From contig JAVXUO010000847.1 in NCBI GenBank assembly GCA_033065855.1, positions 166,030-230,029 of the forward strand: DNA of 64,000 nt, in the 5' to 3' direction. Under the pieces are notes generated by a model, which searched no databases, had not been told where the DNA came from, and worked only from the letters and a program-made list of their open reading frames with translations. The stretch is from Escallonia rubra (Eukaryota > Streptophyta > Magnoliopsida > Escalloniales > Escalloniaceae). Both the position numbers and the translations under genes were made by a program. Positions 1-64,000 of the stretch are shown here, in pieces. Positions within the stretch are counted from its first letter, which is position 1. Each line of letters begins with the position of its first letter.

Positions 1-295
1 CGCCAACAATACGCACCATCCTTATAACTCCCTGGATTACCAACTCATGTCAACATTTAGAAAAATAAATATAATTGAAAATACTTTACGATAATCGAAT
101 CAATAAACATATGAGAATGAAACAGGAATTCCGAACGATCGCTATAAGGCTCAAATTAGGGTTTTATAGGCAATATCCAAAAAATTTCGTGGAAATTTAA
201 TAAAACATAGTTCTACGGAATTCGAAAAATAGTTATGATTAAACACATGAATTTAGAATGATGAGTAGAGTTCGGATAGAATTCCTTACATCGGT
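1..295 (-). mobile_element. LTR fragment, same family as the LTR pair at 21483-24022
   Basis: The first ~295 bases read, in reverse complement, like the part of the LTRs near 21700-21990 and 23010-23300. Shared blocks include the text around AACAGGAATTCC, AATCGAATCAATAAACATAT and ACTCATGTCAACATTTAG. The similarity weakens after about base 295. A GTTACA at 788-793 could be the TG...CA edge of the same LTR in - orientation, but I could not confirm that. The other edge lies outside the window. Confidence 0.7.
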
Positions 296-680
296 CCAAG
301 CTATACAATGTTACGCAACCTCGATCAAGATTCTCTGAATAAATCTAGATTGGCAATCCATTGGTTAGAACACAATCTATGCTACATTACTAAAAACCTA
401 ATATCAACTACCCACCACGTGCTCACTGCTAACTCCGACATCACGCAACTCAAAGCGGCTAACCTAACCGAAACCATGTACGCTCCTTAACGCGTAATGA
501 TATTCCAAAATTCATAATAAATTACAATAAAATACTTTTATTGCTTAAAACATTATAAAAACTCAAAATATGAATTTTCTGAAATTTTAATTAAAATAAT
601 TTCTTTAAATGCAAGAAAAGCCCATAAATAGCCATAATTTCTTCTAGCTGAAAATAAAGTCCCATAATTTTTCTAATAGA

Positions 681-711
<31 letters not shown>

Positions 712-1414
712 ACTTATAGAAATTTAAATCAGAAATTAAAAGGCATTAAAACTATTTTAAAATTATTCATTTTGTTAAACACAGTGCGTTACAGAAGCTA
801 TAGCAAATCAACTCTAAAATTTACCAAACTTAATCTGGGACTTCTTTATGCAATAAAAACATTACTCTAATTTTCCCAAAACATTTTCATGAGTTTTAAA
901 GATTCTAAAAGATTTTACAATTCTAAGTTTACAGAAAATATTTAAAATACATACATTTTCAGAAAATTACAAATTTTTGCCAAAAATTCTAACATAGTCT
1001 AAAGTATCATAATTTAAAATTTTAGGTGTTAACAATCACTGTACACCACTCCATGCATGCATCGTACCTAACGCTAACCCGATACCCATTAACCGCTTAC
1101 CCAAAACCCACTTCTCTTTGGAGATGGCTTCTTCCAAAAGAGGGCTTCCTTTGTTCAAACCAAAGGAACTCCTTAAGAATAAAGAGGAACTCGAAACTAG
1201 CGCTCATACCAGCTCTTATGCCTCAAACCCGAACTAGCCAGCAGCTGACGGAGTAGCCTTCGGACTTGACTTGCTCGTAGGTCAGAGCAGGAGGCCCTTT
1301 CCCCACCCTTCAGGAAGAGAAGGCTTCCAGGCTAACTAATTTTCTTTACTTTCTCTGCCAATCGCCCACAAATACACATTATACTCTCACACATACCCAA
1401 CGATCACACACATA
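296..1414. other. AT-rich intergenic DNA with a (TA)n tract
   Basis: I see no gene here. The stretch is AT-rich, holds a pure (TA)n microsatellite at about 685-712, and has only short chance reading frames. The part before about 794 may belong to the LTR remnant at the window edge. Confidence 0.6.
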
Positions 1415-2519
1415 CAAGGGTGGAGCCACTGTTGTACGAGGGGGGGCTAATGTACCCCCTTAGATTTTGAAAAAAATAAATTATATTTAGTTTTTTTTTC
1501 ATAATTTCACACTTTCTCTTCGGCTCTCTCTCTCTCTCTCTCTTCTCACCGACCGACGGCCGACTAACCTACTCACGGCGCGGCCGGCACCTCACTCCGG
1601 CAGCCACAAACCCACGACGGCATGACACCGACTGACCGACACACACCCCGTCGACACAAACCCACAACACGAGCGGCCGGTGGTGAGGTCATGATCTGGG
1701 CTATCTCTGTCTTCTAGATCTACGCCAATGGCCGACGGCCGACGGCGAGTCAGCGACGACACGGGATCTGGATCCAACCTTCAGTTCAGTCTTCACTCCA
1801 AGTCTCCAACAGTCCACCGGCGGCCAAGAACTCCGACGGGCGGCGGGCGGCGAGTCGGCGACAGGTATGTTCTGACTTCCGAAACTTTAATTTCACCTTG
1901 ATGACTTCATTGACTTGATCTTGCCAGTTGCCATCTCTGCAAAATTTGTTTGTTATCTTTTTAGTATCATAGCTCATAGCCAAAGGAAATTAGGAATGGA
2001 TTATGGATAATCTTGAGCAGGATAAATGGATAATCTTGAGCATTTAATTGATTATGGATAATCTTGATCATTGATTATGGTTAATGTTTAACATTGATTA
2101 TGGTTAATGTTTAGCATTGATTATGGATAATCTTGAGATATTGATTATGGTTAATGTTTAGCATTGATTATGGATAATCTTGAGATATTGAGTTATTGAT
2201 TATGGTTAATGTTCAGCATTGAGATATTAAGATTGATGGAGGATGGGACCCAATTGGATTGAGATATCGAATGTGTGATTTAGTTGAATGGTGGATTGAA
2301 ATTAAGTTAACGCAATAATGAAACATGACTGGAAAAGTAAAAGAATAAAATATTTTTGATTAATTAGGTTATTTGATTGATAATTGATGGATTGATATTG
2401 AAAATAAAATGTATTTTATTTCGAAAAATGCACTTTTTTTGTGCTATTTTACTTATAAAAAAATTATTAATTTCGATGTATTTTTAGCACTCCCTGGGAT
2501 GAAATCCTGGCTCCGCCCT
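1415..2519. mobile_element. hAT-like non-autonomous element
   Basis: The ends are inverted repeats: CAAGGGTGGAGCCA on the left and, in reverse complement on the right, CAAGGGCGGAGCCA. This terminus resembles the hAT-type GGGGCGGAGCCAGG ends common in plants (family knowledge). The interior has no transposase; it is AT-rich and contains several near-repeats of TTGATTATGGATAATCTTGA at about 1990-2210. I could not see a clean 8-bp target duplication, so the exact ends are provisional. Confidence 0.55.
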
Positions 2520-2887
2520 TGTACACCCCTGCTTGTATCACACATACACACGATTTTCTCACACATACACACACTACAATCACACACACAATGCATACCC
2601 GTATATATATTGCACACACATAAATACACACTCACACATATTTAAATCACCAGCCATGTCCACTGCCTCGCGGTAGTGGGTCTCCTTCTTCATCCTTCTC
2701 TTTTCATATACTCACCCACAAATATGTAAATACATATGTTCACAACCTATTCGGACCGCACCCCAAGGCCCTCTAAGGGACCCCTATTGCACGACACGTC
2801 ACCCGCTTGTCAGTCAAAATTGCTCAACATCATTAGTCGGTCAAAACGCTCCGTGCCTCAAGCATCAGGACGGCAATCAAACTCAAA
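2520..2887. other. CA-rich simple sequence and unassigned DNA
   Basis: CACACATACACA-type simple sequence fills about 2535-2640, followed by unassigned DNA. CA-rich sequence also precedes the hAT-like element at about 1390-1412, so the element may have split one CA-rich tract. No gene is visible. Confidence 0.5.
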
Positions 2888-3090
2888 GTGCAGATTCCCC
2901 CCGAGGGGTCGGCCACCCCCCTAAGAAGGGGATCGGCCACACCCCTGAGAAGGGGGTCGGCCACCTTCTTTGGAAGGGGGTCAGCCACCCTCCTTGGAAG
3001 GGGGTCGGCCACCCTACTTGGAAGGGGGTCGGCCACCCTCTTTGGAAAGGGGTCGGCCACCCTCTTTCGGAGGAGGGTCGGCCACCCCTG
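2888..3090. repeat. 24-bp minisatellite
   Basis: About eight imperfect copies of a 24-bp unit built around GGGGTCGGCCACC plus a TTGGAAG-type segment. Because 24 is a multiple of three and the unit lacks stops in several frames, open frames of 8-residue repeats (for example GSATLLGR on + and VADPLPRR on -) appear on both strands. They are by-products of the repeat, not genes. Confidence 0.85.
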
Positions 3091-4319
3091 TCTTTGGGGG
3101 AGGGAACCTACTTGCCGCTACTATCAACTCACGCAATGCATTCTGTAATGCTCACTTATCACCAGTGATCGCGTGACGCCCGTTGTCGCCCGCACATCGT
3201 TGTCGCAATAACCGTCACTCACGGACGCGTATCGTCGTCTAGGTATCATGTCGCGACACTCGTCTCCGCTCTTGTATGGCATCTTCATAATACATGCATT
3301 GGTACCAAGTCTCGCAACGGGGATGGGCTCACAACCCTAAGGCCATTGTCGGCACGATCAGCCGGGGGCTCCAGCCCTTGCCAGCACAATCAACCGGGGG
3401 CTCCGGCCCTCGCCAGCACAATCAACCGGGGGCTCCGGCCCTCGCAGCAGGATGAGCTCACGACCCCGAAGCCATCACCGGCACAATCACCCGACGGGCT
3501 CACAGGGGGCTCTGCTTATGGTGCTCCGGCACGAGGACCCCTCGCCACGGACTCTGAGTATTGAGCTGTGAGCATGGTCGCTCATGTTACCATTGATCAT
3601 CGACACCGCTAGGACAATGACCCCCAGGTCACTCCGGGACGGGAGCAGGTCCTCGGAGGGCATCGCGCCTAGCCCGCCTGACAGTTGGCTACAAGGGCAA
3701 CCCTCACCGCTGTCAGGATCTCCGCGCGTCTCTTGACGCATCTCGTGGGATTCAGTAAGGGCTTGGACCGGAGGCTGGGGCAACGGGCTACTCTGACCAT
3801 GCTACCGCGGTGTGGTCAGTCTCCTCGAACAGGCAGAAGGATGCTGTAAGGGCAGGGCAACACGAACTCGGGGACAGGCAATTCAACGGATAATCAATAC
3901 TCTCGGACCCCCATCGACGACGTGTCACTCCCGGTGGACGACAAGTGTCGGCTGATGACACGTGCGCATTTGTGCCTTTATATAGTGGACTTTGGAGCTT
4001 ATTTGAACACTTCTCTCTCATTTGACATTTTCACTTTCTCTCTCTAAAACTTATTCTCTCTGGATTTCTAGTGAGAGAAACACATTTGGACTCCTGACAT
4101 CTGACCCTTGACGCTGCACCCTTGACACGGAAAATCGACTGCCGGCCCTGTTCGTCGTCACCCTGCCTGCGCAGCGCTGCCAGCCCTCGCGACCTGCCTA
4201 GGGAGCCTTGCTCTCAGCCCTTACTCCATCCTTGATGTCTCCCACTTTGCCTTCTTGGAAGCTGATTCAGACTGCATCCTTTGTGACACTTCTACGTGGC
4301 AACGAACCCTTTTTCCTTG
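3091..4319. other. GC-rich retroelement-like (LTR-like) region
   Basis: No coding domain is recognisable. About three copies of a ~32-bp unit (AATCAACCGGGGGCTCCGGC core) lie at 3345-3445. Near 3978 a TTTATATAG box is followed by a pyrimidine-rich CTCTCT leader, as seen in the promoter part of gypsy LTRs. The base composition is far richer in GC than the surroundings, which fits a methylation-decaying retroelement only weakly. I infer an LTR remnant but found no paired copy. Confidence 0.35.
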
Positions 4320-4965
4320 GCAACAACATATATACACACACACATTCACACAAGCACAAACATGCACTCATCTCCCCTCACCCACCGTCGTCTCTACTCT
4401 TTTTGTTTCATTCACTCCCACCGATTTATATACATATAATATACACCACACCTACACTTACAACACATATAACACATCTCACTACACATTACACTACACC
4501 CAGTACACACGCACACACACAGCACATGCAAGTACACTCATGAACCCACAAACACACTCACATATACACATACGCACTCACACAGAGAGCACCCAAACAC
4601 ACACATACTCACGCACATAGCTGCCTTCACGGTAGCTTCACACACACAGAATACACATGCACAACTATACACACACACCCACACATCCAAGCACACCAAC
4701 ATCCACACACACGTTGCCATTACGGCAGCCTATTCTCTAGCACAACATACCTATCAACACCCCGCAAACATGCTGCCATATGGCAGCTTCTCCATCACCT
4801 AACCACACCCATCAACACCACGCAAACACTCACATTTAATCACACAAACACTCGTCCATATGCTGCCCTATGGCAGCCCTTTCCCTGGCAACCATCCCTC
4901 CACGACTTCACCAAACAGACACACACACACACACAAAGCTGAATTTACAGCCTTTCCTTTTGCCC
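4320..4965. repeat. CA-rich microsatellite region with GCTGCC/GGCAGC palindromes
   Basis: Interrupted (CA)n and ACACAT repeats are punctuated by short palindromes of the type GCTGCCNTATGGCAGC, near 4619, 4712, 4770 and 4860. Reading frames across it are low complexity (Thr/His-rich) and are not called. Confidence 0.7.
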
Positions 4966-6721
4966 ATGCACACAGAAAACCCACATGATCTCTCACTCAA
5001 GCACACATGGGTATACTGCCTCCCTTTCTAGACCCACAACACCTCACGGCTTAACCCAAAACCCCTACACTCTTCACCCATTCAGTCACGCATAAGTATA
5101 TATGTATATAACATGTATGCATTGAATGTCAAAGCGAGTAAATCTTACCGGAAAAACCAAAACATTCACCGAAAAGATCTGCTTCCCTTTCCCCCACTCT
5201 CTCTCTCTCTCTGCCCCTCTCTCTCTCTCTAACGAGCTTCAGGAAAGGAATGGGAAATATAGGGCCGGCTACTCTATAAAGTTGTGTATATATGTATTTA
5301 TAAAACCCTAAGTTGGCAATTTACCAAAAAGCTACCCTAACTTTTGTTAAGTATTATAATTGTATCCACAACTTTCTATTATTGCAAACAGATCCAAATA
5401 AATTATTTACTGTAGTTTAGGTGCTCAAAATTTTTTGATGGTTTAGTTAGATAACCCCGCTATACTAAGTGTCTATAAAAGTTACTAAATAAAAATATCA
5501 ATGCTAACTGAAAGAAAATTCGTCGCTAATAACTCTTAAAAATATTGTTTCGCTAATTGTCACTAATACCTCAATCAATATCACTTATATTTGTTATCTT
5601 TAATTTATAACTTATGGTCTAGCGAAACTTTGTCGCTAAATATTGCCGCTAAAATTTCACTCATGAAATCGACATTAAATCTTGGGTATAAAGGTCATCG
5701 CTTAAAATAAATTATCCGGCTAGGAAATATCCAGTTTCGAGGTGTTACATATACGATTAAGTTAAAGATAGTTTTTGGGGTTTTGGTAAGTTTGTAGGGC
5801 AATTCACACCACAATTCAAGTTGTCTTCAACAATTTCGCCACATCTGGGAAACTGAATTGAGAAATGCTAGCTGTAAATTAAAATTTTTCATTAATATCA
5901 TGTTTCTATTTTACTAGTAGCAGAAATGACAAATTTGGTTTCTTTCCTTTAAATTGAGTCGGGTGAAAACACTGAATTGAGAAAAGATAGAAGAGGGAGA
6001 AAGAGTGGTATATATGGTTCTTCTGACTTTTATTTGGGATAGAGAGGTTAGTGTGTATGTTGGATTTGTTGGTTTCTTTTGTTTTAATTATAACCTTCAG
6101 TTTGTTTTCTGTGTTTCATTGTATTTGACCTTTGTGTTCCTATTCTTGGCTAATGTAACAAGAAATGTGCAGTCTTTATGGTTTATTTCTCTATTTAATC
6201 GGTTTGGACTTTAGCCCTCACAGACATTTGGCTTCTTCGGAGTGATTGTACAATCATTTATTACATTCTCAAATTTGGACTGGTTTATCATTGTTGTTTA
6301 GCTCAATTACTTAGTTAATTAATTTTGAGAGTTATGTGGAGACTAACCAGGAAGTATAGTATTATGTTTCGCACCAACTGGCAACCTCAAGTATCAAATC
6401 ATGCTGAAATTTTGCTACGTGGTTCTAGAATAACGTTTATGAGTTGTAAAACTAATGTGACCGCCTTGATCTCACAAGTATTTCTAAGTTACTTTTTCGG
6501 CGTTTCGTGCCTATTTACTTCGTGACTAGGGCCCATTTCTAGATTAATACTAGTTACTTTCTTAGATGTACTACTTTTATTGTCGTCTGATTGAGTATAT
6601 TTTTTGAAATATAGAGCATGCGTAGTGAAATCTCATAAGTAGATTATGTCTCAACAATTCTATTAATGTCGCTTCAATTCAAAGTTTCAAATGTTCTAAG
6701 TTATACTGTTGCTCTTGTTGT
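4966..6721. other. AT-rich intergenic DNA with transposon debris
   Basis: No gene is visible. Several CTAGCGAAAC / TTGTCGCTAA-type motifs at 5515-5690 resemble the subterminal repeats of plant CACTA elements. GGTGTTACA at 5741-5749 could be an LTR edge in - orientation. A (CT)n tract lies at about 5196-5231. Confidence 0.4.
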
Positions 6722-7690
6722 TGATTGTATTAACCCTGATTCACCCTAATTAAACCTAGTTAATCCTAATTAACCCCGATTAACTGTAACTAACTCTGAT
6801 TTACCCTAATTAAACCTAATTAACTATTATTAAACCTAAATAACCCTGATTAACCCAAAGTAAACATAATTAACCCCAATTAATCCTAATTAACCTCGAT
6901 TAACCCTGATTAAACATCCCTAGGTAACCCTAGTTAACTATAATTAATCCTAATTGACCCTGATTCACCCTAATTAAACCTAGTTAACCCCGATCAACCC
7001 TAATTAATCCTGATTAACTGTAATTAACTCTGATTCACCCTAATTAAACCTAATTAACTATTATTAAACCTAAATAACCCTGATTAACCCTAAGTAAACC
7101 CTTAATTAACCCCGATTAACCCCTAACACATCCCTAGGTAACTCTAGTTAACTATAATTAACCCTAATTAACCCTGATTCACCCTAATTAAACCTAGTTA
7201 ACCCCGATCAACCCTAATTAACCCTAACTAATTGTAATTAACTCCGATTCACCATAATTAAACCTAATTAACTATTATTAAACCTAAATAACCCTAATTA
7301 ACCCTAAGTAAACATAATTAACCCCGATTAATCCTAATTAACCCTAACTAAACTCTAATTAAACCTTATTAATATATTCTTAATTAACCCTAATTATCCT
7401 AAATACTATATATCCCTAACTCTATACTTAAACCATGTTCTCAATCACATGTGGGACAATATCAATGAATTCTAAAGTGCCTCAATCCTAATTACCCTAA
7501 TTAGCACATTAACTCTAGTTAACCTTAATTAGCTCTTACTTAAGCCATACTTAACAATAAATAAGTCTAATTAAACCCAATTAACTCTAGTTAACCCTAT
7601 TTAGGTCGAATTAGCCCTCATTAGCATTAATCCTATTTAGCTCGAATTAGCCCTTATGAGCCCTAATCGGCCCTAATTAGCCCTAATTAA
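6722..7690. repeat. Tandem array of ~11-bp ACCCTAATTAA-like units
   Basis: Nearly all of this stretch is degenerate copies of an 11-base unit such as ACCCTAATTAA, ACCCTGATTAA or ACCCCGATTAA. A higher order is visible: the passage starting ACTGTAACTAACTCTGATT recurs at about 6783, 7015 and 7231, and CCCTAGGTAAC recurs at about 6918 and 7130. That gives a superunit of roughly 212-232 bp. The unit contains CCCTAA, like the plant telomere repeat, but the phase and spacing differ. Confidence 0.85.
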
Positions 7691-8109
7691 AACTGATTAA
7701 CCCTAATTAACATTAATTAATCCTAATTTACTGTTAATTTAATCTCTAATTAGCCCTAATTACTGCTGATTAACCTAAATAAATCCTGATTGTCCTGATA
7801 AATCATAGACAAATCCTAATTAAACCCAATTAGGGTAATTAACTGTAATATGCTCTAATTAGGCTCAATTAGCCCTAAGTAGCCCGAATTAGGCCGAATT
7901 AAATCCTAAATAACACTAATTGAGTCTAGTTAAACACAATTAACTGTAATCAACCCTAAATAGCTCGAATTATCCTAATTGCCCCTAATTATTACATTAA
8001 CTCGGCATGTTCACCTTAATTAGCTATTATCTATTCAGGTTCGGTACAAAATCATTTGGTTATAGTGAACTTGAGCTGAGAAAATCATTATTCCTAAATC
8101 CTTTAATAT

Positions 8110-8460
8110 CTAACGATCCAGGAAATCAGGATTCTCAAGTAAACACGGTGTTTTTGGTTGGTAAGTTATGGACTTAAAAGTTTCCCTTAGCTCGTCATGT
8201 GGAACCATCTCGTCTAAGATCTTATCTTCCGAGACTTCAGATAACACTTTTGGCTCACAACTCTCTATGTCTGCAGAAGAGAAGACTTTCTGAGACAAAA
8301 GGTCTTTCTCAACCTGTCATAGACATTTCCTGCCCTCCATTGCTCTTGAGGTAATTAGATGGTAAATATACACAGTTTTCTTCTGACCAGTCATGTATGC
8401 CCGACATATGGCTCGCCTTTCAACTGATGGGTTCCAACCAATATCAAGCAAAATAACTCT
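8110..8460 (-). pseudogene. CLASSY-like SNF2 helicase C-terminal fragment (left arm)
   Basis: Read on the - strand from 8460, the translation begins RVILLDIGWNPSVERRAI and continues CRAYMTGQKKTVYIYHLIT. This is the last helicase motifs (V/VI region, Arg-finger RAY..GQ) of an SNF2 ATPase. It then runs through KVFSSAD...EDKILDEMV to a stop at 8110-8112. The tail after the helicase motifs resembles CLASSY-type (DRD1/CLSY) remodellers, which recruit Pol IV in RNA-directed DNA methylation (family knowledge, not searched). One in-frame TGA lies at 8316-8318 (just after GRKCL). No upstream ATPase lobe is present, so this is a captured fragment, not a gene. Confidence 0.75.
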
Positions 8461-8590
8461 CGACGCCTCAACCGGGGCCAATTAGGGCTAATTCGAGCTA
8501 AATAGGGTTAATGCTAATGAAGGCTAATTCGAGCTAAATGAGGTTTCAAAGGCAAGCCATATGTCGGGCATAAATTTGGTTGGGGCGTCG

Positions 8591-8939
8591 AGATTTATGT
8601 TGCTCTATATTGGTTGCAATCCATAAGTTGAAAGGCAAACCATATGTCAGGCATACAAGATCGGTCTGAAGAAAACTGGATATTTTCCATCTAATTACCT
8701 CAGGAACAATGGATGGCAGAAAATGTCTGCGACAGGCTGAGAAAGAATTTTTATCTCAGAAAGTTTTCTCTTCTGCAGACATGGAGAGTTGCGAGTCAAA
8801 AGTGTTATTTGAAGTCCCGGAAGATAAGATCTTAGGCGAGATGGTTCAACATGACGAGTTAAGGGAAATTTTTGAGTCCATTACTTACTAACCAAAAGCA
8901 CCAGGTTTACTTGAGAATCCTGATTTGGTGGATCGTTAG
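8591..8939 (+). pseudogene. CLASSY-like SNF2 helicase C-terminal fragment (right arm)
   Basis: This is the mirror copy of the fragment in the left arm, on the + strand. From 8591 it reads RFMLLYIGCNP, a stop, VERQTICQAYKIGLKKT. It is then shifted by a 2-base loss relative to the left arm, continues as HLITSGTMDGRKCLRQAEK, and runs through EDKILGEMVQHDELRE. There is a stop at 8889-8891, and the frame resumes to a final TAG at 8937-8939. The damage differs from the left copy, so both arms decayed independently after duplication. No start codon context or promoter is apparent. Confidence 0.75.
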
Positions 8940-9449
8940 ATATTAAAGGATTTAGGAATGATGATAGGAGCAGCTCAAGTTTATTATAACCAAATGATTT
9001 TGTAGCGAACGTAAATAGATAAAAGCTAATTAAGGTGAACATGCCGAGTTAATGTGTTAACTGGGAGCAATTAAGGTAATTCGAGCTATTTAGAGTTGAT
9101 TACAGTTAATTGCGTTTAATTAGACTCAATTAGTGTTATTCAGGGTTTAATTCGGGCTAATTCTAACTACTTAGGGCTAATTGAGTCTAATTAGAGCATA
9201 TTACAGTTAATTACCCTAATTGGGTTTAATTAGGGTTTGTCTACAATTTATCAGGACAATCAGGATTTAATTAGGTTAATCAGCAGTGATTAGGGCTAAT
9301 TAGAGATTAAATTAATAATAAATTAGGGTTAATAAGTGACTAGGGCTAATCAGTGTTAGTTAGGGCTAATCGGAGTTAGTTGAGTTTAATTAGGAATAAT
9401 TACTCTAAACTAGAGTTTAATTAAGGTTAATCAGTTTTAATTATGCGAC

Positions 9450-10399
9450 GTACATGGCCTCCCCGGTATGACTACACATGTCGTGATAAGAGCGTCCCTA
9501 CCCCCCGCTGCATCTCCACAGACTCAGACACCGACCATGGAGTGCTCGTCTTTACATGAGGACGAGGTTCGTCGCATTGCTGCGGAGGTTTATAGGATGA
9601 TCACGGTGCATAATTAGGTACAACCACTATATACGTTTAGTGAACACTACATACGATTGTTATCGAGATTAATGCGTCCGTGCCTTTACTGCAGGGCACT
9701 ACTGCTGGACATGCTGAGCCGGATCCAAATCACAGTGCCCCCGTGGACGAGGACGTTCAGCAGGATCCATCAGATCCGGGACTTGCCGAACCCTGATCAG
9801 CCCTTCCCCTCCTAGCTCTTTGTATCCCCCCCCCCCCCCCCCCGACTTGTACTCATCTCCCATCCCCTGCTATATTGTACCCCACTCCCGTGCCCTCCTG
9901 AATTTTGTATACATTTTATTTTTCGATTGTGATTGTTGGATTGTGATTGTGATTGTTGAGAATTTGTAATTACGGGTTTGGGTATTAAAAAATAAAATAA
10001 AATTTTAAAATTAGTTTCACTTTTAGCAACATATTTTATTCCGTCGCTAAAAGTCTTAACTACAATTAATAAATGACTTTTAGCTACAGAATTTCCGTCA
10101 CTAAAGTTTTAAACGACAAACGTTTAGCGACGAAACTTCCGTTGCTAAAAGTCAACAATTTTTTGCGACGAAATGTTCTGTCGCGAAATATTTTACGTAA
10201 TAAATTAATTTCAAAAAAAATATTTAAAATACGGAAAACATATTTAGCGACGGATACTCCGTCTTTAATTGTATTAATACGTTCATCGCTGAAAGTCTAC
10301 ATTTAGGCCACGGATTGAAAATTTCCGTCGCAATACATTTTGCAACGGGATTATAGGCAACAAACTTTTAGCGACGGATGAGTCTTTGCCGATGGATAT
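9450..10399 (+). mobile_element. CACTA (En/Spm) element, 3' portion, left of a nested LTR
   Basis: About 10000-10390 is packed with motifs TTTAGCGACGGA / CCGTCGCTAAAAG in both orientations, the typical subterminal binding repeats of plant CACTA elements. The element resumes after the nested LTR and ends at 12721 in CTTGTAGTG (reverse complement CACTACAAG). About 9450-9800 may hold the end of a protein gene (LHEDEVRRIAAEVYRM and, after a probable intron, HAEPDPNHSAPVDEDVQQ). That C-terminal coding piece is a guess. A C-tract lies at about 9826-9843. The left terminus was not found. Confidence 0.7.
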
Positions 10400-12677
10400 T
10401 GTAACACCCCAGATTTTATTTATTATTATTATTATTATTTTAGGATACTTGTGTAAGTATGAATTAGAATGTATTGTGACTTTTAATTAAATAGTGGGCC
10501 TAAAAAGAAAATCAATTTAACTTTTTCTTCCAGAAAGTGGTTATACTTTTGGGATTAGATGACCCAATTTAAATTTGGGCTTTAGTTTGACCAATTTATA
10601 AAGTTAGAGAAATTTGGGACGTAATGGGTATTTTACAATTCTAATTATTTTAGGAATATAATTATATTCCTTTTAGGTTGATGACTTATGTAAAATATAA
10701 TCTCTAAGGGCACCGTAAGCTTCAGAAGAGCCTCCAAAGAATCTCTAGGAAGAACACCCTTGAGGTTTTGGTCATTACATTGAGGGTTTTTGATATAATT
10801 TGTTTGAGGAGCTCAAGACTTGGAGTTGATCGATTTGTGCAATTGAGGTAAGGGTTTTCTCACGCGTTTACCCCATCTAAATTCTGATTATCAATCCGTT
10901 CATCAATTGATTTGCTGTTTAAAGAGATCTATTGATTTCTTTAGAACCCTAATTACATTATTGATCGTTACACTAAATAGTTCTTTGTACTATCGATTAT
11001 TGACTTTGATTCGTGATCTTTTTGTTGTAAATCTTTGTAACAACTTTAAGAGTTCATAACTTTTTCATCCCTTGTCCAATTTCAGTGTTCTTTCACTTTT
11101 TGCAAACCTCAGATAGTGTGATACAACTTTGTAGTTTTGGGTTTTCTGAAATTCCAAGTGATAGATATTCGAAAATAGACCTAAACAATTTTATGCTTAT
11201 ATTTCTACCAATTCAAGTCAGCCAACTTCGATTAATTTTATCTTATTTTTTTATCATTGGTTTTTAATGATATTGGACATTCTGAAATCCTTAAAGAGTC
11301 GTATTCAACTTTTTGGTTTAAGATTTCATCATAATCCATTTGATTCTTGGTCAAAATTGAGTTTGAAAGTTATTTGTCAGTACAGACCTTTCTGTTTTTG
11401 ACACTGTAGATCAGCCCAGTTCGATTTGTTCTATCTCCTTTGTTTCTCGTTGGTTTTTCACGATTCTAGACAATATGGAGACCTTAAGGAGTCCTCTTAA
11501 ACTTATTAGTTTTATGTTTTATCAGAGTCTATCTATTTTCTTATCGAAATTCAGTTTGAAAGTTATTCATCGGTGCAAAAGTTGTTGTTTGACACTGCAA
11601 ATCAGCTTACTCTGACTTACTCCATCTTATTCGTTTCTTATCCAAATTTGATGATCTTAGACATTAACGAGTCCTCTTCCTTTGAGTTATCTTAGAATTT
11701 GTTGATTTCATTGTTGAAGTTAGCCTTTGAATAAAACTATTCTCCATAGAATCGTGTGAACGAGAATGACTTTGTCGGCTTCTAACTCTTGGTGTTTATT
11801 AAGTTGATTTGGTATATGTTTTTATATTTGGGGTGAGCCATGTCACAGTGTATGTGACTTATCTATTTTTGACTTACCCACGTGGATTGGAACGTGGGCT
11901 AGCTCAGCGGGATGAGCTAGAGATCGCGATCTTACTTTCTGAACCTTGTCTCACGTGTCAGTGATGGCACGCGTGACACATTTCTGAATGGCTCCCGTGG
12001 TCTTCGTCTTTGTTCTGATTAAACATTTAGATTTTGATATCTGATCTATTTGAAGATATTTTTGAACTTATCTTAAGTATTATTGAATTCACTAGAGTCT
12101 TTTTGAAACATAAGATATCATTATTAGAGCTTATGGACACGTTTCGAACTTAATATTGTATTGTCCGCTGGTACAAGCTATTTGACCTTGTTTCTAATCT
12201 GATTTCTGAATTGAAAATTAGTGCATTGGTTTTGGTACTCGCCATGCACCTTGGTATCGTACTTTATCAACTCCAAGTACTATTATTGATATAGCGTGCT
12301 TTTGTGCTCTGTGGGTGAGTGTGTGCGATTATCTTTACTGGGCTTTGTGCTCACCCTTTTTACTTTCAGGTTATCAGCCAGAGTTCGGAGCTGTGCAAAG
12401 GAATTATAAGGCATGGCTAAGTAAGAAAATTTTTAGGGAAGGATTTTCCTATTACATTTATTGTCGAATAGATTTTGCTTTAGATTTTATTTTGGAGCTC
12501 CTTGTAAGAGTAATTGAGGTCAATGTAGCTGTTTTAAGCCGATGTGAGAATTATTAATGTATCTTTGGGATAATTAGTAGATGCTCTGAATGACCAGTTG
12601 GGGAGATTTTTTGATATTTTAAGGTTTTCTGACTCTGATTATTCGATATTAATGTTCCAAAAATTCAGGGCGTTACA
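10400..12677 (+). mobile_element. Solo LTR (2278 bp) nested in the CACTA element
   Basis: It starts TGTAACACCCC and ends GCGTTACA, with a 5-bp target duplication GATAT at 10395-10399 and 12678-12682. TGTAACACCCC is the characteristic start of Tekay/Del-type chromovirus LTRs (family knowledge). There is no primer-binding site, no coding domain and no second copy inside, so this is a solo LTR left by recombination. Text near 12340-12370 (TTTGTGCTCACCCTTTTTAC) fits the LTR promoter-downstream segment. The short frame at 12315-12557 is not called. Confidence 0.85.
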
Positions 12678-12721
12678 GATATGGGACATATCCATGGCTA
12701 AAAGTCCTTTTTCTTGTAGTG
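12678..12721 (+). mobile_element. Right end of the CACTA element
   Basis: This is the 44-bp stub after the solo LTR. Its outer end in reverse complement is CACTACAAGAAAAAGGACTT, the canonical CACTA terminal repeat. Joining across the LTR makes GATGGATATGGGACATATCC, a short hairpin typical of subterminal DNA. The following CAC would be the 3-bp target duplication; its left partner is not in view. Confidence 0.8.
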
Positions 12722-15373
12722 CACATTGATATGTTAAACTTATTTGTTGCATGGTTTGTGTAACCAATGGAAATTTTCTTTTTTGCTCCAACAGCATGCT
12801 TCAATCTCATGTCCATTGCATTATATATCTTTTTCTAATAATTGCAATATTTATTACTATAATTTAAAGTCTATAGTACATTATCTATTCCGTTTCTTTT
12901 TCACTTTGCAATTCCATGTTGTTACTTTTGTTGTTTCCTTCATTTAGCAACTATATATGTATATGCATATGTGTGTGCGTGTGTGCGCGAGTGCGTGTGT
13001 AGATATTTATAGATGTCCGTAGATATCACTATTTCCTTCATTTCAAGGACATATTCATTTGTTGCACTATTCGTTTCGTTTGTAAGTTGGTCAATATTTA
13101 GGTCACGGGTCCTAATGAGATGTTTTTTTCGTTAAAAATTATACCTTGATAGTTTCCAATTAGACCCTTTTCACAAAAAGTATATCATTTGTTTCTCCTT
13201 CATCTTTTGTTAAACTTGTTACTTTGGCCAGAATATTATCCTTCATGCTAGATCTCTTTATTTCACTTATCAAAACTTTGGTTTCAAATATGTTTACGAG
13301 TTTTATCTACTGTGTATCCTTTTTGTTTTTTATTTGTTTTGTTTTTTTTGGCACTCTTTCTTTTCAAACTTACAATGTCATTTTCTTAAATTGTTCTTGT
13401 GTTGTGTAGCCTTTTGTTCATGTTTGATACTCAACTTACAACGATTTTGAAAGCTGTAATAATTCCCGATTACTTTATCAACAATAGTCCGCCGATAACA
13501 TTTTGTATCGTTTCCAAGGATAACACTATTGTCCAAACTTGCAAAAGTAAAAGTTTGTTTTGCTATTTCTACGTGTGTAGCTACAACTTCTTTCATTTCT
13601 TTGTCTTTGTAGGTCATGCTATTCAATTGTTCTCATTCATTCTTTGGGTTTGGGTGAGCTTTTATGGTGTTTGAGATTTCATTTGTCACTGAAAATTAAA
13701 AGTGGCAAAAAGATTTTGTTTAGTTCTTATCTTTCTAACCAATAGGCAAACAAGGACAAAAACAATGAGGGTACTTTTGTTTTATCATATGACTATTCTG
13801 AGCGGAGTATATAATATTTGCATTTTACCCATAGTGACATAAAATAATTAATTCTCACATGTTACTTCATTTTCATTCTTATCACAATTTGAATGTACTA
13901 GAGACTTAAAATGATTTTAGCCAATGACATGATCTTTTGAGTTGCTTTGGAGTTTTAATTCTAACTAATTTACATTTATTGGAACCTTGAACGACAATCA
14001 TAAATTGTTAATTAGTACCTTTAATTATTCATTGGTTCATCCTAAGTTGATTCAGGCACAACTTATAGCTATTACTTTGTGGTTTGGTGTCATTTACAAT
14101 GTTCGATTAGCGTAAAAAAGCTGCTATCATGATTTGATTATTAGTTTTTTCAACAAGTATTTTGAGAAAGGGCTAATTATACCAATGCACCTAAGGTTAG
14201 GGTAAAATTACACGTATGCCAATTAGTTTGGTCAAATAACACTGATGTCTGTTGACCAAACGGAATCATCAAATACTTAATGATTTGCATAAAGTGACTA
14301 TATTGCCCTATCTTCTCTTCTCTTCTGTTTTTTTCCTCCCTTTCTTTCCAAACCACAACCAGACTGCTTACCCCTACCATACCCACACACCATTGCCAAC
14401 CACCATGCACCACCTCCGTGACCCAACCACCTGCCACCACCACCACCACTAAGACTCCCCATCCATGTACCAGATCGTGACCTACGCCCCCCCCCCCCCC
14501 CTCGCACCACCACAGCTCAACTCTTCTTTCTCCTCTCTTTCTTCCCAAACTAAAATTCACCACCAACAACCCAAAATCCACCACCACTTCCATTAACAAC
14601 CAGAAATCCACCACAACCAGCACCATCGACCACCCTAACCTTAACACACAAATACTCAAAACCCCAGAAGCTGAAATCCACCACCAACAGCCCAAAATCC
14701 ACCACTGCCTCCACTAACCCCCTCAAATCCACCACAATCAGCACTATTGACCACTCGAACCTTAACAACACAACTACCCAAAAAAAAAGCCCTCCCATTA
14801 TGACCACCCTAGACCCAGCATTATTGTTGACTGCCATCAAACTCACCATGACCACCTCCATCGGCCACCCATCTCACCACCGTGATCCGGTCAACTTAGA
14901 TGTGGATTAATCTGAAGCAAGATTTGAGGTGATAAGAACAAAAGATATATCTGAAAGCTATGATGGTGATGGAAGGTTGTGGGTACGGCAGTGGTTGGTT
15001 GTGGGGATGATGTTAGGCTGTAGATATGGTTGTGGCGGTTGGTCGACTGTGCTGGTGGTTAGTTGGTCATCGGTGGTGTACGAGGGTGAGAGGTTGGTTG
15101 GTGATCTGTTAAAGGTGGTGGCATCATCGACTACATCACGGTTAGGTGGTTGTGTCGGGGTTGGTGATGACTGCTGTGAAGACGAGAGAGTTGGAAATAT
15201 GGAAAGTGAAAAGAAAACAAGGATTAAAAATTAGGAAAGTAAAAAAATAAGGGTTTGAAAATAGGGAAAGTGAAAAAAATATAGTTTGAGAATTATATAA
15301 GAATATTTAAATAGGATTTTAGATTTGTATTTAGTATATACCATGTAAATATAATGCAAAGGTAGTATTGACA
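12722..15373. other. Intergenic DNA; CCA/GGT-rich tract at 14390-15130
   Basis: No gene is recognisable. A short GT-rich tract lies at 12971-13000. About 14390-14900 is CCA-rich (ACCACCA, with a C-tract at about 14484-14501), and about 14960-15130 is GTGG-rich, giving low-complexity frames on both strands. The AT-rich flank 12750-14160 shows only short frames rich in Phe, which look like chance. Confidence 0.5.
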
Positions 15374-15383
15374 TTTTAAAAAA

Positions 15384-16373
15384 GGCTTAATTGCACTATA
15401 AACCCTGTGTTTTTCAAAGAATTGAAATAAAAAACCCCAAAGTTTAAAACTCGACATCTAAGACCCCAACGTTTGCCATTTGTTGCAATTTCTAGAATTT
15501 ACTAACGGGGATTAACGCTTTCGTTCTTTTTAAGGGCATTTCTGTCATTTAGATTATTTTTTAAAAACAATTCAGCAATAAACTTGTTAAACCAATTTTG
15601 ACGGATGAGATCAAAGTAAAGGAAGGGTTGGATGGTAATTTTCCCTTCTTTTCTTCATTTTCCTTTCTCCCTCTCCTTCACCTGCCCTAATCATCGCCGC
15701 CTCCACCTCGACTCAACACAGATGTGTCCCCTGCCGCCGGCGATTCTGACTGCTACCCTTCTCTTCAGTTCTTGCGATGAGGTTGGGAAGGCCATTTGGT
15801 ACTATCTGATCCTTCACCACAATACGTCGCAACAATCTCCACTGTCCTCGCCTCTCTAAATCCAGAAATGATTCATCCCTACCAAAGCTACCTTGAATTA
15901 ATTGATGTCTGGCTATGCTCTACTCGTCAGGTGTATGTGAATACCCTCTAATAATAATATATTTGTTAGAAAAAGAGGAGATTAGTTTGGACATCATGCT
16001 CAGAGTTTTGTTTTGAGATTGCTTCAAAAGTGCATCGCAAGCACCTCGAGTGCTACAGTTTAACTAGTTTGGTTATTTTGGAAACATGATTGTGCTTATG
16101 GCTAGTGGCTGGGGTGGGCAGCTATGGAAGAAGCAGGTTGGGCAGGTGGAAGTGGGAAAGTAAGTGGTGGTGGTGGTGGAAGAAGAAGGTACGGCCAAAA
16201 GAAAATGAAAAGACAAAACTACCCTTAAAAAGTAACAAAATCGTTAATCTCGTTAGTAAATTCCAGAGATTGCAACAGATGGCAAACGTTGGGGTCTTAG
16301 ATGTCGAGTTCTAAACTTTAGGGTTTTGATTGCAATTCTTTGAAAAACACAGGGTTTACAGTGCAATTAAGCC
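15384..16373. mobile_element. Long-TIR MULE-type MITE (990 bp)
   Basis: Inverted repeats of roughly 170 bp: GGCTTAATTGCACTATAAAC on the left matches the reverse complement of the right end (GGCTTAATTGCACTGTAAAC). The arms agree through CATCTAAGACCCCAACGTTT. The flanks TTTTAAAAAA (15374-15383) and TTTTAAAATA (16374-16383) match in 9 of 10 positions, the duplication length expected of Mutator-like elements. The interior is unremarkable, with a GGT-rich stretch at 16130-16185 and no transposase. Confidence 0.8.
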
Positions 16374-16612
16374 TTTTAAAATACGTATTGATGACAATAG
16401 TAGAATAGTATAATTTTGTAACTATTCAATGACGGATGGCACGACTGATATCTTTTCAAATTTGTCGCTCGCGGTCAGTTACATTTTTGAAACTTAATAT
16501 CTCTTGACTGTAATTTTTTGCTAACCTCACAGATCATGTTGTAGTTATCCTTTTAAAAAAAATTATTTAGTGCTCCGTCTGATCAAAATTGTATATTAGG
16601 TAGAACTTAATT
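16374..16612. promoter_or_regulatory. Displaced upstream region of RPA43
   Basis: If the LINE to the right is removed, this segment joins the DNA just upstream of the RPA43 start codon. It holds one copy of the LINE target duplication (GTAGAACTTAATT, 16600-16612). It probably once formed part of that gene's distal promoter. No confident promoter motif was seen. Confidence 0.45.
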
Positions 16613-16728
16613 GAGAGTCGTTATCATTCTCTATTATCCTGCTTGTGGTGTGACTTTGGGTGCGATCAACTTCTCTTTTCTTTTCGTTGGTTTGGCTCTT
16701 CCTTCTTTGGTTTGGGTTCTCGTGTTTG

Positions 16729-18499
16729 ATGGCCAATTCCAGTATAAACTCTTCAAACGTGGATAAATACCCTGTTTTAGCGAGATGTGGGCATGCTGTG
16801 GAAATGGATCCTGATCTTCTCAGGTTACGCCACGTGTGATGGGCCAACACTTTGATAGGAAGATTTGCAGATCTTCGAGTTTTTTTCTTGTGAGTTTGTT
16901 CAACGTATCGTTAATTTGTACTGGCATCTCATCGGAACTGCGGTTGTTGAAGCTATTGGTAGATGCTTTGCATTTCATTTCTTAGAAGCTCACGACTGGA
17001 ATGCCTTTTTGCGGCTAGTCCATGGAATATGCATGGCACCCTACTGCTTCTAATTTGTTGGAATTCATTTGAGTGTGTTCTGAGGTTAGAATATTTTACT
17101 GTGGACATTTGGATGAGTATCCATGATATTCCGGCCGAGGTTTTTTCCTATGAAGCAGCAATTCAAATTGGTGGCTATTTTGGTGAAATAAAGGCAATCG
17201 ACTAGTCTAAACTTAGGCAACAAAACACGGATTACTTCTAGATTTTAGTCCGTGCGTTCGTTGATGATCCTTTGATTGTTGGCATATATTTACCGACTTT
17301 GGATAATCAGAGCAATTGGATGTGGGCTTCATATGAAAAAGTGTTTAGAGTTTGTTACAATTATGTTGTAATTGGTCATGTTAACAGGGAGTGTATGTTA
17401 TCCTTACGCCAAGCACGATATGGTTCAAGTTCTTGATTGTTACACCGAACCTGGGAACACTAGACTGTACTATCAAAATCATCGCGCGCTCTTTACGCGG
17501 CGACTTCAAGCTTTTGCCAATTTGCATTGGAACAAAACTAGCAGAATTTCACTAGCTAATGGTTTTAGATCATGTCTCCAAGGATGGAGTTAGCTTGGAA
17601 TCTGCTGTTCCTAGTCCGTCCTTAGCTTCCTCGCATGTGGTTCCTTCAGAGTTTGTTCACTTGCCGGACAAACATCTATCTTCCAGTTCAACTTCCTTTT
17701 ACTCTATTGGGAATGATTCGAGTTCTCCGAATATGTTGATGCCAGCGCCGAAATCTTCTCCGACGGCTTCTGTCATGCTTTCAAAGTCGGTTGGTGTCCT
17801 AATTTTCGAAGGAGCCTTGGAAGCTGAATCATATGACAGTTGGTTGCATGCATTTGAGTCAGTTGTTCGGTTATATGACACATGTTCTACCTATAATCAT
17901 TGGGCTTGTCACGTTGGGCTGAGTTCATATTCGGGTCGGTTGCCCATCAATAAGGTATTGTCTTGGATGGGCCGTTTCTTGTGGAAAATTGTGATTCTGT
18001 GAAGGGTAATGGTATTGTTTCTGAGACTACCCCATCTCCTTATGTCTCCCCTCTTTTGCATTGGTTGCTTCAAACTACTTCCACTATGGAACCAACTCTC
18101 TTTTTAAGGCCTCTGTTAAACGGATATGGATCAAATTTCTCCATTGGGCCTTCTACTATAATTGTTACGCCTCATGATCATGAGGTTGGGCCTTTGGGGC
18201 TGGCTTCGGTAGAGGTTTCTGAGCAATTCGAATTGATTCCAACTCTCTCCCTGATCTTGCATACTTGTGCAGATTCTGGCTCGGATCTTTCACAGTTTGG
18301 TGACAATCCTGATGCAACTGATCTTATGAATGTGGATATAGTGTATTTGGGTTTGACTTTGGAGTCTGATGCTCCTTTAGCTGTGACCGACTCTTTTGCT
18401 ATTGATCAGTCCGCGATGGTGCAAAATGATGTTGTGGTTATCGTTGTTGCCCATTTAGTAGAGTTTTCTTCCACTACCTGTGCTCAGCTTAGGATCTAG
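16729..18499 (+). pseudogene. LINE ORF1 remnant (DUF4283 gag-like RNA-binding protein)
   Basis: A start-like ATG at 16729 opens MANSSINSSNVDKYPVLARC. Further on, RCFAFHFLEAHDWNAFLR and the block YFTVDIWMSIHDIPAEVFSY...IGGYFGEIKAID correspond to the DUF4283 domain of plant LINE ORF1, which binds the element RNA. The remaining downstream part (about 17560-18499) is Ser/Pro-rich and ends CAQLRI-stop. Frames change several times and stops interrupt it, so it no longer makes protein. Confidence 0.75.
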
Positions 18500-18934
18500 C
18501 AAGGTAAGGTTGAGGATAATTTTGGCGAGTTACCGTCGTCTTCGACGTCCAGTTCGTGGAAAAGAGATTGAGATTATGACCTTTTTTAGTGGGGTTCTGA
18601 CCTTGAGGTGAAAATTTTTTACACTATGGAGGTTTCCCCTACAGTTTAACCTCTAGTTACGCAGGTTTATGGATGTCTTTCATTATGTATTTTTCTTGTT
18701 CAGTTACATGTGATTTTATCTACTCTTAGGTTGTGTGACTTGAGGGCTTGTCCTTCTGGATTTTCAAGGGTTGGCGTTAAGCAGGGGGTTTGGGGGTGTT
18801 TACAAAATGAACTGCTTGTGCAACCTAGTTTAGCGACATTATTTTAGAATAATTGGTTGAATGGATCTTTGTTGGTGTTGGTGGTTGGGCCTTATCAACC
18901 ACGGGTTCTTAAATGATTTTTTTCTACTGGAATT

Positions 18935-19471
18935 ATGGCAATATTGGTTAAATCATCACAGACAGCCATTGGTTTGATCAATGAACATAATCCCGATGTT
19001 GTTTTTCTAAAGGACTCTAAGTCTTTGTTTGCTAAGGTTGGTTCTTTATTCTGTAAGTTTGGATTTTCTTCTTTTCTTGGAGTTGATTCTGAGGGTCTTA
19101 GTGGAGGCATATGGTTAGGTTGGCGCTCGCATGTTGATTTTTCTGTTTGTTGTGTTCTAAAAAATTGTATTCTCATTTCAATGCTAGGGTTGCCTGGGGG
19201 TATTGTATTATATGGTTTCGTTTATGGGCATCCTCGGGTTTCGGCTCATGCTAGTACTTGGAGTTTTACAGCTTACCTTTTTAGGGCTTCTTTTGGCCCA
19301 TTTGTTTACTTGGGGATTTTAATCAGGTTTTCAAGTCCTCGGGAAAATCGGGTAGTCTCGCGGACTCTCTTCGGGGTGTTTCTGCCTTTTGGGATTTCCT
19401 TGAGCATATTAGTTGGGCTGGGCCATTATTTACTTGGGTTCGGAGGTCCCAGCAAATGGTTTTGCCTATGA
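18935..19471 (+). pseudogene. LINE ORF2, AP-endonuclease domain remnant
   Basis: The translation from 18935 reads AILVKSSQTAIGLINEHNPDVVFLKDSK, then SGGIWLGWRS and VLYGFVYGHPRVS. These are the LVK...PDVVFLQETK, GGIWLLW and YGHP motifs of the exonuclease-endonuclease-phosphatase fold that nicks the target in plant L1 elements. The catalytic Glu of the QETK motif reads Asp here (KDSK). Frames break after about 19470, before the usual catalytic C-terminal part. Confidence 0.75.
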
Positions 19472-20243
19472 GAAATTAGATAGGGTCATGGACTCAGTCT
19501 CTTGGTTTTTGCTTTATGCTCATGCGATAGCCTGGAACTTGGTTATTCAGCACTCTAACTAGGGCCTATTTTGTGTGAGACCAACCCTTCTATTCAATCC
19601 TACCCTTTCCCACTATGTTTAGGGTGAGGCCATGTGGCGCTTGTCTCCTCAGTGCTTGCTTTTGATTAGGGTTGTTTGATCTTGTCCAGTGTTTGGTTCG
19701 CCTCTATTTCAATTATTAAGAAATTACATTCGATTTTGTGGACTTTGTTTGTTTGGCATAAATATAGCTTTGGGAATCTTGAGGAACAAATTAAGTTGGT
19801 TCGTTGCAACTTATTTGATTCTCAGCAGCAGATTGCTTCCTCTTTGGAATCCAGTCTTGTCGATTTTCATCTTCTCTATATAGTGGACTTCCTTTTAACT
19901 TACGAATAAGTGTTTTGGGCTCAGCGGTCAAAAATTAATTGGTTAGATGGGGTGGACCGGAATAAAAAAAATTTCCATGCTTCTACTATTATTTGTTGTG
20001 GGAAAACCACAAAAAATTTATGAGGGTGTTCTTATTACTGATGTGGATTTTCTTCGCTCGTCCTTTGTATCATACTTTTCGAATTTGTTTTCTCCCCTTG
20101 CTTTGCCTCCGACTCATAATTCTCGGATTTCCTTCTACTTGGATTGGATTCCTCTTAAAACCCTTTCTTTGGTTAATGTTTCTCACATTCAGCATGCTTT
20201 CACGCCTTTCGAAATTTAAAGAGTAGTATTTCAGCTAGGGAAT

Positions 20244-21480
20244 TTGAAATCTCCTGGACCTGATGGATTTCCAGCTGTTGTTTTTAAGCACGGTTGGGGA
20301 ATTATGGGGCATGTAGTCACTGCAGTTGTTATTTCCCTTTTGAGTTCGGGTCGGATGCTTAGAGAAGTGAATCATTCTTTCATTTCCCTGATATCGAAAT
20401 GCTCTTTTCCAGAATCAGCCTCGGATTTCCAGTCTATTAGTCTTTGCAATGTCGTTTACAAAATCATCTCCAAGGTCCTTGTGAATAGATTGAAGCCGAT
20501 TCTGTGTGATTCTATTTCTCCTTATCAAAATGCTTTTGTTTCAGGTTGTTGCCTCTCTGACAATGTATTGCTTGCTCAAGAACTTACTGAATGTGTTTGT
20601 AAACAATCTAAAGGTGGCATTGTTTTGGCAGCCTTGAAATTGGATATCAATAAAGCTTTTGATCGTTTACGGTGGGATTTTATTCAGGAGTTGTTGATTG
20701 GTTTAGGGTTTCCTTTATTGTGGATGACTATGGTGAATCAGTGTGTTTCCAATGTATCATATTCCCTCCTTATTAGTGGTTCTCCTTCTCCTTCATGTGA
20801 ACCCAGTTGTGGTATTAGGCAAGGTGATCCCCTATCACCTTTTCTATTTATTTTGTATGCGAAAATCCTTTTGGCAAGTTTTTCTTTGGCTGAGAGTCTA
20901 GGCAAATTTCATGGTGTTAAAGCGAGAAGACTTTCCCCTCCTGTTTTTCATCATATGTATGCCGATGACATCTACTTATTTCTCTGATTTGGGAAATCTA
21001 TTCAGACAAAAATTGAGGCGGTCAAGCAAGTTCTTGGGGAATATTGTTTGGTGTCTGGTCAATGTATCAACTGGTCATAGTCAAGTTTTGTCATTAGTCC
21101 AAATGCGAATTCTGTGAGTCTGTAGATCATTGAAAATGATTTTGAATTTTGGGCCAAGCGAGAGTTGGGAAATATTTGGGTATTCAATTGGATGTGGTCT
21201 CGCTTAAAAAAAAGAAATCTTCAGGATTTGGTTCAACGAGTTCAAGATCGATGTACGCATTGGTTGGGACTTCTATTAAATAAAGCTGGTCGGGCTACTC
21301 TTATTAAGTCAGTTCTTTCATCTCTTCTAGTGAACTACATTTCCGTTTTGCAATTTTTGGTTTTGTTTGTAATCAACTTGATCAAATCTTAGCTCGCTTA
21401 TGGTGGTCTGGAGAAGCTTCATGCAAATCTATCCATTGGATGGCTTGGCCTACCCTGTGCCTTCCTAAGTAGTTGGGAGG
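20244..21480 (+). pseudogene. LINE ORF2, reverse transcriptase domain remnant
   Basis: From 20244: KSPGPDGFPAVVFKHGW (fingers), ISLISKCSFPESASDFQSIS, then KLDINKAFDRLRWDF (first catalytic Asp), GIRQGDPLSPFLFILYAKIL and, at about 20955, the active-site box YADD. After a frameshift, the thumb region gives WLGLLLNKAGRATLIKSVLS. It is interrupted at 21482 by an LTR element inside the CLPK...LGGLGF motif and continues at 24028. Confidence 0.9.
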
Positions 21481-22524
21481 CTTGTAACACCCCGAACCCT
21501 ACTTCATTGCTCTGATTTCAAATGTTTTATTATAATCACCTAACGAATTCCATTGAACTCTGATGTTATAAGTTTCATTAAAGTGTAAGGATTTTCTCTC
21601 TGAACCCTACTTCATCGCTCTGATTTCAAATATTTTATTATAACCGCCTAACGAATTCCAATGAACTTTGATGTTATAATTTTCATTAAAGTGTAAGGAA
21701 TTCTATCCGAACCCTATTTCATTGCTCTGATTTCAAATGCTTATAATAACAGTTTTACAAACTACATTGAAATTTTCATTTTTATGATTGATATAAAAAT
21801 ATTTTCAAATTGCCCATGAAACCCTAATTTGAGCCTTAAAGCGTTTGTTTGGAATTCCTGTTTCATTCTCATATGTTTATTGATTCGATTATGGTAAATG
21901 GTTTTCAATTGTATTTATTTCTTCTAAATGTTGACATGACTTAGTAATCCTGGGAGTTATAAGGATGGTGTGTATTGTTGGTGTTATAAGGATGGTCTGT
22001 TGGTTGGGTTAAACTAGTAACTAAATAGACTAGTCAGTGTACATATGCATATGTAAAGTGTATCGAGCACTGCCATGGCTTTGCTATAGTGTACTGCTCA
22101 TGTTCAATGTTATCTATTTTTGTTTTATTCTATCTGAAGTGTTTTGAATGACTATAAATTGAGGGATTGAGTTGATACTCATCCCTATGTTTATATCAAA
22201 ATAACTGTGGTTTCATTTAAATTTGACTTCCTTTTTGCAGGTAGTAACCAGCGTTAGATTACTTAAAACTGGACTAGAGCAAGCGAGCTAATGACTTTAA
22301 GTTACTGTATTGTCCATTAGAACCCCTGCTTGGGTGAATATTATTATTTATATTTTTTAGACATAGATTTGGTATTTTATTTATAACAGTCAGTTGAGAA
22401 TATGATTTGATTAACGGTTTAGTTGCTCTGACGATGACTGCCCACTTGGTTGTGAGGTTAATATTGTCTTAGAGTGAATGATCGAGCGAGTGTCTAGCGT
22501 TCCAAATTTCTGAGATGTTACAGT

Positions 22525-22536
22525 TGGTATCAGAGC
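22525..22536 (+). other. Primer-binding site (initiator tRNA-Met)
   Basis: TGGTATCAGAGC begins two bases after the 5' LTR. It is complementary to the 3' end of plant initiator methionine tRNA, the primer used by most plant LTR retrotransposons. Confidence 0.9.
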
Positions 22537-22764
22537 TTAGGTATATGATTCTGTAGACTTTAGAAGCCTGTGAGGGAAGGCATAAGTTTTGACAAGAGGG
22601 TTAGAGAAAAATTTAATACCTTAGTTGAACCGTAGTAGTGGCTAGATATCAGAGTGCACATCGAAAGCATAGTGGGTACATCATTTGGTTTGAGGCGTTG
22701 ATTTATTATTACTTATAGGGATTGGTTAAATATTTTGAGGACCACAATATCATAAGTAAGTGAA

Positions 22765-22798
22765 ATTTCGAAGACGAAATTCTATGAGTGAGGGATAA
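22765..22798 (+). other. Relic of gag-pol end and polypurine tract
   Basis: TTTCGAAGACGAAATTCTAT followed by GAGTGAGGGATAA just before the 3' LTR is the usual C-terminal coding end plus polypurine tract of Tekay/Del chromoviruses (family knowledge). It shows the element was derived by deletion of a coding retrotransposon. Confidence 0.65.
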
Positions 22799-24027
22799 TG
22801 TAACACCCCGACCCTACTTCATCGCTCTGATTTCAAATATTTTATTATAACCGCCTAACGAATTCCATTGAACTCTGATGTTATAATTTTCATTAAAGTT
22901 TAAGAATTTTCTCCCCGAACCCTACTTCATCGCTCTGATTTCAAATGTTTTATTATAACCACCTAACGAATTCCATTGAACTCTGATGTTATAATTTTCA
23001 CTAAAGTGTAAGAAATTCTATCTGAACCCTATTTCATTACTCTGATTTAAATGCTTATAATAACATTTTGACAAACTACATTGAAATTTTCATTTTTATG
23101 ATTGATATAAAAATATTTTTAAATTGCCCATGAAACCCTATTTTGAGCGTTAAAGCGATTGTTTGGAATTCCTGTTTCATTCTCATCTGTTTATTGATTC
23201 GATTATGGTAAAGCATTTTCAATTGTATTTATTTCTTCTAAATGTTGACATGAGTTAGTAATCCTGGGAGTTATAAGGATGGTGTGTATTGTTGGTGTTA
23301 TAAGGATGGTCTGTTGGTTGGGTTAAACTAGTACCTAAATAGACCAAATTAGTGTACATATGCATATGTAAACTATATCGAGCACTGCCGGGGTGATTTT
23401 GCTATAGTGTACTGCATATGTTCAATGTTATCCATTTCTGTTTTATTATACACAAATTGTTTTGAATCACTATTGATTTGAGGGACTAAGTTGATACTCG
23501 TCCCTATGTTTATATCGAAATACATTGGTTTCATTTAAAATCCATTTTTAAAAGTTGTTATTTGACTTGAATGTAAAATTGTTCGAATCGTTGGTCTATA
23601 TAGAAATTTTTGTTTTATTTGAAAATCTTTTTAAAAACTATCATTTGGCTCTATATGAAAACTTGTCCAAATCGTTGTTGTTTTTAATCTTTGATTGACC
23701 TTACTGGGCTCTCAAAAGCGCACTCTCCTTTTAGTTCCTTTCCGCATGTGATAATTAGCGGTTGCCTGAGTATGGATTAGAGCCGAGTGAAAGAAAGAGA
23801 TTGATCTTAGTATTTATCATTAGAGCCCCTGCGTAGGTGAATGTTATTGTTTAAATTTTCCAGACTTAGTGTTGAGATTATTTGATAATAGTCTACTGAG
23901 TGTATGATAAATGGATTAGCTGCTCTGATAATAGTCATTCATTTGTTGAGGTTGAGAATATTATTGTCTTAATGAACTGATCGAGCGAGTGTCTAACATT
24001 CCAAATTTTCCGGAATGTAACAAGGCT

Positions 24028-25400
24028 TGGGTTTTTGTGATTTTAAGCTCTTTAATCAATCCTTACTTACTAAACATGCTTGGAAATTTTGGTCGGATCC
24101 TAGCAGCCTTGTGGCTCAGGTATTGCAAGGAAGATATTTTGCTATGCATCAATTCCTTCAGGCTACCAGACCTCGAGCTTGCTCTGGGATTTGGAAAAGT
24201 CTTTTAGTTGGACAACGTGTTCTCAAGCAAAGGTTGTAGTGGCACATTGCAGATGGTAGATCTATCTTGGTCTGGATGAATTGGTGGTTACCTTCTGCAC
24301 CTCCGTTGGTTCTTCAACGTTACTGTACTAGTAAAAATGCTCACTGGATTCTCTCTGATCTCTTCTTTCTCATTCTCGTACTTGGAATTTGGGATTTCAT
24401 TTTTATACTTTTCCTACTCAGCTGGTTACCCAAAATTTGCATATGAAACTTCTTAATTCTGGGTCCGGGGCCATACTTCGATGTTCTTTTTTAATGGGAA
24501 TGATTTTTCTGTGGCTGATACTTACCGTTTCTTGCTTGATGGCTCTAAGCCTTTTCCTAACCCTGTCCCTAGGATGACTACAATTTTATGGCTAAAAATT
24601 TAGAAAATCCCAATACCTGGAAAAATAAAATTGTTTTTTATGGTAGTTTCTTCATAAAAGATTGCGTCTCTTATCTGAACTTTACAAACGCCATTGCCCT
24701 GAGATTGATTGTTGTCCTTTTTGTTTGAGTCGGTCTGAAACCCATGAACATCTCTTCCTCTCTTGTCCTAGTGTGTGTAGAATTTGGAAGGTTTTTCTTT
24801 GAGGTTCTCAGCCTCAAAACTTGGATATTTCCTCGCTCTCGATCTGGTTCATGTTTTGGTTAGCGAAGCCTATTTTTGGGCGGTGTAGTGATATGCTTTG
24901 AATTGTTCACATTTCGGTCGTTCTTTGGTCAATTTGGCTCGGTATGAATGCAATTTCCTTCAAGCGCATAATTATGTCTCTTGTTCACCAAAGTCATTCT
25001 CCAATTCGTAGCATCAAATGCACTTATTACTTTCAACACCGCTTTTGTAAAGTTCTTCTAGCAAAGTTGTTAGGTTGGTTGGTTTTCGTCATTTTTGCTC
25101 TACTCTTCACCCCATTTTCTTCTCGAACCGTTGTGATTGTTCTATTCTTCCATCCCATGTGTTATATTATATTTCGGTAGTTGGTTCGCGGCTTGATGGG
25201 TGGTTGGGTTTGGGATTGGTTTTGTTTAATAAGGATTGGGTGTCGATTGAAGCTTTTCTTGACATCCTACACTCTGCTGATGAACTTCTTGCATTTGAGT
25301 TGGCTACGATTTCTGGACTTATCTGGTTACATAGGTTACCTTGGGTTCATGTTATAGTATTGCTGCCTGAGTGTGAACTTTTGTTGTAGATAAGAACTAA
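24028..25400 (+). pseudogene. LINE ORF2, zf-RVT and RNase H part
   Basis: After the LTR insertion the frame picks up as GFCDFKLFNQSLLTKHAWKF and SGIWKSLLVGQRVLK, standard post-RT sequence of plant L1. At 24660-24790 a CPFCLS...ETHEHLFLSCP stretch is the zf-RVT motif. At about 25180-25390 GLGLVLFNKDWVSIEAFLD and SADELLAFELATISGLIW match the RNase H domain found in a subset of plant L1s. Frameshifts separate the parts. Confidence 0.8.
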
Positions 25401-25871
25401 TGTAGGAGGGCGACCGTCATCAACAGACTTTTTGTGTAGATTGACTACTAACTACCGGGTTTGCATTCTTTGCATATTGTCCAAGGAAAAGTTGATGTTT
25501 TTTTCTCTCTCATCAGTTTTAGTGATTTTTCCTTGTCGGTCGGGTAAATGAGGTGCTCAGGAATAGTTTGAGAATATACAGTCTGACAAATCTTATCGCT
25601 CTAAAATGTCCTTGTGGTATTCGGCCTATAGTTACTTGGCTATAGTCAATTCCTTTATTGGATGGGGATGTCATCCTGTTTAAGGGTTCTTTTATCCTAA
25701 TTCCGGTTACATTCTCTAAATAGAAAGAAAAAAAAAAAAAAGAGAAAAAAAGTAGAACTTAATTCACGCTTCCCTTGGCTTAGTTAAAGTGGGTGTGGCA
25801 TAACTTAACGGGTTTCATGAGGAGACCTAGAGACATCGGTGGCGAAAAGCAGCGAGTCGGCAAACCTTCAA

Positions 25872-28800
25872 ATGGAGGGGCTGAAGGTCTCGGATGCAAA
25901 GATGGTGGTATACCTGCATCCATCCAAGGCCAGAAACGCCTCCCTAGCAATCTTTCGGGAGCTCAGCTCTCTCCTTTTCAAGTACTCTCTTCATAGCCTC
26001 CCAAGCAATTTTTTTTTCTCTCTATTTCCCATTTTTTTTTCTCCTTTTTAATTTGAATGTACGTACCTGCACATAAATCCACCGTTCTAGCACACTATTT
26101 CGGTTTATATGCAAAAGCATTAGTGTTGATCATTTTTGCTGCTACCCCATATCAAATTTTCCTGCACTCCATGCGAAAAACGAAAAAAGCACCAGGATGG
26201 TTTGGGGGAAGGGGGCGGGGGTAGGTGATGGTGGTACAATGGAGTAAAGAAGCACCTTGATGCAACGATAGTTAGCGACAGTGACGTAAGGCTTCTTACT
26301 TCTAACCTTGCCCACACCCTGGTACAGCGGGATCGTCGTGCATTGGCCCCTGGTTACGGCTAAAATTTTACCATAATGCACATGTTCTTGTGGAGTTTCC
26401 TCGTGTATTGACCCCTAATTATCGGCTAATATTTATCATAATGCACGTGTCATTGTAGAGTTTTGAAGAGTGGACCAAGCACAGGTGAGGCTGCATTAAC
26501 GCCCGTTTCTCATTACTAAATCCACATCCATATTGTCATTAAATGATTAGAAAGGTCTCATTTGCTGGATCTTTTAGTGAAAAAAAAGTGTGGATTTGAC
26601 CCCACTTTGAACTATTGTCAATTTAATTGCAGGTTTTATATCAATGATAGCTGGTCTGAATTTGGCTAGAAGTCTAGAGTTAGTTTTTTCATGATGTATC
26701 ATCCGTACTTCTATACCTAGGCCAAGAACATAATTTGGAAATTCGTGTCACACAACTATTATTACATAACCTCTTACTTAGAACAATGACACTTGGCATC
26801 AAAAGAAGATTGTTCAAAAGTGGCACAAAAAAACTAAGTAATAAATAACTACCTTATAGCATAGTTATGAATACCGTACCAGAGTGCATACCGGTTTCCT
26901 CCATGAAATGGTATGTAACGATACCGGTACTATCTCAAATTTTCATTGATTATATACATTTAGTACTCATCATTAGCGTACGAAAAATATAGACATATAT
27001 TTCATCCCTAATAGTTCCCCTAGACCTTGAATTGTTTTCTTTTTCAACTAAGTTGCGTGTTCCAAAATAAGTTAATTTGTCCCTGTACAATGGCATTAGA
27101 AACAAATAGCTTATTTAATTGAATTACTTGATCTAAAGTTATCTTCTTTTTCAATTATCTCATTAGTGAGTTCTTATAGAAGAATACGTTGTTTGTTCAC
27201 GAATAACATCTTTGGATTCAAGAATAAATTGTTTGTGTGTCATAATTTAGGGGTGAGCATTAAAACCGTCCAAACCAATCCAACCAGTCAAACCAAACCG
27301 ACCAAACTGGCTGATCAAATAAATTAATTTAAAAAACAAAATCGGTTCAGTTTAATTTTTCCAAACCTATGCTTAATTTGGGTATTTTGAAACTGTTCCG
27401 AACCAAACCGGACCGAACCTATATATATCTAATTAAAAATTTATAAATTTTAATTTAATCCTAGTTATTAATTAATTTGCCATACTTAAGATTTAACCAC
27501 AACATATATTAGTAAACTTAACCCTAATTTCAATATGTAGGCTTCAAAAACTTGTGATTATGTGTAATAAGAATGCCAAATAGACAATGGATAGGCCCAA
27601 ACAAGTCAAGATTATTGCAAGTCCAAACCGGTCAATCCGTCCACGCCAACTCGTTTGATCCGCCTAAACCTTTGAGACTGAACCATTAAAACCTAACCGT
27701 TTAATTGCAATTTGTTAATTTTTTTTTTAAAATTATTAGTGTTCAATTCAGTTTGGTATTCATCGTTCAAACCGAACCAATCGAACCGTGTGATATAGAT
27801 GAAAGAATATGATGAGAGCTTCTAGCAATGAAATAAATCAATGTTAAGAGGAAAAGTAAAAGCAAACTGAAAATTGCATTGAAGATTAAAAACTTACTAA
27901 AAAAGATTTTGCAAATTGTAATGTATGTTGTGATGAAAAGGCTAGACTTTGATAAATATAACAAAACCCAGGTTTTTTATTCATGGTCCATTTACTAATT
28001 TTCAACAACTTTGTAATTTTTACATGTTTTAAAGAATCAGTATGAAACACAATAACTTGGCGGGTACATAGTTCTCGGCCAGTATCACCTGTACCGGCCA
28101 CAATCTATACAGAGCTGTATTTTGACTGGTATGAAATGTAGAGGGATACCGCACCGGTAGAAGGCAAAACTGGTACGTACCGGCTGGTGCGACCGGTACT
28201 GATACGGTAATGATAACTATGCCTTATAAGATATGTTTGGTTTCCAAATTTAAAATTCATTCCAAAAATGTAGTTAACAAACACTGTATAAACCTATGCT
28301 TGATGTTTTCCGAATTGTTGATTTCATTTTTGCAGGCAAATCGTGTGTACCGCGATAACTAGTTGGAATCATATGTTGTATAAAGCTTCCTGTTTTATTA
28401 CTGCCTTCTTATAGATGCTTCTCTTACAGGTTCAACGAAACTTTTGATGGTGTTGTGTTGGCATATGAGGTCAACATCCTTAGTAATTTAGCCAAGATTC
28501 TCCCTACTATACATCCTTATTTTGGTGTGAGGCTTAAAGCAAAACTGTTACTTTTCAATCCCAAGCCTGACATGCTTTTAGGTACAGCTGTTGTGAATCT
28601 TCTTTTGATTTGTCACATATATGCGAACAGACATTATTCTCTTTCTGTTTAACTTTGCACTTTTGAATGCGTTGCCATATCTGTTGTATGAATCTGCTTC
28701 CTTGTGTTTTTTACTCTCTTGTTTATCGTTATGACGTATATATAGTTATGCGTGCATGCGCCTTTTTATAGTGTGGGCATGGGTGTAGTTGGGGGGTGGG

Positions 28801-29849
28801 GGGGGGGGGGTTGACATATGCACGTCTGGTGTGTTGACCATATGTTCACTAAATTTTGTGATGTTTATTGAATTTTCAGAAGGAAAGGTAGTTAAACTTG
28901 GCCAACAATCCATTCACATCATTTTTCTTGGTTTTTCATCTGCTACCATAATACTAGAAGACATGCGCGAAGAGTTCAGATACAGAGTTGTAAGTACTTT
29001 TAAGTGTTGTGTTCCTAAGGTTTTATATGTCCAATTTGATGACATGTGAGAGTCAGTTTGATTAATAATTACCTCGTATGCCTATAATGTTGCAGAAACA
29101 TGGTAAGGAAGTATATGTTACTGCATCTCACAAGCGGCATATCATTGAAGTTGGAACTATTATCCGCTTTGTAGTCAAGAGGTTTTGTATTCTCTTATCT
29201 TCTTTTTAGTAGTTTAAGTGCATCCACATACTGTGCTGCCTGCTGCAATGCATTATCTTTATTGAATTGTAGAAGACGACTCTTGGGCCGTTATTTACTT
29301 CAGATTTTTCTGTAGATAACATGTATTCTTAGGTCTTACCAAAAGTTGAATAAGGGAATTTGAGATTATATGAACTGCAAGGTTCTAGAGTACATTGATT
29401 TGGACACTAATGATGGTGTTGGTGATAAATGTGAATATCTGGCATATAAGACAACATATCATTCTTTTCTGGCTTTCTTGGTATTGCATCAGTTGATAAG
29501 GAATTATTCTTTTAGTTTCGAGGAAGAGGTGCTCCATATTTCTGGATCATTGCTTCCAGCTCATACTGGAAATGCCCGCTGGTTGGACAAGAATGTGCAA
29601 GAGTCACAAGCTGACAGGTTGCATTACCAACTTCAATTTCTGTGGGTGGTGGAAAACCTAGATTGCTACTAGGCACCAATTTATCTTATTATTTTTTAAC
29701 AATACTTGTGTAGCACAAAGAAGCGAAAAGAAAGTGACAGATCTCAAATTCTGGACCTTAAAAAAGAAATGGTTAAAGTGGAAACATATGCCTTGAAAAC
29801 CAATAATCGAAGTAAGAAATCAAAGAGGAGGAGGACCAATGATTCTTGA
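25872..29849 (+). CDS. RPA43: DNA-directed RNA polymerase I subunit RPA43
   Basis: This is the stalk subunit of nucleolar RNA polymerase I, which transcribes rRNA genes. I rebuilt six exons: 25872-25981, 28430-28581, 28880-28989, 29096-29181, 29516-29617 and 29714-29849. Every intron is GT-AG and the phases agree, giving 231 aa. The protein starts MEGLKVSDAKMVVYLHPSKA (aa 1-20). It continues with FNETFDGVVLAYEV and HPYFGVRLKAKLLLFNPKP (Rpb7-N-like part), then EGKVVKLGQQSIHIIFLGF and SFEEEVLHISGSLLPAHTG (OB-fold part). It ends in a Lys/Arg-rich tail RSKKSKRRRTNDS, a likely nuclear or nucleolar signal. Length matches plant homologues as I remember them. Intron 1 is 2.4 kb and holds an hAT MITE. 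A LINE sits about 108 bp upstream of the ATG. I see no disabling mutation. Confidence 0.92.
26860..28221. mobile_element. hAT-type MITE in RPA43 intron 1 (1362 bp)
   Basis: Terminal inverted repeats CATAGTTATGAATACCG and (right end, reverse complement) CATAGTTATCATTACCG are flanked by CCTTATAG (26852-26859) and CCTTATAA (28222-28229), a 7-of-8 match of hAT-type length. Subterminal DNA repeats ACCGGTA / TACCGG in both orientations. About 27250-27785 carries a separate AACCGAACC-rich block beginning TAGGGGTGAGCATTAAAACC, probably a second element nested inside. No transposase is present. Confidence 0.8.
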
Positions 29850-32800
29850 AGACTGACACAGATAGCAGATGTTTGATGGCCTGCTCTTTCTAGGTAATTT
29901 ATCTTTTCTTTTGAGTTATCACTTAATGCTGCTGTTTACTGTTGGACCACGGACTACTCTTCTTCTTCCTTTTCGTTTCTGCATATGCTATGTGAATACA
30001 TTGTTGAACAATTGTTGGCTTTGCTGTTATATAACTTTTTCCTCCTTGTTTATTCATGCATATTGTGCCTTGGTTTACTGAAGGCTACGTATTATTTTGT
30101 TGCGTTTGAGTAACAGTTCACCGAATGAGATAGGTTCCTGAATGGCAACATATCAGGTGGCAACATATCAGGGTCTAAAGACTCTAAACCAAGGATCTCA
30201 GTGAAGGTAACACAAGTCGAAGCAAAAGTACATCCACATTTTCACTTTACTGGCTTCAAATTAAATTGATGTATGGATAGGCAATTATTAGGCGGTAGGG
30301 AGACACTGCTCATTTAATTTTTATTTTCTATTTCGCCTTCCCCCCATGATCTTAATTTCCCATGACAGCGTGCCAAACCAAATTCGACTCCTTTCAAAAG
30401 TAATTTGACTGAAGGAGCTTCAAGAATGACGCCTCTGAAAGCTGTAGTAACCTCACAGCAATATGCTCCAGTTTGCTTGCCAATAGAATTATCTATAACC
30501 AAAGTAGCCAGTGGATCCTTTTAGGTGCCTTGCTTGTTTGGATGCCGAGATTAGTGAGTGTCGAGTGAGTTTCTCACCTCTACCATCAATAGGTTTAGCT
30601 AGGGCATGACGGGTTTGGGGTAGGATACCAAAGAGGAGGCGCAGGTGGTGGTTGCCAACTTTGGGCCTTGTATGGCCATGGAGGGCAGATAAGCACGTTC
30701 TGCATTGAGTGGAGTAGCATTTAATTTGCCTCGTCACATTGTTTTTGAGTCTGCGGCTGTTATTTATTTATTTATTTTTATTTCTTTTGGTTCTCTTTTT
30801 TCCTTCGGTCAGGGAGGAACTTCCTTGGCCCAGGCACTTTTGGATGCTTAGGTTCATCTTGTTTTGTATTTTGCATGTAAATGGAGTTGCTGCCACTTTC
30901 TTTGCTTCTGGTTGATGAGATTTACTCACCTAGGAAGGAAAAAAAAACATATTAGTAAATTTTTGGCACCAACAGCAGTAGACTAGACCTATTAGTAATG
31001 GTGCTACAGTATCTGCACACATCAGCTTGTAGAATATGGAGATGGTCATCCTGAGTGTATGATTTTTATACATTATTTTTCGTTTATCCGGTTTTAACTT
31101 GAATCAACTTCTACGTAGTTACCTTAATTCACTTACAATAACTAGTCACCTTAATTCACTTACAATAACTCTGGGAGTATGGACACACAGAAAGTTAAGC
31201 AAACCTATATGAGCATCCTCACAAGTCACATATAGCATTCCTTAGGAAGTTACATAACCCTGTTGGCACAATTTTATCATCTCAGCATAGTGCTTCACAT
31301 TCCTCAAACCTTCAAAGTTATCGAACTTTATATCAAACTTTATGTGTTTGATAAGACGCTTTATAGATCAAATCTTTACCACCCGGAAGAAGTTCCATGT
31401 CATGAAAGCATTCGTTAAGCAACATCGAGTTGTATTTTCTCTGTTCTCTCTTTTTTTTTTTTTTTTGCGGGGGTGGGGTGGGGGGGGGGACTGATAAAAG
31501 AGGTAAAAGTAATGGTAGAGTTCAAACCCTTTGAACATTCATCAAAAGTTTGGTGGGACTGAAGATGTGTACTCGGGGTCTGGCCAAGATCCTAGGCAGA
31601 CCGCAGACATACTTGAACCAGTCACTCATCTTTGGGGTGGCCATTGAAGATTTTTTGGGGCTCCAATCAACAAGATAATGGGTTGAGTTAGCATTACTTT
31701 TTTCTTCTTGTCCGCCTTCCAGTATGCCTGATGTTTAAATAGCTTTTTCTTGAATTGGTAATTCAACCTCGTTTTTCTCTCTATTCTTAAAATCATCGAG
31801 TCTTTGATCTATGCTCAGAATATATCTAGTTCAACTGTTGGCCTTATTTGAGCAATACCGAATTGATGGAGCAAACAGATCCTACCCAAATATTGGTACA
31901 TCACGAAGTATAGAGGTACTTACAAGATTAAGTTGGGACAAAAGAAAGGATGTATGTGAGGTACCTAAGGAATGTACGAGACAATGGTATGTAGCAGAGA
32001 TTGCAATAGTGAACCAAAGCGGTGTTTGCACTAGTTTGTATTCTAAGGGCACAGATCTGGTACATTTAGCACCTTTTAGCTGTCATAGAAATATCTTGAT
32101 GTTATCTTTTTCGTGTATTTGTACTTCTTCTACCCGAAAAGCGTGCATTACATAAAATTATGTCTCGATTAAGATTCGTTACGACATTGAACTTGCTTCA
32201 GAAAATATATAGGCATGTATGGACTGCCGTTCATTTCCTCAAGTGTCTTAACAAAAGGTAGTGTTGTTTTGGCTTTCTCTTTGGGTACACAGACACGACC
32301 CTTTGTTAAGTATAGGTGCTAAGGCTAAGTATGCACACCTTTTAGGTGCTCTACTTCCAGTCTATGTATGATATAGGACAAGGTTTCGTAAATGTTTCAC
32401 ATTACTCATTATCAAATTGAGGCTTGATATTTATCTATGCCATGCTGATTGACATCTGGAATGGCATCTCTTCAACAATTAATGGTGTGGTGTCATGAGG
32501 GTTATTGTCTGCGCATTGGAACCTAATGGAATAGTAGGTTTTGGCGGTGACAATAGTTTTAATAAGTCATCTGGGATGTTATCATGTTTTCTTTGTTTCG
32601 TGTCAAGTCAATCATGCAGGATATTTGACGTGGATGACATGATAATTCCCTGGAACCATGTGTCAGAACATCGGTTATGGATATCCGACATTCGGATATT
32701 TCTGATTTGGATTTGAATACTAATGAAACAAAAGATTATGATTTATGGTGAAATGGCACCGGGAAAGCTCGCCTTTTGAGTGCCTCTTTTATCAATCCGC

Positions 32801-35800
32801 TCTGACTCTTCTTTCCCTTCATTTTCTTTGAGGTTGGGAGTGAGGAAGCTCTTAACTCCACCTCTTGTGGCTTTTACCAACCTGCCTGTCTTCTTCTGCA
32901 CATGGGATGAGTAAAAGTTTGGCACATTGTTTCCAGCCATACCTTCCACCATTGCCTTCTTGCTTATAGTATGGTCCTGCTGTTAAGATTCGAGCAATAC
33001 CAAAAGGGCCTGTGGAAGTTCTCATCTAATTGATTCTGTTAATTCAGTGAATCAGGTATAGTTGTTTTCTACTATATGTAGATATCATAGGTCAGTTTAT
33101 ATTCATGGGCTTTCAGGGCTTTTTCCCCAGGGCTTAGTCTGTTAATTGTGTGAATCAGGTCTAACATTCTGCTATAAATAGCACCTTCATTTCAATGAAC
33201 TTAATGACAAGATTCGCTCTGGTCAGCTAGATATCATATAGGTAGAATCATTTAGTGCGTTATGTTATTATATCTCCGCTGTTATCTCTTTCGTGTATCT
33301 GTACTTGCTCTATCTGAATAGCTTCCATTACGTAGTTAACATAACTTGGACACGCTCACAAGTTACAACTTACAACATTGTACTTCTTTTGAAAAATACC
33401 TAGGCACATCTGGGCTGTCGCTCACCTCGAAGTGTCTTGGAGGAATCTAGTGTATGGATTTTCTTTGGGTACTTGGTCATAAAACATTTCATGACTATAG
33501 TTGCTAAGGCTTTCATCAGTTTCTATTGATGTTCTTTCAGGGCACTCTTGCGAAAATTACTCGTTCATGGCTGTCAAATATAAATTCTGTCAGTCTTTGT
33601 TATTGCTCTATAATGGTGAGCGGATGTTTGGGACATTGAGTAGGCATGTGGTCTTTAGATAGTTTGAGTGTTTTTTTTTCCTTCTTTTTTTCCCCTGGGG
33701 GTGGCGGGGGTCTTTAGAAGCTTTGTGGGCATGGTGTATCAGGTGTAATAATGGTAGTCAGGAGCAATGTTAGGTGGACCACCAGGGGACAACGACTGGA
33801 GATTTTTCTCTTTCCCCCCCCCTTCTCGGTTCCCTTTCGGGGTTAGATAGTTTTCCCAGATCACGTTGAGTGTTGTGCTTTGGCAACTTCAAAAATGGCG
33901 CTTTTGTGTTGTCGACAGCAGAATCTAGAATCTTTTGGTGGAGAATTTCATTACATTCTGAAAAATGAAGTGGGTTGGTGGCTTCTGAAATAAGATGTTA
34001 AGCTGAAAGCTTGCTGCATGCTTTACTCCCTTTGGGTGGATTATGTTATGTCTATGGTATTAAGGCCAGATGGCGGTAGAAATGCCTTGGTTTTGGTCCT
34101 GGCTCCTTCATGGGGTTGGACAATGAAAGTTTTGGAATTTCTTGAAGCTAACTACTTTCGTATGCCTAGAAACAAGTTTTATCCAAATTCTGTTTTCACA
34201 ATTTTCAAGGGTTAGAGGCTTTTTCCCCTTCCATTTTGGATTTTTTTGGCTAAAGCTTTACAGCCACGCTTTTATGTTCCTTCTTACCTCGTATTATAAC
34301 TTCTTAAGTTCAATCCCTAGGTTATGATGGTTTTCTTGAGGGTTTGCGAACTTTGTTTACAGGAGGTAGATATCAAAGCCAAGCCACTTGGTTTCTCGGC
34401 TATTGGAGATGGAAACTTTTCGAGAATTTTACCGTGGGAAACATTGCTGTGTTGGGGTGGTCAACCTGTTGCTGATTAATGTCGTAGTTGTAGTTTTGTT
34501 GGATTCCTTCACTCTTGCTTTCGGATGGTAGTGCAAAAGGTCGTGTTGAAATTCAGCTTTTTGTTCGATTCACTTGGTATTTGAATGTAGTTCATAACGT
34601 TTGATTGCATATTGGGAATCAAACGGAATTGTTCTTCGTACAGGGGAACTGATCCCCATTTTGGGTTGCTGGGAAAAAAGTTTTATCCCTCTTTATTTCT
34701 TCCTTAAAAGATTCCTTTTTAACCCATTGGTGCCTGCACCATTGGCTGGATGTCTGTCCATCATCAATCAAATTCTCGTATTGTAATCAGGAAGAAACAA
34801 AAGATGAGCACACATTGTGCAGCAGTCTGGTCTCTCTTCCATTGTCTTTCCACCCGTGAAAGTAACGGAACTTTCTTACATGCGGGTAATTGTACCTATT
34901 TCAGTGAGAATATTGTCGAAGTTGATCTCTCCAATCTGGACAGGTATATGGAGTAAAGGTGGTTTTGGGGAAATTTTGGCAAGGAAAATATTCGCAGGCA
35001 CCATTGTTGATGTCGTGCATTTCGATAATTCAAGTGTGGTAGATGACTTTGGTACTCTATCCAAACCCATCTTTACTTGTCAAGTATTTGATGAATGTCC
35101 TAAACACGCGTGTAAATGCTGGAGACAGTACCCAAAATCTGGTATTCTTTTTGAGATGAGGGAGTAGTTCCATTCCAGGGGAAAAGGCTGGAGCAGCATG
35201 TGCAGCTGCAACCATCCACGACCATGAAGGTAACTGGGTTGGTTTCTCACGCTTTTTTAACTAGTCAAGTTTGCTCAACTTTTGGCTACAAGAGATTCTT
35301 TAAACCTTGCATGCATGCACTTCGCGAATGCTGGGCATCTTCCTCATGACTGCAGGATGTTCTTGAATTGTAGTTGAGTGTGCAAATGCTGCGTACATAG
35401 GGAGACCAACTTTTGAGCGAACCCCATGGCAAACCAAGAAACGCTCAGGTAGGAGTTTTCCTGCGAGTCACCCCACATACGTGACGCAGAACACCCACAT
35501 ATGTGACGCAGAACATTTTATGAGCAAGACTCCTTGGTTTCCCAAAATACTACAGTTTTACCCTTTACAACACAGGGCATCTTCCTTTGCTTGATTCCCT
35601 CAAAAATTATTTTGCTCAATAGATGCTTTCTTCTTTCATTAAGCCAACTATAAAAAAAAAAGGCATATGAAGTTCAGTGTCCTTTATGTAAAATTTTGAG
35701 CAAAACAAATGATTACTACCAAACCCTGCTATGATCCTCCAACTGTTGAACTAAAATTTGGGAGGAATATACAGAGGTCAGGGGGACGAACTATGCAAGC

Positions 35801-36176
35801 AAGCACTTCCTAGAAACTGATATGTTCGACGACAATTTCCACACTGGGCGAACAAGTAGGGCTTGTCCTTGACTTGCCCAGCAATTGCTTGTGAAGTATG
35901 ATTGTTTTCTGTGACGCCTGTTTGTGGATAGAGACCTTTCTATACCTGCGAATCACACAAGTAGCAAGCTTTTATCATTCTTTTAAGTTACTGAGGGAAG
36001 GTTCCAGTCATCAAAAAGTTACAACTACAGTGAAAAAGTAGCAGACAGCCTTTGGTACTAAATTGGCGATGCCTTCCTAAAGCTCAAAGTTTCCCACACT
36101 TAAATTCCAAACCCAGCATACCAAGCAAGAAATATCAGTACTTCTGTTCTCGTTAACTTTTTGGAAAGCTGGAATC
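29850..36176. other. Intergenic DNA between RPA43 and the cytochrome b561 gene
   Basis: I find no supportable gene in this 6.3 kb. It begins with the RPA43 3' untranslated region. Tracts of G and T occur at 31451-31490 and a C-tract at about 33816. Frames such as 31811-32155 (+), 34817-35167 (+) and 32743-32952 (-) match nothing I know and lack splice or start context. A 20-base segment containing TGTGACGCAGAACA or TACGTGACGCAGAACA is duplicated at 35474-35514. Parts may be old retroelement debris. Confidence 0.5.
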
Positions 36177-36184
36177 TATAAATA
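36177..36184 (+). promoter_or_regulatory. TATA box of the cytochrome b561 gene
   Basis: TATAAATA lies 83 bp upstream of the start codon, followed by an A/C-rich leader (CATTCACAATTTTAGC...). This predicts a transcription start near 36210 and a ~57-base 5' UTR. Confidence 0.7.
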
Positions 36185-36266
36185 CCCACACATTACTTTC
36201 AAAATCAAAAGCATTCACAATTTTAGCTCCACTTAGTCTTCCCTCAAAACTTTTTTCCCAACAACA

Positions 36267-38053
36267 ATGGATTATTCCAGGGAGACATATCGGCGCTCAG
36301 CCTCTCGGATAACAGTGATAGCGCACTTGTTTGGTGTTACGGCAATCATCCTCTTGCTTGTTTGGCTACTGCATTATCGCGAGGGCCTCAACATTGAGTC
36401 GGATAATCCTTATCGTGTATTCAATGTAAGTGAATCCTACAAAGTTGTGCTTTCGATAACTATGGCAACATTAATATGAGCTTGTAGAAGTAAATTCTTC
36501 CCTTTTGTCACAAATCACTTGTTAATGTTTCATAGGTGCACCCATTTCTCATGTTCTTTGGGTTTATCTTCCTCGCTGGCGAAGGTAAGAAACTTTTGTT
36601 CCTGTTCTACGTGCTTTTCTGGGGAGCTACTCCATACTTAGAATTCGCCGCGGCAACTGAACATGTGGCCAAAAACAAGGGAAGGCAAACCACAGTCACA
36701 TTTTGCAATGAAAAGTCTCCTAGAAATTCTTGGAAAATCTCTTTGATTATGGCTACTCGATGCACTGTACTAAATCCATCTGATCGTGTCTTTGGCGGAT
36801 TCCTTAAACCGAATTCATAAACTCACGATTCAACGGTCCATTTTGCGGCAGTGTATATCTATATTTGCTTTCATTTCCTTGTTTTTCGTCACAACTAATT
36901 GGTTGGTTTGATGGATGTTGCATGCGGGTGCCATACGAGCCAGCCATGATGGCATACAAGACAGTACCAGCAGAGCACCAAGTGCAGAAGTTCCTTCACA
37001 TGTTCGTACACCTGACAGCCATTTGTCTGGGGATTGTTGGGATACATGCGGTATTCAAGTTCCATGACCAGCAGAACTTAACCAATATGTATAGCTTGCA
37101 TTCGTGGATAGGCATGGGCACTTTCTGCTTGTTCATTTTGCAGGTGATGACCCCCAAAATACTTGCTTAACTACCCTTTGACTGTGATTCCATTTTTACT
37201 AGTTCCGTAGCTTACAGCTTTGCAACTTGACTCCCAAACATTGCGAGTCAAGCGTCTTCGGAGCCCTGAATTTACTGTTTATTTTATGAACGAATCAGAA
37301 CGTGTGACATTATTTGAGAGTCAAATTTTGTGAAGAACAGTAAGATAACTTCTTCAAAAGACTTAAAAAATAGGACATGAAGAAGGAAGTCAGTCAGTTC
37401 CCTCGTACATAGAAATTGAATAACTGGAGACCCTAGTACAAACTTGAAAACTCGGTTTGTGGGAACGAATTGTACATTTTATTAATCCTGTCTTTTAATA
37501 TTTATGAGTTTCCTTTAGCAGCAGGCATAACACATGCATATATCATGAACAAAACTTGGGGTGTGCTATTCTGAGGACTACAACAGACAACACGGTGGTA
37601 TCCACCTTGGGTTGACCATGGAACCCTTATGGGGTTTAGATAAACTGCAAAACTATATTGCTGAACTGCTAAATCTCTTCTAAAAATGGTCTGTAGGGAG
37701 GTTTCTGCAAAAGTTTCTCTTATAATTGGATGCTTTTATGTTGACCGCGACGAGCTGAGATTCTTAGTCTTCACTTTCCCCCTTTTATCTTCCAGTGGTT
37801 GTTCGGGTTGAGTATGTTTCTCTTCCCGGCTTCATCACTGACAAGAGCAAGGGCTCTGCCATGGCACGTATGCGGGGGTCGGGCACTGTTATACATGGCA
37901 ATCTGTGCAGCTGAGACCGGTTTGATGGAGAAATTCGGTTTCCTGAGGCTCCAGCATAGCAGGGAGGCTCATCTAATCAACTTCCTCGGGCTAGCAATCC
38001 TCCTCTTCGGCATCACGGTCGATCTCTCCGTTGCTCTTGCTCGTTATGTATAA
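36267..38053 (+). CDS. Cytochrome b561 (transmembrane ascorbate ferrireductase)
   Basis: A six-helix membrane protein that carries electrons from cytosolic ascorbate across the tonoplast or plasma membrane to monodehydroascorbate or Fe(III) (family knowledge). Exons: 36267-36425, 36536-36584, 36944-37143, 37796-38053. All introns are GT-AG and phases fit, giving 221 aa. The first helix is [20 protein letters not shown] (aa 17-36). The b-haem ligands expected of the family are all present at the usual spacing: His55 (HPFLM), His88 (KFLHMF), His122 (SLHSWIG) and His160 (PWHVCGG). GEAMMAYK (aa 68-75) is spliced across the exon 2/3 joint. The C-terminal helix is [20 protein letters not shown]. 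It resembles the CYBASC group; which Arabidopsis paralogue is closest is not resolved. A TATA box sits upstream and AT-rich poly(A)-type DNA follows at 38080-38140. Confidence 0.92.
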
Positions 38054-39388
38054 AATTCTCTTGGTGTGCACTGATGTTACCCTCTAGATATTGAGCATAT
38101 TTATGTATTTATTATTGAGCATATGTATTTTTTTGGTGTTCAAATTGTACTCCGGAATTCTTGCTGATTGTTGATATTTGGAATTGGAATTGGAATTGGA
38201 ATTGGCAAGATTTTTCCTTATTCAGGTTGGTATTTTAAGTTGAGATTCAAGTTTTCGTGAACAAATTAGGTATTCGAGTCTTTTGCTGTTACCACAACAA
38301 TCTCTGAAACTGGAGTGAAAACCTTTTGCACCACGGATACTGGTCCATGCCAAGTCTCTGACAAACCATACAGGGGCAAAGACACCAATACAGAAGGCAT
38401 TTTGAACTTACTCGAGCCAATCATACAATCCTATTCAAATTACGCATCAGACCACAAGCTTATCTGAATTTCATCACAGAAACATACACCAGGTAAACGG
38501 AATGTCTACTAAAAGAACGTTCCTTAAAATCTGAACCTAATGCCAACTTTACAGCGAAGAATTGCCACATCAACCACGCTCCTTCCGTTTGGCTTGGTCC
38601 ATTAACTGAATCTAATTTCAGATGGCTCAGCTGCAAAGAAACAAAAACTAGTAGCAAGAACCAGTGGGGAATCCTTAGAGCAGAACATCTAATGGTAGCA
38701 AGACTTTGAGAAAAGATATAATGCACAACAACACAGAAAGACCTCAAGAGTAACTTACCCTTGACCAAAGAGATATTGGACATTCTTTTGGGGGGAGAAC
38801 CGATTGCCATTGCCTATGAAAACTTGCAGAACAAGTATTTATGGACAAAGTACAACCTTTGATTGATTGCAGATGAGCAAACATGGGAGCAATAATAGAC
38901 TACCTTTTCTTTTATAGAAAGCCTTGTGAGTAGTATAGAGTAACAAGACGTTTAGAATTAGCAGTCTGTCAAACCAATCAAGCACTATAAAAATCTAATT
39001 CGAATTATCTAGCCCAAAAGGGCGGAACGGCAATTGAGAATCCCACACCAATGGAGGGGATAGTTAGACGTTCACAGCCACATCTGCACTTTGTGGAGGC
39101 TGCTGTTTCTGCAGTTTCTATTTGTGATATCAGGTAAGAATCGAACCAAGTTGTCTTTTCGTCAAGGCCATTTAAATTTTTGAGAAAAAGCAAGACGAAT
39201 CAGTGTTCGCAGACTCAATTTTCCGAATCTCATGCACCTTATATAGCTTTTTAAAAAATTCCATGACATTAGTCAGGAAAAATGACATCCTCAAACTGCC
39301 GACAATTTTTTGAGCTCTAGTGGCCAATAACTCAGTTTGCGCCTTCCTGCAAGAAATTATCTGGGCATACCTGTGTCATAAAGATGTG
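38054..39388. other. Convergent intergenic spacer / MED27 3' region
   Basis: This holds the 3' ends of the cytochrome b561 gene (+) and MED27 (-). A short GGAATT tandem repeat lies at 38179-38204. On the - strand, a splice-like exon is visible at about 38813-38760 (TTTCATAG before it, GGTAAGTT after it), with an acceptor-like TTTCTTTGCAG at 38645-38635. It may be an alternative MED27 3' exon or chance. Nothing else is recognised. Confidence 0.45.
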
Positions 39389-42300
39389 CTATGCTTCCTC
39401 CAAAAAGCAGCCTACATGATAAGCCGGGATGGCATCCATGCTCTGATCGTTCGACAAAGAAGTTTGCTTATTTGACTGAGTTGAAGACAGAAAAATGTCA
39501 CGGTAGGGGCGTTGAACAGGAGGTAACAACAAAGCAGACTGTTTGTCCATTGACAGTAGCCGTCGACATTTACTGCAAAATAAATGCAACATTACATACC
39601 GAAAAGAAGGTACGTCAAAAGTAAAAAATTCTACCTGCAAGGTTTTTCGAATAGGGTTTGATAGCTGCAGATCCAGTGCTACAATAGAAAGCATAAAAAG
39701 ATTATCGAATGCGATTTCAGAAATGCTGAAACACTTTAATATTAGAAGCAAGAGATAATACCAGCAGAGAATGTAGAGCCGTTTCAGTTTTGCTACCAAT
39801 AAAGTACTGTAGAGCCATTGCAGCATGTTCCTGCAAGGGCAATCAATGAAAGTTCAACCATGTTGGATAGCACCAGAGTCACGGCCAAGATAGATAAACA
39901 TACAATTGCATCCGTACAAACTTTTATACGCGCGTGTAGCAAAAGCTCTTACAGTGATGTGTCTGAATACATGGTAAACTGAAAAGCCCCTCGGATGTAC
40001 GTAGCTGCCCCCCTTTAAAGAAGATGAATCAGCAGTAGAATATCAGACATGCGGAGATATTTTGAACTTTGCAACTTAAGAAAATATACAACCTTGTAAG
40101 ATGATACAAGAAAGACTGGATGTTCAAAGTATCATTTCAGGTAATAAAACATGCCACAACCTTGATAAAACAAGAAAGAGTGGAAGCTCAAAGAGGATAG
40201 GGCAAATTACAAAACCACTGTTGTGATTTGTGAAGCTCATTGCCAGAGGATAAAGCCTTTTCCTATGCCATGCGCATTTCATTCACTTTTTTGACTAACA
40301 ATGCCTAGATAGGGCGGGTTAAATAAGTACATGATTGTCAAACTACGCAATCTTTTTCCTTCTATCTTTCCAAAATTCTAGATTAACTATAGAAAAAGTA
40401 GCATCCTTTTCATCCTTCTTCTAGTTCCTCGTAATTTCCCTTCTGTTGCACAATATTAGGAAGACTATGACAGGGACGCAATTGCGCAATCCTATCTACA
40501 CGGGATCAAACTAGGTCGGCATGCAACGATATTTTGTTTTATTTAGGGTCTGACCAAACTTAAAACTAGGTTATTTTACATGTTTCTTGTGTAAAATGAC
40601 TGGAAAGTTTACAACACAACCAATAGGTCAGTTGTGTATTGTATAATTCCAAAAGTCGGCTTGGGATGCATGTTTATCCTTAATTCAGCTTGGAGTGCAT
40701 GATTACCTAGGATAATGCCCATAGTTGAAATGCACAAGTTATAGCATCACCTAGTTTAACACACTGCTGTCTCAAAGGCAGATTATTTCCACGCCCGAGG
40801 CAATGAACAATAACAACAAGGCTCATGGCAAGCTCCACTATCATGTATGACGAGCTTGCTGATCATAAATCGAGCTCGAATATCGCCCCGGCATGAGGCA
40901 AATAAACCTCAAAAAGTCCAATCATTGCTAGGACCGTCATCTACTGGAATACTGATCCCATAACATACCGCTGAAGCAAAAACATACAACAGGAATTTCC
41001 ACTGCCCAGAGAAACTGACAATCTAAGGTCCAGGTCTTACTGTAAGAAATGATACAACCAAGCCATCGGTTGATAATGTCATTTTTCGATCATGTCTGTT
41101 TGACTATCATTCAAATATATTTTATACAGAAAGCATCTGACTTTAGGCATAGAGACTTTGCATGCCCACTGATGGAAGGGCAGCCAAACTTGTATGCAAA
41201 TTTTCCGTTTCACCTCAAATCATGTAGCACCAAACCAATGGATAATATTTGAATATAAGCATGAGAATCAGGAACTTGCTGCAATTGAAAATCAAGATTA
41301 CCTCATCTGGGGAAAAGAAAGCAACGGCGTCAGGATCAATGGAACCAGCTGGATGCAATGATATTACAGCTCTGAAAACAGAAGGAAGCAACAACTCAAT
41401 TACTGCAATCTTATCTGCAGCAACATCCCCTTCGAATTCTTGTCGTAATTTAGTTGTACTGTGAAAACTTTGTTCTTTTGACGATTCTATAAAAGTCTCA
41501 TTGGATGAAGAGGCAAGTGAGGAAGCTTGTTTGAACCATTGCAACCGCTGATAAGTAGAAATTTTCACATTTGGAACTTCTTTATCCATGTACTGTAGAA
41601 TATCTGATACTGTTCTCAAGTTACTAAGCTCTTCTTGCTGACTCAAGGTTGACGTCTGGATACCACAGTGTTTCTTGGATACTGATTCAAGTCCTTGACC
41701 ATCATCAAGATGGGGAAAGAATCGCCGCTTCTGATCTGTAAACGCCTTCAGAGCCAGCCTGAATCATTTAGAAACACATAGACTGGAATTAGCAACCCAT
41801 AAACGGGTTGAAAGAAGGGTAGGAAATGCTCTTATCAAGATGGGACATCATAAAATAAATTTGACAAATTTGTTTAGACATGATTTGCATTTATGGTCAA
41901 CAAACAATTTACCTCATCAACCATGTTCCTAGCACAAAATTCACGTGAACCCACTTGTGAAGTATCAAGATCGTGTCAGGCAAGAGGTAATGAGTTTCTT
42001 CAAAGATAGCAGACGAAGAGTAAAAAATGTGACACTTTTGGGCATAACACGTGTCGGTGCCACCAGGTTTCATGCCTATACATATATACGCCGCTGAAGT
42101 AATATATAGAGCTGTGCATTTTTACCAAATGAGTGTGGTTTACAACAAAAGATCATGATCTGCAGGACCAGAATTAGAACTTTGGGCTCATCATCAGGAC
42201 AAGAAGAAAGTTACAGCCAAAATTCACCCTCTGCATCCCTCCAATATCAATCTCCAAGGTTCTTCCTCTGGGTACACCTGCCTATAATATTGCAGCAAAC

Positions 42301-45300
42301 TGTCCTTAAATCTCGTGGAAGTTAAAACTTATTCCCACCCCCAGGTGGTGTGTATTAGCCACCGGCCCACCAAACAAAAGCTCTTCTGTTACCTACTTAC
42401 CAAATTTACCATCACCACCTTTAAGCCATAAAGTCCTTGACATTTACAAGAATTTAACTGTGATTGGCTTAAACATCCACGTTCTTGATCACCCCTATAG
42501 CTTAATTAGTTCTACCTTTTATTTTTCCAGTAACCTCCTCAATCCCAAATCAGATTTAAGAATGTTCCTTTACTTAACACGCACAAGTCCATCCACCCTC
42601 CACTGTTTAACAGTTCCAGGATCCATCTGGAAATGCCTCGTCCAACTCGATAGCGACCAGAATTTGCTTCTTAATAACCAACAGAACCCAACATGAGAGG
42701 ACAATAATTAGACACGGGTCTTGTTCAACACAACTATGAAACCTCGGGAAATGCCGCCTCCAACTTGATAGATACAACTAATAGATTGATCCTTAACATT
42801 GAGGCAAAAATCGGCCATTGTGGCAGAATTACCCCTACCTTCATAGTTAACTCTATGACCCAAGCTTATTTAACTCTCTATATGTTTCCGATGCAAACTT
42901 GGAACACCACCTCCCTTGATCTTTTCACAAAGATACTGAACTTAAGGTCCTTAACACTCGAAAGAGACCTTAAATTATAACTCCATGATGTTCCACACAC
43001 CCATTCAGAGGAACTTCTAGCAATGTCATCTTTGTCCCTGCAATTCCTCTAAAGGATTTCAGGTCTAACTCCAGTCTAACAGCACAAAGGGTAAATCAAG
43101 TGATCCTCGGAGTCCTAAACTATGATTGGAAACCTTAAATCACATAATCATAGATATGGTATCTAACAACTAAGTTTTATCTTGTACCATGCACTTTTAT
43201 AGGTTACTAATCCCTCTAAAAGCTTAAGCTGTTACAGAATGTTCACAACAATCAGATAGACTTGAATTAGTAGATAATTGTCAGCTAAATCCTCACAGAA
43301 ACAAAAAAAAGAAAAACATATGTAGAGGAAATCCGATGGCAAACTACTTACAAAAGGAAAAAAAAAAAAATGCAAGAAAGCATCATAATCTGCAAGAATT
43401 TGAAAAGCACCTGGTCCTGTCAACGGCAGATGCACCAGCTTGGCCAGCAAGTTGACGTTTCCATGCATACGCAACAACAGCTCCATCTGGACAAACCAAA
43501 GGCATGTGGAGACCCCAGGAATTACTTCGCGACCGAAGGGATTCATTGAGAACCCCGGATTCCTCCAATTGCCTTCCTAACACCAAAAAAAAAAAAAGTG
43601 ACATACTACTTCTGTAAGAAAACATATAAAACCAGAAATACTGATCTTGCATCCAGAAATAGACACTAATTACGTGTTTTCACAAAATATAGTTTCCACA
43701 AGTCAGTCAACTACCAAACAGTATGGAGCCCAAACAGAAAAGGTAGATGCCATAGTGGCATGATAAAAAATATGGAGCATTCAAAACAAAGATCTACATC
43801 TTGTACTTTCATTCACACAGATTTTTTACTGTAAATTGAGATATTATGTTTGTGCCTCTCACTAAGAGTTAGATAATTAGTATTTAGACACCGTAATCCG
43901 ACATTAATATAATATACAGCAATTAATTTTGCTTTACTTTAAGGGCTCAATCATTCAAACGCTATTCTGCTATTAACATTTCAGCCGACAAAAAATAGCT
44001 TTATACTGTTGTTACAGGTCATAACTAATGTGCAGAATTCTCCAATTTTAGTGACCCTCCCTTTCCCAGAACCTGGCATCCTCTCCTGTTTTGTGCAACT
44101 AAGTGATATAGATTTACTTAGCTAGCTCCTTATGAATCTTAAGATGCACACAATGTCAGCAAAGCATTGATATACGTAGAAAAAGCTAGAGCTTTGATCC
44201 AAGCATTATTCACTCAGTCACTCACTACAGTTATCCAGTATTTCTTTATGCTTCACTTGCAATACATCCAGCAAAACCTCCACCCGAATCCAACTAATAA
44301 AACTATCTCTTAACTGCCCAGTTTCTCACCTGATTCTTCTTTTGTAAAAGAAATCTCATCTTCCATAACATGGGATTATGATACTAATTGCATTGCCCCC
44401 TTTTGATCAAACATGACAAACCTAGCAGTCCAATATATTATGTCTCACCTCGCGGGAAATAATATTGCCAAAGTTAAGAAAGAAGTTGTCACAACGATGT
44501 AGAATTTTATTAAGTGCACGTGTTAAGTAAAAACCATGCACAACTATACCTGCTGAAACAACATCCTTTTGAGTGCGGCAAGAATATTTCCCTACTTTCG
44601 ATCTTCGTTACCAAATACATTCCCTTTAGCTCCTTTATTCCCTATATGACTAAGCTGCCCTCTTTTGCTTCATACTAATCTGGTAATTTCAGGTAGGGCT
44701 GCAACTTGGGCAGGCTGGACGTGCCCAAGGGTCAGACCGTGACCATACCACTCTCAAAAGCTCGTGCCTGTGTCCAGCCCAGCCCATCTACGGGCCAAAT
44801 AATATCTATCCATGCCCAGCCCATGAAAGGTTTGGTAGGCACGGGCTAGATATGGGCTGCCCACGGGTTGTCCATGATTTCATATTTTGTTTACTTAATT
44901 TTAACGCATATTAGTTATAATCCAAGTCTGCTAAATAGTCATGACTTTTTGTTTATTGAATTTTTAAGCATATCATTTATAGTCATGACTTTTTGTTTAT
45001 TGAATTTTTAAGCATATCATTTTCTTATCGAAGTATACTAATTAGTCATGACAATAAAGAAGAGTAGAATAAAGTCTCAAATGGATTTAGGTATAAGCAT
45101 GTAAATAAAGTTTCTGGACAAAATAAAAGAAAAAAGAAAATAACGGGTTTCAAAACGATCTTACGAAGTCTAGTCTTGTAATAGGAAACAAGAGAGGGAA
45201 AAAAAGTTTTCAAATGTCTCTAAACGAATATGGTTGGAAGATTTTAAAGAAGAAAGAAGAAAATTTACATATTTTGTACACGTAAAATTTATATACATGA

Positions 45301-46221
45301 TTCATATAATATAAAAGTTCGACGAGCTAAGTTTCACACGGGCTGGGTGGGCTTCGAAAAACCTTTGCCCATGCCCAGCCCATATTTCTCATGGGCTCAA
45401 CGTTTTGTGCCCGTGTCCACCACGGTCACTATAATACTGAGGCCATGCCCATATTTCTACATGTTGGCATAGGTTTCTATGGGCTGGCACAGGTTGCCCA
45501 CGGGATGTCCAGCCTAAGTTGCACCCCTAATTTTAGGTTTCCACGAAATTCACAGCCTCCTTCACATCAATCTTGCTCTTTTTAATAGGCTTTTCCTCAC
45601 ACATGTATTCACCCTTATTTCTCAATATCTCTTCATTCATAACATAGGCTTTCCACAACAAAAAATTCTTCCTCAAAACTTCACTATTTCATGTGAACAC
45701 TCTTAGGCAATCGATAATGTCAAGTTTAAAAGAACGAATTCTTAGGGTATGTACAAATTTTGATGCAAGTGGTACAACCACTCCATTGCATCATCTTTAA
45801 TCTTTTCTAAGTTTCAATCTTTCTGTCAATTAAACCCTTCTAATTCCTACCGTAGCATAACTACAATTCAAGTAATTTTTTCTCCGTGCCACCAAATTAC
45901 ATCCGGAACCCTCACAGTAGACACGAAGTGAGTGTGTGTGTTTAATAGAGCGGAGTTACCGATGGTGCGGAGGTGTTGGAGATGGTGGCGCATAGAGGCC
46001 TCTTCTTTGAGGATCAAATGGAGGGGCTTGGTGGACTGGTGGGACTGGGCCGCCACGAACAAGGCCTCTAGGAGCCGGTCGGCTCCCAGCCTGATGTCCG
46101 CGATCAGGCGCCCGGCCTGTGCCAGGCGGTCCATCGCCTGCGCCACCTGCTTCGGCGGAGCCTCCGCCGTTGACTCCCGCGGCTCCGGCGTTGAAGGCGT
46201 GGGGACTCCCGGCGACTGCAT
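39389..46221 (-). CDS. MED27: Mediator complex subunit 27
   Basis: A subunit of the Mediator co-activator that bridges transcription factors and RNA polymerase II in the nucleus. Seven exons on the - strand: 46221-45960, 43576-43411, 41758-41302, 40012-39953, 39830-39762, 39678-39635 and 39572-39389. All introns are GT-AG, all phases agree, and the product is 413 aa, the expected size for plant MED27. Landmarks in order: PPKQVAQAMDRLAQAGRLIA and IRLGADRLLEALFVAAQSH (N-terminal helices); GLHMPLVCPDGAVVAYAWKR; LSNLRTVSDILQYMDKEVPN; ADKIAVIELLLPSVFRAV; GFSVYHVFRHIT; and the Cys-rich C-terminal Med27 motif WICSYQTLFEKPCSKCRRLL. Intron 1 (2.4 kb) carries an hAT MITE. No disabling change is seen. 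Confidence 0.95.
44694..45529. mobile_element. hAT-type MITE in MED27 intron 1 (836 bp)
   Basis: Terminal repeats TAGGGCTGCAACTTGGGC (left) and, in reverse complement, TAGGGGTGCAACTTAGGC (right) are flanked by ATTTCAGG (44686-44693) and ATTTTAGG (45530-45537), a 7-of-8 match of hAT-type duplication. Subterminal DNA carries repeated GGGC(T)GGGC / GCCCAGCCC words. The AT-rich middle has no coding capacity. Confidence 0.85.
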
Positions 46222-46269
46222 TTTGTTTCGCCAAATTTCCTCAAGGCTTCAGTGAAAGAGAGCCCAGCT

Positions 46270-46300
46270 AATATTTATGAAGGTTTTGTATATACCTAAA
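46270..46300 (-). promoter_or_regulatory. Candidate core promoter of MED27
   Basis: On the - strand there are two TATA-like boxes, TATATAC (46287-46294) and CATAAATATT (46279-46270), 50-75 bp upstream of the ATG. A TTTGGCGAAA word (E2F-like) lies at about 46236-46227. Spacing favours the farther box. Motif reading only. Confidence 0.35.
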
Positions 46301-47585
46301 GCGTGAGATCAAATTACATTTATGCCCCCCCAAGGGCCAAGGTTTCTTCTTATTAACGGTCACTCACATTTGATTTAACTGAAATGTAAGCTCCACTTAG
46401 AAGCACCAACTTTTGCCACATATTTGAATCCGCTTGAAAGGCTTCTGAAGTAGATCCTTTGCAATTGGGATCGGGGTTCAACTTCACTCCACCGGTTGGT
46501 TGCTAAAAGGTAAACAATGACGGGAAATTTGGGTCTTTTGTTTTATGTTCGTCATTGCCATTCAGCACGAGATGGACGGTTGATGATTTTTGGCTTTAAA
46601 ATGATTGGTATCCTATCGTAAATGATGAAACCTCTAGATTACCTCTGCTTAGCCAATGACCTAAGATTACAATCATAATCTTATATTACCTAAAACATTC
46701 CGAAATTGCATATTAGGCAACCGCCTAGTCACCTTGTGGCAGAAAATCAAAGAATTTACACTTATGAAAGCGCTAAACTTGTAAGTCGAAAACTTAAGTG
46801 GTTGAATTCCCAGAACTTGACATATTTGGTATATCTAACTTCTATAATTTTTCTATGTTCTTCTGGCCTGATTATGACAGGGGTGATGGTGACAGGCGGG
46901 GTCGTGGTGGTGGTCGTAGTGTGATGGAGATAAGTGTTGTTGGCGGCAACGTAGAGGTGGTCGTGGTGGCGGTGGTGGTGACGGTGGTGGCATGGTGGTG
47001 ATTGTAGTGGTGGCGGCAACAGGGGCAATGTAGTTGTAGTGATGGCTTTAATGAGGTGGAAGCGGTGTTGCCGGCATAATAATGGTGGCAATTGTGGTAA
47101 TTGTGCGATGGTGGCCATGGAGGTGTAATAGTTGTGTAGGTGACGGCAATATGGTGTGACGGTGTTTGTGATAGTGGCTACATCATCATGGTGGTAAATA
47201 TTCGACTTAGTCAACGTTGTATTTAATAATTTTTCGACATTCTACATACTTAAGGGGTAACTAAGTCCCCGGACTTAAAAATTTGATACCAATTCTTTCA
47301 GTGATACAAAGTTGAGTTTTATCAAAGCACTTAACTAAAAACTAACGAATACTTAAAGTTTTAAGTTACTTTAATGAATTGGTTCAAAGGTCTTAGTACT
47401 TTAGATTTCAAAGAACCTCAATCATGCAGTCATTTGACATGAAAAAGAATAATTAAATTTTAAACTCGAACTACAAATATAAATGAGGTAATAAAGTTAT
47501 TAAGGAAAATGATTTTCAAAGATGGCCAAATCGTCACGTTTGCTTCCAAAGGCGAAATCATCGGAACAAAAATATTGGTAAATGT
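46301..47585. other. Intergenic DNA; GGT-rich low-complexity tract at 46880-47200
   Basis: Upstream of MED27. About 46880-47200 is an irregular GGTGGTGGY / GATGGTGG repeat that produces long Val/Gly-rich (+) and His/Thr-rich (-) frames without stops. These are composition artefacts. No gene is seen. Confidence 0.55.
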
Positions 47586-49740
47586 TTTTTTTCTTTTTTT
47601 GAGAGAAAGTAGAAATATAACCATGATCAAAGTTTGAATACAACATATATATCCATCAGTAATCTACTTTTCCAGAGCACAACCTAAATGTAAGCTAACT
47701 CGATGACAACCGCATCAAAATGAGTAGATAACTACTACAAGAAAAGGGATACCGGAACAAAACATCGCAAAGGAAATACATCAAAGCAATGGACTGATTC
47801 TAGGAAGGGGCACCACATGCTGTACATGATCAAACCATTTCTACTGTACACCTTTACCAGATCGAGAAGCAAAAGATGCAAGTGACAATAACAATTGTAC
47901 CACGCATTCTTTTCCTTGGGTGATATGCATCGCATGCAATATCCAACAGTTGTAAGTCAAACTAAACAAAAGGTTAGCAAAAGACGAATGAAATCAGATT
48001 TAGAAACTAGAAAATAATATGAGAGCAATTAAGTTAAACATCCGGTCTATAACTAGGAGCACTGCAAAAGCTGTCGCCCAAGTCTCATCTTCTGACAAGA
48101 TAACGTCGATACTAGCTGCAATTGGAAGCCAAGCTAGCTTAAGTAAAACCAAACCGATGCCAAACTGCCTGCAGCTATTTGATCCTAACTTAGAAATAGC
48201 ACAGAATACAATGGATGGCGGAAATGAACATTCACTGCATTTTGAATAACGAAAGTAGAGAACGGGAGGGTAAAAATGTGCAAAACTCACTACACGAGCC
48301 TCGTTTCTAAGAGTATCCTTGTTTTAGACTTGCTAGAACCAAGTTTTAAAATGTCTAGTAGCTCTGATATTAGGGAGTAGAAGTTGACTTTGTGCCAAAA
48401 TTTGAGCAGTAGAAAACTTGTCTCCCTTGGATATTAGTGCATTCCTTCTACACCAGATAGACCAAAGTATAACAACTATCCATAAAATACGTACCAGAGT
48501 AGCATTGTTCCCAGTATTTGGCTTATCTAACCATTGCAAAAACTAAATCCTAGCAAAAGAGAAATCTAGGCTGGGAAACCCTGCCTTCCAAAAGAATATT
48601 GTCAGATAGCTCTAATCTTGGGACACTTTAGGAAGAGACATTCATGAGTTTCAGAATGCTTTAAACAGAGCGAACAGAATCCAATCCAAGGCATTTTCAT
48701 TTAATAAGCTCAAAAGAAAGTGCTAATAATTAATAAATAAATTGTTATAAGAAAATTTTATTTTCTCGGGTATTGGTAGTTTCCAGAGTTTGCTCCAAAG
48801 ACAGAGAGGAAAAAAAGGACATCATTGACGAAGACTCAACTATGCAATATGTCATAAATTTGTAGGTAGCCGCTACTAAAAATGCACCTTCCTTTGCATA
48901 GGATTCTATGTTCAGAATGTTAGAGACTATATCTAGAGGGAATGTGTGAAGAATAACTATCAGATCCCAAATACGAGAGTTTGAAAAAAAAAAAAGTCTG
49001 GTATATGCTAGTGAGCATTCTCCCTGTGACGAAATGCCAATAATTTAGCAGGCAGCACCTCTCGGTTACCACCCGTTCATCAAAACAGATATTAACCGCT
49101 TATCCCCTACATGTCATCGTAGTTCCTATTTTAGAACTTGTTGTCCTACCAAAATACTACACCATATCCACAAGCCATTTCTAGGATTTCTAACTTGAAG
49201 AAATTCAAATTTCGAAAAGTAACGGCCTTTAAGAACTTGTGCCAGAAGGCTATATGGCTTAGACCAAATTCTCCAAGGCCGTTTGACTAACAATGCTTGG
49301 TTAAAAATTCTAAATTCACAAAAACCTAAGCCTTCTAAACTTTTAGGTAGACATAATGTAGGCCAAGCCAACAAGCCAATTTATTTATGGTTCGCCTCCT
49401 TCGACAACCAAAGTCGAGCCGGATTTGATCTAACTTTTTGCACATTGAAACTAGGGGTTTATAGACGAACATGAACAAGAATTGACGAAAGAACCGACTG
49501 AATAAGTGTATTTGTTATTTGCCTTATTCAACGAGAGTCCTAACTAGTGAGGCAACAGTCTTGAACGCACTGAACAATGCGACTGGAGATTTTCTTTTTG
49601 TTCAAAGATACATTCAAATTTACGCCAAGATAATTTCTTGAATTCCCATTTTGCATTAAATTCTAACCGTTATTTGATACACTGTTTAACCTCAGTTGAT
49701 GCATTTGGACTAATCGTGAGGCCAGACTTTTCTCAATTGA
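47586..49740 (-). mobile_element. LINE (L1) 3' fragment, minus strand
   Basis: On the - strand from about 49370: LAWPTLCLPKSLEGLGFCEF and RIFNQALLVKRPWRIWSKP, LLAQVLKGRYFSKFEFLQ, i.e. the same post-RT region as in the LINE at 24028 onward. Next comes ILWIVVILWSIWCRRNALI (about 48490), then an RNase H-like segment, FGIGLVLLKLAWLPIAASID, at about 48180. A T-rich tract at 47586-47602 (A-rich on this strand) is a likely tail. Frames are broken and the 5' part is missing. No target duplication was identified. Confidence 0.75.
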
Positions 49741-49820
49741 TACGTTGTCTGGATATATTACAGTAAGTACCCTACAACTGTCGAACCTCATAAATATCTT
49801 GTCTAACATCTTTTTCAAAA

Positions 49821-49824
<4 letters not shown>

Positions 49825-49856
<32 letters not shown>
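49825..49856. repeat. (TA)n microsatellite, left of element A
   Basis: About 16 TA units directly abut the left end of the first of three TIR elements. Confidence 0.9.
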
Positions 49857-49857
<1 letters not shown>

Positions 49858-51200
49858 CTATTTCTCCACAATCCATCTAACAATCCACGTGTGATCGGAG
49901 ATAGCTAGGATTGTTTTTTTAAGCTGTTTTCCGCTAACAGTGTTTTTTCCGAAAATACCCGGATATTCACTTCACAACTTCTCACTTTCTCTCCTCTGTT
50001 TAGACGCCCCCCTCTCTCTCTCTCTCCCTCCCGTCCTCCCCTCTCCTCCCCCACCACCATCACCATCACCCCTACCACCATGCACCAACAAAACCCACAA
50101 GCTCGGCATCGACATCACCACCATCGAGTTCAACTCCAGATCTGAGCCAAAACCGCCACCATCTCGGTGGTTTTGGCTCAGATCTACTGTCGATCTTGGT
50201 GATTTTGGCTTGGATCTACACGAAGCTATAAGTAATTTGAGATGAAGGTGGGGGTCGTGGGGCACTTGTGGGTGGCTGTGGCCCCGCGGTGTTGGGTGTG
50301 CGGTGGTTCTGTCTTCTCTTTCCTCTCTCTATGAATTTGTGGAAGTAGCAGTAGGTTGGTGGGTGGATGCAGTGGGGGTGGTTTGTGATGATCTCGATGG
50401 CCTTTGGTGGATAACCTGTGACAGGCATGGTGGTGGTTGAGCTGTGATGGCTCAAATGATCGGCGGTGGTGCGGTTATGAGATCCAAGACCGTGATGGCT
50501 GAGTTGTGACGGCTGGTGGTGGTTGAGCTGTGACGGTCAGCTGTGATTGATGATGTGTCGACCACCACCATGTTGCCGTCATTGATTCACGACTTCACCG
50601 GTGACCACCATGACGGCCATTAACGACAGTAATGGTGATGTTTGGGGGATTTGCAGTCTATTGATATGGATTTTTTTGGGTTATTAATTCCTACCATTTT
50701 CTTGAAATTGATCAACAGAAGTTACGTGACCACATTCCGGAGTTTTTTTGGACAATGGCGTTCTGATGGGTTTAGATTCTGCATCTAGAGAGAGAGGAAA
50801 TTGATCGATGATCCAAGTCACAGATCCGGCCACCACCAACACCTCAACCAAACTCATCAATGAACCACGACGCCGCCGCCATAATATGCACCATAACCAT
50901 CACTAATTTGCAACAGCTATCGTCATTTTCACCAGACAATCGTTCTTTTAAGTTGACCACACAGTCACCATCAAGCCGTATCAATGTGGTAGATCTGTTG
51001 ATGGACAGATGACAAAGAACAATCTAATAAGAAAAAAGAACATAGTTGCTGCGGGGGCAAAATTGTCCCATGAACTAACCACTCCTCTTTGGGGCAGTTA
51101 GCGGAAAACAGCTAAAAAAAAAAAACAATCCTAGCCGTCCGCGATCACACGTGGATGGTTAGATGGATGGTAGAGAAATGGTAGATGTGGAACGGCTCTC
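49857..51200. mobile_element. TIR element A, 1.34 kb, bounded by (TA)n
   Basis: The ends are inverted repeats of about 80 bp. ATCCATCTAACAATCCACGT and GGATTGTTTTTTTAAGCTG...CCGCTAAC on the left match the reverse complement of 51085-51175 on the right (GTTAGCGGAAAACAGC, ACGTGGATGGTTAGATGGAT). The right end carries about 25 more bases (reverse complement GAGAGCCGTTCCACATC) than the left, so the left end may be trimmed. The interior is CT-rich then GGT-rich, with no transposase and no gene fragment I recognise. It is flanked on both sides by TA repeat. Confidence 0.75.
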
Positions 51201-51213
51201 ATATATATATATA
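51201..51213. repeat. (TA)n between elements A and B
   Basis: Thirteen bases of alternating AT separate the right end of element A from the left end of element B. Confidence 0.85.
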
Positions 51214-51319
51214 GGGAGCTGATCCGTTGAGAGCGCTAGCAAACTGATTTAAGTTGCTAGCGCGATCTAGTCGTCCATTCTGAAAGAATGGACGGCCCAG
51301 ATCTTTTTTTTTCAAAAAG

Positions 51320-51690
51320 TTGTCAGTCGTCCGCTACCTAGTGTAGCGGACGGTTCTTTTTACCATATTGCCCCTCCCACCTTGTCCACTACACTGTGTA
51401 GCGGACGACTTTCTGGTCCTGACATGAGTCAGTCAAAAAGCTGTCCGCTACACTGTGTAGCAGACAGCTTTTTGACTGACTCATGTCAGTCAAAATACCC
51501 TCCAACAGTACTATAGTGCTCGTCCGCTACATTATGTAGCGGACAATCCAACAGACAATTATGAGAGAGGGCACATCCGCTACATTATGTAGCGGACTAG
51601 TTTTCTGACTTTTTTTCCTCTTTCTCTCATTAATTTTCTGACATTTCTTTTTCTCTCTCCTTTCTCTCATCCACTACATTATGTAGCGGA
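51320..51690. repeat. Palindromic TCCGCTACA-TGTAGCGGA array, left arm of B
   Basis: About six copies of an imperfect palindrome, consensus TCCGCTACAYTRTGTAGCGGA (centres near 51343, 51389, 51451, 51532, 51582 and 51680), are spaced 50-100 bp apart. Four related copies lie in the right arm (53115-53335). Likely transposase-binding sites (inference). Confidence 0.8.
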
Positions 51691-51910
51691 GCAGTCTTCT
51701 GACTTTTCTCTCTCTCTCTCTCATTAATGTTGACATTTCGTTTTCTCTCTCCTTTCTCTCGTCAATTTTCTCCGTCCTTTCTTTCTGACTTGTGTCTCTT
51801 TCTCTCTCTTTTCTCTCACCCACTTTTTTCTCTCCCTCATCCTCCTCTCCCCTCGTTTCTTCTCTCTCTCTCAAAATCCAACAGGCAATTATCAGAGAGG
51901 CAGACTCCAA

Positions 51911-52360
51911 TCATCTGTCAAGTTCGAGACTAAGGATGATGGTGGAAATTGAACCCATTACCACCATCGGCAAATCGAGATGGAACTCGTCGGTGAAGTT
52001 CAGGTAGGGTGAATCGAGGCGGAGCTCGTCGGCAAAGTTCTCTTCGCCCGTGATGAAGCTGATGTATTCTGAAACGCACTCCTGGATAGTTTCCTTGGCA
52101 TTTTTGGACATCTTCGCGTGAGAAGGGAGGATTTTACGCATGATTCTGATCACGTTGGCGATCGGCATGAACCGGTCTTGCTCTCGCACGGTGCACTTGT
52201 TGTCATTCGCTGCTGAGTTGTTGGTGTTGGTGTGGTTGGTCTGCTCCGGCAGCTGGATATTATCTCTAGTGGTCTCAGCCCTAGCAAGATGTGAAGAAAA
52301 AGAAGCTATAATATGTACTATATTGAAATCTTGACAACTAGTTTGTTTGGTCAGTGACAA
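51911..52360 (-). pseudogene. Captured LEC1-type NF-YB fragment
   Basis: The - strand frame contains, at residues 57-76, [20 protein letters not shown], then ILPSHAK (77-83), [20 protein letters not shown] (86-105) and a Glu. This is the first two-thirds of the histone-fold core of an NF-YB (CCAAT-binding) subunit. The VIRIMRK and EYISF words are those of the LEC1 / LEC1-LIKE group that drives embryo development (family knowledge). The core stops after ITGE and runs into unrelated sequence (repeated ADELRLD / TDEFHLD), so the last helix is missing. At the position where LEC1-type proteins have a characteristic Asp (SDDAKE), this copy has Lys (SKNAKE). Upstream, TATCCAG at about 52258 could be a captured splice acceptor. 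It lies inside a transposon and is unlikely to make a functional subunit. Confidence 0.85.
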
Positions 52361-53444
52361 GAAATCAAATTAATGGTAACAACTAATGGGAGGTGTACAT
52401 AGCCTTCTCCCCTTGACTGAAAGTGGGAAAACCTTCGTGTTCTGTGGAAGATAATCTATCTGGTAACTAATGTTATGATGATGATTTAGTTATTGCTATT
52501 ACCCCTTATGAAATAGCTCGAAGCTCTGATCAATACAATCTAAAATTGGGAGAAAATCTTTTCAACTGTTTCGATAATAGAAGAGAAGACCTCAAAAAGA
52601 TTCTAAAATGGAAGAACATGAAAAACTTTAAAAAGAGGAGGGAGGGTGGGAAGATCCAAAGCATCAAAAGAAAGAGAAGAAACTTTCTAATAAATACAAT
52701 TGAAGAAAAAGAGGACAAGGAACGATTTGAAGCTCCTTTTTTTCTTGATCCAAACAGAAAAAAATTGCCTTCTCCTAACATATTTTTCCTACGGTTTTGA
52801 GCTCACGTAATCCCATGCCCATGTTTTGGATCTTGAGGAAAGAGTTTTATTGCTTCTCTTTGTTCGTCCTGGTGCTGTTATTGTTGGAGTCTGCCCTTTC
52901 TCATAATTGTCTGTTGGACTGAGAGAGAGAGAGAGAAGAAATGAGGGGAGATGAGGATGAGAGAGAAAAAAAAGTGATGAAAGAAAAGAGAGAGAAAGAG
53001 ACACGAGTAGAAAGAAAGGAGACAGAAAAGTGGTGAGAGAAAAGAGAGAGAAAGAGAAAAAGTCAGAACATTAATGAGAGAAAGGAGAGAGAAAGAAAAG
53101 ACTAGTGCCTTATTTGTCCGCTACATAATGTAGAGGACAAGCACTATAGTACTGTTCGAGGGTATTTTGACTGACATGAGTCAGTCAAAAAGCTGTCTGT
53201 TACACAGTGTAGCGGACAACTTTTTGACTGACTCATGTCAGGACCAGAAAGTCATCCGCTACACAGTGTAGCGGACAAGGTGGGAGGGGCAATATGGTAA
53301 AAAGAACCATCCGCTACACTATGTAGCAGACGACTGACAGCTTTTTGAAAAAAAAAATCTGGGCCGCCCATTCTTTCAGGATGGACGGCTAGACCGCGCT
53401 AGCAACTTAACCCAGTTTGCTAGCGCTCTCAACGGATCAGCTCC

Positions 53445-53462
53445 ATATATATATATATATAT

Positions 53463-53496
<34 letters not shown>
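53445..53496. repeat. (TA)n between elements B and C
   Basis: About 52 bases of TA repeat, interrupted once by AGA, separate the ends of elements B and C. Both ends start GGAGCTGATCC, in opposite orientation. Confidence 0.9.
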
Positions 53497-53498
<2 letters not shown>

Positions 53499-54067
53499 AG
53501 CTGATCCACACCCACCGGTGGGAAAACATTATTTCTCCACCGAATCGTTGCTCTTAGCAGCGATTGTATAAAAAACCAAAAAGCCAATCGTAACAAAGAG
53601 TTGCGATTGGAATTATTGAAACAAAAAGCCCAATCGCAACTCTTTCTTGCGATTGACTTTTTGTCCTTTTTTTCTCCCCCCGTGGTCAACAATCACGGCT
53701 CCCCCCTCGTGGCCCCCACCCCTCCTCCAGTCAAAAATGACGGCTCCCCCACCCTTCCTTCCCCCCCTGGCCCCCACCCCTCCTTTCCCCCGTCCTTTTT
53801 TTTTTTTTTTGTGCATTCGGGCCCTCCCAAAAAATTAGAAAGAAAGAGAAAAGGGCCCCACCCCTCCACCCCCCTTGGCCCCCACCCCATTGTCATTTCC
53901 CCCTGTGATGCCCCCTTTCCCCCCGTGATGCCCCCTTCCCTCCACGTGTCATTTTCCCCCCTCCCCCCACCCCCACGTGTCATTTCCCCCTCCCCCCACC
54001 CTACTGCTCACTCACGGGCACAATTCCACTGTGTCTTCTTTCTTCTTTTTCCCTCACTTTTTCTCTC

Positions 54068-54234
54068 TATAAAATCCCTTCTCCCCGAACCATTTCTTCC
54101 AATCTCCTCATTCTCCATATCTCACCTACATAATCTCCACAACAATACAAACAAAAAAATTTTACGCTAGAAGATCGGTGGATAACCGCTAGAAGATCGT
54201 TGGATTTTTCGTCATTTTTTTCAAGTCAAAACAA
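54068..54234 (+). promoter_or_regulatory. Promoter and non-coding leader exon of the transposase gene
   Basis: TATAAAAT at 54068-54075 follows a CT-rich stretch. A leader with ACAATACAAACAAAAA-type sequence ends in the consensus donor AACAA|GTAAGT at 54234/54235. The nearest good acceptors before the transposase ATG are TTTTTTAG (57288) and TTTCAG (57295). This predicts a ~3-kb intron in the 5' UTR. Splice reading only; a transcript would settle it. Confidence 0.6.
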
Positions 54235-54399
54235 GTAAGTATTTTGAATTTTCTTATAATTCAATGTTAATTTCAAATTGTTCTTACCAATTGATTGTTT
54301 AAATTGTGTTACGCTTAAATTGTTCTTACCATAGTCTAAAATTCGTGTTTAGGGCGTCAAAATTACGTTTTTACAAATCGGGGTATTACATTCGAAAGA

Positions 54400-57230
54400 T
54401 TCGAAAATAGCGATTTTTTAGGGCGTCAAAATTAGGATTTTTCACGAATTTATAAAAAATAGCTAGAGCTAGATTTTGCCAAAGTGCAAAAAAAAGACCC
54501 TAGTTATTTTTAAAAGATCTGTATTAGGTAAAAATTTCAGATTTTTCCAAATACTGGAAACGAGTAAACTGATATGCGCAACCTTGTAACTTTGCAGTGT
54601 AATTTAAAATATCAAGCTAGCGCGATTTCGCGCGAAACTTTTTTGAGAACCCTAGGATGTTGGGAAGTTCCATTTCTCAGGAATTCGGGCCATTCCGAAG
54701 CCGTTAGCAATTTTTTTTGCCGAACGGGCTTTTAAGCGCTCGATCCGGACACCGGTTCGGGATTTTTGGGCGAAACTTCCGTAAAATACTTTTCAGATCA
54801 CGAATCAGTTCAGGAACCTTAAAATAGCATTTTAAAGCACTTTTGAGATTTTTCCTGATGCCAGGGGCATTTTGGTAATTTGTCACCCCGAGATGGGTGT
54901 TTTGGTAATTTTCCCATGTCAAGTCTTTCAAACGACTTTTTAATCCAGAAATGTAAGTAAAACACCTAAAATGTTGTTTCGAAGCTGGTTTGCGGGGCGT
55001 AATTGTCGCTAAAGGTGAAAACTTAAGTAGGCAGTTTTTTCACGAATTTATAAAAAATATCTAGAGCAAGATTTTGCAAAAGTGCAAACAAGAGACCCTA
55101 GTTATTTTTAAAAGATCTGTGTCAAGGAAAATTTTCAGATTTTTCCAAAGACTGGAAACGGGTTAACTGATACGCGCAATCTTGTAACTTCGCAGTGTAA
55201 TTTAAAATATCAAGCTAGCGCGATTTCGCGCGAAACTTTTTTGAGAACCCTAGGATGTTGGGAAGTTCCATTCCCCAGGAATTCGGGCCATTCCGAAGCC
55301 CTTAGCAATTGTTTTGCCAAACAGGCTTTTAAGCGCTCGATCCGGATACCGGTTCGGGATTTTTGGGCGAAACTTCCATAAAATACTTTTTAGATCACGA
55401 ATCAGTTCAGGAAGCTTAAAATAGCATCTTAAAGCACTTTTGAGATTTTTCCTGATGCCAGGGGGCCTTTTGGTAATTCGTCGCCCCGAGATGGGTATTT
55501 TGGTAATTTTACGGTGTCAAGTTTTTGAAACGACTTTTCAGTCCATAAATGTAAGCAAAGCACCTGAAAGGCTGATTTGAAGCTGATTGCGGGGAATAAA
55601 TGTCGCTAAAGGTGAAAACTTAATTAGACAGTTTTTCACGAATTTATAAAAAATAGCTAGAGCTAGATTTTGCGAAAGTGCAAACAAGAGACCCTAGTTA
55701 TTTTTAAAATATGTGTATCAGGAAAACATTTCAGAAATTTCCAAAGATTGGAAACAGGTTAATTGATACGCGCAACCTTGTAACTTTGCAGTGTAATTTA
55801 AAATATCAAGCTAGTGCAATTTCACGCGAAACTTTTTTGAGAACCCTAGGATGTTGGCAAGTTCCATTTCCCAGGAATTCGGGCCATTCCGAAGCCGTTA
55901 GCAATTTTTTTGCCGAACGGGCTTTTAAGCGCTCGATCCGGACACCGGTTCGGGATTTTTGGGCGAAACTTCCGTAAAATACTTTTTAGATCACGAATCA
56001 GTTCAGGAACCTTAAAATAGCATCTTAAAGCACTTTTGAGATTTTTCCTGATGCCAGGGGGCATTTTGGTAATTTGCCGCCCCGATAGGGGTATTTTGGT
56101 AATTTTACGGTGTCAAGTTTTTCAAATGACTTTTTAGTCCATAAATGTAAGCAAAGCACCTGAAAGGCTGATTTGAATCTGGTTCACGGGCGTAACTGTC
56201 GCTAAAGGTGAAAACTTAATTAGACAGTTTTTTACGAATTTATAAAAAATAGCTAGAGCTAGATTTTGCCAAAAGTTTAAAAAAGAGACCCTGGTTATTT
56301 CTAAAAGATCCGTATCAGGTAAAAATTTCAGATTTTTCCAAAGACTGGAAACGGGTTAACTGATACACGCAACCTTGTAACTTTGTAGTGTAATTTAAAA
56401 TATCAACCTAGGGCGATTTCGCGCGAAACTTTTTTGAGTACCCTAGGATGTTGAGAAGTTCCATTTCCCAGGAATTCGGGCCATTCCGAAGCCGTTAGCA
56501 ATTTTTTTGCCGAACGGGCTTTTAAGCGCTCGATCTGGACACCGGTTCGAGATTTTTGGGCAAAACTTCCGTAAAATACTTTTTAGATCATGAATCAGTT
56601 CAGGAACCTTAAAATAGCATCTTAAAGCACTTTTGAGATTTTCTGAAGCCAGGGGGCATTTTGGTAATTCGCCGCCCCGAGAGGGGTATTTTTGTAATTT
56701 TACGGTGTCAAGTTTTTCGAAGGACTTCTTAGTCCAGAAATGTAAGCAAAGCACCTGAAATGCTGATTTGAAGCTGATTCACGGTGACAATGAACCCCCG
56801 GGGACATTTCGATAATTTGTCGCCCATCGGGGGCTATTTTGCTAATTTTACATTACACAAATTTGTGCTTAAAAAACTTTTAGTTCAGGAAAGGGTGTGA
56901 GACACCCGAAAAGTTAATTTAAAGAGTGAATTCAAGAAGCTTAAAAGTCGTTTGAAAAAACTTTTCAGCTTTTCTGATGCTAGGGGGCATTTTGGTAATT
57001 CGCATTCCCGAGAGGGGTATTTTCGTTATTTTGCCCCTTTCAGTTTTTCGAATGACTGCTTAGTCTAGAAATGTAAGCAAAGCACCTGAAAGGTTGTTTT
57101 GAAGCTGATTTGGGGCGTTAGGGTGATAATGAACCCCCGGGGGCATTTCGGTAATTTGTCGCTCATCGGGGGCTATTTTGGTAATTTTACATTATACAAA
57201 ATTTCCAACAATTAGGTTTAAATAATTTTT
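54400..57230. repeat. ~598-bp tandem repeats (about 4 copies plus partial units)
   Basis: The marker CCCTAGGATGTT recurs near 54650, 55249, 55846 and 56443, a period of 597-599 bp. Each unit includes TTTTTCACGAATTTATAAAA, the palindrome region near CGCGATTTCGCGCGAAAC and TTTTGGTAATT repeats. After 56760 only diverged partial units remain (CCCGGGGGCATTTCGGTAAT). The array fills the predicted leader intron. Short frames within it (for example 55846-56064 on -) recur because the unit recurs and are not genes. Confidence 0.9.
54626..56428. promoter_or_regulatory. E2F-like palindromes, one per 598-bp unit
   Basis: TTTCGCGCGAAA occurs at 54626-54637, 55224-55235 and 56417-56428. The third unit has a one-base variant, TTTCACGCGAAA, at 55820-55831. 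It contains the plant E2F consensus (TTTCGCGC) on both strands. Role in S-phase expression is inferred. Confidence 0.6.
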
Positions 57231-57302
57231 ATTCTTATTTTATTTAATTCTATGACTTGTTGAGAATGATATAATTTTTATTTTTTAGATTTCAGTATAA
57301 AT

Positions 57303-59603
57303 ATGGATGCAACTGGAGGAAGCAATTTTTGTGAAGGTTCTGATCCACCTTACTTGGGTCAAGTTTTTCAAACACTGGACGAAGTTGAAGCATACTATAA
57401 AGCATATTCGAAAACGATGGGTTTCGGTATTAGAACTAAGACGACTAGAAAACGGGTGAATACAGATCAAATTTGTGCAAGACTATTTGAGTGTCATAGA
57501 GGAGCACCGCATGTACCCCCGGTCGTTCAGATCAGTGACGAAGGGACAACAAGACAAAAAAAACAGGACACATTTCCGGGTACCGGCTGCAAGGCCCATG
57601 TCTATGCAGTACACCGGAAAAATGAAAACCATTGGGTTGTGACGGGAGTGGAGTTGAGTCATAATCATCAGTTGATGACCCCTAGTAAGATTGGTCAAAT
57701 TCATCAACACCGAGAAATAAGCGCGGCACACAGACAACTGATTTTTACAATGGCCGGGGCTAAAATTCTACCTTCTAAGATGATGGGGATTTTCTCAAGC
57801 CAGGCTGGGGGGATTGACAAGTTGAGTTTCAACGAAGTAGACCTTCGAAATGAACTTTGTGCTCAGAAGAGAGAGTCTTTCGGTAAGAGTGATTCTCAAG
57901 CTACACTTGATCTCTTCAGGTGCCTTCAGAGTGAGAATTCTGGATTTTTCTACAGTCTCCAACTGGATGATGAGAACCGCATTAGTACTATATTTTGGGC
58001 GGACCCCCGTTCTAGAGCTGCTTACCAAAATTTTGGGGATGTTGTGACGTTTGACACCACATACCGCACCAATAAGTACTCTATGCCTTTTGCTCCGTTC
58101 ACCGGGGTGAACCACCACTATCAGTCAATCTCGTTTGGCTTTGCCCTGCTTAGGGATGAGACGGAGGAGTCATTTACGTGGTTATTTGAAACGTGGCTTA
58201 AAGCAATGTATCATATTCCTCCAAAGACCATCATCACCGACCAAGATCTGGCAATGAAAAATGCAATCGCTAAGGTCCTTCCAGATACTCACCATGGCCT
58301 GTGCACATGGCACATAAGCAACAAATATCCCGAACGGCTTCACAATGTATATGCAAACCATCCGGAATTCAAGACTGACTTTAATACATGTGTGAAGAAA
58401 TCGTTGACGGTAGACGTGTTCGAGGAGAGGTGGGCCACGTTAATGGATGACTACTATTTGCACAATCATGACTGGTTACAATCGTTGTATGAGATCAAGA
58501 CACAGTGGGTCGGTGCCTACACCAAGAAGTTTTTTGCAGCCGGAATGACTACGACCTCGAGAAGCGAAGCTATGAATTCATTCTTTGATGGGTACGTAAG
58601 CCAGTCTTCAAGTATAGTGGAGTTCGTACTAGAGATGCAGAAAGCCGTTGATAGGCAATTGTACCGTGAGAGAGAAGCCGACGCGGCTACAGCTTACAGA
58701 GAAAGGGCCATACTACTCTTTTCACCTTTGGAGGCTCATGCGGCTCAAGTCTATACCAAGGAAATGTTTAGACAGTTTCAAGATGAACTACTAAAGTCGA
58801 ATCAATATGGCATGACAAAGTTGCACGAGTATTCCACCAGAGATCTCAAGGTTTATGCTTTGACAAACGTGACGAATTTCGCCAATCCGTGCTCTTCGTC
58901 GGCTCCGAGGAACAGAAGACATTTTACCGTGGCTAAATGTATGGACACCGGGTTGGTAAATTGCAACTGTCAACTGTTTGAGCATAAATGTATACTTTGT
59001 CGACACGCGTTGAGGGTTTTGAACGCCAAGAATGCTCGTGAAATCCCTCCACAGTATATCTTGGAATGGTGGACGAAGGAAGCCAATAGAGTCCACGGTC
59101 ACATTCCTTACGTGCCCAATGTTTCAGTTGATTTCGAGCAATCTGAGCCGCTGCGATATAATCACCTTTGTAACATCATGCACGGTTTATCATTGGATGC
59201 AGCGTCAACATTTGATGGGTACATGTATCAAGTTGAAGCAGCCGCACGGGATAAGGCTAAGCATGCACAGTTTAGGATGGCATTACCAGAAAGACGGGAC
59301 ACTCCGACTACTCGGACGACTCCAGCCGGTAGATTCAATCGAGCCAAACAGCCAGTCATTGACGGCACTAGCATGCAAGGTGAGGAGGACGACATTTTTG
59401 ATCCAATTATTTCTCAAACAAAAGGGCGAAAACGAGAAATACGCATGAAGAATCCGATTGAAAAAGCAACGGGTCAAAAAAAATTGCGAAAGTGTGCGTT
59501 GTGTAATAAGATGACTGATCATGACAAGAGAAACCATTATAAAGTGTTAGGTCTCGAACCTGGCAGTATGGTCGAGGAGGACGATGATGATGAAGAGTGT
59601 TAG
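57303..59603 (+). CDS. FAR1/mudrA-type MULE transposase
   Basis: A 766-aa intact frame, with no internal stop, that should cut and join the ends of the element. Domain order: FAR1-type DNA-binding zinc region (aa ~22-125; VEAYYKAYSKTMGFGIRTK, CKAHVYAVHRKNENHWVVTG, ELSHNH). Next the MULE transposase RNase H-like core (aa ~245-425), with candidate catalytic acids Asp251 (TFDTTY), Asp313 (TDQD) and Glu422 (SRSEAMNSFF), and the CTWHI motif. Next a SWIM zinc finger (Cys554-x-Cys556 ... Cys566-x-His568). Last a C-terminal CALCNK zinc-knuckle-like motif and an acidic tail EEDDDDEEC. The ATG at 57303 directly follows a predicted splice acceptor. Host FAR1/FRS genes share these domains, but position between repeats inside element C and the neighbouring PMD-Ulp1 gene argue for a transposon gene. 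Confidence 0.92.
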   Translation: MDATGGSNFCEGSDPPYLGQVFQTLDEVEAYYKAYSKTMGFGIRTKTTRKRVNTDQICARLFECHRGAPHVPPVVQISDEGTTRQKKQDTFPGTGCKAHVYAVHRKNENHWVVTGVELSHNHQLMTPSKIGQIHQHREISAAHRQLIFTMAGAKILPSKMMGIFSSQAGGIDKLSFNEVDLRNELCAQKRESFGKSDSQATLDLFRCLQSENSGFFYSLQLDDENRISTIFWADPRSRAAYQNFGDVVTFDTTYRTNKYSMPFAPFTGVNHHYQSISFGFALLRDETEESFTWLFETWLKAMYHIPPKTIITDQDLAMKNAIAKVLPDTHHGLCTWHISNKYPERLHNVYANHPEFKTDFNTCVKKSLTVDVFEERWATLMDDYYLHNHDWLQSLYEIKTQWVGAYTKKFFAAGMTTTSRSEAMNSFFDGYVSQSSSIVEFVLEMQKAVDRQLYREREADAATAYRERAILLFSPLEAHAAQVYTKEMFRQFQDELLKSNQYGMTKLHEYSTRDLKVYALTNVTNFANPCSSSAPRNRRHFTVAKCMDTGLVNCNCQLFEHKCILCRHALRVLNAKNAREIPPQYILEWWTKEANRVHGHIPYVPNVSVDFEQSEPLRYNHLCNIMHGLSLDAASTFDGYMYQVEAAARDKAKHAQFRMALPERRDTPTTRTTPAGRFNRAKQPVIDGTSMQGEEDDIFDPIISQTKGRKREIRMKNPIEKATGQKKLRKCALCNKMTDHDKRNHYKVLGLEPGSMVEEDDDDEEC

Positions 59604-59715
59604 GGTTAATGTTTCAGTTGTATAACGAATAACTTTTATAATGTTTAAATTTGTGATTTGGTTTGTTGAATCTTTAATTTGTGATTTGGTTTGTGGATTA
59701 TTGATATTTTTGGAA

Positions 59716-60790
59716 GGGCCTATTCGCGCACACTTTAGCGCCCAATTCATAGCTTCCGAAAAATCTTATAAATTTTTTTGTTCATTGCACCTCAGGCACG
59801 CTAGTTAGCCCATTCGTAAGAATTTCGGCGAAAAACGAGACACGTTATTTTTTGGGTTATCCTATGAAGGGCCTATTTGGGCACACTTTAGAGCCCAATT
59901 CATAACTTTCGAAAAATCTTGTAAATTTTTTTGTCACTTTTTTTTCGCTCATTGCACCTCAGGCACGCTAGTTAGCCCATTCGTAAGAATTTCGGCGAAA
60001 AACGAGACACGTTATTTTTTGGGTTTTCCTATGAAGGGCCTATTCGGGCACACTTTAGGGCCCAATTCATAACTTTCGAAAAATCTTGTAATTTTGTTTG
60101 TCACTTTTTTTTCGCTCATTGCACCTCAGGCACGCTAGTTAGCCCATTCGTAAGAATTTCGGCGAAAAACGAGACACGTTATTTTTTGGGTTATCCTATG
60201 AAGGGCCTATTCGGGCACACTTTAGGGCCCAATTCATAACTTCCGAAAAATCTTGTAATTTTTTTTGTCACTTTTTTTCGCTCATTGCACCTCAGGCACG
60301 CTAGTTAGCCCATTCGTAAGAATTTCGGCGAAAAACGAGACACGTTATTTTTTGGGTTTTCCTATGAAGGGCCTATTCGGACACACTTTAGGGCCCAATT
60401 CATAACTTCCGAAAAATCTTGTAAATTTTTTTGTCACTTTTTTTTCGCTCCCTGCACCTCAGGCACGCTAGTTAGCCCATTCGTAAGAATTTCGGCGAAA
60501 AACGAGACACGTTATTTTTTGGGTTTTCCAATGAAAGGCCCATTCGCGCACACTTTATCGCCCAATTCATAGCTTCCGAAAAATGTTGTAATTTTTTTTG
60601 TCATTTCTTTTTTGCTCATTGCCCCTTAGGCACGCTAATAGGCCATTTCTATGAATTTCGGCGAAAATCGAGACAAATAATTTTTTTGATTTTCCTATAA
60701 AAGGCATATTCGCGCACACTTTATCGCCAAATTCATAGCTTGCGAATGTACATTTTTTTAAGGGGTTCTTTGCTCATTGCACCTTAGTCA
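59716..60790. repeat. ~165-bp tandem repeats between the two convergent genes
   Basis: About six and a half copies of a 160-166 bp unit starting GGGCCTATTCGGGCACACTT and containing CACCTCAGGCACGCTAGTTA, AATTTCGGCGAAAAACGAGA and CACGTTATTTTTTGGGTT. Unit starts lie near 59716, 59876, 60045, 60208, 60372, 60537 and 60697. Central copies are nearly identical and outer ones diverged, the usual pattern of unequal exchange. The array overlaps the predicted 3' ends of both genes. Confidence 0.9.
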
Positions 60791-60792
60791 CG

Positions 60793-63655
60793 CTAGTTAG
60801 GATAATGGTAATGAAGGCATCTAGCTTCATTCTTTTTCAGCTCCCAGGCTATCCTATACCTAAACGTCAAGGCAGCCTTCCTAGTCCACGACGTATATTT
60901 GAGCACCTCCGAGCGAGCAATGTAGTCCATGTACTTGAGGACGTAAATCCCGCAATCGTGACTGTTATATTGCTTTGGTCGGTCCTGTATCATCACGACC
61001 GTCCAAGGCTCTACCGTCGAATTCCTGGTGATGGATTCCCCCGAATAATCTCGGCACGCTAGCGAGAAGATAGTAGTCTGCATCCAACAATAAAAAAGGT
61101 CATCAAGCCTATGTTACAATAAGAATATACTATGAGCCAAGGTCAACCGATAAAAACTAACCACTGCAGTGATGTATTCGCTGTACATCTGTGCCAGCGA
61201 CCGCCCAGGAGAGTCCTCCCTTAGGCTATCGTATATGTTGACCTGTCTGTTCGCTGGAAACTAATAGGAACCAGTGGTTTTCATGATGGCAAGGTATCAT
61301 GACAAGGTTCGCATGAGCAGCGTGACATTGATAGTCTGCGTTCAACAGGGCTAACACGTTTCCAGCTGGTTTCCACTTACCCATGCCTGCCCCTCGCCTC
61401 CTCCATTCTGTTAACTCCCTCATGCTGGTCACCATTAATGTGACAAAATAAGGGGGATACATGTTAAGCTTCAAATCTTCGCACTGGTTATAACGTAGCT
61501 CTCTAATCCGGAGCAGATCTATATAAGCGTTCATGACAAAATTTGAAATATCTGTCTCCGGTGCCAACATTCTCACATCCGCGTGACCTAGGAATGTTCC
61601 AAGAGGAAAGTCTGAGGTATCGACAGGCTCAGGCCCGAAGTAGTGCCGGTCGATCCAATCCCGCTTGTTCGGCCTCAATGGCTTTGTCGCTTGTCCTTTA
61701 TCCGACCGGATGCTTGGGCGCGAGGCCTGGATTCCTACTTGGGTCACCTGACTCTGGCGCTGAGAGTCGTACGTGTCAGGAGGCAAGCGACTAGACGGCT
61801 CCCAGAATTCCCTCTGGGGCAAAGACGCGTCAGGAGGCAAGCGACTAGACAGCTCCCACACCACACTCTGGGGCACAGAGTCGTACGCGTCAGGAGGCAA
61901 GCGACTAGACGGCTCCCCCAGGCCCTGACTCTGGGGCTGAGAGCCGTACGCGTCAGGAGGCAAGCGACTAGACGGCTCCCCTTGGTAACCCCGGTACGCA
62001 ACACTAAAGTTGTGAAGATCAGTCTTGTACCTCTCAATGGAGCTCTTGAGACTGTCAGGCGCATGCGCGACATACCAGTCAAACCGCTCGAGCTGCTTGA
62101 ACACCTCAGTGCCCTGGTCAACCTAAAAAACATGCATAGAAAAATCACCGTCATCATTTCAGGCATGGTCGAGAAGGTGCGCAAATAAATATTGAAACAA
62201 CACTAGGTTGACTTACAATGCTCAATGCCCAGAACTGGTCATAGACCTCACGTGGCGCATACGATTTGGTCCTCACTTGGGAAGGGCGATTCACCCTCGT
62301 GCGCGTCACCTTGAGAAACCATTGCAGGTACTCCTCAGTACTGGTGCCGTCGTCCTTGAGCGATACAAGGCTACCATACGTTTCTTGCCAAGTATTCCAC
62401 TGTTGCACCTCGTCGCTCAGCAAATTCAAGGCATCAGGCACCTCAAAATTCGGACCTCGACCGCTCCTGTATGGCCGCATGTCTGGGGTTTTGGTATCCC
62501 TTGTAGACAGCCAGCTTGTTTCATAGCTCGATCGGGCATCTGAAACTCACATACTTCGAAGTGAATAAGTGGCACCCGAACCAAACCTGCCAGCACGTAC
62601 GACACCGGAAGTTGCCAACACCACTCATCCAACCGATGCATCACCTTCCCATATGGCTGCCACGTCACCTGGGATGCATCCATCATATCTAGTTCCCCCC
62701 GATAGAACATTAGATGGTGGTGAGGGTCTACCCGTCTCCTCCGTTTGGTCGTAGGCCCCCAGGCCCACACCCTAGGCCACGTCTCATCGGAATCAGCTAC
62801 GGGCTGTGGACGACCCGTGGGTAGCCTCTCGTAAGACCAAACCTGTGAACGCAAACATTATATGGAATTAGTAATTAATCACGAATATATTGACACGTCA
62901 ACCAAGAATATAAATGCTCAAACCTGTAACAGAGTGATGCAGGCGGCAATGGACTTGGCACCCTTTCTCGTAGCTTTGTGCAATGCTCGATATAGGTGCG
63001 CAAGGACAGCTGAACCCCACGAATACGAGTATACCTCCTCAAGATCCTCCAAGAACACCATATACTTCGGATGCACCGTGTTTTTTTTTTGCGTCGGAAG
63101 TAATATAGATCCAGTAATATACAAAAGGAATGCCTTCGTATACGTCACCAAATCATGAGGAGTGTATTCATCCGGTAGCTCGCCGTACTGCTCTCTCAGC
63201 CATTTAAGTTTTATGCCGTTGGTTGTAAGAGCTTCCCTCGGAATTCCCGGAAAATACTGCCTAGCCATCTTCGCTATGGATGCAGACGTTTTACTCGAAG
63301 TAATGGGTCTGCCGTGACATGGGATTCCAAGTATAAATCCGACGTCCTCTAATGTAATAGTCATTTCACCAAACCGGAAGTGAAATGAGTTCGTCTCGCC
63401 CCTCCATCGTTCAACTAGAGCGGATATAAGGCAATCGTCGTGCCGAGACCAAATCCCGCAATCGGTGAACATGGTCAAATTTTGACGGTGTAATAGTTGT
63501 ATTTGTTCCTCGTTCAGTACCCACTCGTCGAGGTGACTTGTGCTTTGAATTGTTTCCAAAACACCCCTATCGACACCGTCAAATACGTGCCTCGCGACGT
63601 GGTCATCGTCATCGTATAGGATTGATGTATCATGAGGTCCAGGGTTGAAATCCAT
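60793..63655 (-). pseudogene. PMD-Ulp1 fusion gene of the MULE (two frameshifts)
   Basis: Four exons on the - strand: 63655-62924, 62842-62217, 62122-61162, 61077-60793, with GT-AG introns. The N-terminal half is a plant mobile domain (MAIN/MAIL1-like): MDFNPGPHDTS start, FGEMTITLEDVGFILGIPCH, then VWSYERLPTGRP across the exon 1/2 joint and VPLIHFEVCEFQMPDRAMKQ. A linker has four copies of EPSSRLPPDAY-type repeats. The C-terminal half is a C48 Ulp1/SENP SUMO protease with His (HHENHWFLLV), Asp (VNIYDSLRED), Gln (QDRPKQ) and Cys (SHDCGIYVLKYMDYIA) all present. Exon 2 is one base short in a C-run near 62488, and exon 3 is one base long near 61262, between the catalytic His and Asp. As read, the product stops after the PMD. 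Sequencing error in the C-run cannot be excluded. Confidence 0.85.
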
Positions 63656-64000
63656 ATCTGTAAGAACAAAATATAATCGTAAACCAACTTAGCGTCCATA
63701 ATATTTACATTCCAAAACTGTAACTGAATCGTTAACCTAGCTTACCAACGCATTAGCAATAGTCATTAAATCATTATTTTAATGTATTAAAACCATTCCT
63801 CACTTCCCACCACTCCGAACGCTTAATAACGCTAGTTCCCTAAAATTTAGCGCCAACGTGGTTATTTAGCAATATCCCCCCCCCCCCCCCTCCCGATGGC
63901 CGCTACACCCCCAACACTTCAAAACCGCTTTAAAACCACTTTTTAAATGTATTACATCAATTATATACCAAATATTTCCTCAGAATAGTTTAAGGGGGAA
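63656..64000. other. Upstream region of the PMD-Ulp1 gene
   Basis: On the - strand the start codon is preceded by TTACAGAT, a possible splice acceptor, so a non-coding leader exon may lie beyond. A C-tract sits at 63868-63881. No terminal repeat of element C is reached. Confidence 0.5.

Follow-up and report, generated by a model that had tools for sequence, protein, structure and literature searches.

A (TA)n-targeting FAR1/Jittery-type Mutator-like element family in Escallonia rubra with a convergent PMD-Ulp1 gene, a candidate self-targeted anti-silencing factor

At the right-hand side of the window, by which we mean the whole 64,000-nucleotide stretch of Escallonia rubra contig JAVXUO010000847.1 analysed here, a Mutator-like element (MULE) faces its transposase gene with a second, convergent gene in which a plant mobile domain (PMD) is joined to a Ulp1-type SUMO protease domain. 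The locus raises the question of what such a protein would do for a transposon. We hold the chances to be even that it is a self-targeted anti-silencing protein, whose VANC21-like PMD would direct a Ulp1 domain that deSUMOylates silencing factors.

The transposase gene (57303..59603, plus strand) is an open reading frame of 766 aa with no internal stop, and domain profiles recognized an N-terminal FAR1 domain (1.2e-14), a MULE domain (8.2e-33) and a C-terminal SWIM domain (7.5e-05), in agreement with the complete mudrA/FAR1-type transposase described in the first-pass annotation. The peptides TFDTTY, ITDQD and TSRSEAMN are all present, and we take them to be the catalytic D, D and E. Because the name rests on these domains, we go no further than ‘FAR1/Jittery type’.

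A (TA)n target tract of 26 units (53445..53496, no strand assigned; 96% matches) lies directly against the left end, as initially noted. Tracts of at least four TA units occur within 40 bp outside 28 of 29 distinct family ends, versus 13 of 2550 sampled 40-bp stretches from window positions 1–51000, and the (TA)n on both sides of the elements masks any 8–9 bp target-site duplication. The outer left terminal inverted repeat (TIR), GGAGCTGATCCACACCCACCGGTGGG (53497..53522, plus strand), was used in a genome-wide site search that returned 129 sites at ≤2 mismatches and none for the reversed control. It opens a non-coding left arm (53497..57250, plus strand, inner limit approximate), the outer part of which recurs inverted at the opposite end of relatives (~2.5 kb at 95–96% in the C1041 element). 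Family members carry TIRs at both ends, and those with two genes reach 11.9 kb; the window copy is seen with its left end only, the contig stopping at the last base of the window and containing neither right arm nor right end. Judged by sequence, the window element belongs to a FAR1-type MULE family that targets (TA)n.

The PMD-Ulp1 gene occupies four minus-strand exons, confirming the convergent arrangement proposed earlier. Exon 1 (62924..63655; 244 aa) encodes the N-terminal half of the PMD, with a profile match of 7e-45 and a predicted-fold match to VANC21; exon 2 (62217..62842) encodes the remaining PMD; exon 3 (61162..62122) the linker and the start of the Ulp1 domain; and exon 4 (60793..61077, stop codon included) the C-terminal part of Ulp1 with QYNSHDCG. 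The Peptidase_C48 match scores 1.9e-09. Relative to the nearest relative (L029, the same as C202; 99.5% identical in CDS), the window copy has a 4-nt deletion near 62485 in exon 2, which retains its GT/AG splice sites, and a 5-nt deletion near 61258 in exon 3, each breaking the frame. The active-site H, D, Q and C are all encoded but split over frames, H736 and D753 being separated because of these two deletions; L029 has a C48 domain with His-Asp-Gln-Cys, and all four residues are in register in 13 of 17 copies. The PMD–SUMO protease fusion reported at first pass thus holds for the PMD, the C48 domain and the four catalytic residues, but the window gene is not one open frame, a broken state that had been overlooked. 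Transposase would come from the window copy itself, PMD-Ulp1 from sister copies.

Such sister copies exist, some with fully open genes. PMD, Ulp1 and transposase matches all lie between the ends in three of the 12 TIR-paired elements examined and in four of five further loci fetched from one TIR. The possibility that the PMD-Ulp1 gene lies outside the element, or is carried by copies unrelated to those bearing transposase, is therefore rejected at the family level. Distances for the transposase and for PMD-Ulp1 agree (r 0.95; 84 of 5040 permutations as high), a correlation over seven elements that owes most to one split between two subfamilies. A region-limited, word-based search of limited sensitivity for homologs of residues 600–869 gave 429 candidates, none at E 0.001.

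The predicted fold of the PMD matches the DNA-binding region of VANC21 (9lnj), the only clear structural match, and this points to a VANC-type DNA-binding fold, although a shared fold by itself shows no function. DUF1985 was matched at 29.1 bits, under the 35.1 cut-off, and DUF287 not at all; PMD-Ulp1 is proposed to work like VANC and is not filed as VANC. Searching PDB sequences with the PMD profile or exon returned low-complexity or chance matches only, without VANC21. MAIN and MAIL1, initially offered as the model, are relatives by their PMD; by predicted fold VANC21 is the closer one. In the literature searched, mostly outside subscription journals, no paper joining DUF1985 and the plant mobile domain was found, and VANC21 was absent from the 8 matches listed of 876.

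Where might such a domain bind? The two internal arrays noted previously are a 596-bp array of 3.9 copies in the left arm (54438..56784, plus strand), recovered by Tandem Repeats Finder, and a 167-bp array of 5.9 copies (59773..60746, no strand assigned) between the convergent genes. The 167-bp unit also occurs in C1041, C2092, C2239, C485, C869, C919, C202 and C1212 and was not reported for C1008, and terminal arrays vary between subfamilies. A third array, a coding one in the PMD-Ulp1 linker (61751..61981, minus strand; unit about 54–63 bp, RLPPD peptide), differs in length among copies through in-frame insertions.

Within 54864..57187 (plus strand) stand 14 same-orientation copies of GGGGYATTTTGGTAATTY at ≤3 mismatches, candidate recognition sites that form seven pairs, all spaced by exactly 30 bp. 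Neither strand of window positions 1–50900 has a site, for a word selected after inspecting the very elements in which it was counted; alternative words are less regular than GGGGYATTTTGGTAATTY and are likewise absent or rare in that background (one site of one word). Across 16 modules in a gapped comparison, motif columns reached 0.87–0.89 versus 0.58–0.65 in the flanks, a contrast biased because sites were picked by both motifs; the fairer ungapped comparison with unselected partners gave 0.56 versus 0.32–0.38, and 52 of 69 such partners had ≤3 mismatches. In 19 young 596-bp units the pair showed no excess constraint, a third of all sliding pairs being equal, so spacing and motif may reflect only descent from one module.

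Under the anti-silencing reading, the PMD would bind the element’s own DNA at these putative paired sites, the fused Ulp1-type domain would strip SUMO from silencing factors there, and the element would lose its silencing. DeSUMOylation of silencing factors by a transposon PMD-Ulp1 is plausible. The specific version, in which a VANC-type sequence-specific PMD brings the protease to the 30-bp-spaced pairs of the arms to deSUMOylate the silencing machinery, we advance only tentatively, as possible and somewhat doubtful. C2239, which keeps a decayed PMD-Ulp1 gene and has no motif at ≤3 mismatches, counts against the anti-silencing explanation, as does the damaged gene of the window copy.

The gene could instead ride along as cargo, a host gene taken up by transduplication and multiplied by MULEs that make no use of it. 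We think this unlikely, though PMC2528002, in the part available, describes Ulp1 capture as common and spread among MULE and CACTA families, 12 of 17 copies are broken by strict count, and dN/dS for Ulp1 comes to 0.69 across 66 pairs drawn from 12 copies (PMD 0.50, linker 0.68), ranging from about 0.3 to 1.1 between fully open copies (PMD about 0.5–1.3). Against cargo, several copies preserve introns, splice sites and open frames, and PMD dN/dS of about 0.4–0.7 in more diverged comparisons resembles the transposase’s value of about 0.5; as evidence, these ratios are weak. Elsewhere, a FAR1 transposase and a PMD probably pair up on one contig, and in Apiaceae a PMD is fused to C48; both observations also speak against cargo.

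A role in transposition, with PMD-Ulp1 deSUMOylating or partnering the transposase and the arrays serving as transposase-binding or promoter sites, seems improbable to us. The two genes do travel together, the motifs precede the transposase in the window copy and, in C1041 and C2092, the PMD gene, while in C1212 they follow the transposase, and the non-autonomous C1166 and C1007, which match neither gene, retain them; yet the motifs begin at least about 0.8 kb inside the ends, outside the outer TIR, the fold match points to a silencing antagonist, and the available text of PMC6446971 gives one ORF for the plant Jittery group. Least credible, and very improbable, is a gene that damps its own element by promoting repression as MAIN and MAIL1 do. 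These PMD proteins are required for silencing and promote it, not its loss (PMC5418596, as excerpted), which counts against the anti-silencing explanation, but they are genic PMD-C proteins, the same excerpt speculates on an anti-silencing role of MULE-captured PMDs, and VANC21 is the only clear structural match.

Several known systems resemble this family, compared here from partial texts. VANDALs with VANC in Arabidopsis (PMC5735166, PMC10398659) are likewise MULEs that carry a second protein, one whose fold matches that predicted here (9lnj); they share non-coding tandem arrays holding short motifs in one orientation, a length-variable protein region with tandem peptides, and terminal arrays that differ from subfamily to subfamily. 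The Escallonia family differs in its FAR1-type transposase, (TA)n targets, long TIRs, a PMD instead of annotated DUF1985/DUF287, a motif unrelated by eye to YAGTATTAY and a function that is predicted. KAONASHI/KIU (KI-MULEs, VANC with Ulp1; PMC13317346, PMC2528002) share anti-silencing-type and Ulp1 domains in a gene opposite the transposase but are non-TIR elements with mudrA transposase. Jittery-like MULEs of grapevine and melon, compared by description only, have a Jittery-type transposase and a downstream ULP1 region, with no PMD mentioned in the part of PMC2528002 consulted. MuTAnT/TAFT elements (PMC4486113) share TA-microsatellite insertion, Jittery-like transposase and long modular TIRs, whereas AutoMuTAnT measures 4.9 kb and has a single ORF, against up to 11.9 kb and two genes here. 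PMD-bearing MULEs often have the PMD antisense to transposase but belong to MUDR, MDR, MUDRAVI2, monocot and VANDAL-type groups, not the FAR1-bearing Jittery group, in the sections available (PMC6446971, PMC5418596); PMD ‘and/or DUF’ is listed for half of the VANDAL group members, and the text of PMC6446971 available has no occurrence of ‘ulp’, ‘c48’ or ‘protease’. The earlier statement that Ulp1-MULEs and PMD-MULEs were known separately is fair but incomplete (PMC2528002, PMC6446971, as far as these texts were available). Among the matches listed, with subscription journals mostly outside, no paper joined plant mobile domain, Ulp1 and Mutator-like, or plant mobile domain and SUMO protease, and ‘peptidase C48’ was absent; ‘mobile domain’ with ‘Ulp1 protease’ matched a virus replicase paper without bearing on MULEs here.

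In 2017 the role of the PMD was called undetermined (PMC5418596) and how VANC erases silencing after binding an open question (PMC5735166), in the portions seen. Judging by the fold match, PMDs may be VANC-type DNA-readers, while the fusion with Ulp1 points to de-SUMOylation as one effector step; the candidate motif named here and one recombinant protein could test both suggestions. If the reading is true, a self-addressed deSUMOylase would be an anti-silencing weapon of TA-targeting FAR1 MULEs, and MAIN and MAIL1, which act in host silencing, would share one fold family with transposon anti-silencers.

In the assembly searched (566,129,122 bp, 3222 contigs), the window corresponds to G000:C1411:166030-230029, and contig C1411 stops at the last base of the window. 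The window copy starts at 53497 with the terminal inverted repeat (TIR) GGAGCTGATCCACACCCACCGGTGGG, directly 3' of a 26-unit TA tract, and its intact transposase ORF combines FAR1, MULE and SWIM domains. Facing the transposase on the minus strand, the plant mobile domain (PMD)-Ulp1 gene comprises four exons with GT-AG borders (63655-62924, 62842-62217, 62122-61162 and 61077-60793).

At the family level, sequence comparison places the PMD-Ulp1 gene within the element. Matches to PMD, Ulp1 and transposase lie between paired TIRs in three of 12 elements (on contigs C1041, C2092 and C2239), three others (C1008, C1174 and C233) contain pieces of both genes, and the remaining six hold the transposase or PMD-Ulp1 alone, or neither. 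Matches to PMD, Ulp1 and transposase were also present in four of five further loci fetched from one TIR, the transposase being fragmentary in one. The C1041 element measures 11,934 bp, and its inverted arms, ~2.5 kb each, are 95-96% identical. Its transposase and that of the window align with neither gaps nor stops, and the PMD-Ulp1 gene of C1041 carries one single-base insertion. C2092 combines a chimeric transposase with a broken PMD-Ulp1 gene, and C2239 a truncated transposase with a decayed one. At locus L016 (C2092:52590-62589), the transposase (1300-3596) is 87% identical to the window's at residues 1-390 and 49% beyond, as if chimeric. L029, a locus on C202, shows the PMD-side end of the element: at base 207, adjoining (TA)n, lies a TIR with slight mutations.

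Another TIR element, 2.23 kb long (51215-53444), with ends GGAGCTGATCC...GGATCAGCTCC and flanking TA tracts, adjoins the (TA)n of the MULE and shares its 11 terminal bases; no site of the 30-bp-spaced motif described below was found in it. In the C202 copy, a similar end, GGATCAGCTCC followed by (TA)n, adjoins the right terminus (L029, about 170-206).

L029, the closest relative of the window copy, encodes an uninterrupted PMD-Ulp1 protein of 869 residues (PMD 72-421, Peptidase_C48 649-853). The window copy diverges from it by 0.5% across the CDS and lacks 4 nt in exon 2 and 5 nt in exon 3; these losses may be assembly errors, although both span several bases and a single-base homopolymer change describes neither. 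The first-pass annotation had proposed a survey of relatives for in-frame copies, and such genes exist: excluding three partial genes (L010, L025, L034), five of 17 lack frameshifts and stops (L024, L029, L030, L032, L039), or six counting L038, where two neighbouring insertions sum to 66 nt. H736, D753, Q811 and C817 are all in register in 13/17. Genome-wide, at least 150 PMD exon-1 copies reach ≥92% identity (the best 150 of 4336 candidates), and an Ulp1 exon lies behind at least 65 of these, a lower bound because PMD and Ulp1 exons were both drawn from the matches listed (138 of them for Ulp1). Among the same best 150, ~50 PMD copies, each 93% identical to the query, have almost equal scores, a pattern suggesting that one subfamily expanded in a recent burst. 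The last exon matches other copies poorly in L036 (C2041:3128-6250) and is just 71-74% identical in L013, L015, L018, L020 and L021; 3' ends may therefore have been exchanged between subfamilies.

The first pass also proposed a check for co-evolution with the transposase: across seven elements with both genes, transposase and PMD-Ulp1 distances are correlated (r 0.95; 84 of 5040 permutations as high), a correlation driven mainly by one deep split. The dN/dS figures are weak tests because copies are young and partly dead: PMD, linker and Ulp1 had ratios of summed dN to summed dS of 0.50, 0.68 and 0.69, respectively (66 pairs, 12 copies); PMD gave about 0.4-0.7 in more diverged comparisons; fully open copies gave about 0.5-1.3 for PMD and 0.3-1.1 for Ulp1; the linker exceeded 1 in many single comparisons and fell below 1 in others; and the transposase spanned 0.25-1.16 across all comparisons, with about 0.5 when the diverged C1212 copy was the partner. 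The number of RLPPD repeats in the linker varies.

If PMD-Ulp1 acted like VANC, repeated target motifs would be expected in the element. The most regular shared word found, GGGGYATTTTGGTAATTY (up to 3 mismatches), has 14 sites in the window element, in a single orientation; they precede the transposase and form seven pairs, each with a spacing of exactly 30 bp. The word occurs in 12/13 elements, with 38/44 spacings of 18-120 bp at 30 bp and three at 29 bp, counts that are descriptive rather than a test because the word was picked from these same elements. No site lies in window 1-50900, and in C1041 the motifs of both arms are directed inward. Against a special role stand its conservation, no better than that of the rest of the unit within 19 young 596-bp units, the absence of any site in C2239, and the common origin of the motif modules. 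Terminal arrays vary from one subfamily to another (596-bp units versus, in C2092 and C2239, units of about 25 bp), and a central 167-bp unit is common to subfamilies with different terminal arrays.

The host's was the plant genome searched directly, other plants being represented by database proteins. The best transposase match was P0001 (45%), and the PMD protein P0123 matched at 41%; their contigs are both sized 7311, so the two are probably on one contig. P0124 from Heracleum is a PMD-C48 fusion, and many of the next transposase matches come from carrot and celery. Given these matches, campanulids may have had this pairing for a long time. By eye, the PMD proteins P0127 and P0123 end inside an apparent intron after exon 2, and truncated PMD-Ulp1 genes may therefore underlie some of the PMD proteins annotated in carrot and other plants.

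Precedents exist for each half of the module separately: KIU joins VANC and Ulp1 (PMC13317346), ULP1 has been found in Jittery-like MULEs (PMC2528002), and PMD, often antisense, is known for other MULE groups, 'PMD and/or DUF' being given for half of VANDAL members (PMC6446971). As far as could be seen in one open-access library, the joint architecture and the candidate paired motif are new, as is the predicted fold match between PMD and VANC21, an Arabidopsis anti-silencing protein of VANDAL elements, although this match may already have been published. Most economically, the system would be explained as a VANC/KIU-like anti-silencing module carried by a TA-targeting FAR1-type MULE, its effector step likely being de-SUMOylation.
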